Of a stretch of 64,000 nucleotides of DNA, positions 1 through 64,000 are shown one piece after another (within the stretch, counting starts at the first letter, position 1; every line of letters starts with the position of its first letter). The DNA is taken from contig NZ_OY762512.1 of assembly GCF_963665995.1 (NCBI RefSeq), forward strand, positions 3,658,001-3,722,000, given 5' to 3'. The stretch comes from Pleurocapsa sp. FMAR1. Lineage in GTDB: Bacteria; Cyanobacteriota; Cyanobacteriia; Cyanobacteriales; Xenococcaceae. The translations under genes and the position numbers were made by a program. The notes under the pieces were generated by a model, which was given only the letters and a program-made list of their open reading frames with translations, did not search any database and was not told where the DNA came from.

Positions 1-964
1 ATTCTACTGCAAACAATAATTCTAGGGAGAAGTCTCCTCCAGGAATAGAGCGACGATACATTTCACAAAGGTGAGCGGTAATATCAATCAGTGGCAAACG
101 ATAGTCAAGCAAAATGTCATCATTTCTGCCTTCTATTTGTAACTGATAAGAAAATTCATCAATTAATTTCATGTGTATTTCGAGAATTTGCGAAGTAGAA
201 ATATCAGCAAAAAAAGCTTGATCGACAAACTCATCAATTAGCTTATTTATTTCTGAGTTCTCATTAAAGTATTCCAGCAAAATTTGACAGTAGCTTTGGC
301 TTAATTTTTGGTCTAATTTTTCTTGCTCTTGTTTAGATAGATTGCGGTAAAAAAGGCTGGATTGGCGTTTGTAATAAATCCCTAAATATTCTTCCAGTCT
401 TGCTTGGATTTTTTCCGTTAGCCGACGCTGTTGTAATACAAGCGATCTATGCACTTTTTCTGTTTCTGGTTCATTTATAGTCTTGTGAATATTAAGATTA
501 GAACTAGGAGAGAGGCTCAAAAATGTAGTAATAGCCAGGTTAATATAAGTATTGATTTCTGCTAGCTGAGTTGGATACAGATGTATTTCTGCTTGATGAT
601 AAATAATGCAAGCTTGAGTAATATCGTCAAGAAAGTTGCAATCATCTGCTAATTCAAGCTTAGGATTAGCAGGCTGTTCAGTCTCGACTATTACCATAGG
701 CAGTAAAATTCTTGATTGCCATAACTCCTCCAAGGCTGAACTTGATTGACTATCTTTGACTAAAACAATGCAGTCTATCTGTTCATTGTCGGTCAAAAAA
801 CCAACTAGATTACTACTTAAACTAAGATCTTTAACTTTAAAGCGATCGCTATTTAATCGCTCAATAACTAATTTAGCCAACTGCTGTTGGGTATAAAACA
901 AACAAATATGCAGTTTGCTTCTAATCTTTTCAGTTGAACAAAAATTGTCTTGATAATCTGACAT
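1..964 (-). CDS. kaiA: Circadian clock protein KaiA (partial, 3' end beyond window)
   Basis: KaiA stimulates KaiC autophosphorylation in the cyanobacterial circadian oscillator. The minus-strand frame is open from ATG at 962-964 to the window edge, giving 321 residues. The N-terminal part (about 1-130) has the size and position of the pseudo-receiver domain. The C-terminal part carries the strongly conserved KaiA block: GIYYKR, FVDQAFFADIS, EIHMKLIDEF, GRNDDILLDYRL and AHLCEMYRRSIP. This domain forms the four-helix KaiC-binding dimer. In well-known KaiA proteins the chain ends a residue or two after RRSIP; here it continues for at least 13 residues (GGDFSLELLFAVE) and the stop is not in the window. 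kaiB and kaiC would be expected just off the left edge, as kaiA normally precedes kaiBC in the same direction. Confidence 0.95.
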   Translation of the reverse strand, partial: MSDYQDNFCSTEKIRSKLHICLFYTQQQLAKLVIERLNSDRFKVKDLSLSSNLVGFLTDNEQIDCIVLVKDSQSSSALEELWQSRILLPMVIVETEQPANPKLELADDCNFLDDITQACIIYHQAEIHLYPTQLAEINTYINLAITTFLSLSPSSNLNIHKTINEPETEKVHRSLVLQQRRLTEKIQARLEEYLGIYYKRQSSLFYRNLSKQEQEKLDQKLSQSYCQILLEYFNENSEINKLIDEFVDQAFFADISTSQILEIHMKLIDEFSYQLQIEGRNDDILLDYRLPLIDITAHLCEMYRRSIPGGDFSLELLFAVE

Positions 965-1474
965 TGCTGAGTAAATTCTACGTTATGGTTGTCAGAGTTA
1001 CATTTGAATCTGAAATAAAATAAGGCACCGCTATCAAGACTAGAGCAGCCCATAGAAGCCTATATGATGCTCAGAGAACGCAAGCACCATGAACTGACGA
1101 TGTTTTAATAACGTCAATAAATATTAAATATTTAATATTTATAAAAATTTAACATTTATTGTTCGACTTTGCGAATTGTAATAAAACACAATTTAAAGCA
1201 ATAGTGAACCAACTCACCAAAGGTAATAAGATGTATAAATATATAGAGATAGCATCTTGCTAAATTAGACTGGCTAAATTGCAAGATAAAATTTCTTTTT
1301 AATTGAGCATAATGTCAACTGTTTTCCGCCTTGTAAAGGCGGAGTGATCTCTAAGGGTTGGTCAAATCAATAGTTGCTAATAAGTCTAAAATTGCTTTGC
1401 TCGAGAATGGTAGAACCTAGTCTGCTGTAGACGTTAGCCAATTTCTCTTCTGGAAGACAAAAAAACGAGAATTT
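965..1474. other. Divergent intergenic region between kaiA and the split kinase gene
   Basis: This 510-base stretch separates two divergent genes, so it must hold both promoters. It is very AT-rich around 1115-1165, with runs of TTAAATATTTAATATTT. A short perfect hairpin (CCGCC TTGTAAA GGCGG, about 1326-1342) is visible. I recognise no coding sequence, RNA gene or named regulatory element here. Confidence 0.4.
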
Positions 1475-1888
1475 ATGTTTAGTCACGCTCTTACTCTGAA
1501 CGATTTTGCCTATTCAATTCCCATCTGTCAACCAGAAGCAGATTTGGGGAGTATCTTAAATATTTTTAAGCATGGTAATTGCCAAATAATTGCACTTCCC
1601 TTAAAAAATAATGCCTGGGGAACACTTAGCTCTCAAGATTTGCTATCGTTGATGGCTCAACTATGGCAAAGAGATTGTGTAGCCATGATTAGTCATCCGA
1701 GAATAGCTCGTCAAGAAGATATTTCTCACCTAAAATACAAAAATTTTGAACATTTAATCAAGTCAGCGATCGCTCTTTCGGGCAAGATTAAACTGCAAGA
1801 GTTTTTAAATAATTTAGAAGATGTTTCATTGAGAGATCGCGAATATTTAATAATTGATGAGTTGGGTAAGCTACAAAGAAGGCTATAA
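1475..1888 (+). CDS. N-terminal part of a sensor histidine kinase, ended by a premature stop
   Basis: The 137-residue product has no domain I can name with confidence; its IALPLKNNAWGTLSSQDLL segment hints at a CBS-like or other ligand-sensing fold. It ends at TAA 1886-1888. The same frame then stays open without another stop (RILRYLAANFERTIANTLQ, about 1892-1950) straight into the kinase coding sequence that starts at ATG 1967. The in-frame text between the two pieces looks like protein and not like a spacer. I infer that one gene of about 610 codons has been split by a single nonsense change or a sequencing error. It is divergent from kaiA. Confidence 0.55.
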   Translation: MFSHALTLNDFAYSIPICQPEADLGSILNIFKHGNCQIIALPLKNNAWGTLSSQDLLSLMAQLWQRDCVAMISHPRIARQEDISHLKYKNFEHLIKSAIALSGKIKLQEFLNNLEDVSLRDREYLIIDELGKLQRRL

Positions 1889-1966
1889 ACCTCACGAATA
1901 CTTAGATATTTAGCAGCAAACTTTGAGCGAACTATCGCTAATACGCTCCAAATTTCATCCCAGCCA

Positions 1967-3316
1967 ATGATGGCAGATTCTCTGAATACTGATAAATTTT
2001 TGGACAATGATACTTCTGAGTGTTGGCTTACTTTGGCAACTAAGGCATCTATTGCTGATTCAGTTGCCATACAGCTTGCAGATGGTGCATCAGCAACTAC
2101 TGAAACATTAGTAGACAAACTGCTGGAAACAATTAGTCATGAACTAAAATCCCCTTTAACTGGCATTGTTGGCTTATCTAGCCTATTTAAAGACCAACAA
2201 TTAGGAAAACTTAATCAGCGTCAACTGCGTTATGCACAGTTAATTTATCATGGTGGACAAAAGCTGATGAGTATTGTTAATGATCTAATAGAATTAACTA
2301 GTTTCACTGTCGAGAAGTTTCAGCCCCAGCCAGAAGCAATCGATCTGAGGTTTTTTTGTCTTCAGCTTTTTCAACAGGCTATGAGCAAATATAAATTAGC
2401 CAGCGCAGCAGAATCAAATTTTTTTCTAGAGACTCAATTAAAATTAGATATAGAGCCTGGAGCAGAAAAGGCGATCGCTGATAAAGTACAATTATCGACT
2501 ATACTTTCTCACCTAATTTTGGAAACTCTCCAGTTTTGTGAACCAGTCCGTAATATCTTGACCATTGAGGTCAAAAGTTGGCAAGAATGCACGGCAATCA
2601 TAGTTAGCAATGGTCTGATGAGTGATTTTGAGTTGGCATCATCCACTGACAATTTTGACAATTTTGGTTATCCTCAGCAAAGTTCTGGTTTAAATTTAGT
2701 TATTGCCCAATATTTGGCACAGATTGCTCAGGTAAAAATACAAAGTGACTATTCAACAGATGGTTGTCAGCTTACTTTACTGCTACCTCAAGCCAAAACT
2801 GAGATGAGCAACTATTGTTCAGATAATTTAGCTTTTAATACTCAAGACAAAGTAAAGAAAAATTTGACTGTGCTTTGCCTTTATCCTGAACCAGAAATGG
2901 TTGACCCAATTATCAATAGCGATAATGGTTTGAATTTTAATCTGAAAAATTGGGCAGAACAAGATTGGACGAACATCAGCCAACAACATCATTATCAACA
3001 TCGTATTATTGAAGCTGATGGTTTGGAGCAGGCACACACTTTAGCCCGTATTTGGAAGTTAGATGTGATTGTGCTGGATGGACATCAAATTGCCGATCCT
3101 ATTCAATATTGGCGATCTCTCCAAGCTTCTGAATATTTGACTGCCCTACCTATAGTAACTTTAGACACTAGAACCACCGAAGCTGCAAACCAAATTGAAG
3201 GACTAAAAGTTTATCCTTGTCTGCTTCGGGCCGACTGTCGCAGCATTAAAGATTTGATGCAGGTAATTCAAATTGCTACAGGGTTGGAACAATTTAGCTC
3301 AAGCTATGAAGAGTGA
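1967..3316 (+). CDS. Histidine kinase with degenerate C-terminal receiver-like domain
   Basis: A HisKA region carries the H-box HELKSPLTGIVGL (His about residue 58), the usual autophosphorylation site. A HATPase region follows with a G-box-like SSGLNLVIAQYLA. The N-box (DKVQLSTILSHLILETLQF) lacks the usual Asn, so ATP binding or kinase activity may be weak. The last ~140 residues resemble a receiver fold (DVIVLDG ... LPIVTLDTRTTEAANQIEGL) but lack the full acidic triad. The 449-residue product is probably the C-terminal part of a larger gene beginning at 1475. Being divergent from kaiA does not by itself show a clock role. Its last 23 bases overlap the convergent phosphoesterase gene. Confidence 0.7.
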   Translation: MMADSLNTDKFLDNDTSECWLTLATKASIADSVAIQLADGASATTETLVDKLLETISHELKSPLTGIVGLSSLFKDQQLGKLNQRQLRYAQLIYHGGQKLMSIVNDLIELTSFTVEKFQPQPEAIDLRFFCLQLFQQAMSKYKLASAAESNFFLETQLKLDIEPGAEKAIADKVQLSTILSHLILETLQFCEPVRNILTIEVKSWQECTAIIVSNGLMSDFELASSTDNFDNFGYPQQSSGLNLVIAQYLAQIAQVKIQSDYSTDGCQLTLLLPQAKTEMSNYCSDNLAFNTQDKVKKNLTVLCLYPEPEMVDPIINSDNGLNFNLKNWAEQDWTNISQQHHYQHRIIEADGLEQAHTLARIWKLDVIVLDGHQIADPIQYWRSLQASEYLTALPIVTLDTRTTEAANQIEGLKVYPCLLRADCRSIKDLMQVIQIATGLEQFSSSYEE

Positions 3317-4169
3317 AGACAGTAATTTCTGGGCGACTATTAATACGCAGCGGTAAACCCGTCATGCCTAAACCGCGATTGGTATACTCTAAAGTATCTT
3401 CAATTTGATTTAAACCAGCAAAATATTTTTTCCCGCCATAAGGTAGTATAAAAGGATTAAGAAAAGGAATTTTAATTTGTCCTCCATGGGAATGACCAGA
3501 CAACTGGAGCGCAAATTTATGAGTTGCAGCACTTTTGGCGATGTAGTCTGGTTCGTGAACCAATAATATGGCAGCACTATCATCGGGTAGAAGCTTAATT
3601 ACTCGATCTAAGTCTGGTTTTCCCCAGTAAGGATCGTCAACTCCAGCAAAAGTTAGTTTTTTTGTACCTCGCTCAATCACATATACTTGATTATCTAAGT
3701 TAGTTACATTACTGTTTACCAAGGCTTGTTTTAGGTTATCAGTAGCATTTGCATTTCCCTTATGGTCATGATTGCCCAAAACTGATAAAGTGCTTATTTG
3801 AGATACTAATTTGCTTAATTTTTCCTCTAGTTCCTGACTATTAAAATTTTCGTGTTTAGTAATAAAGTCTCCTGTAATCGCGATCACATCTGGCTTTTGT
3901 TGATTAACCAGCTTGATGATTCTATCTAATCTTTTTGTAGGCATAAAGCGATTGCTGTGAAGATCGCTAATCTGTACAATTTTAAACTCATTAAAGGCTG
4001 GACTTAAGTTAGGAATTGTGAGTTGAATTGGCACTACTTCAATCCAATTTGGCTCTATTTTTGAACCATAAATATAACAAGAGATAAATAACGCGATCGC
4101 AATTATAGTAAAGTTATATAGCAATTTTTTTATGGTCTTAAATGGAAAATAATAACGCTTGGCTAACAT
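3294..4169 (-). CDS. Membrane-anchored metallophosphoesterase (calcineurin-like, YkuE/YaeI type)
   Basis: The five blocks of the binuclear metallophosphoesterase fold are present: ISDLH (D69, H71), ITGD (100-101), GNHD (132-135), LVHEPD (H203) and GHSHGG (223-228). A hydrophobic segment at residues 17-34 should anchor it in the membrane with the catalytic domain outside the cytoplasm. Family members of this type hydrolyse phosphodiester or pyrophosphate bonds of lipids such as UDP-diacylglucosamine, but the substrate here is unknown. The length (291 residues) is normal. The gene is convergent with the kinase and divergent from the dehydrogenase gene, which starts about 50 bases away. Confidence 0.85.
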   Translation of the reverse strand: MLAKRYYFPFKTIKKLLYNFTIIAIALFISCYIYGSKIEPNWIEVVPIQLTIPNLSPAFNEFKIVQISDLHSNRFMPTKRLDRIIKLVNQQKPDVIAITGDFITKHENFNSQELEEKLSKLVSQISTLSVLGNHDHKGNANATDNLKQALVNSNVTNLDNQVYVIERGTKKLTFAGVDDPYWGKPDLDRVIKLLPDDSAAILLVHEPDYIAKSAATHKFALQLSGHSHGGQIKIPFLNPFILPYGGKKYFAGLNQIEDTLEYTNRGLGMTGLPLRINSRPEITVFTLHSLS

Positions 4170-4223
4170 ATATGAGCAACTTTGAGAGATAGCGTTTGCT
4201 TTTCCATATTAATCTTTGTTTAC

Positions 4224-5045
4224 ATGAAATATTTAAATCAACACGTAATTATTACAGGTGGCTCTAGCGGTATTGGGAAAGCTACGGCAAAGTTATTAGC
4301 TCAACAGGGCGCAAATATTTCCCTAATTGCTCGCGATCGCCAAAAGTTAGCCACTGCTCAACGGGAAATAGCTACGTTAGCTCGAACTTCCCAACAAGTG
4401 CTTATTTTTCCAGCCGATGTATCTGATTCGGCTGCTATTAAAATCGCTATCAAGGGCGCGATAGCCCAACAAGGAATACCAGAGATGCTGATTACTTCGG
4501 CGGGAATAACTCATCCTGGTTACTTTTCAGAAATTCCCCTAGAAGTTTTTGAACGGATTATGGCGGTAAATTATTTTGGTTCTCTTTACGCCCTTAGAGC
4601 CGTTTTACCAGCTATGGAACAGCAAAAAAGGGGAAATATAGTCTTAATTTCATCTGGTGCGGGATTAATCGGTATTTATGGTTATACAGCTTACTGCCCT
4701 TCTAAGTTTGCTCTAAGAGGATTAGCAGAATCTCTTAGGGGCGAACTAAAGCCAAAGGGTATCAAAGTCACAATTGTATATCCCCCTGATACTGACACTC
4801 CTCAGCTAGAGGCAGAAAATAAAATAAAACCTGTCGAAACTAAAAAGATTACCGCTACAGCCAAAATTTTGACTGCCGAGGCAGTAGCAAAACAGATTGT
4901 TCAAGGCGTGGAAAAAGGGAATTTTGCGATCGCTCCTGGAACCGAGTTAACGATTCTGAATCGATTTCATAGTCTTTTAAGCCCTATATTAAACTGGTAT
5001 TTTGATAGTATAGTCAGGAGAATAAATAATACGGTTAAACGATAA
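4224..5045 (+). CDS. Short-chain dehydrogenase/reductase, similar to 3-ketosphinganine reductases
   Basis: This is a classical SDR with a Rossmann fold. The cofactor motif TGGSSGIG lies at residues 11-18, the structural motif LITSAG is present, and the catalytic pair is Tyr157-x3-Lys161 (YCPSK). The region after the active site (VYPPDTDTPQLEAENKIKP) resembles 3-ketodihydrosphingosine reductases, so reduction of a lipid 3-keto group is possible but not shown. I chose ATG 4224 because the frame upstream of it (from 4182) encodes a short unrelated stretch and the Rossmann strand begins directly after this Met. It is convergent with tatC, about 25 bases apart. Confidence 0.8.
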   Translation: MKYLNQHVIITGGSSGIGKATAKLLAQQGANISLIARDRQKLATAQREIATLARTSQQVLIFPADVSDSAAIKIAIKGAIAQQGIPEMLITSAGITHPGYFSEIPLEVFERIMAVNYFGSLYALRAVLPAMEQQKRGNIVLISSGAGLIGIYGYTAYCPSKFALRGLAESLRGELKPKGIKVTIVYPPDTDTPQLEAENKIKPVETKKITATAKILTAEAVAKQIVQGVEKGNFAIAPGTELTILNRFHSLLSPILNWYFDSIVRRINNTVKR

Positions 5046-5070
5046 AGCGATCGCAATAATATATCAGAAG

Positions 5071-5838
5071 TTATTTTCCCAGTAATTTGACTGCACCAAT
5101 ACCGCCAAAATATAGTCCTAGCACTGCACCAGCCAATAAAGATTGAGTTAAAGGATCGGTAGAAGGAGTTAAAATTGCCCCCATAACTACCGAGCCAAGT
5201 ACTACATAACGCCAACCTGCAAACATTTGCGCTGCCGAAACAATCCCTAAAAAACCCAAAATCAACTGAATTACAGGAATTTGAAACGCTAAACCCGTAC
5301 TAAATAGTAAAAGTAATACGAACTCGAAATATTTATCAATTGACCAAGATTGTTCAACTACATCACTGCCGTAGTTAATAAAGAAATTAAGCGCAGCAGG
5401 AATTAAAGCAATATAAGCAAAAAACAAACCTGCAAAAAACAAAATACTAGAGCCAAAAATTACAGGAGCAAGTAGACGACGTTCTTTTCTAGTCAATCCT
5501 GGCAAGACAAATTGAACAATCTGATAAAGAATAAACGGACTTGCCAGCACCATCCCACTATAGCCAGCTACCTTGATAGATACAAAGAAAAACTCTCCTG
5601 GGGCTAGCTGTAAGAATTTTACACCTTGAGCAGGAACTTCCAAAATCCGAACTAAAGGTTTGACAAAAACAAAGCAGCCTAAAGCTGCGATCGCTACTGC
5701 AATTAAAGCATAGAAAATACGCAAGCGTAGTTCTTCTAGATGATCGAACAGTGACATCTCCACTTCATCTGGAAGTTCATTTAGATATTTTTCTTTCTCT
5801 TTGTCTTTGACGGAAGTTTCTAAGTTAGATGGTGGCAT
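5071..5838 (-). CDS. tatC: Twin-arginine translocase subunit TatC
   Basis: TatC recognises twin-arginine signal peptides and nucleates the Tat pore for export of folded proteins; in cyanobacteria it acts in the plasma and thylakoid membranes. The 255-residue sequence has the conserved N-terminal block [13 protein letters not shown] (about 29-41), the periplasmic-loop motif with [13 protein letters not shown], the [12 protein letters not shown] loop, and six hydrophobic segments ending in GILTPSTDP-type residues ([13 protein letters not shown]). The acidic, charged N-terminal tail ([15 protein letters not shown]) is typical of cyanobacterial forms. No tatA is adjacent. Confidence 0.96.
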
Positions 5839-6061
5839 AAATTGATAGACAGAAATTAATCGTTCTACAGATTGAGTAAAATCGCTAAACTTGTTTTAAT
5901 AATTATATCTTTCGCCGATCCTGTTTTTTTATTTATACCGAGATGTATATAAGGATCGCTCTTATATTTAAATTTGAAAGCTAATAAATTGAGCATATTC
6001 AATTTACTATTGATATTAACTAAGGTCTTAGCTTTCCCGTGAGAGATTTATTGAAATTCAG

Positions 6062-7282
6062 ATGTTAAAAAGTGACTTACTTATCTATAGGCGTAGTGGC
6101 GAAACAATCATACCTAAGAAGTTAGAAATTAATGGTCATAATTTAGGTATAGCAGAGAATATAATCAATTGTTTTCAAGATTGCATAGGTAAAAATCAAG
6201 GGGATCTAGATCGGCGACTTTTAGACCTAGAAGGAAACAGCCCGAATTATCGATTGATAAGAGGTCTAGCTCATATATTACGTAATACCTTTTCTACTTT
6301 GGAAATTATTAGTCCTCTTGAGCCACCAATGCTTCGGCAAAGAGTTTTCTCACAAGCAGCTAAAACAGCAACTATACCTAATAATCGCAGCGATACTTTA
6401 GAAGCAATTTCTCTCTGTCTGTCTGATGAATTAAAATATGCTGTATCTCGTACTGAAATTGAAGCAGGATTATACGCAGACCTGCAAGAAAATCGTATAC
6501 TAACTCAGTTTGAAGCACCAATTTCTGAGTCATTGCTTCATCGTTACAATCTTTCTCAAGTACAGGGCATTTTTTACCATGCCACCAACGTTGTTATCAA
6601 TGCGCACCGTAATGATCCTGGAGAATACAAATTACTGTTTCGCTATATCAAATTATTTCAGTTAATGGCATATATAGAAGGAGATGCTGATACTGGATTT
6701 ACGTTGACTATGGATGGTCCAGCTAGTCTTTTCAAAGCAAGCACCAGATATGGTTTAGCTTTGGCAAAAATGATTCCAGCTTTGCTTCATGTAACAGAAT
6801 GGAGTCTCCAGGCTAAATTACAAAACCGCGATCAATACTCTGGAAATATTAAGACAGGTAAGTTTAACCTGGCAAGCGGTCGTTGTGATTTAGTTTCTCA
6901 CTATCCCCCAGGAAAACCATATGATAGTATGCTAGAGGCTTCTTTTGCTAAAAGTTGGGCGAAAACAAAAACTGAATGGCGATTAGAAAGAGAGGTCGAC
7001 TTAATTCCTCTTCCAGGCAGCGTAATGATTCCTGACTTTCGTCTAGTTCATCCAGACGGCAGAGAATTTCTTCTAGAAATTGTGGGCTACTGGCGACCAC
7101 AATATTTGCAGAAAAAATTCTATCAGGTGCGTAGTGGTGACACTGAAAACTTAATTCTTGCTGTTTCTGAAAGATTAAACTTAGAAAAGGCTGGGGTAAA
7201 GTTTACTGATTTACCAAATAGGTTAATCTGGTTTAAAAATAAGCTACAGTCCAAAGCGGTATTAGATTTATTGGAAAATTAG
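6062..7282 (+). CDS. DUF790 family nuclease (Bax1-like)
   Basis: The 406-residue protein matches the DUF790 family. The N-terminal block (MLKSDLLIYRRSGETIIPKK) is typical, and the C-terminal PD-(D/E)xK-type nuclease core has PDFRLVHPDGREFLLEIVGYW near residues 325-345. The archaeal member Bax1 is a structure-specific endonuclease that works with the XPB helicase, and many bacterial genomes pair the two genes. No helicase gene is adjacent here: the upstream neighbour is the divergent tatC, and downstream is a transposon. A role in excision repair is therefore inferred from the family only. Confidence 0.75.
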   Translation: MLKSDLLIYRRSGETIIPKKLEINGHNLGIAENIINCFQDCIGKNQGDLDRRLLDLEGNSPNYRLIRGLAHILRNTFSTLEIISPLEPPMLRQRVFSQAAKTATIPNNRSDTLEAISLCLSDELKYAVSRTEIEAGLYADLQENRILTQFEAPISESLLHRYNLSQVQGIFYHATNVVINAHRNDPGEYKLLFRYIKLFQLMAYIEGDADTGFTLTMDGPASLFKASTRYGLALAKMIPALLHVTEWSLQAKLQNRDQYSGNIKTGKFNLASGRCDLVSHYPPGKPYDSMLEASFAKSWAKTKTEWRLEREVDLIPLPGSVMIPDFRLVHPDGREFLLEIVGYWRPQYLQKKFYQVRSGDTENLILAVSERLNLEKAGVKFTDLPNRLIWFKNKLQSKAVLDLLEN

Positions 7283-7315
7283 ATCGCGGTTGACTGCTTA
7301 TACAAATAAATAAAA

Positions 7316-7398
7316 ATATTCCTGTAAATCTTAAAGAAGAAGCTGTAAATGAGCAGACTTCACCCAAGAGGTTAGAATTTCTAGCTAGTGTAAATGAA
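7316..7398 (+). pseudogene. 5'-side fragment of a small gene broken by an IS element
   Basis: An open stretch without a start codon reads KNIPVNLKEEAVNEQ, then TSPKRLEFLASVNE, and runs into the left end of the IS630 element. A matching fragment lies beyond the right end of the element (9630-9776). The pattern of short leucine/alanine-rich helices with N-T/N-S turns is reminiscent of leucine-rich-repeat-variant proteins, but it is too short to assign. Confidence 0.3.
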
Positions 7399-8462
7399 GA
7401 GTTACTCCCATCCCACTATAAGATTATTTAAAATAGAGAAGTTGAAATAAAGCGGTAGAAATAGGAAGTCGGACACAAAAACTTAAAAAACAGCAATTGA
7501 GTGGCAAAAGCTATACTACCAGAATCAACAGAGCTATTTAAGAGCAAGATTATTAGCAATCAAATTTTTAGTTGAAGGTAAAACGAGAAGAGAAGTCTCG
7601 CAGTCGTTAGATTGTACTTACAAAACCTTGACTAATTGGATTGATAAATACCTCGACGGCAGATTAGAAAAATTAACCGAATCAATCAGACATCGAGTTC
7701 CACAAAAATTAGGCCCAGCTCAAAAGCTACAGTTTAAACAAATGCTTCTGCAACAAACTCCAATTGACTACGGTATCGATAGGAATTTGTGGACAGCTAA
7801 AATTATGACTCAAGTCATTGAACAAAACTGGAATGTTCAGTTAAAAAATAGTCGTATTTATGAAATTATTCAAGAGCTGAATCTTTCATATTAAAAAGGT
7901 CATCAAGATTATGTTAATGCAAATAAAGCCAAACAAAGACAGTTTGTCGAGTTACTAAATAAAAGCTTAAAGTTAGAGGTGAAGATAAAAAAATCCTCTT
8001 TTTTGACGAATTTGCTGTATATGACCGCCAAGCGTATTTTTTATGGATGAGCAGAGAAAAATACCCGACCCAAGATTCCTAGCAATGAAAAGAGAAAACG
8101 CCATGAGGTTAGCGGACTGTTGAGTGTGGATGCTTTAACAGGAGAAGAATATCTACAACTAAAGTCCAAATCGAAGAGTGAAGATATTGCCAGCTATTTT
8201 GGTTTGCTATGTGATGATTTATTAAATAAAAGCTATCGTAAGGTCACAATTATTTTCGACAACAATTCGACTTATAAAGACAAAATGAAGTCTCAATTGA
8301 AAACTCTCATGTCTACCTTAGAAATTGACCAGAAAATTCAAGTCGAGTTTTTTCGTACCCCTTCTTACTCTCCTGATTTTAATTTAGCTGAATATATAGC
8401 AATACGTTATAAGGTTAGGACGCTATACTGAATAAATCAAGAAACGAAAGAGAATAGGATTA

Positions 8463-9414
8463 ATGGCATCCCCTTACAGTTACGATTTGCGAGCGAAGGC
8501 AATTAAAGCAGTAAAAAGTGGCGAGAAGAAAGTCAATGTATGCCGAATGTTCGCTATCAGTCGTAACACACTGAACTTGTGGCTCAAAAGAGAACAAGTT
8601 CAGGGTGACTTCAAAGCGATCGCTCTTCATCAAAAAGGAAAAAAGCCCAAGATTAAAAACCTCCTGCGTTTTCAAGAATTTGTGTTGCAACACAACAACA
8701 AAACACAGCAACGAATAGCTCAATTATGGGGGAAGAATCTAACTCAGCAAAATGTCAGCGATGCGATAAGAAAGCTGGGCATAACTAGAAAAAAAGCGGT
8801 CAGACCCCGCGTCGCCGACAGGCGCAAGACAAAGGGCTTGCCCGCATGTACGCTGACCAAGACAAACTTATGGGTATCGAGAGAGAAATGAAGAAAAAAG
8901 GCAACAATTTCTTGAACGTATCGGTCAAATAGATCGAAGCAAAATCGTCTATGTAGATGAAGCAGGATTCGACAATCGAGACGATTATCCATACGGATAT
9001 AGCCCGAAAGGAACAAGATGTTATGGATTAAAATCGGGTCGAAGAGTAGACAGGGTTAGTTGGATTGCAGCGTTAAAATCAGGAAAAGTTTTTGCACCGT
9101 TGACATATGAGGGATGTTGTAATCGTCAAGTATTTGAGACTTGGTTAGAAAAAAGTTTGCTTCCTCAATTGAAGTCTGGCGACATTATCGTGATTGACAA
9201 TGCAACCTTTCACAAAGGACAAAGCATTCTTGAAATCGTTCATCATGCAGGATGTGAAATTTGGTATTTGCCCCCGTATTCCCCTGATTTAAACAAAATA
9301 GAGCGTTGGTGGTCGGTTCTCAAAACTTGGATGAAACAAAGAATTTACGATTTTGAAACTATCCGAGAGTGTGTTGATTCTGCTTTCGCGCAATGTCCTA
9401 ATGTCTTCGCGTAA
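8463..9414 (+). pseudogene. Transposase of the nested IS630 element, frameshifted by a palindromic insertion
   Basis: The first part (ATG 8463 to about 8795) encodes the DNA-binding half (YSYDLRAKAIKAVKSGEKK ... RNTLNLWLKRE). The second part, in another frame, runs from about 8864 to 9414 and carries the DDE catalytic core: KIVYVDEAGFDNRDDY, GDIIVIDNATFHKG and YLPPYSPDLNKIERWWSVLK. The two halves are separated by a roughly 67-base palindromic insertion (8796-8862). Without it, RKK would run directly into TYGYRERNEEKRQQFLERI in frame. Some IS630 elements use programmed frameshifting, but here the insertion is the simpler explanation. Confidence 0.75.
8796..8862. repeat. Small palindromic insertion (about 67 bp) in the nested transposase
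   Basis: The insert begins GCGGTCAG and closes with CGCTGACC, so GGTCAG (8798-8803) pairs with CTGACC (8853-8858). Its inner part contains GGGCTTGCCCGCATGTA (about 8834-8850). A very similar string, GGACTTGTCCGCATGTAGG, occurs in the hairpin arrays near 62463 and 62839. It looks like a member of a dispersed palindromic repeat family that moved into the IS. Confidence 0.55.
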
Positions 9415-9629
9415 TGCTATATTATTCACTTATTAAGACTATGATTTTTGCATCACTTACCGTTAAACGTAACTATTGAGCAAATAGAACAAAAACTAAG
9501 TAATTATTTTCTACCTCACCGACTTCAAACACCACAACAAATCAAAAATACAATTCGTCATATTTGTCATTTAATTCGGTATTTTTCGGGCGGGATGGGA
9601 GTAACACGTTTGGTTGTTAGAAATCCTAA

Positions 9630-9776
9630 TTGTATATCTTAGCTAATTTAGTTTTAAAGCTATCTGATGTTGAAATTCTGATTGTGATCGCTGAAAATAA
9701 TAATACTTCAGAAGATGTCAAAGGAAAAATACTTGAAAAACTGTTAGGCTGTTCTCGTTATCTAGATAGCAAATAG
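9630..9776 (+). pseudogene. 3'-side fragment of the gene broken by the IS630 element
   Basis: The open stretch reads LANLVLKLSDVEILIVIAEN, continues NNTSEDVKGKILEKLL, and stops at TAG 9774-9776. It has the same character as the fragment at 7316-7398 on the other side of the transposon and is probably the other end of the same gene. No function can be assigned. Confidence 0.3.
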
Positions 9777-9777
9777 C

Positions 9778-9814
9778 AAAAAGACCACTTCACTTTCGGA
9801 AAGATGGTCTTTTT
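9778..9814 (-). terminator. Rho-independent terminator of the rRNA operon
   Basis: Read on the minus strand, just after the 5S gene, AAAAAGACCA and its complement TGGTCTTTTT form a 10-bp stem (9778-9787 with 9805-9814). The short loop contains CCGAAAG and the stem ends in a T run. Confidence 0.85.
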
Positions 9815-9829
9815 GCTTGTAATATAGAA

Positions 9830-9947
9830 CCTGGCACTGAGCTATTTTTCCAGGGGGCTACCCCCCAAGTATCTTCGCCGCTACAGAGTTTAACTATCGA
9901 GTTCGGGATGGGGTCGAAGTGGTTCCACTGCGCTAAAAGCACCAGGA
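9830..9947 (-). rRNA. rrf: 5S ribosomal RNA
   Basis: The minus strand begins TCCTGGTGCTTTTAGCGCAG and contains the conserved 5S segments CCACTTCGACCCCATCCCGA and GAACTCGATAGTTAAACTCT. It ends GCTCAGTGCCAGG, pairing with the 5' end. The length is about 118 nt. It lies 3' of the 23S gene and just before a strong terminator. Confidence 0.95.
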
Positions 9948-10060
9948 ATTCTTTTTGGAATCTACATTCCCTCAAGACTGCATAAATCTAGAATTGTGTG
10001 AGTTGAGCCAAAATACTAAGTAAACTAGACAAGTCTTTTAGCTGTTTTTTTGCTTGAATT

Positions 10061-12892
<2,832 letters not shown>

Positions 12893-13290
12893 TTTTGACT
12901 GTTGGTTGTTTGTACCTAAGTACTTACTTCCAACACTCTGTTTGTTCTTCGCTCAATAGGTTTTATTGACGAGCATTCCTTTTCGCCTTGCGGCGACGCA
13001 GGGTCTCGTCCCTACTTGGACTAATTTTTGATAGTTCTTACACTATCGCCTTAGTTTTTATGACCTAAATTGTTACTTAGTTCTTTTATTGGCTCTATCA
13101 CCAGTAAACTTTCCTTCCTATCTCTCGATAATCGGGTTCATTTACTAATTCTAGATATTATGCAGTTTTCAAGGTTCGCTTGCTAGAGTTTAAAACTCCA
13201 GCATCCTCATTCTACCTTTTTGCTTGGTAGCCATGACAGTGCTGAATTTATTCTCTTTATTTTTTTATGGCTTTTATTTCTTTGGTCTTT

Positions 13291-13366
13291 TGGTGGAGAT
13301 AAGCGGACTCGAACCGCTGACATCCTGCTTGCAAAGCAGGCGCTCTACCAACTGAGCTATACCCCC
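13291..13366 (-). tRNA. tRNA-Ala (anticodon TGC), in the 16S-23S spacer
   Basis: The minus strand reads GGGGGTATAGCTCAGTTGG with an anticodon arm CTGCTTTGCAAGCAG, loop TTTGCAA, anticodon TGC. The T-arm is GCGGTTCGAGTCCGC and the acceptor strand ends TATCTCC plus A and an encoded CCA. This is the usual second tRNA of cyanobacterial rrn spacers. Confidence 0.96.
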
Positions 13367-13396
13367 ATTTCTCTTGTTCATTGAACATTGTAAGAG

Positions 13397-13473
<77 letters not shown>

Positions 13474-13632
13474 GCATCTTGGTTAGACTCATTTGACTGA
13501 GTTGAAACCAGAACACAATTAGTTTGACAGTTGCTTAATTCACCAATTTGTTGTTTCTTAGACCGACCTTGGTTTGACCTGTGATGTACGAGACATAATT
13601 GTTTGTCTTCGACTCACGGTTAGGTCTCCCTT

Positions 13633-15125
<1,493 letters not shown>

Positions 15126-15348
15126 TGAACATTCATTCATCAAGAGTTAACTTGATTTTCTGCTCTTTATCTTTGTTTATCCTTAATAATTGACTTCTAA
15201 GATGTATATCTCGAAGTCACTAAATTTGGGGATGGAATTTAATGTTTTTAATCCAAAAAACTTGGTGTTTTTAAAACTGTCAAACTATTGCTTTGTCTAG
15301 GTTCTGGGCGTTGTCTCCAGGCGTTTGCCTTTCAACCGCGCATTTACC

Positions 15349-15377
15349 AATATAGGTAATCTCATTCTATAAGTCAA
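15349..15377 (-). promoter_or_regulatory. Promoter of the rRNA operon
   Basis: On the minus strand a near-consensus sigma-70 promoter is present: -35 TTGACT (15372-15377), a 17-base spacer and -10 TATATT (15349-15354). This would start a leader of about 215 nt before 16S. The rest of 15126-15348 is that leader, with no other gene visible; nadC lies divergently upstream. Confidence 0.75.
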
Positions 15378-15486
15378 CCCCTTTGGGAAAGTTTTTTTCT
15401 TTTGAGAGCTAATTTTTACATCAAAGCTTTGCTAGCTATAGTGTTATAACATCTTGAATTATTTTTTTTTAGAGCGAAAAAATTTT

Positions 15487-16341
15487 ATGACTAGTTTACC
15501 TTCCTTAATAATTGTTGATCGCCTGCTAGAAAACTGGTTGTTAGAAGACATCGGTAGAGGAGACTTCACCACTCAGGAATTATTTGCAGGAGAAGTCAAA
15601 GATAATCAAGCAATATGGATAGCAAAAGAAGATGGGGTAGTTGCAGGATTACCGATCGCGGCTAGAGTTTTCAAACTATTAGATGGAGAGGCAATGTTTA
15701 CTCTTGATGTAGAAGAAGGAGATTTTTGTAAGTTTGGAACAAAAATCGCCAGCATTAAAGGAAGTAGAGAGGCTTTATTAACTGGAGAGAGAGTAGCATT
15801 AAATTTGGCGATGCGTTTAAGTGGGATTGCCACAACAACTCGTAGCTATGTAGAAAAGATTAATGATTTGCCAGCTAGATTAGTTGATACTAGGAAAACT
15901 ACCCCAGGTTTGAGAGTGTTGGAGAAATATGCCACGCGGGTAGGTGGTGCAGTTAATCATCGAATGGGATTAGATGATGCAGTGATGATTAAGGACAATC
16001 ACATAAAGGCAGCAGGGGGAATTGAACAGGCGATCGCACTTCTTAGAAACAATATTCCTTATCCTTTAAACATAGAAGTGGAGACAACAAATATAGAAGA
16101 AGTAGAACAAGCATTAGAACATGGTGCGGATATTATCATGCTAGATAATATGCCAACTGAGTTGATGACTCAAGCAGTAAAGACAATTCGCGAGACAAAT
16201 CCTAGAATCAGAATAGAAGCGTCAGGCAATATCACTTTAAAAACTATTCATGCTGTAGCGGAAACTGGAGTTGATTATATTTCTAGTAGCGCACCCATAA
16301 CGCGATCGCACTGGCTAGATATAAGCATGAGGATGCTTTGA
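15487..16341 (+). CDS. nadC: Nicotinate-nucleotide pyrophosphorylase (carboxylating)
   Basis: NadC converts quinolinate and PRPP to nicotinate mononucleotide, CO2 and pyrophosphate in de novo NAD synthesis. Family motifs are clear: EDIGRGDFTTQ near the N-terminus, GERVALNLAMRLSGIAT, DTRKTTPGLRVLEKYA, GGAVNHRMGLDDAVMIKDNH, and IEVETTNIEEV with MLDNM. I chose ATG 15487 over the in-frame TTG at 15454 because the extra 11 residues are not typical of the family. The 284-residue length is normal. It is divergent from the rRNA operon. Confidence 0.95.
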   Translation: MTSLPSLIIVDRLLENWLLEDIGRGDFTTQELFAGEVKDNQAIWIAKEDGVVAGLPIAARVFKLLDGEAMFTLDVEEGDFCKFGTKIASIKGSREALLTGERVALNLAMRLSGIATTTRSYVEKINDLPARLVDTRKTTPGLRVLEKYATRVGGAVNHRMGLDDAVMIKDNHIKAAGGIEQAIALLRNNIPYPLNIEVETTNIEEVEQALEHGADIIMLDNMPTELMTQAVKTIRETNPRIRIEASGNITLKTIHAVAETGVDYISSSAPITRSHWLDISMRML

Positions 16342-16445
16342 GACATTATTTACTAGAATTGCAAATCCAAATAAAACACAAATAGTTTAACCAATTAATG
16401 AATCTCTCAGTTAACTTTAAGGTGTAGCTCTCTGATTCAATAACT

Positions 16446-17009
16446 ATGTTGACATTACAAGTAGACTGGAATCAATTAGCGGAGATTGAAGAATTACAAG
16501 CTTATTTTCAGACAGATTTTCAGGGATTTCAAAATCTTGTTGAGGAATATATTGCCAAGTTTGAACAATTTGGACAAGAAGAATTAAATAAACTTGCATA
16601 TTTAAGAGTATTGGAAGTGACTAACGGCTGTACTCAATGGGGATTTCGCAGGCAGGATGAAGAAAGCTTGTCCGTGGAAGATACTCGGCAATGTATGAAG
16701 CTGGTCATGGGATTTATCAAAAACAAAAAAGTTTACTTTCCCAGTAAGGGAACAATTGTTTTTGCTCCTGAAGTTGAAGATTTCATCGAAAATGGTCGTG
16801 AAATGTATTGCAATGCCTTCAAGAAAAATGTTCCTGGTATGAAACGAGAGTATTATGCTTCGTCAACAGCACAATTTATTGTTTATGGTGCTAAAAATTT
16901 AAAACTAGCAATGGATTGCGTGAAACAAGACTATGAATACCTTTTCTCTACCTATTATATTCAAAGAGGACGTAATTATATTGCTCCATATCTGGCTAGT
17001 ATTTTTTAA
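16446..17009 (+). CDS. Hypothetical protein
   Basis: The 187-residue soluble protein has no signal peptide or membrane segment, and I recognise no family. It is rich in aromatic and acidic residues; VDWNQLAEIEELQAYFQ at the N-terminus and a C-terminal EYLFSTYYIQRGRNYIAPYL are the most distinctive parts. It lies alone between nadC and the restriction-like gene, in the same direction. The codon use and length make it a believable gene. Confidence 0.55.
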   Translation: MLTLQVDWNQLAEIEELQAYFQTDFQGFQNLVEEYIAKFEQFGQEELNKLAYLRVLEVTNGCTQWGFRRQDEESLSVEDTRQCMKLVMGFIKNKKVYFPSKGTIVFAPEVEDFIENGREMYCNAFKKNVPGMKREYYASSTAQFIVYGAKNLKLAMDCVKQDYEYLFSTYYIQRGRNYIAPYLASIF

Positions 17010-17193
17010 TAGGAATAGATTTTTTAATTTAGGCGATCGAGCGATCGCAATACGACTATTTTAATATCTTTAATTAGTTGCGATCGCTTGAAGTCTGAAA
17101 GAATGTGATTAAAAACTTGTTATTTGCATAGTTATTCTGGGAACAATAATTCTATTAGCTTGCTCACACTACAAGATATAGGATTACAATTTT

Positions 17194-18291
17194 ATGGACT
17201 TTACAGATCGCGTTAAAGCATTTGCAGCTACAATTCCTCAAAAATTAGATGGAATCAAAACTGAAGCAGCCACGCAACAGTTTTTAGTAATGCTTTTTAT
17301 TCAAAATATATTAGGTTATGACGTTTTTGATCCAAATGAAGTAATACCAGAATATGATGCCAACGTAGGAGCTAGTACGAACTATAAATTAGATTATGCA
17401 ATATTTCAAAATGGACAGCCATTAATCTTAATTGAATGCAAATGTTATGGCAGCGATTTGGGAAATTATCGCGAATATAATCAGCTATTTGCTTATTTTA
17501 TGGCAACCGAGGCTCGAATTGGCATTTTGACAAATGGTGTAATTTATAAATTCTACACAGATTTAGAAAGACCAAATAAAATGGATAAAACTCCTTTTTT
17601 AGAGCTTAATTTACTTAAATTAAATGAGTCAACACTTAAAAAACTTTCCAATTTAACTAAATCTACATTTAATCTCAAAGATGCAATTAGCTCCGCTTCA
17701 GAACTCAAATATGTAGGTGGAATCAAAGCCTTGCTCAGAAAACAGATGAAGTCACCTGATGAAGACTTTCTCAAATATTTTTTTAGAGAATTATGTCCTG
17801 AAAACGATTTCTCTGGACAATTAAAAGAAGATTTTTTTGGATATACTCTTAGGGGTATTAAGGAATTTATCACAGAAGAAATGAAACATCTTCTAGATAA
17901 TGCCGTTAATCCACCAGAACCAAAATTAGAGACAGAGGAAGAAGCACAAGAATTAGAGGAAAAAGAAAAAAATACGGAATTTACAGAAGACGAACGTGAA
18001 GGATATTACATAATTAGAGCAATTTTAAGTTCATTGGTATTACCTTCTCGCATAACTTATAGAGATACGGCTAGCTATTGTAATATTCTTCTAGATAATA
18101 ATGGTCGTAGACAAATTGCTCGCTTTTATTTCAACAATCCAGAGAAAAAAAAGCTGGAAATATTTTCTCTAAATGACGATGGCAGTAAAGAGTCGGAAAC
18201 ATTTGCAATTAATAATCTTAATGAAATTCACGAATATGCGGATCAATATAAGAAAATCGTCATGTATTATGAGCAACCCAAGGTAGTTTAA
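17194..18291 (+). CDS. Protein with type I restriction HsdR N-terminal-like nuclease domain
   Basis: Residues about 1-160 match the HSDR_N_2-type PD-(D/E)xK nuclease domain: EAATQQFLVMLFIQNILGYD, PEYDANVGASTNYKLDYAIF, and the catalytic LILIECK near residue 90. ARIGILTNGVIYKFYTDLE is also typical of the fold. No helicase or specificity subunit follows; the rest is a helical linker with an acidic stretch and a C-terminal domain containing GRRQIARFYFNNPEKKKLEIF. It is a stand-alone protein and not a complete restriction system. Defence, repair or a mobile-element remnant are all possible roles. Confidence 0.6.
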   Translation: MDFTDRVKAFAATIPQKLDGIKTEAATQQFLVMLFIQNILGYDVFDPNEVIPEYDANVGASTNYKLDYAIFQNGQPLILIECKCYGSDLGNYREYNQLFAYFMATEARIGILTNGVIYKFYTDLERPNKMDKTPFLELNLLKLNESTLKKLSNLTKSTFNLKDAISSASELKYVGGIKALLRKQMKSPDEDFLKYFFRELCPENDFSGQLKEDFFGYTLRGIKEFITEEMKHLLDNAVNPPEPKLETEEEAQELEEKEKNTEFTEDEREGYYIIRAILSSLVLPSRITYRDTASYCNILLDNNGRRQIARFYFNNPEKKKLEIFSLNDDGSKESETFAINNLNEIHEYADQYKKIVMYYEQPKVV

Positions 18292-18394
18292 TAATCAAAA
18301 TTTCGGTAATCCCAACCTGCTTGCCACTGCAATACATACAGATAAAGCGTTAGGGTAAATAAATATAACTATTAATCTGCAAGCATTTATTTAC

Positions 18395-20479
18395 ATGACA
18401 GACGCAACTATTACCAAAAATCCTTTATTAATTGGCAAAGGATTACCACCCTTTGACGAAATCAAAGCAGAACAGGTTGTTCCTGCAATAACACAGCTAT
18501 TAAAAGAGTTAGATGAGGAAATTAGCAAACTAGAAAAGAATGTAACTCCTACTTGGTCTGGCTTGGTTATACCTCTAACAGAATTGGAAGAGCGTTTAGG
18601 CTGGAGTTGGGGAATTGTCGGACATTTGATGAGTGTGAAGAATAGTCCTGAGTTGCGCGAAGCTTATGAGACTATGCAGCCAGAGATAGTCAAGTTCTAC
18701 AACAAGTTAAGTCAAAGTAAGCCTTTGTACCAAGCTTTTAAAGGGATAAAAGATGGTGCAGAGTGGGATCGATTAGAACCCGCACAGCAACGTATTGTGG
18801 AGTCTTCTCTTCGTGATTTTGAACTGTCTGGTGTTGGTTTGGAAGGGGAAGCTAAAGACAGATTTAATGAGATTCAGTTAGAGTCCGCCGAACTTTCGAC
18901 TAAGTTTTCTAACAATGTCCTTGATGCAACTAAAGCTTTTAAATTGAAGCTAACTGACAAGAAAGACGTAGAAGGTCTACCGCCTAGTGCTTTAGGCTTG
19001 ATGGCGCAAACGGCTAAAGCGGAAGGAGATGAAGACGCTACTCCTGAAAATGGTCCTTGGGTGGTGACTTTAGACTATCCTAGCTATATTCCTTATATGA
19101 AATACGCTACTAATAGGGAATTGCGAGAAAAGCTATACAAAGCCTTTCTTTCTCGCGCTTCTAGTAGTGAATTGGATAATCGCGGTAATATCGATCGCAT
19201 CTTGGAATTAAGAAAGGAAAAAGCAAATATTCTCGGCTTTGATAACTTTGCAGAGTTGAGTTTGGCACGTAAAATGGCACCCGATGTAGCAGCAGTACAG
19301 AAGCTACAGGATGATCTTCGTGGTGCAAGTTATGATGCAGCAGTCAAAGAATTTAAAGAGTTAAAAGCTTTTGCAGGACAAGAAGATCTTAAGCATTGGG
19401 ATGTCGGTTATTGGGCAGAAAAACAGCGTGAAGCTAAATTTGATTTTAATGAAGAAGAATTACGTCCTTACTTCTCGTTACCTAGAGTATTAGATGGCTT
19501 GTTTGATTTAGCTAACCGTATCTTTGGCGTAACAATTACTGCTGCGGATGGACAAGCCTCTGTATGGCATGAAGATGTAAGGTATTTTCAAATTGTAGAT
19601 GAAAGTGGAGATGCGATCGCTTTCTTCTATCTCGATCCTTATTCTCGTCCCGCTGAAAAGCGCGGTGGTGCATGGATGAACGACTGCATCGGCAGAGCAA
19701 AAATGACCGTAGAAGGTAAAACGGTTACTCGTCTTCCTGTAGCTTATCTTATCTGTAACCAAACTCCACCTGTAGATGATAAACCAAGCCTAATGACCTT
19801 TGGAGAAGTAACTACACTCTTCCATGAGTTTGGTCATGGTTTACAGCATATGTTAACTACCATCGATCATGTGGGTGCATCGGGAATTAACAATGTGGAA
19901 TGGGATGCGGTAGAATTACCAAGTCAGTTTATGGAAAACTGGTGTTACGATCGCCCTACTCTTTTTGGTATGGCAAAACACTACGAAACAGGCGAAACGC
20001 TTCCTGAAGAATATTATCAAAAGCTAGTTGCAGCCAAAAACTACATGAGTGGTTCGGCTATGCTGCGTCAGCTACACTTTGGAATGTTAGATATGGAACT
20101 CCATTCCAACTATCAACCAGGAGGCGAAGAAACTCCTAATGATGTGCGCGATCGCTTGGCAAAAACCACTAGCGTCTTGCAACCTATTTCTGAAGATAAC
20201 TTCCTCTGTGCTTTTGGGCATATTTTTGCTGGAGGATACGCAGCAGGATATTACAGCTATAAGTGGGCAGAAGTACTTAGTGCCGATGCTTTTGCAGCTT
20301 TTGAAGAGGCTGGCTTAGAGGACGAACAAGCAGTTAAGTCTGTGGGTAAGAAATTTAAAGATACTGTACTTTCTCTTGGCGGTAGTTTGCACCCCATGGA
20401 AGTATTCCAGTCATTCCGTGGCAGAGAACCACAAACCGAACCATTATTAAGACATAGTGGTTTATTAGAAGCTGCTTAA
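18395..20479 (+). CDS. prlC: M3 family oligopeptidase (oligopeptidase A type)
   Basis: This is a zinc metallopeptidase of the thimet oligopeptidase family that degrades short cytoplasmic peptides. The zinc motif HEFGH lies near residue 479 (TTLFHEFGHGLQHML), with the downstream Glu in VEWDAVELPSQFMENW. The 694-residue length and the C-terminal FGHIFAGGYAAGYYSYKWAE are typical. The N-terminus (ATITKNPLLIGKGLPPFDEI) fits oligopeptidase A/PrlC. No signal peptide is seen. Confidence 0.93.
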   Translation: MTDATITKNPLLIGKGLPPFDEIKAEQVVPAITQLLKELDEEISKLEKNVTPTWSGLVIPLTELEERLGWSWGIVGHLMSVKNSPELREAYETMQPEIVKFYNKLSQSKPLYQAFKGIKDGAEWDRLEPAQQRIVESSLRDFELSGVGLEGEAKDRFNEIQLESAELSTKFSNNVLDATKAFKLKLTDKKDVEGLPPSALGLMAQTAKAEGDEDATPENGPWVVTLDYPSYIPYMKYATNRELREKLYKAFLSRASSSELDNRGNIDRILELRKEKANILGFDNFAELSLARKMAPDVAAVQKLQDDLRGASYDAAVKEFKELKAFAGQEDLKHWDVGYWAEKQREAKFDFNEEELRPYFSLPRVLDGLFDLANRIFGVTITAADGQASVWHEDVRYFQIVDESGDAIAFFYLDPYSRPAEKRGGAWMNDCIGRAKMTVEGKTVTRLPVAYLICNQTPPVDDKPSLMTFGEVTTLFHEFGHGLQHMLTTIDHVGASGINNVEWDAVELPSQFMENWCYDRPTLFGMAKHYETGETLPEEYYQKLVAAKNYMSGSAMLRQLHFGMLDMELHSNYQPGGEETPNDVRDRLAKTTSVLQPISEDNFLCAFGHIFAGGYAAGYYSYKWAEVLSADAFAAFEEAGLEDEQAVKSVGKKFKDTVLSLGGSLHPMEVFQSFRGREPQTEPLLRHSGLLEAA

Positions 20480-20584
20480 ATGGCTTTTTGAAACAATTTT
20501 TTAATTAATTACGAATCCATTCCTGACACACTTTTTTACTTGTTGGGGATGGGTTTTCCTTTGAAAGTTGTAAATTAATCGATA

Positions 20585-21157
20585 TTAAAATATCTCAGAT
20601 AAATCTACAGTTAAATTAGATAATATTTTATCTCCAAACAAACTAGTTGGATTGCTCAGAATTTCTTTTTCTACATTAGGACGATAAATTTCCACCTCTT
20701 TATCATCAGGGTTAATCAACCACCCCAATTTAACCCCACACGATTTATATTCGAGCATTTTCTGTTGCAGTTCTACTAGATCGTCAGTGGGGGACATTAG
20801 TTCGATAACAAAATTGGGATCTAGAGGCGCAAATTTCCTTTGCTGCTGCTTACTTAGACTATCCCATTTAGCATTTTCTACCCAACTGACATCAGGCGAT
20901 CTTGTTGCACCATTTGACAATTTAAACCCAGTAGAAGAGTCAAAAGTAACTCCTAATTTGTAACGACGATTCCACAATTCAACTTGGAAGAACAAATCTC
21001 CATTCCGCTTTCCGCTTTCGCTTCCTGTTGGCGACATGACAATTAATCTTCCTTTAGGGGTAGTTTCAAATTTGCTTTCAGGGTTATCCGAACATAATTT
21101 TTCCAGATGGCGATCGCTTATTTTATCTACAAATGCAGAAATATTAATAGCAGTCAT
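20585..21157 (-). CDS. Uma2 family putative endonuclease (DUF820)
   Basis: This is the PD-(D/E)xK-like Uma2 fold, which is highly multiplied in cyanobacteria and has no established role. Motifs include FETTPKGRLIVMSPTGSESG, RSPDVSWVENAKW and the core FVIELMSPTDDLVELQQKM. I start at ATG 21157 (MTAINISAFVDKIS). An in-frame ATG at 21322 is unlikely, since that extension would translate a heptamer repeat and unrelated sequence. The protein has 190 residues, normal for the family. Confidence 0.85.
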   Translation of the reverse strand: MTAINISAFVDKISDRHLEKLCSDNPESKFETTPKGRLIVMSPTGSESGKRNGDLFFQVELWNRRYKLGVTFDSSTGFKLSNGATRSPDVSWVENAKWDSLSKQQQRKFAPLDPNFVIELMSPTDDLVELQQKMLEYKSCGVKLGWLINPDDKEVEIYRPNVEKEILSNPTSLFGDKILSNLTVDLSEIF

Positions 21158-21300
21158 AATTAAGTTGATTTCAACATTATCCGCAATTATACAATGCCTC
21201 AAATAAACCGCATCCAGTTTGAGCGTGGGGTACGGCGAATTTAGTTCGCCTTGTACAACCACGCTGTTGAAACCAGGAGTTTTTAAGTTGACTGTTCGTA

Positions 21301-21340
21301 AGTAGCAAGTAGCAAGTAGCAAGTAGCAAGTAGCAAGTAG
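21301..21340. repeat. Heptamer tandem repeat (AGTAGCA, about 5.7 copies)
   Basis: Five perfect copies of AGTAGCA plus a partial copy lie upstream of the Uma2 gene and downstream of the tocopherol cyclase gene. Such heptamer short repeats are common in intergenic DNA of cyanobacteria and vary in copy number. Confidence 0.9.
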
Positions 21341-21425
21341 AAATCATATCCTGCTGTTTGACTAGCTAAATCTCCGATTCAAAAACTACGGTTTTCGTTT
21401 GACAGACGGGGTTTAACTCTAATAC

Positions 21426-22574
<1,149 letters not shown>

Positions 22575-22635
22575 TTAAAAGCCAGTTAAAAGCTTTTTTG
22601 AGCATTATATTTAAAATCGTCGCCTTAAAGTTAGA

Positions 22636-23391
22636 ATGTCAGACTCAAGCATTAAATCTTCTATTTCCCAAGATAATTCTCAACCAACACTTACGGAAAA
22701 ACTAGAAAATGCTCTTAAAAATATCTACTGTATTAGTGGTTTAGGTGCAGATCAAAGGGTTTTTCAAAAGCTAAAGTTTCAAGGTTATCAGCCTATTCAT
22801 ATTTATTGGTTAGAGCCCAAAAAAGGAGAAAGTATTGCTGATTATGCTAAACGTTTGACCACTCAAATTAAATCAGATAATCCAATTTTAATCGGCTTAT
22901 CTTTTGGGGGCATAATTGCCGTAGAAATAGCCAAACAGATTGATGCAGAAAAGGTTATTTTGATTTCTAGTACGAAAAATAGACAGGAAGTACCTTTTTA
23001 TTTTAAGATATTTCGTTGGCTACCAATTCATCGCCTATTACCTGCCAAGCTTATACTTTGGATTAGTCGATTTTTAGCAAGCTGGTTTTTTAGCCTCAGA
23101 ACTATTGATGAACGAAAGTTGTTTAACGCAATTTTGTTTGACACTAATGCTAATTTTATGAAATGGGCAATAGATCAAGTTGTTACCTGGAAAAATGAGC
23201 TAATTCCTAATAATATTTATCATATTCATGGTGAAGGCGATCGCATTTTTCCCTATAGATTTATCCACGAAGATTTTAGCGTCAAAAAAGGTGGTCATTT
23301 TATGATTATGAGTCAGGCTGATTATATTTCTAGCCTGATTCATAAAATTGTTGACTTACGCTCAGATGAAACAGGCGATGGGAAACAGTAA
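22636..23391 (+). CDS. Alpha/beta hydrolase
   Basis: The small hydrolase fold has an oxyanion region ISGLGADQRVF, the nucleophile elbow GLSFGG with Ser89, an acid candidate in IHGEGDRIF and the final His in GGHFMIM. The substrate is unknown. It lies between the tocopherol cyclase and the phytyltransferase gene, on the opposite strand, and its 3' end overlaps the phytyltransferase 3' end by 30 bases. The position invites a link with prenyl or chlorophyll-derived substrates, but that is only a guess. Confidence 0.75.
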   Translation: MSDSSIKSSISQDNSQPTLTEKLENALKNIYCISGLGADQRVFQKLKFQGYQPIHIYWLEPKKGESIADYAKRLTTQIKSDNPILIGLSFGGIIAVEIAKQIDAEKVILISSTKNRQEVPFYFKIFRWLPIHRLLPAKLILWISRFLASWFFSLRTIDERKLFNAILFDTNANFMKWAIDQVVTWKNELIPNNIYHIHGEGDRIFPYRFIHEDFSVKKGGHFMIMSQADYISSLIHKIVDLRSDETGDGKQ

Positions 23392-24261
23392 ATACTCTAA
23401 GAAAAAGAGTTTCCAAATAAACTGATAAAAATCAGCAATCGCACTTTTTTCTGATAAATCTACATCACGACTACGCCACCACAGTAATCCTAATAAGACT
23501 AAATGGCTAGCAATAAAAAAGCGAACGTTTAAAGAAGTCAACCAAAACAAACCCGCCCCAATCATGCCCAAATAACACACGCTAATTACTCCACGGGAAA
23601 GGTTGAATACCGCTAGCTTGCCGATAACTAAGGTGAAGGTATTAATATTAAACTGTTTATCACCTTCTAAGTCTGGCACATCTTTAAAGATGGCGATCGC
23701 TACTGTAAACAGTAAGATAAATAAAGTCAACGTCCATACATAGGGATTTAAAGCTTCTCTACCGTTTAACTTATCCCCATAATGTAGAAACAGACCAATA
23801 TTGACAATAACTCCCCGTACAGTGAGTATACAAAAAGCTGCCCAAAAAGGAAACTGTTTTAAACGTACTGGCGGTGATGAATAAGCTGTACCAATAATTA
23901 AACTAGTAGCTACAGTGGCAAATAACCATATTCCTGATAAGCTAGCAGTTAGTAAAGCCAAAATACCTGCAATGCTTACAATTAACTTACCTTGCTTGAT
24001 AGTAAACTTTCCCGATGCCAGAGGAAGTTCAGGTTTGTTAATACGATCTATTTCTACATCGTAAAGTTGATTCAAACCAACAATATAGACGTTGCCACAC
24101 AGACAGGCTAACCAAACTGCCAACATCTGTTCTAAATTTGTTGTTGTTACAGAATTACCCGTAGTGGCTAACGAGATAAAGTACAACGCCAGCACACTAA
24201 GACTTGTCCCAATAATAGTGTGAGGGCGAGAGAATTGCCAAAAGCTTTTTACCCAAGTCAT
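23362..24261 (-). CDS. hpt: Homogentisate phytyltransferase (UbiA family)
   Basis: This enzyme joins homogentisate with phytyl diphosphate to give 2-methyl-6-phytylquinol, the committed step of tocopherol synthesis, at the membrane. Two Asp-rich motifs of UbiA prenyltransferases are present: NQLYDVEIDRINKP (64-77) and DVPDLEGDKQFNINT near residue 195. About eight hydrophobic segments span the 299 residues. The N-terminus (WVKSFWQFSRPHTIIGTSLS) matches the plant VTE2/slr1736 type. It is on the same strand as the tocopherol cyclase gene downstream. Confidence 0.92.
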   Translation of the reverse strand: MTWVKSFWQFSRPHTIIGTSLSVLALYFISLATTGNSVTTTNLEQMLAVWLACLCGNVYIVGLNQLYDVEIDRINKPELPLASGKFTIKQGKLIVSIAGILALLTASLSGIWLFATVATSLIIGTAYSSPPVRLKQFPFWAAFCILTVRGVIVNIGLFLHYGDKLNGREALNPYVWTLTLFILLFTVAIAIFKDVPDLEGDKQFNINTFTLVIGKLAVFNLSRGVISVCYLGMIGAGLFWLTSLNVRFFIASHLVLLGLLWWRSRDVDLSEKSAIADFYQFIWKLFFLEYLLFPIACFI

Positions 24262-24529
24262 ATTGTTATAGATTCACGCTAAATCTTTAAAAAGCCTACA
24301 TACTGCTGTTTTAATAGGTGCATAGGTTCTAATTGGAATATAGCGTGAATCATAAGAGTAAAATACATTTTTGTATTTGACTTAAATAATCGTGTTGTTT
24401 TGAAGATAATTCTTGTTACTTCTTTACATGAAAAGTTAAAACAATTGAGATTGTTACACAAACAATTTTTAAAGATAATGGGTGACTGTCTGTTGGACAA
24501 AGATTAAATGCCACACACCTACCTATAAA

Positions 24530-24582
24530 AGAGAAGCTTGCCTTTGGGGTTCTGTCCGTGTTTCGATCCCAAAAACAAGCTT
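24530..24582 (-). terminator. Inverted repeat, possible terminator of the M16 gene
   Basis: GAAGCTTGCCTTTGGGG and the matching CCCAAAAACAAGCTTC form an imperfect stem of about 16 bp around a 20-base loop. It lies about 160 bases beyond the stop of the M16 gene on the minus strand. The T run is weak, so a different structured role is possible. The rest of 24262-24743 holds nothing I can name. Confidence 0.4.
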
Positions 24583-24743
24583 CTTAGATAGTTCACTCCT
24601 CACACTCTTTGTATTTTTGCCTATCTATCTCAAAAACACGCTTGAATGTGTAACAGTTTAACGATTGTCACCTCGGATTATAGTTATTAGTCTTTAGAAA
24701 GCACAAACATAGATAGAAAATGCTCTATTGGAACATGATTATC

Positions 24744-26009
24744 CTAAGCTTCTGGCTTCACCAAAGAAACATAGGGTTGACTTAAGTAACGGTTTGCCAC
24801 CTCTTTCGCCCTCTCAGGAGTAATAGGAGGAATAGTAGCTTGAAAAGTCTGGTCAAATTCAACTCCTAAACCAAGAGTTTCATACCAGCCGAATGTTTGA
24901 GCAATTTCGCCGTTTGTTTGTTTGCCCAAAGCATACTGTCCTAAGAGCTTGTTTTTTGCTCCCTGTAACTCTTCCTCTGTTAGTGTTTCTTTAGTTAATC
25001 GTTCTACTTCCTTGCTCAATCCTTCAATAGCTATCTCAGTATTAGTAGGTGCTGTCCCCATGTAGGTAATAAATGGTGCTGTATCTAAACGAGTAGGGAA
25101 AAATGCCGACACATCATAAGCTAGTCCGCGTTTTTCTCGCAATTCCACAAATAAACGGCTAGATAATCCATTACCCAAATAGGTACTAATAAGCTTCAAG
25201 ACGGGATAATCTTGCAGATTTACCTTTGTGCCTAAATAGCCCAGCATGACGATAGACTGTTGGGTATCTTGGATAATTTCTGCTTGAGAAGGATTGGGGA
25301 TAGGAGAAGTTATCTGGACAGGAGGACAAGGCTGATTGGGCTTCTGCCAATCACCAAAGACTTGGGAAATGAGATCTGTTGCCTGTTCTTTGGTGATCCT
25401 TCCAGACAGACTAATGACTAAATTATCGGGACGGAAATAGGTTTGATGATACTGCTGTAGATCTGCGCGAGATAAGTTAGCAACGCTAGTTTCTGTCCCC
25501 AAAACTGAAACGCCATAGGGATGATTCGGATACATCTGTTGACGTAATTGATCGAATGCCACGTTAAATGGCTGTTCTTTTTGTGAACGAATTCCCTGAA
25601 GAGTTAACTTGCGCTCTAATTCTACCTCTGATTCGGGAAAAGTAGGCGATCGCATGATCTCACCTAAAAGCTTGAGCATAGGCGGAAAATCTGCCGATAC
25701 GGTTTTTAAACTCAAGGAAAAATAATCAGTAGAGGTATCTGCGCCTAATCCCGCACCAATAGACTCAATTTTATCGGCAATTTCTAACGCCGATAAATTT
25801 TTTGTCCCCTTGGTAATCACCGCCGAAACTAATTGAGAGACTCCTGCTTGCTCTGGTTTTTCAACAATTGTGCCAGCATTTTTAAGGAAAAAGCGACCTG
25901 AAATGATATCAGCAGCTTGGTTTTCAACGATTATTAACGTGATGCCATTCTCAAAAACTAAGCGATGCAGGTTAGGAATGGCTATAGTGGAAATGGAATT
26001 AGAAGACAT
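24744..26009 (-). CDS. M16 family peptidase homologue lacking the HxxEH zinc motif
   Basis: This is an insulinase-fold protein of 421 residues with the two-domain arrangement. At the place of the usual HxxEH motif the sequence reads GVSQLVSAVITKGT, so it cannot bind zinc there. The C-terminal half keeps the substrate-binding pair seen in the partner subunit (LREKRGLAYDVSAFF). Bacterial M16B enzymes of this type act as heterodimers of one active and one such subunit, whose genes are normally adjacent. No active partner is adjacent here. It probably belongs to a pair encoded elsewhere. Confidence 0.85.
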   Translation of the reverse strand: MSSNSISTIAIPNLHRLVFENGITLIIVENQAADIISGRFFLKNAGTIVEKPEQAGVSQLVSAVITKGTKNLSALEIADKIESIGAGLGADTSTDYFSLSLKTVSADFPPMLKLLGEIMRSPTFPESEVELERKLTLQGIRSQKEQPFNVAFDQLRQQMYPNHPYGVSVLGTETSVANLSRADLQQYHQTYFRPDNLVISLSGRITKEQATDLISQVFGDWQKPNQPCPPVQITSPIPNPSQAEIIQDTQQSIVMLGYLGTKVNLQDYPVLKLISTYLGNGLSSRLFVELREKRGLAYDVSAFFPTRLDTAPFITYMGTAPTNTEIAIEGLSKEVERLTKETLTEEELQGAKNKLLGQYALGKQTNGEIAQTFGWYETLGLGVEFDQTFQATIPPITPERAKEVANRYLSQPYVSLVKPEA

Positions 26010-26101
26010 TTAGATATTTAATTTATGAAATTTGTTAATTAACTGACTTGACTGCCTGTATATATCTAAGCAGTTTTTCCGTCAGTGTGCTGAATAGCTT
26101 G

Positions 26102-26122
26102 TACTCCTTACTCCTTACTCCT
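26102..26122. repeat. Short heptamer repeat upstream of the ABC gene
   Basis: Three copies of TACTCCT lie directly before the ABC exporter start, followed by the related CATCCCTCATCC. This is a low-copy heptamer repeat of the kind common between cyanobacterial genes. Confidence 0.7.
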
Positions 26123-26143
26123 CATCCCTCATCCTTTAGCAGA

Positions 26144-27961
26144 ATGTCTTCTTGGCGCGATCTGGTTAACTATTTCCGTAAGTATAGAGCGATCGCAATT
26201 TTTAGTATCGCTGCTTCTAGCCTATTTGAAATTATTGATTTAATTGTTCCTTATGGTATTGGACAGATTCTTAATGTCTTGTCTAATCAGCCATTGGATC
26301 GACCTTTAGCCAATTTAATCAGCGTAGTTCAAAAAGTTGGCAACTTCCCTGACTCTCAATGGTTATCTTTGGGTGTATTGCTAGGAATAATTTTTATAGT
26401 TACCGTAGTGCGATCGCCAATCCAGCCTTGGATTGGGGTATGGTATCATTGGGCGATCGCCTTAGAAGCTAGACGGGATCACTTTAGTAAAGTGGTAGGC
26501 AAGATTCTAACTTTACCCTTGGGTTACTACGATGAAAATAATCCTGGACGCATTGCGGGTAGAATAGCCAGGGGCATTGAAAATCATACCTGGACATATC
26601 CTGAGATTGCAGGGCAGTTAATACCTAAGCTGGCGCGTATCCTGGGTATATTTGTAATGATTTTGTTTATTGCACCAGGAATTGCGATCGCTTTTTTGCT
26701 TTCTTTTATTGTAATTTTGGGATATAGCCTCAAACACCTGCAAGTCCTAGTTGGTAAAGAAGAATTATTAGCAAAGCATCAGGAAAATACCGAAAGCCGT
26801 ACCTCAGAAATTATTACCAATATTAAAACCGTCAAATCTTTTGCCACCGAAGCTCAAGAATATTCTAGGCAACAACAGCGGTTTGAAAGAGAATTTAAAT
26901 ACGTCAACTATCGTATTCATCGCGGCTACGTAAATTTAATCACCTGGTCGCGGACTGTAATTCAAACCTGTGTCTTTTTAGTTTTGTTATTTACCTTAAT
27001 TTCCACCGTTAGGGGTAATATTACTTTGGGTCATTTTGTGACTACTCTGACAGTTTCTAGCATGGCTTATGCCGAATTAGAACCAATCAGCCAACTAGCC
27101 GAAATCTTTGCCCGTCGGTATGCTTCTATGAGACGTTTTCACGACTTTATGAAGCTAGAGTCTGGAGTGGATGCAGCCAGTTTAGTAAAAGAAGATGTAA
27201 GAAACAATCCCTATAAATTTCAGGGTGAATTAAAATTTAATCATCTTAGCTTTGGATACGATCGCGATCGCCTAATTTTGCAAGATATTAACCTGCACAT
27301 AAAACCCTATCAGACTGTTGCTTTAGTTGGTCGTTCTGGTTCGGGAAAGTCTACTTTAGTTAAGTTGCTATTTCGCTATTTTGAACCCGCTCAAGGGTCA
27401 ATTTTAATCGATGGGGAGGATATTCGCACTTTAGATGTGGCACACTATCGTCGCCGACTGGCGATCGTCCATCAGGATGTAGATATATTTAATGGTACAG
27501 TCTGGGATAACCTGATCTACGGTAATCCTCAAGCAGACAGAGAAAAAGTCAAACAAGCCTGTCGCATCGCCAGAGTTGATGAATTTATTGATGAATTACC
27601 CCAAGGATATTCAACTGTAGTCGGCGAAAGAGGTGTAAGGCTTTCTGGCGGACAAAAACAACGTTTAGGCATTGCACGGGCATTGATTGTCAATCCCGAT
27701 GTCCTAATTTTTGATGAGGCAACGTCTAGTTTAGATTATGAGTCAGAACGCTCGATTCAGCTAGCCATGAGGTCTATCCTAGGTACTCGCACTACTCTTA
27801 TTATTGCTCACCGCCTTAGCACTATTCGCGAGGCTGACAAGATTGTAGTGTTAGACGCAGGGAAAATAATTGAAGTAGGAAATCACTCAGAGTTATTAAA
27901 CCAAGGAGGTATTTATCACCGCCTCCATTCTTTACAGGAAACAGGAGAGGTTTTTAATTAA
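26144..27961 (+). CDS. ABC exporter, fused permease and ATPase
   Basis: A half-size exporter of MsbA/lipid-A or peptide type: about six membrane segments in the first 320 residues followed by a nucleotide-binding domain with Walker A GRSGSGKST (near 395), signature LSGGQKQR (near 498), Walker B VLIFDEATSSLD and an AHRLSTI switch. I start at ATG 26144 (MSSWRDLVNYFRKY); the sequence upstream of it in frame is low-complexity repeat DNA. It would work as a homodimer or with a partner. The substrate cannot be told. Confidence 0.88.
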   Translation: MSSWRDLVNYFRKYRAIAIFSIAASSLFEIIDLIVPYGIGQILNVLSNQPLDRPLANLISVVQKVGNFPDSQWLSLGVLLGIIFIVTVVRSPIQPWIGVWYHWAIALEARRDHFSKVVGKILTLPLGYYDENNPGRIAGRIARGIENHTWTYPEIAGQLIPKLARILGIFVMILFIAPGIAIAFLLSFIVILGYSLKHLQVLVGKEELLAKHQENTESRTSEIITNIKTVKSFATEAQEYSRQQQRFEREFKYVNYRIHRGYVNLITWSRTVIQTCVFLVLLFTLISTVRGNITLGHFVTTLTVSSMAYAELEPISQLAEIFARRYASMRRFHDFMKLESGVDAASLVKEDVRNNPYKFQGELKFNHLSFGYDRDRLILQDINLHIKPYQTVALVGRSGSGKSTLVKLLFRYFEPAQGSILIDGEDIRTLDVAHYRRRLAIVHQDVDIFNGTVWDNLIYGNPQADREKVKQACRIARVDEFIDELPQGYSTVVGERGVRLSGGQKQRLGIARALIVNPDVLIFDEATSSLDYESERSIQLAMRSILGTRTTLIIAHRLSTIREADKIVVLDAGKIIEVGNHSELLNQGGIYHRLHSLQETGEVFN

Positions 27962-28328
27962 ACTGCACCCGATGCTAATTCCTTACTCACGAAAGAGAAT
28001 AGCGTCGCGCTTTCGATTATTTAGCCTGTATCGATTGTGGTGCTTGTTTTAATGCTTCTGCTTCCACTGTCTTGCTCTAATTTTTGGTAATTTCTGAATG
28101 CGCCTTAGCTAATCTTGAATAATTCTTGGGTTTGGTTGAGTTGCTTGCCAAGTTGGGCGTTGCATTAATTGATTAGACCATAACTCGACCTTGGGGTAGC
28201 TTGATAGAGTAACGTTTAGATAAGGCAACCAAATAATGAGCGAGCCTGCAACAATTTCGGCTAGGCTAATCTCATCCCCCGCAACATATAAATTATTGCT
28301 AAGAAGCTTCTCTAAAAAATTAAGCATT

Positions 28329-28440
28329 TTGACGCTCCTCTGCCTGAAGGCGAGAGAATTCCTAGTTCACAGACAAAACTTACCCAAGCAGGTTTTCACC
28401 AGCTTAGATAGAGGTTTTGTCTCCCCAGGCTGACACCGCA
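28329..28440 (-). ncRNA. Candidate omega (reRNA) guide scaffold at the right end of the tnpB element
   Basis: TnpB nucleases use a guide RNA that covers the 3' end of tnpB and the right end of the element and takes its guide from the flank. The position, and the short GC-rich stem TCTCGCCTTCAGGCAGAGGA near the end, fit this. The transcript itself is not shown, and the 5' boundary is arbitrary. Confidence 0.4.
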
Positions 28441-29552
28441 CGCCCTGCGGTGTTTAGTCCTAATGAAAGGATGTTACGGGCTGCGTTCTCATCTCGATCT
28501 AAGACGCAGCCACACTTGCATTTGTGAGTTCTGGTACTGAGAGCTTTCTTTACCTTTGCTCCACAATCAGAGCAATTTTGAGAAGTATATTGTGGTGGTA
28601 CGGCAATAGTTATCTTGCCAAACTTGTACCCAAAATACTCTAGCCAAACTCTAAATTGATACCAGCCAGCATCGGTGATTGATTTAGATAGGTTGTGATT
28701 TTTTACCATGTTCGCAATTCTTAAATCTTCGTATGCTACTACATCGTTAGATGTGACTACGCATCGTGCCAACTTTACGGCATGATCTTTACGTTGCCTA
28801 CTTATTTTAAGGTGCTTCAAAGCGTATCTTTTTCTAGCCTTGTGATAGTTCTTTGACTGAGGTTTAACTCCCTTGACATACTTTTTAGATTTACTTTTAT
28901 TTAAGCGATTAAGTGCTTTTTCACCTGTACGATAAAAGCGAGGATTTTCTATTTGATTTCCTTTATCGTCGGTATAAAAATGGTTTAAGCCAACGTCTAA
29001 ACCTATCTCAGAATAAGCTGGTTCTATCTTTTCTCGGTTGTCTGTATCTACCAAAAACTGACAATAAAAACCATCAGCACGTCTAACTATTCTGATTCTT
29101 TTGATTTGTTTGATGTCATACCAATTAAGATCGCGAGTACCTTTTAGCTTGACTTGTCCAATATTATTCTTATCAGTAAAGGTTATCTTTTTTCTGTTTT
29201 CAGATAACTTCCAGCCCGTAGTTTTATACTCAACCGAACGAGAATGTTTCTTGAACTTAGGAAATCCTTTTTTTCCCGCTATTTTCTTTTTGCAGTTGTC
29301 GTAGAAGCGAGATATTGCAGCCCAAGCTCGGTCGGCACTAGACTGTCTTGCCATTGAATTTAACTTCTCGGCAAAAGGGAACTCGGCAGCCAGTACTTTA
29401 CAGTACGCGCTTAGTTCATATTTCCCCGTGCCTTTGTTATTCATCCAATAGCGTAGTGCTTTGTTGCGTATGAATTGACCCGTTCTGATGGCTTCATCCA
29501 TCGCAGCGTATTGAACTTGTTTTCCGTATATCTTTGCTTCTAATACTAACAT
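28404..29552 (-). CDS. tnpB: TnpB, RNA-guided nuclease of an IS200/IS605 element
   Basis: TnpB is an RNA-guided DNA nuclease and the ancestor of Cas12. The 382-residue protein is full length with an intact RuvC triad: D186 in IGLDVGLN, E275 in VVAYEDLRI and D354 in LDRDENAARNI. A zinc ribbon is present (C327/C330 with C345/C347). The N-terminal helix-rich part (MDEAIRTGQFIRNKALRYW) and the FPKFKKHSRSVEYKTTGWKL block are typical. It is a complete gene in a tnpA-less element, so it could be active if an omega RNA is made. Confidence 0.93.
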   Translation of the reverse strand: MLVLEAKIYGKQVQYAAMDEAIRTGQFIRNKALRYWMNNKGTGKYELSAYCKVLAAEFPFAEKLNSMARQSSADRAWAAISRFYDNCKKKIAGKKGFPKFKKHSRSVEYKTTGWKLSENRKKITFTDKNNIGQVKLKGTRDLNWYDIKQIKRIRIVRRADGFYCQFLVDTDNREKIEPAYSEIGLDVGLNHFYTDDKGNQIENPRFYRTGEKALNRLNKSKSKKYVKGVKPQSKNYHKARKRYALKHLKISRQRKDHAVKLARCVVTSNDVVAYEDLRIANMVKNHNLSKSITDAGWYQFRVWLEYFGYKFGKITIAVPPQYTSQNCSDCGAKVKKALSTRTHKCKCGCVLDRDENAARNILSLGLNTAGRAVSAWGDKTSI

Positions 29553-30271
29553 GAAATTATGCTATCATATACGCATAAACAATGCAAAAAATATAATATA
29601 AAGCGACGCACTCTGGTCTTGGCGGTTTCCGTCGAGGAAGAAGTGCGTCAAGAAGCCGTACTTCAGGACGGGGCTTTAAACCCACTATTTTGGTAATTAT
29701 CTGCAGGTTAGCTTGCTTAATCTCATTTTCGTCATTTTTTACACGAATCAGAGTGAGCATAGCTGGAATCAACTCATGTAGTGTGAGCATTTACTATCAT
29801 TCGTACAACAGTTAATGTCTTAATGTCCGTAGGTAAAAAGCAAGGAGATGGATACTGGAGTTCGAGATAATCCAAAATACTTAAGGATTCAAAGATCACA
29901 AAGTCATTGTCTACTAGTACAGGAACACGCCCAAAAGGGTTTATGGCTAAAAATTCAGGTTGCAATTGATCTCCATTAAGGTTTAATTCAATCAACTCAA
30001 AAGGAAGTTTTTTCTCTAGTAGCGCAATCCACACAGGTCGAGAATATAGAGAAAGTGTTTTATAGTAAAATTTCAACATAGATTTGTAGAGTAACTAAAA
30101 GATAAATTAAATAGCTGTAGCTGCTACCTATTCGACTGCTGATTTGAGCATGGCGGATATCTGTGTACTAAGAAGCAAATATTTCTATTGAGCAATTAAC
30201 AGCTTCAGGCGATCGCTCTATGATCATCAAAAGCTTCTAAAATGATTTATAAGCTTTAAATAAAAAATAAT

Positions 30272-31027
30272 ATGATTTCCAATTCAGACAAAATTTTAGT
30301 TGCTGGTGCTACTGGTGGGGTGGGGCAACTTGTGGTAGCAAAATTATTGGCAAAAGACTTAAGCATTCAAGCTTTAACTAGAAACAGATCTAAAGCCGAA
30401 TCTATGTTTGAAGGGAGAGTAGAAATAGTTGAGGGAGATATTCGTTATCCAAATACTCTACTTGAGGCGACTAACGGCATCAACTACATTATTTGCTGTA
30501 CGGGAACAACTGCTTTTCCATCTTTAAGATGGGACTTTGCCAGTTTATTTCAGCCTGCTAATAGCCCTGAAGCGGTAGATGGAGAAGGTGTAAAAAATTT
30601 ATTAGCTGCTGCACCACAAGACTTAAAAAGGTTTGTTTTCGTTTCTTCCTGTGGCGTATTACGTAAAGATGAGCTTCCTTACAATATCCTTAACGCTTTT
30701 GGAGTTTTGGATGCCAAACTCATGGGAGAAAAAGCCATAATTGCTTCTGGCTTACCTTACACTATTATCCGCCCTGGAAGATTGATTGATGGTCCATATA
30801 CTTCTTATGACTTAAACACTTTATTACGTGCTAAAACCGATGGCAAAAAAGCTGTAAAGATTAAACTTGGCGACGATCTTAACGGTGAAGCAAGTCGGGT
30901 TGACGTAGCTAATGTCTGCGTTGAGTCATTGTTTTATGACACTACTGTCAATAAAGCTTTTTCGATTGCCAACGAAGGAGAAAGACCTGCTCTTACTAAC
31001 TGGTCACAGCTTTTTACAACGATGTAA
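30272..31027 (+). CDS. NAD(P)-binding atypical SDR protein
   Basis: The 251-residue protein starts with a Rossmann motif VAGATGGVGQLV (10-21). The next strands give DIRYPNTL, ICCTGTTAFPS, FVFVSSCGV and YTIIRPGRLIDGP, a set typical of the NmrA-like/atypical SDR group found in cyanobacteria and chloroplasts. The standard Tyr-x3-Lys catalytic pair is not evident. Relatives act as redox sensors or assembly factors for photosynthetic complexes, but the job of this one is unknown. It stands alone next to the broken GST gene. Confidence 0.75.
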   Translation: MISNSDKILVAGATGGVGQLVVAKLLAKDLSIQALTRNRSKAESMFEGRVEIVEGDIRYPNTLLEATNGINYIICCTGTTAFPSLRWDFASLFQPANSPEAVDGEGVKNLLAAAPQDLKRFVFVSSCGVLRKDELPYNILNAFGVLDAKLMGEKAIIASGLPYTIIRPGRLIDGPYTSYDLNTLLRAKTDGKKAVKIKLGDDLNGEASRVDVANVCVESLFYDTTVNKAFSIANEGERPALTNWSQLFTTM

Positions 31028-31143
31028 TAATTACTCTATATCTTTTGAGGTGGGCAAATAATAAGAACTAAATTTAAAGATGCACTTCAAAACTAAATTT
31101 GCCCACCCTACTTTATTAACTTTGGCTAAATCGTAGATAGGTA

Positions 31144-31386
31144 TTATTTTTTGTTCAAATCAAATTCTTCAAGATAATATAATTCATCAACTTCCACCAA
31201 CCGCTTCTTACCTTTTTGCTTTAAGGTTTTTCCTGGTTCAGGTGGTTGAGGAGCATCGGGATCACCTTGGCTAAAGTCATCACCACCGTTATCCCCATTG
31301 AACAGCGAAAACAACAAAGCTACTAGCAGACCAAATAAATAAGAGATTGCTAAAAGGGCAACAAGTCTTATGGCTATTACAAACAT
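31144..31386 (-). CDS. Small membrane-anchored hypothetical protein
   Basis: The 80-residue protein has one hydrophobic segment near the N-terminus (RLVALLAISYLFGLLVALLF), then a Gly/Asp/Pro-rich stretch (GDNGGDDFSQGDPDAPQPPE) and a basic, then acidic tail (LKQKGKKRLVEVDELYYLEE). It looks like a small single-pass protein with a cytoplasmic or lumenal tail. I recognise no family. Confidence 0.55.
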   Translation of the reverse strand: MFVIAIRLVALLAISYLFGLLVALLFSLFNGDNGGDDFSQGDPDAPQPPEPGKTLKQKGKKRLVEVDELYYLEEFDLNKK

Positions 31387-31637
31387 ATTTTTTTTAATAT
31401 CCCTAGAGATTTTAGAGAAGTTTTTCTATTTCAATCATAGGGTAGTTTTAAGGTAATATTGCGATCGCCATAAAAAAACCGCCCCTCCATAGTACGGTGA
31501 TTAATAGAAACTATTGCTATATATAGTTAAACTTACAATTTCCAAAAGTAGGAAACATCTTCACTCTTATTTGTGATCGAATAAGAGCTAACTGTTGAAG
31601 AGAGCGAGTATACTCTCCTCAACACAGTTAATGCTAA

Positions 31638-32477
31638 TTATTGTTCAATTTCTATATTTTCTTCCCCTGTCATCTCAAGTTCCTCTTTTCGTAATGTTTC
31701 CGAGGCATTAACCACTTCTTTGTCTACCACTTTTTTTGCCTCTACTTCTTCACGAACAAATGCTTTTTTCTCAATATCTGCGGTTTCTTCATAAACTTTA
31801 AATTTAGCTACCGCACCTTCTTCAAATGTAGCTTCTCCTGGCTCGACAGGAACATCCCCTTCGGCAACCTCGTGTATTTTGACGACTACTTTCTCTTTCT
31901 CAATAGGTACTTCTACTTCTGCTGTTTCTGTTTCTACCCGTTTGCCTATGGTGACTTCTCCTACTTCATGGCGTTCTTTGTGGGTAACTAATTTTTCTTC
32001 GTAAAGTTTGAAAGTTTGGTTTTCTTCTGGCGGTACTTGATAAAGTTCGGGTTCGTTGTCGTAGCTGTAACTGTCGCGGTCATAATTAGCTATTGTTGAA
32101 TCGTCATTTGCTAAAAGTTGACGATATATGCCTCGCACATCTTCTTCATAGTCATAATCGATTTGGCGATCGCTTTCGTAGGGAGGTAGCTGTTCGAGAT
32201 CTTGTTTACCATTAATACCTGTCAAGGCGATCGAGTTGTTATTTTGAGCAGCACGACACTTACCGATAGGCAGTAAAAATTTTCTATCAGATAGCCATGA
32301 ATCTGCATTGAGGACTAAATAACGGAAACGTCCAGACTCATCTACAAGAATATCGTCGACAGTGCCTATTTCTTCATCTGTTTGAGCAATAAAGACTGGA
32401 CGTGAAACAAGATCGCTGGAGAGAGAACTTTCTTGATAATATTCGGGGCTGAACTCGGCAATTGATTGTAAACTCAT
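31638..32477 (-). CDS. PRC-barrel and DUF2382 stress-type protein
   Basis: Residues about 20-100 form a PRC-barrel (VFIAQTDEEIGTVDDILVDE, then RYLVLNADSWL). The C-terminal half carries DUF2382 (LYEEKLVTHKERHEVGEV ... VEVPIEKEKVVVKIHE), as in YsnF/AvaK-like proteins often induced by stress. The total length is 279 residues and the protein is acidic and probably soluble. The gene is alone, with about 530 bases of non-coding DNA upstream. Confidence 0.85.
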   Translation of the reverse strand: MSLQSIAEFSPEYYQESSLSSDLVSRPVFIAQTDEEIGTVDDILVDESGRFRYLVLNADSWLSDRKFLLPIGKCRAAQNNNSIALTGINGKQDLEQLPPYESDRQIDYDYEEDVRGIYRQLLANDDSTIANYDRDSYSYDNEPELYQVPPEENQTFKLYEEKLVTHKERHEVGEVTIGKRVETETAEVEVPIEKEKVVVKIHEVAEGDVPVEPGEATFEEGAVAKFKVYEETADIEKKAFVREEVEAKKVVDKEVVNASETLRKEELEMTGEENIEIEQ

Positions 32478-33007
32478 GAGTCGAACTATATTTAAGTAAT
32501 TTCTCTGAGCTTAAATAAGTTTTGATCGAGTTTCTTCTTGCTAAGGATGTATGCTGACGATCGTTCTTTTGGGCGTTGCTGATTCTTGTAATAGCGTACA
32601 GGGACGCTTTACTAGTATTTGAGTTCTTAATAGGTAAGCACAATACTGGTATAGCACTACAATTGGGCAACGCCATAATTTCTAGTAGTACCACTTTGAA
32701 TTGAGAATACATCAGATAATTTCTGTAGGGGCGAATGGTGAGGAAAGCTATTTAATTTGGTATAAGTGATTTTGAAGATACGAAGGCGATCGCTTTAAAA
32801 AGAAAATTACATTAATGATTTGGCATCGATGCGATCGCTAACGTTAGCGCGTTGTTGAATGAGTTATCCAAGACTAAGAAATAATTAGTTGCTGCTTAAT
32901 TATTTTGGTGGATTTTTTGTTTTGCGCTAAGACGCAAAGGTATTTGATACAGTTTTGAAGGAAAAAGGGAATCATTTTAATATGGATAATTTCCTGGGAA
33001 TTTTTTT
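32478..33007. other. Non-coding stretch upstream of the DUF2382 and coiled-coil genes
   Basis: This 530-base divergent spacer has no convincing gene. It contains two HIP1 octamers and a perfect 14-base palindrome, CGCTAACGTTAGCG, at 32836-32849, directly after one of them. A short ORF-like frame at 32374-32712 is an antisense shadow with no protein character. I see no riboswitch or RNA gene. Confidence 0.4.
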
Positions 33008-33724
33008 ATGAGTGTTGAAAATCAAAACTATAAACTCGAAATTTTAGAATATGCTGTTAATCAATGTATTGATAGCCTTTTACCCAAAAGTAGTGAAGAT
33101 ACTTTAAGTACAATTCTGTATCAAAGTAATGAGGTCGTTTGGAGAGTAGCGACAGATATATATACTAAAAGTGGATATCAAATAGATTTTTTATTTATTA
33201 GAGGTATTCTGAATTTACGAATTGAACCATTACGAAACAAGATTGCCGAAGAAGCAAGAGTCAGAGCAAAATTAGAAGCTCAAAGGTTAGCCAGAGAAAT
33301 TAAAGAAGAAAGAATTAGAAAAGCAGAAAAATTAGCAAAGATTGCAGAAGAGGAAAAAATTGAGAAAGAGCGAAAAGAAGAAGAGCAAAGGCAATTTAAA
33401 GAATTTAAACAAGCTAATCCTGATTTTGATGCTTTTATAAGAATTAAAAATATAATTATTGAAGAATTAGAAATAGAAGAGGAGAGAATAACGTCAAATG
33501 CTATTTTCAATAAAGATTTAGGTATAGGTAGAATCTATAGTTTTAATTGGGGTAGCTCTAGTTCTAGTTATGATGAGGTCAGAGACTCGGACGGTATTAA
33601 TTTTATAATGAGCATTGAAGAAGAATTTCACATCGAAATATCAGATGAAGAAAGTGAAATTCTTTTATCGGAAAACATTAGTCAATTAGCCAGTTTTGTT
33701 GTGCAAAAAATCATTCAACCCTAG
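33008..33724 (+). CDS. Coiled-coil protein with a C-terminal acyl-carrier-like domain
   Basis: The first ~75 residues form a globular head. A highly charged coiled coil (ARVRAKLEAQRLAREIKEER through EEEQRQFKEFK) spans about residues 80-135. The C-terminal ~100 residues follow the acyl carrier protein pattern: IKNIIIEELEIEEERITSNA, DLGI, then INFIMSIEEEFHIEISDEES and a final helix. Where an ACP has the DSL phosphopantetheine site, this protein has a Ser-rich insertion and RDSDGINF, so a gap-free alignment puts Asp at the serine position. It may be a non-carrier ACP-like scaffold. Function unknown. Confidence 0.55.
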   Translation: MSVENQNYKLEILEYAVNQCIDSLLPKSSEDTLSTILYQSNEVVWRVATDIYTKSGYQIDFLFIRGILNLRIEPLRNKIAEEARVRAKLEAQRLAREIKEERIRKAEKLAKIAEEEKIEKERKEEEQRQFKEFKQANPDFDAFIRIKNIIIEELEIEEERITSNAIFNKDLGIGRIYSFNWGSSSSSYDEVRDSDGINFIMSIEEEFHIEISDEESEILLSENISQLASFVVQKIIQP

Positions 33725-33929
33725 CACGAAAACATTTTCTCCGCGCCTCTGCGCCTTTGCGCGAGATTAAAACTAAATAACTCTCTTGCTTTAAAATGCG
33801 ATCGCCCTTCTACCTCCACATATCAGAAATCAATTATCATTAAATATGTGTTAACTTGCCTAAAAGCAAACTAATTCTCTTCATCAATCATCAAATTTAC
33901 AGGCGTAATGTGTAGCGTCTCAACAGAAT

Positions 33930-35291
33930 ATGAAATTACCTATTGTAGCTGTTATTGGTAGACCCAATGTTGGGAAATCTACCTTCGTTAATCGTTTGGC
34001 TGGAGATCAACAGGCGATCGTTCATGATGAACCAGGAATCACTCGCGATCGCACTTACCGTCCCGCATTTTGGCTAGACCGAGACTTCCAAATTGTCGAT
34101 ACAGGCGGACTTGTCTTTGATGATGATACTGAATTTTTACCCATGATTCGCCAGCAGGCTATGGCTGCACTAGTAGATGCTTCTGCTGCAATTTTTGTCG
34201 TCGATGGTCAATTGGGCTTAACGGCTGGCGATCGCGAAATTGCTGAATGGTTACGTCGTCAATCTGTCCCCGTACTCTTGGCAGTTAATAAATGTGAGTC
34301 TATCGAACAAGGTTTGGCTCAGGCTGCGGAATTCTGGGAATTAGGCTTAGGTGAACCTTATGCCATTTCTGCCATTCACGGTAGCGGGACAGGAGAATTA
34401 TTAGATGAACTACTAACTCATTTACCTCCACCAGATGAGTTAGTAGAAGATAACGAGATCAAAGTAGCTATAATTGGTCGCCCGAATGTAGGTAAATCAA
34501 GTTTGCTGAATGCTTTAACAGGAGAAGAACGCTCGATTGTTAGTCCTGTGTCTGGTACAACTCGTGATGCGATCGATATGATTGTGCAACGAGGAGAACA
34601 AACCTATCGTTTGATTGATACGGCAGGTATTAGACGTAAAAAGAATGTTGACTATGGTGCAGAATTCTTTGGTATCAACCGTGCTTTTAAAGCTATTCGG
34701 CGCTCAGACGTGGTGCTATTCGTAATTGATGTTCTTGATGGCGTTACCGAACAAGATCTCAAATTGGCAGGACGCATTATTGACGAAGGTAGAGCAGTTA
34801 TCTTGGTCGTCAATAAATGGGATGCGGTTGAAAAAGACACTGGCACAATCAACGAATATAAGAAAGAAATCATGGGTCGTCTCTACTTTATGGAGTGGGC
34901 GCAAACGATTTTTATTAGTGCTATGACTGGTCAACGAGTCAATAAAATACTCGATTTGGTAGATATTGCAGCCGAGGCACATCGCCGTCGCGTCAGCACT
35001 TCTGTAATTAACGAAGTCTTAGGAGAAGCCGTTAGCTGGCATTCGCCCCCAACTACTCGCCAGGGAAAACAGGGCAGAATTTATTACGGTACACAGGTAA
35101 GCGCACAACCGCCCACAATTGCTTTATTTGTAAATGAGCCTAAACGTTTTAACGATAACTATCGTCGTTATATTGATCGCCAGTTTCGCGATCAGCTAGG
35201 CTTTACGGGTACGCCAGTAAGACTTATTTGGCGTGGCAAGAAGATGCGTGAATTGGAAAGAGGCGCGAATAAGGCAACTAAGGTTAAGTAG
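33930..35291 (+). CDS. der: Ribosome biogenesis GTPase Der (EngA)
   Basis: Der has two GTPase domains in tandem and a C-terminal KH-like domain, and assists 50S subunit assembly. Both G1 motifs are GRPNVGKS (residues 10-17 and near 185), with G3 DTGG and DTAG, and G4 NKCE and NKWD. The KH-like end includes [20 protein letters not shown]. The length of 453 residues is normal. The gene stands upstream of lysC in the same direction, 117 bases apart. Confidence 0.97.
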
Positions 35292-35408
35292 GTTTAAGGT
35301 GATGCGATCGCTATTGCTCAAACAACCAATTCTCATTAATACATGGTAACTTATGACAAATAACTGATAATATAAGCGATGCTTCCTGTGGGATAGAAAG
35401 AAAAGATT

Positions 35409-37220
35409 ATGGCTTTAGTTGTTCAGAAATACGGCGGAACATCTGTTGGTTCAATAGAGCGCATCCAAGCTGTTGCCAATAGGGTGCAAAAAACCGTAAA
35501 GCAAGGAAACAGCTTAGTAGTAGTGGTTTCAGCGATGGGAAAAACCACAGATACTTTAGTCAAGCTTGCTAAGGGTGTATCAAATAATCCTTCCCGTCGG
35601 GAAATGGATATGCTCTTATCTACAGGAGAACAGGTTACTATTGCTCTTTTGAGTATGGCATTACAGGAGTTGGGACAGCCAGCTATTTCCTTGACAGGAG
35701 CGCAGGTAGGAATTGTCACCGAAGCTGAACATAATCGTGCCAGAATTTTGCAGGTATCTACAGATCGCCTACAAAGACACCTTGATAAAGGAGAAGTAGT
35801 TGTAGTTGCGGGTTTTCAGGGAGTTAGCAGTATCAAAGATTTTGAAATTACAACCTTAGGTAGAGGTGGCTCAGATACTTCAGCCGTGGCTTTAGCAGCT
35901 TCACTCAAAGCAGATCGTTGCGAAATATATACTGATGTACCTGGAATCTTGACTACAGATCCCCGTCTTGTTCCCTCTGCACAACTGATGTCAGAAATTA
36001 CTGCTGATGAGATGTTAGAGTTAGCCAGTTTAGGAGCAAAGGTATTACATCCCCGCGCCGTGGAAATTGCTCGTAATTATGGAATGCCTCTGGTAGTTTT
36101 ATCTAGCTGGAGCAATCAGCCTGGAACTAAAGTAGTATCCCGTTTACCTCAACCTCGTTCTTTACAGGGAATGGAAATTGCCAAGGCGGTTGACGGTGTA
36201 GAAGTAGACCGCGATCAGGCAAAAATTGCCTTATTAAGAGTACCAGATTTTCCTGGGGTGGCAGCTAGTCTGTTTGGGGAAATATCCCAGCGTAATATTG
36301 ACGTAGATTTAATCATTCAGTCAATTCATGAGGGAAACAGTAACGACATTGCTTTTACAGTCGTTAATCGAGTACTGCAACAAGCAGAAGCAGTAGCAGA
36401 AGCGATCGCACCTTCTTTACGTACCCATCCCGCTGCTACCACAGAAGCGGAAGTGATGGTTGACCGCAAGATTGCTAAAGTTGCTATTTCTGGTGCGGGG
36501 ATGATTGGTCGTCCTGGTATTGCTGCCAAGATGTTTAAGACTCTAGCTGATGCCAAGATTAATATTCAGATGATTTCCACTTCTGAAGTTAAAGTTAGCT
36601 GCGTCATTAATGAATCAGAATGCGATCGCGCTTTACATTTACTTTCTCAGGCTTTTGATATCGATCTAAGCTCTCAAAAAGAAATAGCTGTTAATAAGTA
36701 TCCAGGAAAACATCCCCCCGTAAGGGGAATAGCTATAGACACCAAACAAGCTCAAATTGGCATACGCCACGTCCCAGACACTCCAGGAATGGCAGCGCAA
36801 ATATTTTCCCTACTGGCGAAAAAGAATATTAGCGTTGATGCTATTATTCAATCTCAGCGTTGTCATATTGTGAATGATGTGCCGACTCGCGACATTGCTT
36901 TTACCGTCGAGCAAGCAGATGCAGAACAAGCCTGTAAATTAATTAGCGAATTAAATCAACAAATTGGCTGTGGCAGCGTTACAGGGGATACGGCGATCGC
37001 CAAATTAAGCGTAGTTGGTGCAGGAATGATCGGGCATCCAGGGGTAGCTGCTAAATTTTTTGCTGCTTTAGCTCAAGAAAAAATCAATATTCAAATGATT
37101 ACTACCTCGGAGATTAAAATTAGCTGTGTGATTGCCGAATCTGAAGGAATCAAAGCTTTAAATGCAGTTCACGAGGCTTTTGGTTTAGGAGGAGAAGAAC
37201 GAGTAAATATTTCAGCTTAA
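35409..37220 (+). CDS. lysC: Aspartate kinase with four ACT domains
   Basis: This enzyme phosphorylates aspartate at the entry to Lys, Thr and Met synthesis. The kinase domain starts [11 protein letters not shown] and includes [15 protein letters not shown] and [19 protein letters not shown]. Four ACT-type repeats follow, e.g. [58 protein letters not shown] and [18 protein letters not shown]. This duplicated regulatory region and the 603-residue length are characteristic of cyanobacterial lysC, where Lys and Thr inhibit in concert. Confidence 0.96.
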
Positions 37221-37446
37221 TGTCGGTTCGTTACTGTATTGTGCGTTTCCTTTCACCTTCGACAGCATCAAAAAGATTTAATGTTATGAAACGGTTAAAA
37301 AATTTTATTAAATAAGGTACAGATTTGCTAATCTTGTTGCATAATGATCCGTGGCACTATAGGTAGAGTTTGAAGTAAAAAAAAGCATCTTTAACCGCTA
37401 CATATAGTATACATTCCCTAAATTATCAATTTGACTAGTACCTGCA

Positions 37447-37662
37447 ATGAAATTATCTTCTGTCGAACAAGCAAAACAAGCAAGAAGCCTACTATTAACT
37501 CAATTAAAGTCACAGCAAACGCCCATGAGTCTACAGGATTTGGGGCTTAACTTAGGCGGTCAATCAAAACTGTCTCATCGTACTCTCAAGGAAGCTGCAT
37601 GGCGATTGGTTGAAGAAGGAAAAGCTAAATTTAATTCTACTTGGGATTTAGAGATTTTGTAG
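37447..37662 (+). CDS. Small hypothetical protein
   Basis: The 71-residue soluble protein has a helical N-terminus (SSVEQAKQARSLLLTQLKS) and a winged-helix-like pattern (MSLQDLGLNLGGQSKLSHRT, then LKEAAWRLVEEGKAKFNS). This arrangement could be a small DNA-binding winged helix, but I do not recognise a family. It is in the same direction as the dGTPase gene that follows 83 bases later. Confidence 0.5.
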   Translation: MKLSSVEQAKQARSLLLTQLKSQQTPMSLQDLGLNLGGQSKLSHRTLKEAAWRLVEEGKAKFNSTWDLEIL

Positions 37663-37745
37663 TTTTTTACCAGAAATGCAGCTAAAAAGTTTGTTAAGGC
37701 GTACTATCTAGATGAAAGTACGCTTTTTGATGGTAGGGATTATTC

Positions 37746-39080
37746 ATGTTGGATAGACATCAAAGACAACATAATCCTTTTGGAAATCAAGGCGATAAAC
37801 CAGGAGATAGTCGCAAGTCTTTTCAGATCGATCGCGATCGCATTTTGTATTCTTCAGCATTTCGACGTTTGGCACACATTACCCAGGTAGTAACTTCTCA
37901 AGAGGGTCATGTATTCCATAATCGTCTTACCCACTCTCTGAAAGTAGCCCAGGTAGCACGTAGATTAGCAGAAAGACTAGTTGCAGAACAGCCAGATGTA
38001 GCCGAAAAGATTGGCGGAGTTGACCCTGATGTAGTCGAATCTGCTGCCTTAGCTCATGATTTAGGACATCCTCCCTTTGGACACACTGCCGAAGAACAAT
38101 TAGATGCTTGCGCTGTAGAGGCAGGTTTAGCAGATGGTTTTGAAGGCAATGCTCAATCATTTCGGATCTTGACCAGATTGGCAATCCATCGGATCGACTA
38201 TTATGGTTTAAATCTGACTAAGGCTACCTTGAATGCAGTCTTAAAATATCCTTGGTTGCGATCGCCCGATCCTACTTCTAAAAAACATCGCAAGTATTCT
38301 ATCTATACTTTAGACCAGCCAGCCTTTGATTTTGCTCGTTCACAAGCTAATGATGCTCAATCAATTGAAGCTAGCATTATGGATTTTGCTGACGATATTA
38401 CCTACAGCGTTCATGATTTGGAGGATTTTTATTTGGCTGGTTTAATTCCTCTGGAGTTGTTGGCAACAGATGGAGATGAGCTAGATCGTTTTATCTTAGA
38501 ATGGCTTCGGGAGTTACCTAACAATCGCGTAGCAAAGGTAGTTAAAGCTGACACTCTGCGATTTCAACGCTTTCTTAATGCTACCTATAATCTTAAGGGA
38601 CAATATCGTCCTGGTTCTTTTGAACAAAAAGCTCAGATTAAACGGATTAGCTCTCAATTAATTCAAACCTATGTCCAGTCAGTTAAGTTAAGCCGTAAAT
38701 ATGGCGATCGCGGTTATTTGAGATACAATCGTCAACGAGAAGAAGAACTAAAGTTTCTTCAACGTATTGTTTGGGCTTACGTTATTTCTAATCCCCGCAT
38801 GGCTACTCAAAGATATGGACAAAAAAGAATTATCAAAACCCTGTTTGACATTTATTTAGGAGCAATTGGCGATCGCGATTTAAGCTTCATTCCTGCTCGT
38901 TTTGTGCGCGAATTTCTAGAAATTGAAGAAAATATAGCCAACCCCACCGAAATGAATCAAGAAAAAACCCGCATGGCGGTAGACATTGTGGCAGGATTGA
39001 GCGAAGCTGAAGCGGTAATTCAATATCGTCGTCTGACAGGAATTAGTCAAGACTCTTTTTTTGATAGCTGGAACAATTAA
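37746..39080 (+). CDS. dgt: dGTPase-like HD-domain triphosphohydrolase
   Basis: Proteins of this group remove triphosphate from dNTPs, dGTP in the classical case. The HD metal site is clear: H-x-LTHSLKVAQVARRLAE and AALAHDLGHPPFGHTAEEQL. The downstream FEGNAQSFRILTRLA and MDFADDITYSVHDLEDF blocks are standard. The 444-residue length and the N-terminal SFQIDRDRILYSSAFRRLAH fit the deoxyguanosinetriphosphate triphosphohydrolase-like type. The exact nucleotide specificity is not known. Confidence 0.9.
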   Translation: MLDRHQRQHNPFGNQGDKPGDSRKSFQIDRDRILYSSAFRRLAHITQVVTSQEGHVFHNRLTHSLKVAQVARRLAERLVAEQPDVAEKIGGVDPDVVESAALAHDLGHPPFGHTAEEQLDACAVEAGLADGFEGNAQSFRILTRLAIHRIDYYGLNLTKATLNAVLKYPWLRSPDPTSKKHRKYSIYTLDQPAFDFARSQANDAQSIEASIMDFADDITYSVHDLEDFYLAGLIPLELLATDGDELDRFILEWLRELPNNRVAKVVKADTLRFQRFLNATYNLKGQYRPGSFEQKAQIKRISSQLIQTYVQSVKLSRKYGDRGYLRYNRQREEELKFLQRIVWAYVISNPRMATQRYGQKRIIKTLFDIYLGAIGDRDLSFIPARFVREFLEIEENIANPTEMNQEKTRMAVDIVAGLSEAEAVIQYRRLTGISQDSFFDSWNN

Positions 39081-39240
39081 TCAATTATCAATTCCTACTC
39101 GATCTTGATTATCATTTAATAAATGGGTCTGAAGTTCCGCCGTTTACGGCGACTGTTATTTAGTATTTAGTTTGAAATAACTAATAATTAATAACTAGAA
39201 TCACCTAATTGATCCTGGTTTGTCTTTTTAGTATTAATGT

Positions 39241-39495
39241 TTAATAATGATAACGACATTGAACGATGATAATGTATTCGTCTTTAACTTGGTAAATTAG
39301 ACGATGTTCTTGATTGATTCGACGTGACAAAAGCCCCGACAGATCAAACTTAAGAGGTTCGGGTTTGCCGATTCCTTCAAAGGGAGTTCTTAGTGTATCT
39401 TTGATTAATTGATTGATGCGTTTAAATATTTTTTTATCTGTCCTCTGCCAATACAAATAATCTTGCCAAGCATCATCTAAAAACATGATGTCCAT
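39241..39495 (-). CDS. yoeB: YoeB-type mRNA interferase toxin
   Basis: YoeB cuts mRNA at the ribosomal A site. The 84-residue sequence has the family pattern: FLDDAWQDYLYWQ, INQLIKDTLRTPFEGIGKPE, SRRINQEHRLIYQV and the C-terminal CRYHY with His and Tyr active-site residues. It directly follows the YefM-type antitoxin gene with a 6-base gap, on the same strand. The true start may be the second Met (MFLDDAW). Confidence 0.93.
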   Translation of the reverse strand: MDIMFLDDAWQDYLYWQRTDKKIFKRINQLIKDTLRTPFEGIGKPEPLKFDLSGLLSRRINQEHRLIYQVKDEYIIIVQCRYHY

Positions 39496-39501
39496 AGAGA
39501 A

Positions 39502-39774
39502 TTAAGCGGACTCTATTTCATCTTTTTCAATCAATTCTCGTTGTTGATACTTATCCTCTTTTAATTGTTCGAGTGCCTTATAGAGGCGTTGGGCATTCTT
39601 AAGACTTCTTAGTAAGTACATTGTTTCCTCAATGGCACTATAGTCTTCTAAAGAAATCATGACTACAGGACTTTCTGACTGGCGAGTAATAATGATTGGG
39701 GTGTGATCGTCACAAACTTGATTCATTACCGTAGTAAAGTTTTTACGAGCTTGAGTATATGTGATTGCGTCCAT
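39502..39774 (-). CDS. yefM: YefM/Phd-type antitoxin
   Basis: The antitoxin neutralises YoeB and represses the operon. The N-terminus (MDAITYTQARKNFTTVMNQV) and the ITRQSESPVVMISLEDYSAI block are classical Phd/YefM. The acidic C-terminus (LIEKDEIESA) would wrap the toxin. Its length is 90 residues, and it is the first gene of the two-gene operon. Confidence 0.93.
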   Translation of the reverse strand: MDAITYTQARKNFTTVMNQVCDDHTPIIITRQSESPVVMISLEDYSAIEETMYLLRSLKNAQRLYKALEQLKEDKYQQRELIEKDEIESA

Positions 39775-39892
39775 AGCTATAATTCCAGTATTTTTTTATT
39801 CTAACCACTCAAGTACTTAAATGGTCGAACATCAATACTACTTAGTATTTAGAGCGATCGCTTTTTGTTTTAGGAATGGCGAAATTAGTTGT

Positions 39893-40699
39893 TTAATATC
39901 CCAAGCTGATTTGTCCTGGGGCGAGATTAATTTCTGTGGTTGCTCCAGGCGATCGCAATTTTACTTTTAACCTACCATCTGTAGTTACTCCCATTACCTC
40001 CCCAGGACAGTTATTCACTGTTACTTGTTTGCCTAAACTATCGAGTATTGCTAGGTAATTAGCTAATAGTTGCTCAATTCCTACTGCTAAATAATATTGA
40101 TATCCGAAAACAATTCCGTAAGCAGTAATTGCTGCTAATTCTTCTAGAGATGCAATGTTTGGCTGGGGTTTGTTTCGATAATAAGACTCAAGACTAATAC
40201 CAACATCAGGAACAGAATTACGCCAATTAATTCCCACTCCCACAACTGCTTTAGCTATTTTATTCTGCACATTACGAGCTTCAATTTTTATCCCTCCTAA
40301 CTTACGCTGATTTAAAATCAAATCATTCGACCATTTAATAGTTACTGGTAGCTCATGATGTCGTAAAACTGTAGCAATTCCCCAGGCTGTCGCCATTACT
40401 AAATGAGAATTGTCTTGAAAATCTAAATCTAGATCTAGAGCAATAGATAAATATAGTCCACCATCTGCTGAAACCCAATTTTTCCCCCATTGTCCTTTAC
40501 CTGCGGTTTGCTGAAGGGCAATTACCCCTACAGGAACTTTTTCTCCCCGATCGATCAATTCCCAGAGTTTTATATTGGTAGAGTTAATGCTATCGAAGAC
40601 AAATATGGGAATAAACGAGATATTGTCTATTTCAGTAATAATTTGACTCTGGTTAAGTTTTTGCCAAACTTGTTTGTGTATTTCTGGGTTAAAAGCCAA
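39893..40699 (-). CDS. birA: Biotin--[acetyl-CoA-carboxylase] ligase
   Basis: BirA activates biotin with ATP and transfers it to the carboxyl carrier protein of acetyl-CoA carboxylase. The 268-residue protein lacks the N-terminal DNA-binding domain of the E. coli enzyme and is thus of the monofunctional type. Motifs seen: ALQQTAGKGQWGKNWVS (biotinyl-AMP loop), TIKWSNDLILNQRKLGGIKI, and VVGVGINWRNSVPD. The C-terminal cap carries VTTDGRLKVKLRSPG. Confidence 0.92.
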   Translation of the reverse strand: MAFNPEIHKQVWQKLNQSQIITEIDNISFIPIFVFDSINSTNIKLWELIDRGEKVPVGVIALQQTAGKGQWGKNWVSADGGLYLSIALDLDLDFQDNSHLVMATAWGIATVLRHHELPVTIKWSNDLILNQRKLGGIKIEARNVQNKIAKAVVGVGINWRNSVPDVGISLESYYRNKPQPNIASLEELAAITAYGIVFGYQYYLAVGIEQLLANYLAILDSLGKQVTVNNCPGEVMGVTTDGRLKVKLRSPGATTEINLAPGQISLGY

Positions 40700-40786
40700 T
40701 GTTATTTATCTATGGTGTGAGTGATTAGAAAAAGATAACAAAGTATAATTGCATTAAAGCCGATCGCTTGCTGGAGAGGACTAACA

Positions 40787-40930
40787 TTGTTGAATCAATT
40801 AACTATTGGAACACAAAATAGCGATCGCACTTTGGTAATTACGGATGCCTCTTGGGAGGAATACGAAAATCTAGAACTTCCTCATCATTTAGTCTCCTTT
40901 CGTAATCGAGTTATAACTATTGAACATTGA
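40787..40930 (+). pseudogene. Truncated N-terminus of a Uma2-type gene
   Basis: The frame starts at TTG 40787 or 40790 and reads NQLTIGTQNSDRTLVITDAS, then WEEYENLELPHHLVSFRN and RVITIEH before a stop at 40928-40930. The pattern WEEYENL ... VSFRN.VITI is that of the start of Uma2 (DUF820) proteins, which are near 190 residues; here only 47 remain. It is probably a decayed copy. Confidence 0.45.
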
Positions 40931-40977
40931 CTAACGGTTTTAAGCCTACTTCCAAACCAATGATAAATGTTAAATGA

Positions 40978-43020
<2,043 letters not shown>

Positions 43021-43102
43021 CAATATGCGTTTGACCCAAAACGACAGGAATCAGACTCAGCGGTATCCTTTCGAACTAACAATTAACAACTAACAACTAA
43101 CT

Positions 43103-43687
43103 CTAATCAAACCACTCCACCTTATCTTTAATTGGTTGACGATGGCTTTTTGTGCAGGGATTATCGCTATATCCCAGATATAAATAACCCAGGCACTTAT
43201 CTTTTTCTGCCAAACCCAGAAAACTTTTTAATTCTTCAGTGTAGGTAATACCGCCCGATCCCCAAAAGCTGCAAATTTCGTAGGCTGCTGCGGTTAATGC
43301 CATGTTTTGTACACTACAGGCAACAGCTTCTACCTCTTCGATCTCTGGTATTTTTTCTGTTGTTTGCCGTTGCATACAGATAACAATTACATGAGAAGAC
43401 TTAAGCACGTTAGACTTCAGGCGATCGCATTTTTCGGGTTGAAATTTATCGGAGGGGGTAAGTTTTTGATATAGATCTGCTTGAAAATTAGCTAACTTTT
43501 GTAATCCAGAATCAGCAAATACTTTATATCTCCAGGGTTGAGTTAAGCCATGATTAGGAGCCCAATTGGCATTTTCTAGTATCTTCCAGATGATCTCATC
43601 TTTTATTTTTTGACCATTGAAAAGACGCGGTTTAGTAGAACGACGGGATCTTATTATTTGAGTTAGCTGTTCAGTAAACATAACCAT
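43103..43687 (-). CDS. Nitroreductase family flavoprotein
   Basis: This is an FMN-dependent oxidoreductase of the YdjA-like branch, 194 residues. The N-terminal IIRSRRSTKPRLFNGQKI is the FMN-phosphate binding block, with APNHGLTQPWRYKVF, VACSVQNMALTAAAYE and the C-terminal LGYLYLGYSD. The substrate is unknown. It is convergent with ligA; 43021-43102 between them contains AAC-rich short repeats and no gene. Confidence 0.88.
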   Translation of the reverse strand: MVMFTEQLTQIIRSRRSTKPRLFNGQKIKDEIIWKILENANWAPNHGLTQPWRYKVFADSGLQKLANFQADLYQKLTPSDKFQPEKCDRLKSNVLKSSHVIVICMQRQTTEKIPEIEEVEAVACSVQNMALTAAAYEICSFWGSGGITYTEELKSFLGLAEKDKCLGYLYLGYSDNPCTKSHRQPIKDKVEWFD

Positions 43688-44095
43688 AAGTAAAAAAGTA
43701 GCGCATTCTTTGTTAGTAAAACTTCTTAAATGTTATTTTTTTCTGGTAATTATACCTGGAGTAAAAAGAGATCTTACCTAAGTATTAAATATTTTCTAGC
43801 CCTGAATTTTAAATAATACTATTTGAGGTCATGGACAACCAAAACTTTAACTAAAGCTAAGTTTCCCATAATTTAACAGTAAAAGGGTGTCGAAAAATTA
43901 GATCGAGGTTAGATTGTATATTGTGTAATTCCACAGTTGTGACAGACAACATTAAGTTACTGCCGTCTAGTTGAATTAACATATTCTTAAATTTATCGCT
44001 CAGTAATCTCTCTCATACTTTATATATTAAATAGAGAGAGATAACAAAAAGTGAATTTGATTCGCGCCTAAGCTAAAAGCTAAAGACTATTACCT
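43688..44095. other. Intergenic region upstream of the response regulator
   Basis: This 408-base stretch between divergent genes has no recognisable gene. Near 43895 it contains AAATTAGATCGAGGTTAGA, with a TTAGATCG string also found before the recombinase gene near 44980. No promoter of near-consensus form is obvious to me. Confidence 0.35.
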
Positions 44096-44743
44096 ATGAA
44101 AGACACTTCCTCCAAAGATAATAAAAAACTGCTGCTCATAGATGATGACCCAAATTTAATTTTGCTGGTTAAAGATTATTTAGAATTTAGAGGATATAAC
44201 GTAGACACAGCAGAAAATGGTAGAGAAGCTCTAGAAGTTCTAGATCAAAATGTTCCTGACATGATTATTTGTGATGTCATGATGCCAGAAATGGATGGTT
44301 ACGCTTTAGTAAAACATATCCGTGAAGAACCAGTTACCAATCGAATTCCTGTATTGTTTCTTTCGGCTAAAGGTCAAAGTCAAGACCGAGTTAAAGGGTT
44401 AAATGAAGGTGCAGATGTATACATGGTCAAACCTTTTGAACCTGAAGAATTAGTCGCTCAGGTAGAATCTTCTCTGAGTCAGCTTAAACGTTGGGAGCAA
44501 GGTCGTCCTAAAGGTTTAGATGGTGTGCCTACTATTGTTGTGCCTCACAATGTAGAATTAACTCCTACAGAACTAAAAGTAGTACAGCTAGTAGCTAAGG
44601 GAATGGCAAATCGCGAAATTGCTCAACAGTTAAACGTCAGCCAGAGGACTATTGAGAGTCATGTATCAAATATGCTCAATAAAACTAGTCTTAACAATCG
44701 TACTGAACTGGCTCGCTGGGCAATTGAAAGCAGCATGGCATAA
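44096..44743 (+). CDS. NarL/LuxR family response regulator (Ycf29-like)
   Basis: The receiver domain has the acidic pair LLIDDDPN, the phospho-acceptor Asp in MIICDVMMPEMDG, FLSAKG and the Lys in VKPFEPEEL. After a Pro-rich linker a LuxR-type helix-turn-helix follows (LTPTELKVVQLVAKGMANRE, QRTIESHVSNMLNKT). It is 215 residues. The close fit to the cyanobacterial and red-algal plastid Ycf29 type suggests a conserved role in gene control, but its kinase is not known. No kinase gene is adjacent. Confidence 0.88.
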   Translation: MKDTSSKDNKKLLLIDDDPNLILLVKDYLEFRGYNVDTAENGREALEVLDQNVPDMIICDVMMPEMDGYALVKHIREEPVTNRIPVLFLSAKGQSQDRVKGLNEGADVYMVKPFEPEELVAQVESSLSQLKRWEQGRPKGLDGVPTIVVPHNVELTPTELKVVQLVAKGMANREIAQQLNVSQRTIESHVSNMLNKTSLNNRTELARWAIESSMA

Positions 44744-44822
44744 GGATTTGGGGTTAAAATTTACTAACCCCAAGAAAAACTTGCTCATGTACTAAATAGT
44801 CTGTTATTATATATTTCGATGT

Positions 44823-44895
44823 GCTGGCGTAGCTCAGTTGGTAGAGCAGCTGATTTGTAATCAGCCGGTCGCAGGTTCGAGTCCTGTTGCCAGCT
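44823..44895 (+). tRNA. tRNA-Thr (anticodon TGT)
   Basis: The sequence GCTGGCGTAGCTCAGTTGG begins the gene; the anticodon arm CTGATTTGTAATCAG has anticodon TGT. The T-arm is GCAGGTTCGAGTCCTGT and the acceptor ends TGCCAGC plus T. No CCA is encoded. A tyrosine recombinase gene starts 114 bases downstream. Confidence 0.96.
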
Positions 44896-44938
44896 TTGAT
44901 AAAATAAGCGATGCAGCGACTTTATAGCCTATTAGAAG

Positions 44939-44998
44939 ACCTCGAAAAACCCTCAAAAACCTCCAGAAACCTGTAAAATTTAGATCGAAATTAGATCG
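44939..44998. repeat. Short direct repeats between tRNA-Thr and the recombinase gene
   Basis: Three imperfect decamers follow one another (CTCGAAAAACC, CTCAAAAACC, TCCAGAAACC), and then TTAGATCG twice (near 44979 and 44989). Repeats at such a site often bind the recombinase arm domain or its excisionase, but this is not shown. Confidence 0.4.
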
Positions 44999-45009
44999 GA
45001 TCTAGATTG

Positions 45010-46128
45010 ATGACTGAAGGGAAAATAGAGCGGCTTCTCACGCAGGCTAACGATCGCTTGAGGCAATCGCATAGCGGAGTGGTCATTTTTAGAAGAGGTC
45101 AAAAGCTATCTCTCAGAGGAGTGTTGCCGCCAAAACCAGGAAAAGGCGATCGTCGCAGCCAACAAACTATCGCCCTCGGAGTTTACTTAAATTCGGCGGG
45201 AATCAAAATGGCGGAGATTAAGGCGCAGGAGTTAGCAGCGGATTTGGCTTTAGAGCGTTTTAGCTGGGACAAGTGGCTCAATTCGGAAGTAGAAGGCCCC
45301 ACCCAAACAGTAAGTTACTGGCTAGATTTATTTGAAAAAGACTACTTCAATCGCCGCGAGCGCAATCCTTCTACATTAATCACTTGGAGGAATGAATACG
45401 AAGCGATGTTTCGCCGTTTGTCTCCAGGTGAACTTTTAAGCGACGACATTCTTAAAGAATTGGTTCTAACCACCGAACCCGATACCCGACAGCGAATCCG
45501 CGCTTGTATGGTGGCACAAGCTCTGGCTAATTTTGCCAAGATCGACATCGATCTAAAAAATTATCGGGGAAACTACAATTCGGCTAATTCCTTCAAAGCT
45601 ATTCCCAGCGATCGCACTATTGTCGAGTGGTACCATAGTATTCCCAACTCCGAATGGCAGTATGCTTTTGGAATTATGGCGGCATACGGCATCAGCAATC
45701 ACGAACTATTCTATGTTGATTTAAAAAGCCTTAGAAAAGCTCCAGGGCACCTAATCTCTAGCTACCGCAAAGCACATTACGGCGTTCGCAAAATCTGGTG
45801 TCTTTATCCCGAATGGTGGCAGGAGTGGGAGCTTTACAAACCAAGATCTCTTCCCAAAGTATCAGGTAAGGACAATCGCGATCTGGGCAGTAGGGTTACT
45901 CGCGCTTTCAAACGCTACGGTATTTGCAAACCTACTTGGATTCGTCATGCCTGGGCAATTCGTGCTATGGGATTTATGCCTAACCCTATGGCGTCAAGGA
46001 TGATGGCGCACTCAAATCTGGTTCACAACCAAACCTACCAAAGGTGGATTAACGAAGAGCAGGAGAGGAAGATGTATGAGATACTAATGTCGAGGCGCGA
46101 CCGACCATTACCACCTTCTGTGCATTGA
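45010..46128 (+). CDS. Tyrosine-type site-specific recombinase (integrase)
   Basis: The C-terminal catalytic domain shows the R/H box RHAWAIRAM (HxxR form) and, 26 residues on, a HSNLVHNQTYQRW segment with the candidate catalytic Tyr. An earlier Arg lies near YGISNHELFYVDLKSL. The N-terminal part (KLSLRGVLPPKPG...) looks like an arm-binding domain, and a SAM-like core-binding region is in the middle. I start at ATG 45010. It lies next to tRNA-Thr and before a tRNA-Phe 3' fragment, as expected of an integrase of an island inserted at a tRNA gene. Confidence 0.85.
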   Translation: MTEGKIERLLTQANDRLRQSHSGVVIFRRGQKLSLRGVLPPKPGKGDRRSQQTIALGVYLNSAGIKMAEIKAQELAADLALERFSWDKWLNSEVEGPTQTVSYWLDLFEKDYFNRRERNPSTLITWRNEYEAMFRRLSPGELLSDDILKELVLTTEPDTRQRIRACMVAQALANFAKIDIDLKNYRGNYNSANSFKAIPSDRTIVEWYHSIPNSEWQYAFGIMAAYGISNHELFYVDLKSLRKAPGHLISSYRKAHYGVRKIWCLYPEWWQEWELYKPRSLPKVSGKDNRDLGSRVTRAFKRYGICKPTWIRHAWAIRAMGFMPNPMASRMMAHSNLVHNQTYQRWINEEQERKMYEILMSRRDRPLPPSVH

Positions 46129-46156
46129 TATGTTCGATAGATATACATAGAATGAA

Positions 46157-46203
46157 TGGTAGGAGGCGGATTTGAACCGCCGACATGAGGATTTTCAGTC
46201 CTC
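46157..46203 (-). pseudogene. 3' fragment of a tRNA-Phe gene (likely att site remnant)
   Basis: On the minus strand the fragment starts at the anticodon arm GAGGACTGAAAATCCTC (loop CTGAAAA, anticodon GAA). It continues with a variable loop, the T-arm GGCGGTTCAAATCCGCC and an acceptor 3' strand TCCTACCA. The 5' acceptor strand and the D-arm are missing: the sequence before it (AAAAGGATTTGTTT) does not fold as a tRNA. Such 3' halves are left where an element integrates into a tRNA gene. It lies 29 bases beyond the recombinase gene. Confidence 0.7.
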
Positions 46204-46574
46204 AAACAAATCCTTTTGTAGCAATATTTCTAGGGTTTACAAAACGCAATTACACCCAATTTACACCCAAAGTTCAAAAGCTGTTTAATATCAGGAGTTG
46301 CTGACATTAATTTGTATTCATTGATTATCAGTTCTTCTTAAAGAAAATTTATCTCACGATTACATTTGGTCAGAGTGAGTTTAATTAAAATTGAATTCTC
46401 GACTTTCACTACCCCAAAGTGTCGAATAAAGTCTTGTATCTCTTTCGTAATCTTAATTTTGCTTGTTGAAAATAATACTGTCTACCGATTTTCTACCATT
46501 TTATAGTTTAATTAAGTTTTTAGAAGCAGAAAAATTGTTTAGATCTAAATGTTCCAATTTCAAACTAATTTGAT
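46204..46574. other. Non-coding stretch at the border of the defence island
   Basis: This AT-rich DNA has no gene that I can support. Two nearly identical strings ATTACACCCAATTTACACCC lie at about 46250-46269, right beside the tRNA fragment, and may belong to the integration site. The next gene is the minus-strand DUF499 ATPase, whose terminator I could not identify. Confidence 0.35.
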
Positions 46575-49500
46575 TTAACCTTCTGAAAAATCTTGGGACT
46601 CAAACCTAAGTGTATGGCAATTTTCTCTAATTGTGCGGATCACATTTTCTGGTATACCGCTTTCTACTTCAGCCTCTATTTCTAAAGTAACTTTTACTTT
46701 TGCGCCGACCAGACTAGTTAGATGTTGTAAGATTTCATCAGCTATTTGCGAAGCATCTCTGTTGATTCGTTCCGAATCTAATGCTACAGAGCCATAAAAA
46801 CGTTTTTTAGGCTGTTGTGGTTCAACGATAATATTTGTTGAAGAATTAGATTTTAGCAAGCTACTGTTATTAGAGGAATGAGCATTAGTTTTATAATTAT
46901 CTCTAGCACTTTGAACTGCATTGCCATTTCCAATATTTTTATTAGAAGTATACTCTGATTTTTGTCTTTCTTCTTCTTCAAATTTGAATTGGGCTAATGC
47001 TACTTCTGGTTTAACTAAAAAATCAGAACTGCTGAAATTGGGAACAATTGGCTGACCAGCTGTCAATCCTAAATATTTTCCTGTGGCTTCATCAAAACCA
47101 TTGGCATAAGCAAAGTTTTCTTGCCAAGAACATAAATCTTTTCCCACTCCATCTGCGATCGCATCTAATAAAACCTGTTCGTTTTTGAGTCGCGGTAAAT
47201 AGAGGTAATTAGTTAGATATTTCCAGAGGGTTTTAAGGTCGATATGATTGTCATTTTTCCAGACATAATCATTGAGAATTTCTAGGGTCAGACGAGCAGG
47301 AGCATAGGTAGTAATTAGGTGTTCTTCATGACCTAATTTACGACTAGCCTGTAGGATAGGGGAATCTTTGACTGAAAGACGATATTCTTCCCATTCAAGG
47401 TCGCCTGTAGGTTCTGGTTGATCTGGAACTAGTAACCATTGATAGGTATCTTGCAATGACATTTTAACTGTCTTATCTGCGTCTTTTAATTTCTTCTCAG
47501 CCTGATTTTTCTGTGAGCCATTAAGGTTAAGATTTTTTTTGCCTGAATCGGCGACTATTGATTCCCAGGCTAAATATTGATTTACCAATCTCACCAAGTT
47601 TTCTTGTTTACCTTGATCGGGGGCTAGGAAAACTAGAAGGTTTTTACAATAGCGAGGCGCAGTACCTTTAGTATCGAGTATTTGTTTGGCGGACTTTAGG
47701 GCATCACTATCTTTGGCCTTGCTGCTATGGGTTAGGTTAGGCTGGAGTAACACCAATCTAACTCCCATTGTTGATTCATCGGGGATATCAGAAGATGAAT
47801 TAGGTGCAATGTGAACACCAGAAAAATCTCCCATCTCTCTATCTAGCTTGAGCCGTCTAATAATTTCATCCCAAGTTTGGTCTTCTCTATACTGGGTAGC
47901 GCGGTCAACAGCAGTACGGGTAACGTTGGGTTGAGTATCAATCCAGTATCTCTCACTACTATCGACATAAAGATAGGTCGCTTGGTTAGTCAGTCTGCGT
48001 AGAGCATCACCAAAGGTCGCAACGTTTTCTCCTGGTTGGGTGCAACCCAATTTAATTCGGCGGATATCTAAGCCTTTGTTGGCAGCTTTTTGTAGTGGTG
48101 CTGAACCCATATAAATAGTTCGAGTTACCCGACGGCAAGCAGAATAGCGTCCTAAATTAGAATGTTGACGGTCGAGATCGACAGGCAGAGAGTTAGTACC
48201 GTCTACATCTTTATCGATGATCGGTCGCCATTGGTCGTCTAGATAACGAGTTAATTCTGACTGTACTTGAGAATCAGCCATCGGTATATTGGCAGGAAGA
48301 ATCATCAGATTTTTGTCGTTTTCTTGCCAGAGATAACTAATGACCTTAGCCATTAAGCGCAATACTCCACGAGTGCGTTGGAATTTGTCTAAACTAGACC
48401 AATCTTCGTATAGACGTTCAAATAGTTCGGGATGAATCGGATAGGCATCTGTAATTCTTCTTTCGTAATCTTTCTCACGACATTCTGCGGGGAATTCAGT
48501 TTTTTGGTCGCGATACATCTGACTAAATGCTCGAATTACAGTATCACGGGCAGTAAATAAACTAGGATCGATAATATCTTTGAATAGACGACGGCGGACA
48601 ATATGAAAACTTTCTTCGGCGGAGGCAGGCTGCCAAGGAGACTCTACCCGACCAATAGCATTTTTGAGACGGTTCAAAGCTTCAAAACCTTTATCACCAC
48701 CAATCTCAATATCTGAAGCGGGAATACTAACTACCAGTAAAGTTTTGTCAGCATTTTTAGCTGATTCACTTATGGTTTGAGCAAAGGTAAAGTGGGTATC
48801 AAAATCTCCAGCGGGAAGATCCTTTTCATAATGTAGTTGACGGGCATAAGCGACCCATTCATCAATGAGGATTAGACAAGGTGAATATCGGTTGAATAGG
48901 TCTTTGAGCTTATCACCAGGATTGGTAGAGTTTTCATCTGCCTCTGCTAGCATTTCATAGCCTTCTTTGCCCCCAAGTTGCCAAGCAATTTCTCCCCAGA
49001 GAGTTTTAACTACCGTGCCATCTTTTTTGCGATCGGGAGTACCAGGATCGATTTTATTTCCTACCAGAACAGCAGTGTTAACATCTTTGGGCGGATTATC
49101 AATTCCAGTTTCCGTGAAAATAGTTTCACATCCAGGTAAATCTTTGGCAGAAACTCCAAAACACAAATGGTACAGAGCTAACATGGCGTGGGTTTTACCA
49201 CCACCAAAGTTAGTTTGTAGTTCAATTACGGGGTCGCCCCCTTTGCCACTGAGACGAATTAAAGCGTTAGCGAGTAAATCTTTAAGTCCTTCAGTAAGAT
49301 AGGTGCGGTGAAAGAACTCTGTAGGATCGCGATATTCATCGGCGCAGTTTTTATCATCTAGATATACCTGCCATAAATCGGCTGCGAATTCGGCTTGTTG
49401 AAAGCGTCCAGAAGCTACATCATCGTGAGGGGTTACAATTTCTCGCCAGGGTTTTAAACCGCCTTGAGGATCGCTTTCAATTACCACATTAGTAGCCTTA

Positions 49501-49958
49501 CGTTTTTCATGGCGGGCTTGTTCTTCAAAGCGCAGACGTAATAGTTCTTGTTTCTGTTTTTCAACCGTATCCGCTTGGGGTGCAGAAATGGAAGAGAGTA
49601 ATCTAGCAGTACTATCTAAAGCGCGGTAGGCATCATCTGTAGAGAAATTTTTACCGTGCGCCCAATCGTTACGAACTGTTTTAAGTTCCCCAACCAAATT
49701 TCTTTCGGCGTGTCCTAAAGTTTTTTTGAAGACATTATGCCATTCACCAAAAAATACGTTAATTAGATCGGTTACATCCTGTTGTAAGCGTTCGGCAGTA
49801 GTGCGCTTGAGATTGCGGTCTTCATATAAATGACTGAGAGCATGGTTTTCCCAATGTTCGTTATAAGCAGAACGCATTTCCCTTTCTACGAAGGGGTATA
49901 AGCCTTCTTTTAATATGTCTAATGCTCTGCCTACTCTTTCTTTATTGGTAATAGCCAT
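46575..49958 (-). CDS. HEPN(Swt1)-DUF499 ATPase, DISARM-related antiphage protein
   Basis: The N-terminal ~110 residues are a HEPN domain of the Swt1 type (RVGRALDILKEGLYPFVERE ... VRNDWAHGKNFS), with the R-x4-H ribonuclease motif at R96-H101. DUF499 follows: an ATPase with Walker A NFGGGKTH (250-257) and Walker B CLILIDEWV (361-369). A C-terminal region has a Ser/Asn-rich linker (about 1015-1060) and a small domain (VSLVGAKVKVTLEIEAEVE-like). Such proteins are found with a DUF1156 methyltransferase and a helicase in antiphage islands, as here. The 1127-residue length is normal. The HEPN could be an RNase that acts when phage is sensed, which is an inference. Confidence 0.85.
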   Translation of the reverse strand: MAITNKERVGRALDILKEGLYPFVEREMRSAYNEHWENHALSHLYEDRNLKRTTAERLQQDVTDLINVFFGEWHNVFKKTLGHAERNLVGELKTVRNDWAHGKNFSTDDAYRALDSTARLLSSISAPQADTVEKQKQELLRLRFEEQARHEKRKATNVVIESDPQGGLKPWREIVTPHDDVASGRFQQAEFAADLWQVYLDDKNCADEYRDPTEFFHRTYLTEGLKDLLANALIRLSGKGGDPVIELQTNFGGGKTHAMLALYHLCFGVSAKDLPGCETIFTETGIDNPPKDVNTAVLVGNKIDPGTPDRKKDGTVVKTLWGEIAWQLGGKEGYEMLAEADENSTNPGDKLKDLFNRYSPCLILIDEWVAYARQLHYEKDLPAGDFDTHFTFAQTISESAKNADKTLLVVSIPASDIEIGGDKGFEALNRLKNAIGRVESPWQPASAEESFHIVRRRLFKDIIDPSLFTARDTVIRAFSQMYRDQKTEFPAECREKDYERRITDAYPIHPELFERLYEDWSSLDKFQRTRGVLRLMAKVISYLWQENDKNLMILPANIPMADSQVQSELTRYLDDQWRPIIDKDVDGTNSLPVDLDRQHSNLGRYSACRRVTRTIYMGSAPLQKAANKGLDIRRIKLGCTQPGENVATFGDALRRLTNQATYLYVDSSERYWIDTQPNVTRTAVDRATQYREDQTWDEIIRRLKLDREMGDFSGVHIAPNSSSDIPDESTMGVRLVLLQPNLTHSSKAKDSDALKSAKQILDTKGTAPRYCKNLLVFLAPDQGKQENLVRLVNQYLAWESIVADSGKKNLNLNGSQKNQAEKKLKDADKTVKMSLQDTYQWLLVPDQPEPTGDLEWEEYRLSVKDSPILQASRKLGHEEHLITTYAPARLTLEILNDYVWKNDNHIDLKTLWKYLTNYLYLPRLKNEQVLLDAIADGVGKDLCSWQENFAYANGFDEATGKYLGLTAGQPIVPNFSSSDFLVKPEVALAQFKFEEEERQKSEYTSNKNIGNGNAVQSARDNYKTNAHSSNNSSLLKSNSSTNIIVEPQQPKKRFYGSVALDSERINRDASQIADEILQHLTSLVGAKVKVTLEIEAEVESGIPENVIRTIRENCHTLRFESQDFSEG

Positions 49959-50084
49959 GTTGGGAAGCCTTAACGTTACTGGTGCTGTACCTTAGAGTTC
50001 CCAAAAATCAAACAAAAGTTAAATTACATCAATGAGATAATAAATAAATACCCAGATAGTTCGGACATCGATCGCAGTAAAACA

Positions 50085-50384
50085 ATGAATCAAATTCACA
50101 AAGATACTTCTGCATCAAATAGCCAGGAGTTTGAACAGGCAATTAGCGCATTATCGAAGATAACTTCCCGTTCTCCAGAAGAGATTAAGCCACATTTAGA
50201 AAGGTTTTTATCAGAATTGAGTTCTAAACCTGACGTTAGCAAAAACCATTTCTTCGATTTGGCTACTGATGATGAATGGATGTCCGCGTTTCGCGACTGG
50301 TCGGAAAGCCATAAAGCCAAAAAGTTACCTGTATTGAGTGAAGCAGCAATGAGTAGAGAAAGTATGTATTCCGATCGCTGGTAA
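50085..50384 (+). CDS. Probable antitoxin of a PIN-domain toxin
   Basis: The 99-residue helical protein (FEQAISALSKITSRSPEEIK ... FRDWSESHKAKKLPVLSEA) has no DNA-binding motif I can name. Its stop codon overlaps the start of the PIN toxin gene (TAATG), so translation is probably coupled. It has the size and position of a VapB-type antitoxin. It runs opposite to the defence genes on both sides. Confidence 0.6.
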   Translation: MNQIHKDTSASNSQEFEQAISALSKITSRSPEEIKPHLERFLSELSSKPDVSKNHFFDLATDDEWMSAFRDWSESHKAKKLPVLSEAAMSRESMYSDRW

Positions 50385-50845
50385 TGTCCTACCTTTTAGA
50401 TACTAATATTCTCCTCAGAACCATAGTAACCGACGATCCAAATTATCACATTACTATGGAAGCGATCGCATCTTTGAGAAGATCGGGAGAACGTTTATTT
50501 GTTGCTCCACAAAATTTGATTGAATTATGGAATGTAGCGACTCGTCCCGCAGCTAAAAATGGATTAGGGATTTCTCCTTTAGAAGCAGCAGCAGAAATAG
50601 CACGTTTAAAAGAGTTATTTATTTTGCTACCCGATACAGAGCAAATTTATCCTGAGTGGGAACGGTTGGTAAAAACTTATGAAGTCAAAGGAGTAAATGT
50701 TCACGATACTCGTTTGGTGGCATTCATGCTAGTTCATCGGCTGAGTCATATTCTTACTTTTAACGTTAAAGATTTTCGACGGTTCAGCACGGAAATCACT
50801 TCAGTTAGTCCAAAGGAGGTCGGATCGATAGATGAATCTGAATAA
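50384..50845 (+). CDS. vapC: PIN-domain ribonuclease toxin (VapC type)
   Basis: The PIN fold is clear: the first acid in SYLLDTNILLRTIV, the second in PQNLIELWNVATRP, and the last acids in GVNVHDTRLVAFM and LTFNVKDFRRF. VapC toxins cut specific tRNA or rRNA sites; the target here is not known. It is 153 residues and follows its presumed antitoxin with an overlap of one base. Confidence 0.87.
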   Translation: MSYLLDTNILLRTIVTDDPNYHITMEAIASLRRSGERLFVAPQNLIELWNVATRPAAKNGLGISPLEAAAEIARLKELFILLPDTEQIYPEWERLVKTYEVKGVNVHDTRLVAFMLVHRLSHILTFNVKDFRRFSTEITSVSPKEVGSIDESE

Positions 50846-50862
50846 TCGTGTCTTCTAGATCG

Positions 50863-51123
50863 TTAATCTTCGTCTTGAGGACAACAAGCTTGCATCAGTT
50901 GTTCATCTCTTTCTTCCCGCATTTGATGGATAATTTTAGTTACAGATGGTGATAGAGGTTTGCCTTGATTGCGATCGCTAATTATTTTTCCTCTTTTAAT
51001 AATTCGGCTTCGCTGTTCTTCCCAACCTGACTGTGGTTTTAGCTTTTCTTCCAGTAATTTCTTTTCTTCTTCTGAAAGAGAATTAATAACTTGAACCAGA
51101 GATTCAACTAGCTTAGTATTCAT
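50863..51123 (-). CDS. Small hypothetical protein in the defence island
   Basis: The 86-residue protein has an N-terminal helix (LVESLVQVINSLSEEEKKLL) and a basic middle (RSRIIKRGKIISDRNQGKPL). The C-terminus has a charged helix and a CC pair. The N-terminal pattern is the one seen in small antitoxin-like proteins paired with PIN toxins in cyanobacteria, but no toxin partner is next to it on this strand. It lies between the VapC gene and the DUF1156 gene, 27 bases beyond the latter. Confidence 0.5.
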   Translation of the reverse strand: MNTKLVESLVQVINSLSEEEKKLLEEKLKPQSGWEEQRSRIIKRGKIISDRNQGKPLSPSVTKIIHQMREERDEQLMQACCPQDED

Positions 51124-51149
51124 TGTTTTGGAACATCGAGTTTACTTAT

Positions 51150-54100
51150 TTATACTACTAATTCTCCCTGTACGACTGTTTCTAGCTGTTGTTCCATTGC
51201 AGCTAGACGAGATATTTCTGACCAGGAAGTCACTAAGCTGTTATAGGAAATTGCCTCCTGTGTCCAACCTTGGCGATCGCAAATTACATATAGGCGATAA
51301 GCTAAATCTCGACAGACTTCCCCTTTGTCTCCTAATTGAGCCAATAGTATTGCTGCACCAGTTTCTCCTTGTTTATCGAGGGTTTGAATTAGGTGTTGGG
51401 TAGCTTCCCAGTCGGGAGTGCGGTTATCTTTTGCTGGATTCCAGTTTTCGGGTAATTCTTCTCGTTGTAGCAGTCTGACTTTACCGTTTTTAGCTAGCAG
51501 AATTCCTGCTTCTTCTAAGCCTTTGATACTGGTATTTTTAGCTTTAGAAAGGGTTTCCGCATCGCCGTATTGTCCTTCTTCAAATTGATATTGTTCAAAC
51601 CAAGTCAAAGCCCAACGGGTATCGGGGTCAAATTCTCCTTCCTGTTCGTTCAAGAATTCATCGATATAGGAGTTGATTATTTGTAAGGCGGTACGGACGC
51701 GCATGGGATTACCATCTGCTTCTAATACCTTGCTGTAGCGAGAGAAGACAGACATTCCCAATCCGATACTTGCTTGAGCCAAATCTACAGGAGCGATATT
51801 ACCTTGTTGTAGGGTTGCTAAATCGGTGGGAAATTCTTTTTGGAGTTGTTTGAGGAATTGACGACGGGTAGCGGAAGGAGCATCATCTGGGCGGAGACGA
51901 CAAATTAATACTATTGAAGAAGCTAGAGCATTAGAACCTTGACCTCTCATTCTATTGGCTAGTTCTGTACGCATTGGTAATGTACCAGTAATCGAAAAAC
52001 CAGCCCTCATCAAACCTTCAAGCATGGTTTCCCAACCAGTTGAGGCTATATTTTGACTAGTACCGTTTTGTATTGCTTCACTTTCGGTTTGTTTAAAAGC
52101 GTAATAGACAGAAAAAGGGTAGCGATTGTGAGCCGTTTCTCTTACTTGAGTAAAAACCTTTTCTAATCCATCTTCAAAAAACTTTTGTGCCTTTTTGCGA
52201 CTGCCATGACGATATTGATCTGCTACTAATTCTGCTTCTTTGGGAGTAGCCAATGTAGTAAAAAGTTCGGGATGAATTTTATTTAACGAACGTCGCATCC
52301 AAACATAGAAAAAGTCGGACAAATCTGAATAAGGAACAGCATCATAGTATGGTGGGTCTGTGGAGACTATTATTGGCTTTAAGTGATTACTAGAAATATT
52401 TGTCGCATCTGCCTGTCGAACTAATCCCTTAGAATTGCAGGATGCAATTTCAGTAACTTTGGCAATCCAATTAGTCGCTCCGTTAAAGTTACCAGAAGAA
52501 TTACTAAATGGATTTGCTTCTACAAAATCCCAAACCATAGGAATTGATTGTCTGGTAAAAACATGGCTAACATTATCTCTGCTGTTATCCCAAGCTACAA
52601 TATCAGCCCATTTATCGGCACATTTACTGTTAGCAAGTCCTAAATAAGTTGCTACGGTATCACTATAAGCCGTTGCGTTTGTTCCTCCTCCACTAAGCGA
52701 TAAACCATCATTAGCTATTCCAGCAGCGATCGCATCTTGTTTGATTTTCTTTCTAACTTCACTAACTAAATTACTGAAAGTATTTAGAGCAACCAATTGC
52801 CGCTCGGTAAAAAGATCGCAATGTCTAATCATTCCATAACGAGGTGTCCCCATATACTGAGGATGGGTAGATAATTCTGTTTCAGGCTTCCATTCTGGCT
52901 TTGCTGAAGCAGCAATCTTCTCATGTTCGTCATTAGGAGGTAGATAAATTCTTCCTCTGTCGCCTTCAGCTACAATTGCCATCAATTGAGCATCCATTCG
53001 TCCTGCTTTTCCTTCGCTACGGATATAGTCGAGATTGTTAGGAGTAGCACAAGCAAGACATACAGTACCCTTGCGGCTAGTTGTTCCTTCAATTGGTTCA
53101 CCTTCACCAGTTTTAACTTCAAACTTAATTACTGGCGGACTTTGACTGTTATCAATAATTGGTTCTACCCAAGCCTCTTTACCTTTTTTCTTAGAAAGCT
53201 GAAAAGAACGAACTAAAGGCATTTGACAACCACAAGCAGGATTGGGGCATTTAACCGTTCTCGCCCACAACCAAGCAATTACGGTAGCTTCTTCTGACCT
53301 CACCCTAGCCCTCTCCTGGGAGGAGAGGGAACAATTTTCAGGGGATGAGGACAAAGCACTCCGTATAGTATCTAATGCTGATAAAAGATCGTTTTCTACC
53401 TGTTTGGCTGTTAAACGAACAAAACGCAAACCCAATGATTCAAGTAAAACCTGACGCTGCCGATCTAATTCTTGCTGTTCTGGCAATTCGTGAACACTAC
53501 CATCAACTTCTACAATTAAACCCTCAACATCACAATAAAAATCAACTACAAACTGACCAATAGGGTGCTGACGACGAAATTTTCTTCCTTCCAACTTACG
53601 ATTTCTCAAAGCTTCCCAGAGAATAGCCTCACTTGCTGTTTGTTCTCTGCGTAACTTGCGAGCAATTTCCGTCATCTTTTTCTGCAACTCAGGGGAAACC
53701 TCACATTTTTTCTTCTCCCCCTCTCTTAATAGGAGAGGGGGCTGGGGGGTGAGGTAAACCTTCGGATAAAGATGACCGATACGTTTTTCAGCCTCATCTC
53801 GCATCCACTTACCGTAATAGCGCACATCTTCCGCTAGTCCCTGCGCTCCTCGCCATTGATTAATGTCTTTGGTTTTACGCGCTTCTGGATTGACTGGTGG
53901 TTTATCTTTAAACTTAGGGGGAATTTCTATCAAAGCTTTGGTAATCAATACAGCCACAGGGTTCAAATCGCTACCATGAGCCTCAATGCCCAATCTTTGA
54001 GCTTCCAAAGGTATCGAACCGCCACCACAGAAAGGATCGTAAACTGGTGGAGCGTATTCTTGTAAATAGTTTCTGACTGCTTCGGGTTCGGTAGGTGGTT

Positions 54101-54509
54101 CGTGATTATTATCCCATGCCAAACAACGAGCAATCTCTTTCTGTGCTGCTTCAATGATGGGCGAGATGCCCCTTTCATTGGTTTTAATATCATCCCAGGA
54201 AACCAAGCCTCGTACTACCTGCTTGGACTTTCCACTTTTTTCTTCTATCTCGATCTTCCCAATCAGATCATGTAGTCGCTGTCTTTCTACTTGTTGTTCC
54301 TCTTCGGTGGGGAACTTGTCTGGATGTGCTGAAGGATCGTCTACCAATGAAGCAAATAATACCGCCCGACAAGCTGCTAGAGGTCGTCTTGCCCACCACA
54401 AATGAAGCGTAGAAGGATGTCCGTGCCGAATCGATTTTTCCCTGGCTGACTCTTGGTTTATTGCCTCAAGAGGCATGGAAACTTCGATTAGTTTTTTGCG
54501 GTAGGTCAT
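51150..54509 (-). CDS. DUF1156 DNA methyltransferase with an internal DUF559 nuclease insertion
   Basis: Residues (from ATG 54509): an N-terminal DUF1156 block (MPLEAINQESAREKSIRHGH, STLHLWWARRPLAACRAVLF), the SAM motif VYDPFCGGGSIPLEAQ (about 156-171), and the catalytic IIVSTDPPYYDAVPYSDL near 710. Between KRIGHLYPKV and EEATVIAWLWARTVKCPNPA, adjacent in ordinary members, about 155 residues are inserted: a DUF559 (Vsr-like) nuclease. The remaining protein, with the CPNPACGC zinc motif, continues undisturbed, so the methyltransferase may still work. I prefer ATG 54509 over 54545 since the family begins MTYRKKLIEVSMPL. It is the methylase of a DISARM-related locus. Confidence 0.85.
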   Translation of the reverse strand: MTYRKKLIEVSMPLEAINQESAREKSIRHGHPSTLHLWWARRPLAACRAVLFASLVDDPSAHPDKFPTEEEQQVERQRLHDLIGKIEIEEKSGKSKQVVRGLVSWDDIKTNERGISPIIEAAQKEIARCLAWDNNHEPPTEPEAVRNYLQEYAPPVYDPFCGGGSIPLEAQRLGIEAHGSDLNPVAVLITKALIEIPPKFKDKPPVNPEARKTKDINQWRGAQGLAEDVRYYGKWMRDEAEKRIGHLYPKVYLTPQPPLLLREGEKKKCEVSPELQKKMTEIARKLRREQTASEAILWEALRNRKLEGRKFRRQHPIGQFVVDFYCDVEGLIVEVDGSVHELPEQQELDRQRQVLLESLGLRFVRLTAKQVENDLLSALDTIRSALSSSPENCSLSSQERARVRSEEATVIAWLWARTVKCPNPACGCQMPLVRSFQLSKKKGKEAWVEPIIDNSQSPPVIKFEVKTGEGEPIEGTTSRKGTVCLACATPNNLDYIRSEGKAGRMDAQLMAIVAEGDRGRIYLPPNDEHEKIAASAKPEWKPETELSTHPQYMGTPRYGMIRHCDLFTERQLVALNTFSNLVSEVRKKIKQDAIAAGIANDGLSLSGGGTNATAYSDTVATYLGLANSKCADKWADIVAWDNSRDNVSHVFTRQSIPMVWDFVEANPFSNSSGNFNGATNWIAKVTEIASCNSKGLVRQADATNISSNHLKPIIVSTDPPYYDAVPYSDLSDFFYVWMRRSLNKIHPELFTTLATPKEAELVADQYRHGSRKKAQKFFEDGLEKVFTQVRETAHNRYPFSVYYAFKQTESEAIQNGTSQNIASTGWETMLEGLMRAGFSITGTLPMRTELANRMRGQGSNALASSIVLICRLRPDDAPSATRRQFLKQLQKEFPTDLATLQQGNIAPVDLAQASIGLGMSVFSRYSKVLEADGNPMRVRTALQIINSYIDEFLNEQEGEFDPDTRWALTWFEQYQFEEGQYGDAETLSKAKNTSIKGLEEAGILLAKNGKVRLLQREELPENWNPAKDNRTPDWEATQHLIQTLDKQGETGAAILLAQLGDKGEVCRDLAYRLYVICDRQGWTQEAISYNSLVTSWSEISRLAAMEQQLETVVQGELVV
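53298..53756 (-). mobile_element. In-frame mobile-like insertion carrying a DUF559 nuclease
   Basis: The inserted segment (about 456 bp) begins with CTCACCCCCCAGCCCCCTCT and ends with AGAGGGCTAGGGTGAGG, which are imperfect inverted repeats of each other. Inside is a nuclease domain of the Vsr-related DUF559 type: KLRREQTASEAILWEALRNR, KFRRQHPIGQFVVDFYC and LIVEVDGSVHELPEQ, with the catalytic acids in VVDFYC and VEVDG. The whole length is a multiple of three and open in the host frame. The boundaries at 53298 and 53756 are good to within a few bases. Confidence 0.75.
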
Positions 54510-54657
54510 GAAGTTGGCAGATAGAACAACCAACTGTCCTAGCATTAAGATTGCTGAAAATGCCTCAGTTTATACTAGGAAGATACACTTTGGTAGCGCA
54601 TTTGTATCTCACTAAAATCCTCATAAAAACACATTCAGGTGACACAGGTTGTGCTGC

Positions 54658-54873
54658 CTAATTTTCAGACATAGCAATGGGTTCAAAAGGATTATCATAG
54701 CCAATAACTGTTCCCCTTAATGGATGAGAATCAGAGATAGTTTTTAATGAACTACATTCCAAAATAATTATTTCTACTTCATCACCTTTTTTGAAAGGCA
54801 AGTTTTGTAGTTATAGCTTACCGTTTTCAGTAAGAGCAGTTTTAATACGATGTGCGTTCATTTTTCTGACCAT
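54658..54873 (-). pseudogene. Antitoxin-like gene with an in-frame stop
   Basis: Starting at ATG 54873 or 54861 the frame reads MNAHRIKTALTENGKL, then TAA, and goes on as LQNLPFKKGDEVEIIILE and HPLRGTVIGYDNPFEP to the stop at 54658. That is the pattern of a common small cyanobacterial antitoxin (...AHRIKTTLTENGKLTLENLPF type). A single nonsense change breaks it. No toxin gene of its own is next to it. Confidence 0.6.
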
Positions 54874-54884
54874 AGATAATTTAA

Positions 54885-55250
54885 TTAATTTTCGCTCTCC
54901 AAATTAAATAATTGCTGAAGCGATTTTTGGACGCGATCGCGATCGCCTGTTGCTAATTTACCAATCTTTTTGATTACTAAAGCATCATCTAAGGTGAATA
55001 ATTTCATTCTGACAATCGATTTGGCTTTTAGTCCTGCACTTTTTAAATCTGAAATCGGCACATCTAAAGCCCAGGGAGAATGAGAAGCCGTAGTAATCAT
55101 TGCCATGACACTTTTCTTTATTGATTTATTAAATGCCGTAGCATCGGAAATCACTAAAGCAGGACGTTTTTTAGTAGCCGTACCGTCTGTAAAAGGAAAA
55201 GGTACAACTACTACATAGTATTGTTTATAAGTCACGATAAGCTTTCTCAT
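54885..55250 (-). CDS. mazF: MazF/PemK-type mRNA interferase
   Basis: The 121-residue toxin has the family start YYVVVVPFPFTDGTATKKRP and the motif PALVISDATAFN, followed by ITTASHSPWALDVPIS. It would cut mRNA independently of the ribosome. I start at the Met of MRKLIVTYKQYY (55250); an upstream Met exists at 55271. It overlaps the antitoxin gene 3' end by about 26 bases, an arrangement typical of such operons. Confidence 0.88.
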   Translation of the reverse strand: MRKLIVTYKQYYVVVVPFPFTDGTATKKRPALVISDATAFNKSIKKSVMAMITTASHSPWALDVPISDLKSAGLKAKSIVRMKLFTLDDALVIKKIGKLATGDRDRVQKSLQQLFNLESEN

Positions 55251-55467
55251 CAGCCTCAGACGACCATTCACCCAGAGTAGCGGACACTGACTCTAGGTAT
55301 TCCCAATCTAGAGGAGATAGTTTTTTCAGAACTACCTTGTCATCTTCTATTTCAAAGATAATGCGATCGCCTTGTTCGATTTCTAGTTTTTTTCTTACTG
55401 CTTGTGGAATAGTCGCTTGATACTTTTGAGTTAGTTTAGAGGTTAATTTGCTTTTTGCGATCGACAT
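55225..55467 (-). CDS. mazE: AbrB/MazE-type antitoxin
   Basis: The protein has an AbrB-fold N-terminal half: KLTQKYQATIPQAVRKKLEI and GDRIIFEIEDDKVVLKK, the classic DNA-binding swapped hairpin. The acidic C-terminus (SATLGEWSSEADEKAYRDL) would bind MazF. It is 80 residues and precedes the toxin gene in the same direction. Confidence 0.9.
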   Translation of the reverse strand: MSIAKSKLTSKLTQKYQATIPQAVRKKLEIEQGDRIIFEIEDDKVVLKKLSPLDWEYLESVSATLGEWSSEADEKAYRDL

Positions 55468-55570
55468 ATAAACGTTCGTTTACTAAAATATCTATATTTA
55501 GTTATACCGTAATACCGTATTACTTAAAAACCAAATTGAGAACTATCACTAAGGAAGGGGAGAAGCAAAA

Positions 55571-55840
55571 ATGAGCAATACTTTAACACCAGCTAGGGCA
55601 ATATCACCAAAACGCATTTTACAACGAGAATTAGATGCTCGTGCTTGGACACAAAAAGATTTAGCCGAAATGACCAATCGTCCAGCACAAACAATTAACG
55701 AAATTATCAAAGGAACAAAACAAATTACTCCAGAGACAGCTAGAGAATTATCGGCAGCGTTGGAAACTACTGTGGAATTTTGGATTAATTTGGAAACTAA
55801 TTATCGTTTAAATCTTGCAAAGAACGTTAACAGACTCTAA
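55571..55840 (+). CDS. higA: HigA-type helix-turn-helix antitoxin
   Basis: An XRE-type helix-turn-helix protein of 89 residues: ILQRELDARAWTQKDLAEMT and RPAQTINEIIKGTKQITPET are the two helices of the HTH, followed by the LSAALETTVEFWINLETNYR block typical of HigA. The usual HigB toxin gene is absent directly upstream, where the divergent mazE gene lies. It may be an orphan antitoxin or a regulator that acts on the neighbouring genes. An RBS-like GGAAGGGGAG lies before the start. Confidence 0.85.
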   Translation: MSNTLTPARAISPKRILQRELDARAWTQKDLAEMTNRPAQTINEIIKGTKQITPETARELSAALETTVEFWINLETNYRLNLAKNVNRL

Positions 55841-55934
55841 AACTACAGTAAATGATTGACTCCTGCTATCATTTTAGAGAAAGATAACAGAATTTGTATT
55901 TAGATAGACAAAGCTAGTATTGGAGCGAAAGAGC

Positions 55935-56138
55935 ATGGCGACTAGAAAAAAATCTCGTTTAATTAAAGGGAGTCTAGCAGCAACTCTTCAAGCCTCTCAA
56001 GCTGTCGATGGTCTACAAGCAGCCAAGCTACAAAATGGCAACGATTCTAACTTTTGCTATTTCAGCAATGTTGAAGAAAATTGGAATGAGCTTGTAGAGC
56101 AAGAAAAATTAGGTAAAAAACTTGCTTCAAGATGTTAA
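55935..56138 (+). CDS. Small hypothetical protein
   Basis: A 67-residue basic protein from ATG 55935 (MATRKKSRLIKGSLAATLQA). A TTG at 55920 would add five residues. A mid-part helix (ASQAVDGLQAAKLQNG) and an acidic end (NVEENWNELVEQEKLGKK) are all that can be seen. It follows the HigA-like gene on the same strand and is convergent with the helicase gene; no function can be given. Confidence 0.4.
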   Translation: MATRKKSRLIKGSLAATLQASQAVDGLQAAKLQNGNDSNFCYFSNVEENWNELVEQEKLGKKLASRC

Positions 56139-56211
56139 GCCAATAAAAACTTAGAATTATTCTCAAAGAGAGATTTAAGGCAGTTTACTTAATAGTCGGC
56201 TGCCTAATTTA

Positions 56212-58953
56212 TTAGCAAGGTTTTTGACTTCGTTCTTTTAATTCTTTCAAATTATAATTAACGCTCGTCACGCCAAAATCAGGCTCTTTTTGAAATGGTT
56301 GTCGGAGATAATAAACGTTAGAAGCATCTCCTTCAGTAAATTCTTCAGAAGACGAAACTTCCACCACTGCCAGAATATAGTTTTCAGGTTTATTCAAAGC
56401 AGTAATAATTTCATTCTTGGTAACTGTAACTGTCTCTGCACCTTCAATCCTGCCCTTGACCTCGATAAATCTCAACGCTTCTGTTTCGGAAATGCGTGAC
56501 TCAATATCGTAACCACATTTAAGGCTGCTTACATCTTTAGGTTCATAACCTAGTTTTTTCTCTGCTGCTATAACTGCATTCATAGCAAACATTTCTACCC
56601 GTTTGGTTTCTTTAGCAAACATTTGAGCTTTAGGTTGGCTTTTACCCTGTAGTTTGTGTAGCAAGCCCATTGGTATAACTAATGCTCCTCCTACTACCAC
56701 AGGAGGTAAGGGAGATAAGCGTCTTTCTTGGTTTAATTCATAGATACGTCGGGCTAATCTAGCTTGTAGTTCATCTGCTCTGACTCTAGCTTTAGCCGAG
56801 TTGATTTTAGCGTTGGTTTTACCCGCTTCTTCCTGATATTTTAATTCGGCTGCACGATAATCCCAGTAGTTTATTTCCTTAGTAAGTCTATCTTTTACTG
56901 CTACTAAAGTTTTATCAATTAGTTCTTCTTTGTGCTGCTTGACCTCTTGTAGATGTTGGGGAACTATCTGGGAAATGGCATATTTGGTTGCTTCGGCTTC
57001 AATATCGGTTGGTAGATTAGATTCTTCTAAGAAGGTTTCTATAACTGTTTGTTCGTCTTCAAGTAAAGGTCGATAGTCGAGATAGGGAGCATAACCAGCA
57101 TTACGAATGGTTGTTTCTTTATCGTCAGTCGAGGACATTAAATCGTCCAAGATAATTTCTACATACTGCATTCGGCGAGAAACAATCCTTCGTTTCCCCG
57201 ATAGATCGGTTTTAGCATCTTGGATTGAATGCTGGAGCGTAATTAAGATTCTTACTTCTTCACTGGGGTCATTTTCATCTATTAAAATACTTCCCCGCTT
57301 CAGCACATCCCGATGACGCTCTGAGACTAGATCGATGGTGGCATCTAATAAAGGATGACCAGGACAGATAAAGGCAGCTAAAGGTTTACCTAGAACACTA
57401 ATTAACTCCTTATCAAAACAAATCCGTTCGTAGCAGGTTAAAATCGGCTCTCTCGTGCCAATTTGACGACCGCGATTGCGAATAATGGCAGGAACGTTAG
57501 TAATTTGATAGCGTTTGGGTTCTCTTTGACGAATTACTCCTCCTAAATGTTGGAAGGCTTCAATAAAGAAAGAGCCGATAAAATGGGGTTGCAGCTTTCT
57601 AGCTTCGGCTCGTTCTATCTCCTCGCGAATACGCTGAATTTTGGTAATATCCATCGCATTCCTTGCTAAAACCTTTTCGGAAAGCAGGTCTTGAAGGCGA
57701 TCGCGATTTAAACGATTAGTGACTATTTGTTCTAGTTTGGCTCTAGTTTCTGGTAAATCTCCATAGCGAATGGCTTCAATTAGTAATTGTCGTAACTCCA
57801 CACCATCAATCGCTTGACCTAGAACATCAAACACTTTACCTCCCAATGCTTTTTGTTCTACTTCTAGTTTCTTGAGTAGCTTGAGATATACGTCCCCTTC
57901 CCTAGTTTCTGCTGCTAGAAGATTCCAGAGGTGACAGACTTCGGTTTGTCCGATACGATGAATCCGTCCAAACCTTTGCTCTAAGCGGTTGGGATTCCAG
58001 GGGAGGTCATAATTGACCATCAGGTGCGCCCGTTGTAGGTTAATCCCTTCCCCCGCAGCATCGGTGGCAATTAACACCTGAATGTCTGGGTCTTGAGTAA
58101 AGGCTTCTTGTGCTTTACGCCGTTCTTCTCTCCCCGAACCGCCACTGATGGTAACTACTGTTTCTTGTTTGCCAATCAAATTACGAATGCGAGCGGCTAA
58201 ATAGTTGAGAGTGTCACGATGTTCGGTAAAGATAACCAGTTTGCGCCGATGTCCCCTAACATCGAATAATTCGGCTTCATTTTGCAGGATGCGACTCAGT
58301 TCTTCCCACTTACGATCCATGCCACTAAGCTTGACCTGTAGGGCTATTTTTTCTAGTTTTTGTAGTAATTCTATTTCTACCTTGAGTTCTGCTATGGTTC
58401 GCGCAGCAGTGGCTCGGTCAACTAATTCTTCCTCAGTAGTTTCTCGTTCATCATTGAATAGGTCATCTTCAAAGTCTGACCAATCTTCTTCTTTGACTCC
58501 TGGTAAGTTTTGCCAGTCTAACTCTACTTCTTGTCCTCTCTTGACTAATTCTTCTTCTTTGAGCCGTTTTTGCAGTCTTTCGTGCCTTCTCTTCAAAGAT
58601 TGATAAATAGCTTCGGGAGAAGAGGCTAATCGACGTTGGAGAATAGTTAGGGCAAATCCTACCGTGCCTTTTCTACCATTGTTACTCAAGGCATCGGCGC
58701 GGTTAAATTCTTCCCGCACATATTCGGTGACTGCTGAATATAACTTCGCTTCTAAATCTGACAGATGATACTCGACGGTATAAGCTCGGCGTTCGGGGAA
58801 TAGAGGTTTGCCATCGAACTTGAGCAAGTCCTCTTTTACCAATCTCCGCATCAGGTCAGAGGTATCTACGGTATGTACTCCATCGCGGAATTTACCCTCA
58901 AAGCGCGCCATCCAGTAATGCCATAAATAGCTGGAAGTCGGCTTCTTTGCCAT
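56212..58953 (-). CDS. C-terminal part of SNF2-type helicase with DUF3883-like domain
   Basis: Helicase domain 2 of superfamily 2: KLVIFTEHRDTLNYLAARI, LIATDAAGEGINLQRAH and QRFGRIHRIGQTEV (about 326-339). A long coiled-coil-rich middle follows, and the C-terminus (GYDIESRISETEALRFIEVK with VTVTKNEI) is DUF3883-like, PD-(D/E)xK-related. The start at 58953 is not natural, as the real open frame is continuous with helicase domain 1 from 59764 except for a single-base shift near 58905-58915. Together the two pieces make a helicase of about 1180 residues of the DrmD-like type. Confidence 0.8.
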   Translation of the reverse strand: MAKKPTSSYLWHYWMARFEGKFRDGVHTVDTSDLMRRLVKEDLLKFDGKPLFPERRAYTVEYHLSDLEAKLYSAVTEYVREEFNRADALSNNGRKGTVGFALTILQRRLASSPEAIYQSLKRRHERLQKRLKEEELVKRGQEVELDWQNLPGVKEEDWSDFEDDLFNDERETTEEELVDRATAARTIAELKVEIELLQKLEKIALQVKLSGMDRKWEELSRILQNEAELFDVRGHRRKLVIFTEHRDTLNYLAARIRNLIGKQETVVTISGGSGREERRKAQEAFTQDPDIQVLIATDAAGEGINLQRAHLMVNYDLPWNPNRLEQRFGRIHRIGQTEVCHLWNLLAAETREGDVYLKLLKKLEVEQKALGGKVFDVLGQAIDGVELRQLLIEAIRYGDLPETRAKLEQIVTNRLNRDRLQDLLSEKVLARNAMDITKIQRIREEIERAEARKLQPHFIGSFFIEAFQHLGGVIRQREPKRYQITNVPAIIRNRGRQIGTREPILTCYERICFDKELISVLGKPLAAFICPGHPLLDATIDLVSERHRDVLKRGSILIDENDPSEEVRILITLQHSIQDAKTDLSGKRRIVSRRMQYVEIILDDLMSSTDDKETTIRNAGYAPYLDYRPLLEDEQTVIETFLEESNLPTDIEAEATKYAISQIVPQHLQEVKQHKEELIDKTLVAVKDRLTKEINYWDYRAAELKYQEEAGKTNAKINSAKARVRADELQARLARRIYELNQERRLSPLPPVVVGGALVIPMGLLHKLQGKSQPKAQMFAKETKRVEMFAMNAVIAAEKKLGYEPKDVSSLKCGYDIESRISETEALRFIEVKGRIEGAETVTVTKNEIITALNKPENYILAVVEVSSSEEFTEGDASNVYYLRQPFQKEPDFGVTSVNYNLKELKERSQKPC

Positions 58954-59764
58954 TGTGAGGCGTAGCAGTTAGCAACAGAAAATGGCGAGTCAAACTGGAT
59001 AACAGTTTGCCTAACTTGTAGCGTTTGGTTTCTCTCCTTTCACCACCATAAAAAGAAGCAGACATCTTATGTGCTTCATCACAAACAATGACATCCCAAT
59101 CAGTCTGTTGTAGTTTTGCTTGGAGGTCTTCATTACGACTCAGTTTATCCAAACGAGCAATACACAAAGGCATCTCAGTAAAAGCATTTCCGCTACGGGC
59201 TGCTTCAATGCGATCGTTCGTGAGAATATCAAAAGGTAGATGAAATCGTCGATCTAGTTCATCTTGCCATTGGGTAGCCAGAGAACCTGGACAGACAATC
59301 AGACAGCGATTTAAGTCTCCCCGAATGCGTAATTCAGAAATTAGCAGTCCTGTCATAATAGTTTTTCCCGCCCCAGGATCGTCTGCTAGTAAGAAGCGCA
59401 GTGGTTGTCGGGGTAACATATCGCCGTAAACTGCTGTAATTTGGTGCGGCAAAGGCTCGACTAAAGAAGTATGCACCGCCAGCATGGGGTCAAAAAGATG
59501 AGCTAACTGAATGCGGTGAGCTTCGCTGACTAAACGTAATAATCTGCCATCGCCATTAAAACTCCAAGGCAAAGATGAAGTGACAATTTCTAGTTCATGC
59601 TCGCGATCGCGGTAGATTAATTCACTATCAATACTGCCATTAGCTTCTTTATAAATTAGTTCAATAACATCTGAACCATACCATTTTGCCTCAATGACAG
59701 TAATCAATTGATTTGGCAATACTCCATTGACCGTTGCGCCTTTAGTTAAATCCTCTAACCTCAT
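58898..59764 (-). CDS. N-terminal part of the DrmD-like helicase (frameshifted)
   Basis: The N-terminal helicase domain: MRLEDLTKGATVNGVLPNQL, Walker A DPGAGKT (129-135), the DEAH box VIVCDEAHK (229-232) and TATPHNGKE (266-274). After FQLFMALLDG it runs out of frame as AL*. The other frame has RFEGKFRDGVHTVDTSD immediately at that point, where intact homologues go on directly. One base seems to be missing around GGATGGCGCGCTTTGAGGG. Either the gene is a recent pseudogene or the base is a sequencing error. It would be the first gene of the island operon on the minus strand. Confidence 0.8.
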   Translation of the reverse strand: MRLEDLTKGATVNGVLPNQLITVIEAKWYGSDVIELIYKEANGSIDSELIYRDREHELEIVTSSLPWSFNGDGRLLRLVSEAHRIQLAHLFDPMLAVHTSLVEPLPHQITAVYGDMLPRQPLRFLLADDPGAGKTIMTGLLISELRIRGDLNRCLIVCPGSLATQWQDELDRRFHLPFDILTNDRIEAARSGNAFTEMPLCIARLDKLSRNEDLQAKLQQTDWDVIVCDEAHKMSASFYGGERRETKRYKLGKLLSSLTRHFLLLTATPHNGKEADFQLFMALLDGAL

Positions 59765-59868
59765 TTCTTGACTACCACATACTCTAAATCTTTTCTAAAT
59801 TAGCCCATTATTTCTAAAATTGAATGGCAGTAGTGACGAAGTGTGACTCTATTGCAAATTGATTTTAA

Positions 59869-60453
59869 TCAGTTTTGAACAAACAAATATACTAAGCCAA
59901 ATCCCAGTAAACTTGTTATTAAAACAATCCAAGCAAGCATTACCGTTTGATGGGCATACCTTCTTGCTGTTTCCGTTTCCACCACCAATTGATTCTGCTT
60001 CTTCAACAACACCGAAGCCGAGTTAACCAAGCCAGTTGAAACAATCTGTAGATTCCGATGCTCTATAGTCAATCCTTCTAATACCTCAACCAGCTTTGTA
60101 TTTAGTTTCTGCTGATTAGACTGAACGCTCTGTAACTGGCTCTCCAATTTCTCCTGCATCCAATTAGATATATTAACTACCTGAGTTGCATAAGCTTCTG
60201 CAAACTCCTCCAACTCTTTTTTTGCCTTAACTATCTTCTCTCCTGAAGCACCTAGCACCTCAACAGCAGCAATATTCTGAGCCACACATAAATAAAAATC
60301 AAACAGCTCATTATCAACAAAATACTGATTGTCATTTAGCCATCGATATACTCGCTGTCTAATCCTTGACTCTTCATTCTTGAGCCGTTCATCTATCAAT
60401 TCTCGTAGCTCATTCTGCTGCTGAGATAAAGTTGGCTTCTTCAAATAACTCAC
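59869..60453 (-). CDS. Coiled-coil protein with C-terminal membrane anchor
   Basis: The 194-residue protein has a helical region (LRELIDERLKNEESRIRQRV), long coiled-coil stretches (residues about 85-165) and one C-terminal hydrophobic segment (VMLAWIVLITSLLGFGLVYL). It is the third gene of a tight minus-strand trio: its start overlaps the stop of the ParA-like gene by four bases. It may link a ParA-based segregation or transfer apparatus to the membrane. I do not recognise a family. Confidence 0.6.
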   Translation of the reverse strand: MSYLKKPTLSQQQNELRELIDERLKNEESRIRQRVYRWLNDNQYFVDNELFDFYLCVAQNIAAVEVLGASGEKIVKAKKELEEFAEAYATQVVNISNWMQEKLESQLQSVQSNQQKLNTKLVEVLEGLTIEHRNLQIVSTGLVNSASVLLKKQNQLVVETETARRYAHQTVMLAWIVLITSLLGFGLVYLFVQN

Positions 60454-61211
60454 TGATTCACCTTTAAACTTTCAACATTAAAACCAGCACCTTCCAAGAC
60501 AGAATATACTCGTCGCATATATCCTCTCAATCCTGCCAACTGAGCCGTACTAAACTCCGAATGTCTTCTGGCTTCAGTAAAACTAAGAGCATTCTTATAC
60601 ACCGTCGTCGCTGTATCAAACCTCAACTTTGGCAAGTCAACCACCTTCAACTGATATTCAGCGATTAACTGGGGAGTAATAAATTGGTCAAAGCTGTCCC
60701 AGTCTTCGCACCTACCCAAATTCCTCACCAATATATGAGTCGCATTATCCTTAACAAACTCTAAGGTTCTCAAAAACCCTTCATAACATTCCGTCGAATC
60801 ATCCAGCACATACCAATTCTGAATCTCTACATTTAAGTCCCTTGAAGCCTCTAAAATATCGCTAGCCGTTAGCCAATAATTAAACGCCTCTTCCACATTC
60901 CCAGGCAAATCTACCAACACTAATTTCTCTAAAGCCAAATCCAAAATGCGGTCTGGTATCTTCAGATTTTTATCTAATTCACTAAAGCGAGTTGGTAGGG
61001 CAAACTGCGGATAGGCTTTCAAAAAACTCTCCTGTCTATCGGCATCAACCGCATAGAAATCCAGTTCTGATTCCAAACAGTAAGCAGCCTTTAATTTAGA
61101 GAGTAGTGTTTTGCCTACACCACCTTTCTTACAGTTAGATATTTGAATACCAGGACGAGTCGGAATGATTGTAGTTGTCGATTCTGTCTTGTCTATTTTG
61201 ACCTTGACCAT
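60450..61211 (-). CDS. ParA-like P-loop ATPase
   Basis: The deviant Walker A motif KKGGVGKTLLS (28-38) and the DADRQESF that follows are as in ParA/MinD-type ATPases. VLVDLPGNVEEAF is the switch/Walker B region. The 253-residue length is on the short side of ParA. It lies between a small protein gene and a membrane coiled-coil gene, 6 bases and a 4-base overlap away. The layout is like plasmid stability operons such as StbABC, but this is an analogy only. Confidence 0.75.
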   Translation of the reverse strand: MVKVKIDKTESTTTIIPTRPGIQISNCKKGGVGKTLLSKLKAAYCLESELDFYAVDADRQESFLKAYPQFALPTRFSELDKNLKIPDRILDLALEKLVLVDLPGNVEEAFNYWLTASDILEASRDLNVEIQNWYVLDDSTECYEGFLRTLEFVKDNATHILVRNLGRCEDWDSFDQFITPQLIAEYQLKVVDLPKLRFDTATTVYKNALSFTEARRHSEFSTAQLAGLRGYMRRVYSVLEGAGFNVESLKVNQ

Positions 61212-61217
61212 GATGGT

Positions 61218-61604
61218 TTATTTGCTCGCAAATAACTTATCTATTGCTGATTGTTTTTGATTTGGTTTATTGACTCTCTCACTTATCTCTTCGATTTCCT
61301 CTGGCTGTTCGGTCGGCAATATTGACTTAACAGTGTTAGATGTGTCTTGTGCCTCTTCATTCAAGGAACGACGATACTCAGTGTGATATTGCTTTAACGT
61401 AGCAGCACTAATCTTGACTCCACTTTCTGCTATCGATTCAGCCAAGTCATCATATTCACATCCTCTAGCTAAAGCTGCCTCAATCCTCAAGTGCAACTTA
61501 GCCACTAGCGTTCTTAAATATCCTGGTTTTGATGCCTTGTCTTTAGTTTTGTCTATCTTACGAGCGATCGCTTTCTCTATTGGACTTAGTTCCGACTGAT
61601 TCAT
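61218..61604 (-). CDS. Small basic protein, first gene of the ParA-like operon
   Basis: The 128-residue protein has an N-terminal helical block (LSPIEKAIARKIDKTKDKAS), a middle HTH-like segment (YDDLAESIAESGVKISAATL, then KQYHTEYRR) and a Gln/Glu-rich C-terminus. Such three-helix KQY-type segments are seen in proteins of mobile plasmids and may bind DNA. It stands 6 bases upstream of the ParA-like gene, so it may be the operon's DNA-binding partner. The function is inferred from position only. Confidence 0.55.
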   Translation of the reverse strand: MNQSELSPIEKAIARKIDKTKDKASKPGYLRTLVAKLHLRIEAALARGCEYDDLAESIAESGVKISAATLKQYHTEYRRSLNEEAQDTSNTVKSILPTEQPEEIEEISERVNKPNQKQSAIDKLFASK

Positions 61605-62104
61605 TGATTATTTTTTAGACTCATTTTTATTTATTGTGCCAGTTTTTTTGTCAAACAAACAACTTTTTGAACCAGTAAAAATTTACCTTCAGTAGATAAA
61701 TTTGCAATTTACCCAGCTAAATTTATACTGATTAAATTTCCACCCCTGATGCACCCTTGGTGAGAATAAAATAAATTACCTTCGTTTTTTAAATAAATAT
61801 AGATTGGATATTTTTGGGTATTTTTAAATATCAACAATAAGAAATGTAAATTACTCTTTAAACAGTAGTTTTAAATAATTAAAAATGTCACTATCAAAAA
61901 AGATTAAACAAGCAAAATAAATCTTCATGGTTTGCTCAATTGGTAGACTTTACGCCAAAGTAAATGACTATGCGACCTGGTTGACTGACAAAAGATGAAG
62001 AGAAAAACCTGAGAATAGAGATTCAGTAAAGAGTTGAGGGATTGACACAAAGCAAGGGGAGTCAGCACTCTGAGATTAGATACCACTCATAATTTCAGAA
62101 TACT
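61605..62104. other. AT-rich region upstream of the ParA-like operon and the IS4 remnant
   Basis: This 500-base stretch contains several related strings around AATTTACC and its complement: GTAAAAATTTACC near 61677, GCAATTTACCC near 61706, AAATTACC near 61774 and TGTAAATTACTC near 61846. They could be sites for a ParB-like partner or an operator of the minus-strand operon. The right part (from about 62010) is likely the left end of the IS4-type element. No gene was found. Confidence 0.4.
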
Positions 62105-63700
62105 GTGAATCAAAACTCCCGTCTCTACAATGCCTTGAATCAATGGATGAGTCAATAGAAGTTTGAAGACAGAAGTATGAAGGCGCGAAGTTTCAAGTTT
62201 GTTCGAGGGCTTGTACCTCATACGAAGGAAGAAGTTTGAAGTTTGAAGGAAGAAGGAATTCGGAATTCGGGAAGGATTTTTTGTAGCTCATACCTCACAC
62301 CTCATACTTCGCGCCTTCATACCTCATACACAGGGCTATCGCCCAGATCGTCCGTCCTTCGGACGACTTCGATGCTTCGCATCGTGTAGGGCGAAGCCCT
62401 GGTACCTCTACCAAACTAAGAGCGATCGTGAACGACGGGGCTTGCAACTATAGTGGAACAAAGGACTTGTCCGCATGTAGGAGGAAGTAGCTGTTTACGA
62501 AGTTTGAAGGAAGAAGTTTGAAGGAAGAAGGAAGAAAGATTTTTTGTACCTCATACGAAGGAAGAAGTAGCTGTTTTACTTCATACTTCATACCTCATAC
62601 TTCATACTTCATGCAGCTGTTTTACTTCATACACGGACTCTCTGTCCGTCGCCGTTCCCAAGGAGACGTCGGAACGCAGAGAGCGTTCACCTCACACTTC
62701 GCGCCACAGGGCTATCGCCCAGATCGTCCGTCCTTCGGACGACTTCGATGCTTCGCATCGTGTAGGGCGAAGCCCTGGTACCTCTACCAAACTAAGAGCG
62801 ATCGTGAACGACGGGGCTTGCAACTATAGTGGAACAAAGGACTTGTCCGCATGTAGGAGGAAGTAGCTGTTTACGAAGTTTGAAGGAAGAAGTTTGAAGG
62901 AAGAAGGAAGAAAGATTTTTTGTACCTCATACGAAGGAAGAAGTAGCTGTTTTACTTCATACTTCATACCTCATACTTCATACTTCATGCAGCTGTTTTA
63001 CTTCATACACGGACTCTCTGTCCGTCGCCGTTCCCAAGGAGACGAGCGTTCACCTCACACTTCGCGCCACAGGGCTATCGCCCAGATCGTCCGTCCTTCG
63101 GACGACTTCGATGCTTCGCATCGTGTAGGGCGAAGCCCTGGTCAAGCTACTGACTGGTTACATTTATGTCATCTTCAAACTTGTATTTGGATGATAATTG
63201 CTTTAATACACACGGGCAATGTCAACCTGACAAAATGGTCGATGTACATCCCTGGTCGAGGGAAGTTGGCTGGGGGTAGACAGAGACGTATTCAGCGTTG
63301 GCTAAACAATCCTCGAATCAATGTCCATCGAATCAGAAAGTCCTTGGTCAAAGCAGCACTTGATGATTGGTCAGAATCAAAAATATTTTTGGCATTAGAC
63401 ACTTCACTGTTCTGGGATGAGTATTGCCTTGTGCGGCTTTGGGTTATTCATCGAGGGAGAGCTTTACCGTTGGTGTGGAGAGTGATGAACCATGAAAGTG
63501 CTAGTATTTCAGTTACCGATTATCGAGAGATGATTAAGCAGGCACAAGTTAGGCTACGAGAATCAGTTAAGGTAATTTTACTCGCGGAGCGAGGATTTAT
63601 ACATACCGAATTGATGACCATGCTGACAACTCAACTAGGATGGCATTATCGTCTCCGAATTAAGAGTAATACCTGGATTTGGCGTGGAAGTTGGTGTCAA
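62105..63700 (+). pseudogene. IS4-type transposase interrupted by hairpin arrays
   Basis: The frame starts at GTG 62105 and reads NQNSRLYNALNQWMSQ up to 62155. Removing 62156-63145 joins it to ATDWLHLCHLQTCIWMIIAL at 63146, and the protein continues through NVNLTKWSMYIPGRGKLAGG, IFLALDTSLFWDEY (first DDE Asp) and RALPLVWRVMNHE to WIWRGSWCQ at 63700. There a second array begins and the rest is outside the window. The uninterrupted text leaves little doubt that one transposase gene was invaded twice. Confidence 0.8.
62156..63140 (+). repeat. First hairpin array, inserted in the IS4 gene after GTCAA
   Basis: The array starts TAGAAGTTTGAAGACAG and ends with GGGCGAAGCCCTG. The pentamer GTCAA lies on both sides (62151-62155 and 63141-63145), as a 5-bp target duplication would give. 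Inside are many small perfect hairpins: GGGCTATCGCCC, GTCCGTCCTTCGGAC, CGATGCTTCGCATCG and AGGGCGAAGCCCT. The unit beginning GGACTTGTCCGCATG recurs at a distance of 376 bases (62463 and 62839). No protein coding was accepted within it. Confidence 0.85.
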
Positions 63701-64000
63701 CAGAAGTTTGAAGACAGAAGTATGAAGGCGCGAAGTTTCAAGTTTGTTCGAGGGCTTGTACCTCATACGAAGGAAGAAGTTTGAAGTTTGAAGGAAGAAG
63801 GAATTCGGAATTCGGGAAGGATTTTTTGTAGCTCATACCTCACACCTCATACTTCGCGCCTTCATACCTCATACACAGGGCTATCGCCCAGATCGTCCGT
63901 CCTTCGGACGACTTCGATGCTTCGCATCGTGTAGGGCGAAGCCCTGGTACCTCTACCAAACTAAGAGCGATCGTGAACGACGGGGCTTGCAACTATAGTG
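63701..64000 (+). repeat. Second hairpin array, inserted in the IS4 gene after GTCAA (runs off the window)
   Basis: From 63702 to 64000 it is identical, as far as I can read, to 62157-62455 (299 bases). It also starts directly after GTCAA (63696-63700), as the first does. Its far end is outside the window. The first base differs (C for T). Confidence 0.85.

Follow-up and report, generated by a model that had tools for sequence, protein, structure and literature searches.

The window, that is, the whole 64,000-nucleotide stretch of DNA analysed here, contains a gene for a DUF1156 DNA methyltransferase that is interrupted in frame by a palindrome-framed DUF559 nuclease (Table 1). We consider it probable that this segment is one copy of a widespread homing-type selfish element, composed of REPIN-like, C/T-rich palindromes and their own DUF559 nuclease, that is carried in frame without splicing. 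The initial annotation had read the segment as a mobile element able to insert into genes without destroying them, and three observations support this: copies lie in frame in genes and phyla that are not related, near-identical PriA genes differ in being filled or empty, and in some pairs the insert is more alike than its host.

Table 1. Positions of the insert, its parts and the surrounding hma genes in the window
Feature	Position	Strand	Basis
DUF1156 DNA methyltransferase (host gene), matched best by HmaB of the candidate Hma defence system	51150..54545	-	Pfam, PADLOC
Net in-frame insert, 468 nt (156 codons), between conserved ...LYPKV and ATVIAW...	53289..53756	-	homologue comparison
Element proper, outer CCTCAC to outer GTGAGG	53298..53754	-	
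Palindromic unit, protein N-terminal side (hairpin 53717-53741)	53699..53754	.	folding
Palindromic unit, protein C-terminal side (hairpin 53309-53329)	53298..53350	.	folding
DUF559 nuclease domain, PD-(D/E)XK / Vsr / EDxHD-like fold	53352..53678	-	Pfam, predicted structure
Neighbour hmaC, AAA+ ATPase	46575..49958	-	PADLOC
Neighbour hmaA, SNF2/DEAD helicase, two overlapping ORFs in different frames	56212..59764	-	ORF list, PADLOC

About 155 residues of DUF559 sequence had been described as interrupting the methyltransferase in frame, and this holds: the net insert is 156 codons long and has no stop. The start and end proposed for the element (53298-53756) are correct within a few bases when set against it, and the near-reverse-complementary ends do lie at the termini of the segment. 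Each of the end sequences quoted in the initial annotation occurs once in the window (53734-53753 and 53298-53314). Their joint inverted-repeat score of 27 was matched by none of 2000 window pairs with the same spacing and, when the bases of the ends were shuffled 2000 times, was reached once. Each end is itself a palindromic unit, in which an outer CCTCAC/GTGAGG-type stem surrounds an inner CCCTCTCC/GGAGAGGG-type hairpin; the outer stem at the 53298 end has five pairs only. The fold z values of the two hairpins were -2.72 and -2.33. In the relative G011 (locus L026), the flank matching the C-terminal unit is a doublet of two hairpins. An intein was rejected, in keeping with the earlier view that no intein splicing motif is evident, as neither the Pfam matches (to E 1) nor the NCBIfam matches (to E 1e-5) included an intein family. 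A group I or group II intron was rejected as well, since Rfam gave two matches on positions 52800-54300, both below their gathering scores and neither of them an intron.

The nuclease matches DUF559 (PF04480) with 102.3 bits against a gathering score of 20.6. Among 50 aligned relatives, E43, D72, E83 and H89 are invariant and D85 is nearly so; on the pattern of the family, E43, D72, E83 and D85 are putative catalytic acidic residues. The predicted model has a mean pLDDT of 81.5, with values of 80-97 for ten-residue blocks of the core and of 37-57 for the palindrome-encoded ends. Only three fold matches in the PDB had E values of 0.001 or less: 3hrl, a putative endonuclease-like protein, ranked first, and the other two were chains of I-Bth0305I, a homing endonuclease and the best characterised match, with a TM-score of 0.78-0.80 on the target. 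The next matches were mitochondrial ribosomal proteins, and Vsr came at rank 8 (E 0.031). Passages of PMC3943268 describe I-Bth0305I as an EDxHD homing enzyme.

A search for inverted repeats around other DUF559 genes found them repeatedly. DUF559 occurs in 21 of the 27 genomes from the family of the window, and a strict hairpin rule placed a hairpin within 250 nt of the gene at 15 of the 20 full-length loci, on both sides in seven. Eight weak or fragmentary matches, all lacking hairpins (0/8), were excluded from this core of 20. PIN-domain genes from the same 27 genomes, used as controls, had a hairpin at 1 of 30 loci and at none on both sides. A scan of species genomes yielded at least 557 confirmed relatives, the best 80 of which were kept; as a single peptide pattern was used, this set is biased to relatives of the cyanobacterial DUF559. 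It is largely independent of the family loci, with two apparent duplicates (L144/L023 and L195/L018) kept in. Full far flanks were available for 64 of the 80 loci, 16 being omitted for short flanks. At these 64 loci from many phyla, all among the best 80 of at least 557, a hairpin was found within 200 nt in 52 cases and on both sides in 26, compared with 1 of 64 and none at a distance of 1200 nt; the inverted-repeat score was at least 30 in 34 cases near the gene and in one far away. It should be noted that the far flanks frequently lie inside genes, which makes the PIN loci the better control. In a separate pattern search, the pattern CCCCCTAAATCCCCC is identical when read backwards, so that its built-in control is void.

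With all three sets of loci pooled, 105 of 130 had a hairpin within 250 nt. By phylum, this was the case for Chloroflexota (20/21), Cyanobacteria (34/42), Melainabacteria (26/30), Patescibacteria (5/5), others (8/9) and only 12 of 23 Bacteroidota loci, with phyla assigned by us and 'Melainabacteria' being our reading of family f31. The 5' arm was at least 80% pyrimidine in 181 of 201 hairpins and purine-rich in one. The inverted doublet as a repeated unit, a hallmark of REPIN-type elements, was observed at an HmaB locus described below (L042) and in the flanks of L015 and L026. Both the anatomy of the insert and the association of palindromes with the flanks of the nuclease gene are firm.

The type of palindrome goes with the clade of the nuclease. 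Within the family, three nuclease groups are accompanied by three stems, CCCCCCA...TGGGGGG (A), CCCCTCTCC...GGAGAGGGG (B) and CCCCCTT...AAGGGGG (C). Among the 130 loci, palindrome A was present at 25 of 27 clade A loci and 1 of 103 others, palindrome C at 4 of 6 clade C loci and 1 of 124 others, and palindrome B at 36 of 97 loci belonging to neither clade and 1 of 33 in clades A and C; the motifs of clades A and C were defined after inspection of the family loci. One of the clade A cases is a Thermomicrobiales genome (L202). In the 27 genomes, whole-genome palindrome counts tracked the matching clade only (p 0.0009, 0.0098 and 0.0032), the six off-diagonal tests all gave p > 0.5, and 0 of 100000 permutations were as high, relatedness being ignored throughout. 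After the removal of four copies per carrier, A was still significant (p 0.003) and B (p 0.175) and C (p 0.12) were not; the association of B and C survived the removal of two. Nuclease identity and stem similarity showed no correlation over all pairs (rho 0.063, with 61 of 300 within-phylum permutations as high) or between phyla (rho -0.081, with 229 of 300 as high), and the claim of matching therefore rests on the clades.

Results for another nuclease suggest that the arrangement of palindrome and nuclease is not unique to DUF559. Nucleases of PF13366, the GxxExxY family, had matches in 72 of the phylum's 386 genomes. Among 30 such loci (L259-L288), 28 had full flanks; inverted repeats of their own lay beside the gene at 27 of these 28 and far away at none, the sole miss being the window's own genome. 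The repeats of L264 and L266 read NHKGTKDTK, the kind of peptide that L045, L046 and L050 show at their HmaB loop. A distance of 0.1 to 0.7 kb separates the GxxExxY match from the HmaB match in four genomes (G238, G382, G120 and G037).

These results bear on the possibility, which we regard as unlikely, that the palindromes are moved by a different enzyme, such as a RAYT/TnpA-REP-like tyrosine transposase, or by host recombination, with DUF559 as a passenger between two copies. In its favour, palindromes are far more numerous than nuclease genes in the 27 genomes, and passages of PMC3116915 report REPINs and RAYTs in the cyanobacterium Nostoc punctiforme. Against it, one would not expect a passenger to follow the palindrome type clade by clade or to adjoin palindromes across phyla, and a second nuclease family has flanking repeats of its own.

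Stop-to-stop frames of at least 250 aa holding DUF559 were found at 15 of the 80 species loci (best 80 of at least 557) and at 11 of the 30 loci of a separate best-match set, and Pfam recognised host domains in 9 of the 10 that were run from the former and in 10 of the 10 run from the latter. Both Pfam and NCBIfam identified PyrF (L170), riboflavin synthase (L192), UvrC (L204), PriA (L078) and IspE (L098) as hosts. Pfam only identified MetH (L200), Type ISP enzymes (L136, L201), HsdR (L137), an Eco57I-like methylase (L178), an amidohydrolase (L209), PriA (L075, L081), a radical SAM protein (L080), an M14 peptidase (L085) and GHMP kinases taken as IspE (L074, L088, L091, and L092 after an RsmA-like part). 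The nuclease is at the protein end rather than internal in L209, L080 and L091. Alignment to solved structures showed that the PyrF insert (L170) lies between two host stretches that follow directly on each other in the chain, and that the riboflavin synthase (L192) has two separate inserts, one of them nuclease-free. Most species-set loci (best 80 of at least 557) have the nuclease in a short frame of its own. In the same set, the nearest palindrome was inside the open frame of the nuclease in 20 of 49 cases upstream, 22 of 47 downstream and 10 of 32 on both sides, and stop avoidance was modest (5.51 open frames of 6 versus 5.21 after shuffling); readiness for in-frame insertion is thus not universal. 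Two DUF559 stretches occur in the single GHMP-kinase (IspE-like) reading frame of L074. In three Bacteroidota loci (L209, L143, L169), DUF559 is near the N-terminus of a long frame, and the ends of the three frames look alike.

The host gene in the window is a stop-free ORF of 1131 aa. Pfam assigns its residues 24-92 to DUF1156 (E 2.1e-31) and its residues 290-398 to DUF559 (E 1.7e-29). It matches the PADLOC HmaB model with an E value of 0; the best stretch covers aa 414-1120 (profile positions 259 to 958 of 967), and its onset at aa 414 is close to the end of the insert. All of hmaA, hmaB and hmaC are present, although not as an intact set, given that hmaA is in two frames. The two hmaA ORFs overlap at 58898-58953 and match consecutive parts of one HmaA model, so hmaA is probably frameshifted or affected by a sequencing error. 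With hmaA split in this way, the Hma system may be inactive here. Between the hma genes are a PIN-domain gene (50384-50845), a PemK/MazF-like and MazE-like pair (54885-55271, 55225-55467) and an HTH gene (55571-55840).

The same site was compared among relatives. The N-terminal part of the host was searched in the 386 genomes and matched in 76, many of the matches being weak or partial. Of 30 HmaB loci retrieved, 29 were inspected, and 16 of them had a readable loop motif. DUF559 is at the HmaB loop in 3 of these 16 genes, namely that of the window and those of L043 and L047, whose genomes belong to the window's class and to other families. The nuclease is thus not a conserved part of most of these DUF1156 homologues, whereas such conservation would have spoken against mobility, and DUF559 as a native part of HmaB was rejected on this count and because the best PADLOC stretch resumes after the insert. 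At the same spot, L042 carries a nuclease-free doublet in frame (tail, hairpin, spacer, hairpin, tail). A different repeat (NHGGTEDTE and the like) is found at the loop in L045, L046 and L050, yet another in L051, and none of these in L044, L048, L049 and L052 to L056. The HmaB loop may hold inserts of both repeat families, the DUF559 type and the GxxExxY type. A fourth DUF559 case, G011 from the window's own family, sits in a broken copy of the host gene. Other in-frame repeats also enlarge the same or neighbouring loops, as with EERREKREDRREGE units in L052 and NKNHGDTEDTE units in L045 for HmaB, and with EEEQRARGQED units in L217 for PriA.

PriA allowed presence and absence to be followed among close relatives. 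All but one of the 191 genomes of family f31 gave a PriA match (190 of 191); 30 loci were read, plus nine (L240-L248) of 18 further stretches. Genera g94, g101, g105 and g116 each contain both filled and empty forms, so that, as for homing elements, the same site is occupied in orthologues and empty alleles occur in close relatives. The filled gene of G338 and the empty ones of G366 and G113 have flanks about 98% identical, which gain and loss fit alike. Only a palindrome remnant is present in G119, whose near relative G467 is filled (host C-part pS 0.08), and in G129, which is near the filled G123 and G362 (0.14 and 0.11).

Divergence was compared in 78 pairs from 13 filled PriA genes. In 7 of the 78 pairs the insert had a deficit of synonymous differences relative to the host at p < 1e-3 (uncorrected), and in none was the reverse seen; the other 71 showed no deficit at this level. 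Two pairs were extreme (p 1e-17 and 1e-18): G032-G153, with a pS of 0.59 in the host (143/241) and 0.11 in the insert (10/96), and G078-G157, with 0.62 (150/242) and 0.12 (13/105). In G078-G157, low divergence continues for about 10 codons into the host sequence on the left, the pattern expected from homing with a short conversion tract. For the window's element and G011, dS was 0.90 and 1.36 in the host and 0.39 in the insert; for L043 and L047, the values were 1.96 and 1.59 and 0.77. The dN/dS of the insert was 0.09-0.33 in the reported pairs, indicating purifying selection.

The initial annotation had added that the insertion may fuse a nuclease to a defence methyltransferase. As judged from the sequence, a fusion protein is encoded and may be made as such, and to that extent the proposal stands; its defensive sense is the part that we would change, as the evidence favours a selfish passenger and, with hmaA in two frames, the Hma system may not work here. 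That a Vsr-like nuclease and a methyltransferase form a functional fusion kept for defence or repair seems very unlikely to us. In its favour are the purifying selection on the insert, the several hosts that are restriction-modification proteins, and the Caulobacter DUF559 protein VsrA, which passages of PMC12907096 link functionally to a cytosine methyltransferase. Against it, the hosts also include PriA, IspE, PyrF, riboflavin synthase and MetH, few readable HmaB genes carry the insert at the site, and its presence varies among close relatives. An ordinary domain fusion by chance recombination, with terminators or common repeats as the palindromes, would draw on the frequent occurrence of hairpins near small intergenic genes but is extremely improbable in view of the PIN control genes (1/30), on which terminators were rejected, the strand asymmetry of the hairpins and the in-frame insertions with empty sites.

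For the homing-type element that we favour, the following course can be proposed. We infer that DUF559 drives the movement, and we would place its cut site, with the palindromes as a possible substrate, as follows. The nuclease, made from its own frame or within the host protein, would cut or nick an allele without it, either at a host-gene site or at a palindrome of its own type that lacks the nuclease. With the filled copy as the repair template, palindromes and nuclease would then enter the site by homing, and a little flanking host sequence would be converted too. The palindromes would seldom add stops and, in the one model, are predicted to encode disordered linkers, and the nuclease would form a compact domain; genes with tolerant loops (HmaB, PriA, IspE, PyrF, riboflavin synthase, UvrC, MetH) could for these reasons keep their frame. 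Copies might later shed the nuclease to become paired or single palindromes, or vanish leaving a scar, and such remnants or scars may be open to re-invasion.

Relatives occur across many phyla, and some lie within housekeeping genes that are conserved; this points to a form of selfish DNA, so far unrecognised, that spreads while leaving the recipient gene unbroken. A broader proposition, to which we give an even chance, is that there is a general class of bacterial selfish elements in which a small nuclease of PD-(D/E)XK fold is paired with palindromes of its own that permit read-through, and can thus home in frame and without splicing into protein-coding genes, among them housekeeping genes. 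DUF559 with C/T-rich palindromes and GxxExxY with its own repeats would be two independent families of this class, and many orphan bacterial palindromic repeats would be nuclease-free remnants. If true, this would provide an enzyme and a way of spreading for bacterial palindromic repeats that have neither, explain the scatter of a common domain of unknown function over unrelated proteins, and mean that homing elements can inhabit conserved genes without an intron or intein. DUF559 and 'PQPPLLLREGE'-like stretches in annotated enzymes may accordingly be insertions, not host domains, and tolerated in-frame insertion may serve protein engineering. Among the open-access titles and abstract openings listed, for some topics a fraction of all matches, we found no description of palindromes around DUF559 or GxxExxY genes; the cyanobacterial literature does mention very small mobile repeated elements.

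Palindromic DNA is also present in frame in protein-coding genes in the case of the Rickettsia palindromic elements, which the insert resembles in this regard; those elements to our knowledge carry no nuclease, whereas in the present case nuclease and palindrome type correspond. The element is neither a REPIN/RAYT system, in which another enzyme stands beside the repeats, nor an intron or intein, none of which was found, but resembles in its working a mixture of REPIN and homing element. With I-Bth0305I, the closest characterised fold, it shares occupation of the same site in orthologues, mosaic presence and an insert younger than its host in some pairs; unlike homing of that type, it has no detected group I intron or intein, is encoded in frame in the host protein and is framed by palindromes that also exist alone. 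VsrA contains the same Pfam domain, DUF559, and Vsr is a weaker fold match, but passages of PMC12907096 discuss VsrA in terms of mismatch repair, and the main text of that paper never uses the stem 'palindrom'.

As in REPIN/RAYT systems (REPtrons), the palindromes are short and often form inverted doublets, non-autonomous copies occur elsewhere, several types exist per genome, each with its own enzyme, and repeats can lie inside genes (passages of PMC3116915 and PMC3733652). The adjoining gene differs, being a PD-(D/E)XK/EDxHD-like nuclease instead of an HUH tyrosine transposase, and so do the C/T-rich stems, which were set apart from the GTAG and CGTC families by reading only. DUF559 is furthermore multicopy in some genomes, with up to eight matches, and RAYTs are described in passages of PMC3116915 as single-copy. 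At one clade A locus (L001), the nuclease gene seemingly lies between neighbouring doublets and not inside one, which counts against our preferred reading. Beside this gene, in the same genome (C1:4935461-4937374), there is, from position 1470 of L001 on, a tandem array of nuclease-free palindrome pairs that has a period of about 150-160 nt and in which one pair end matches 13 times.
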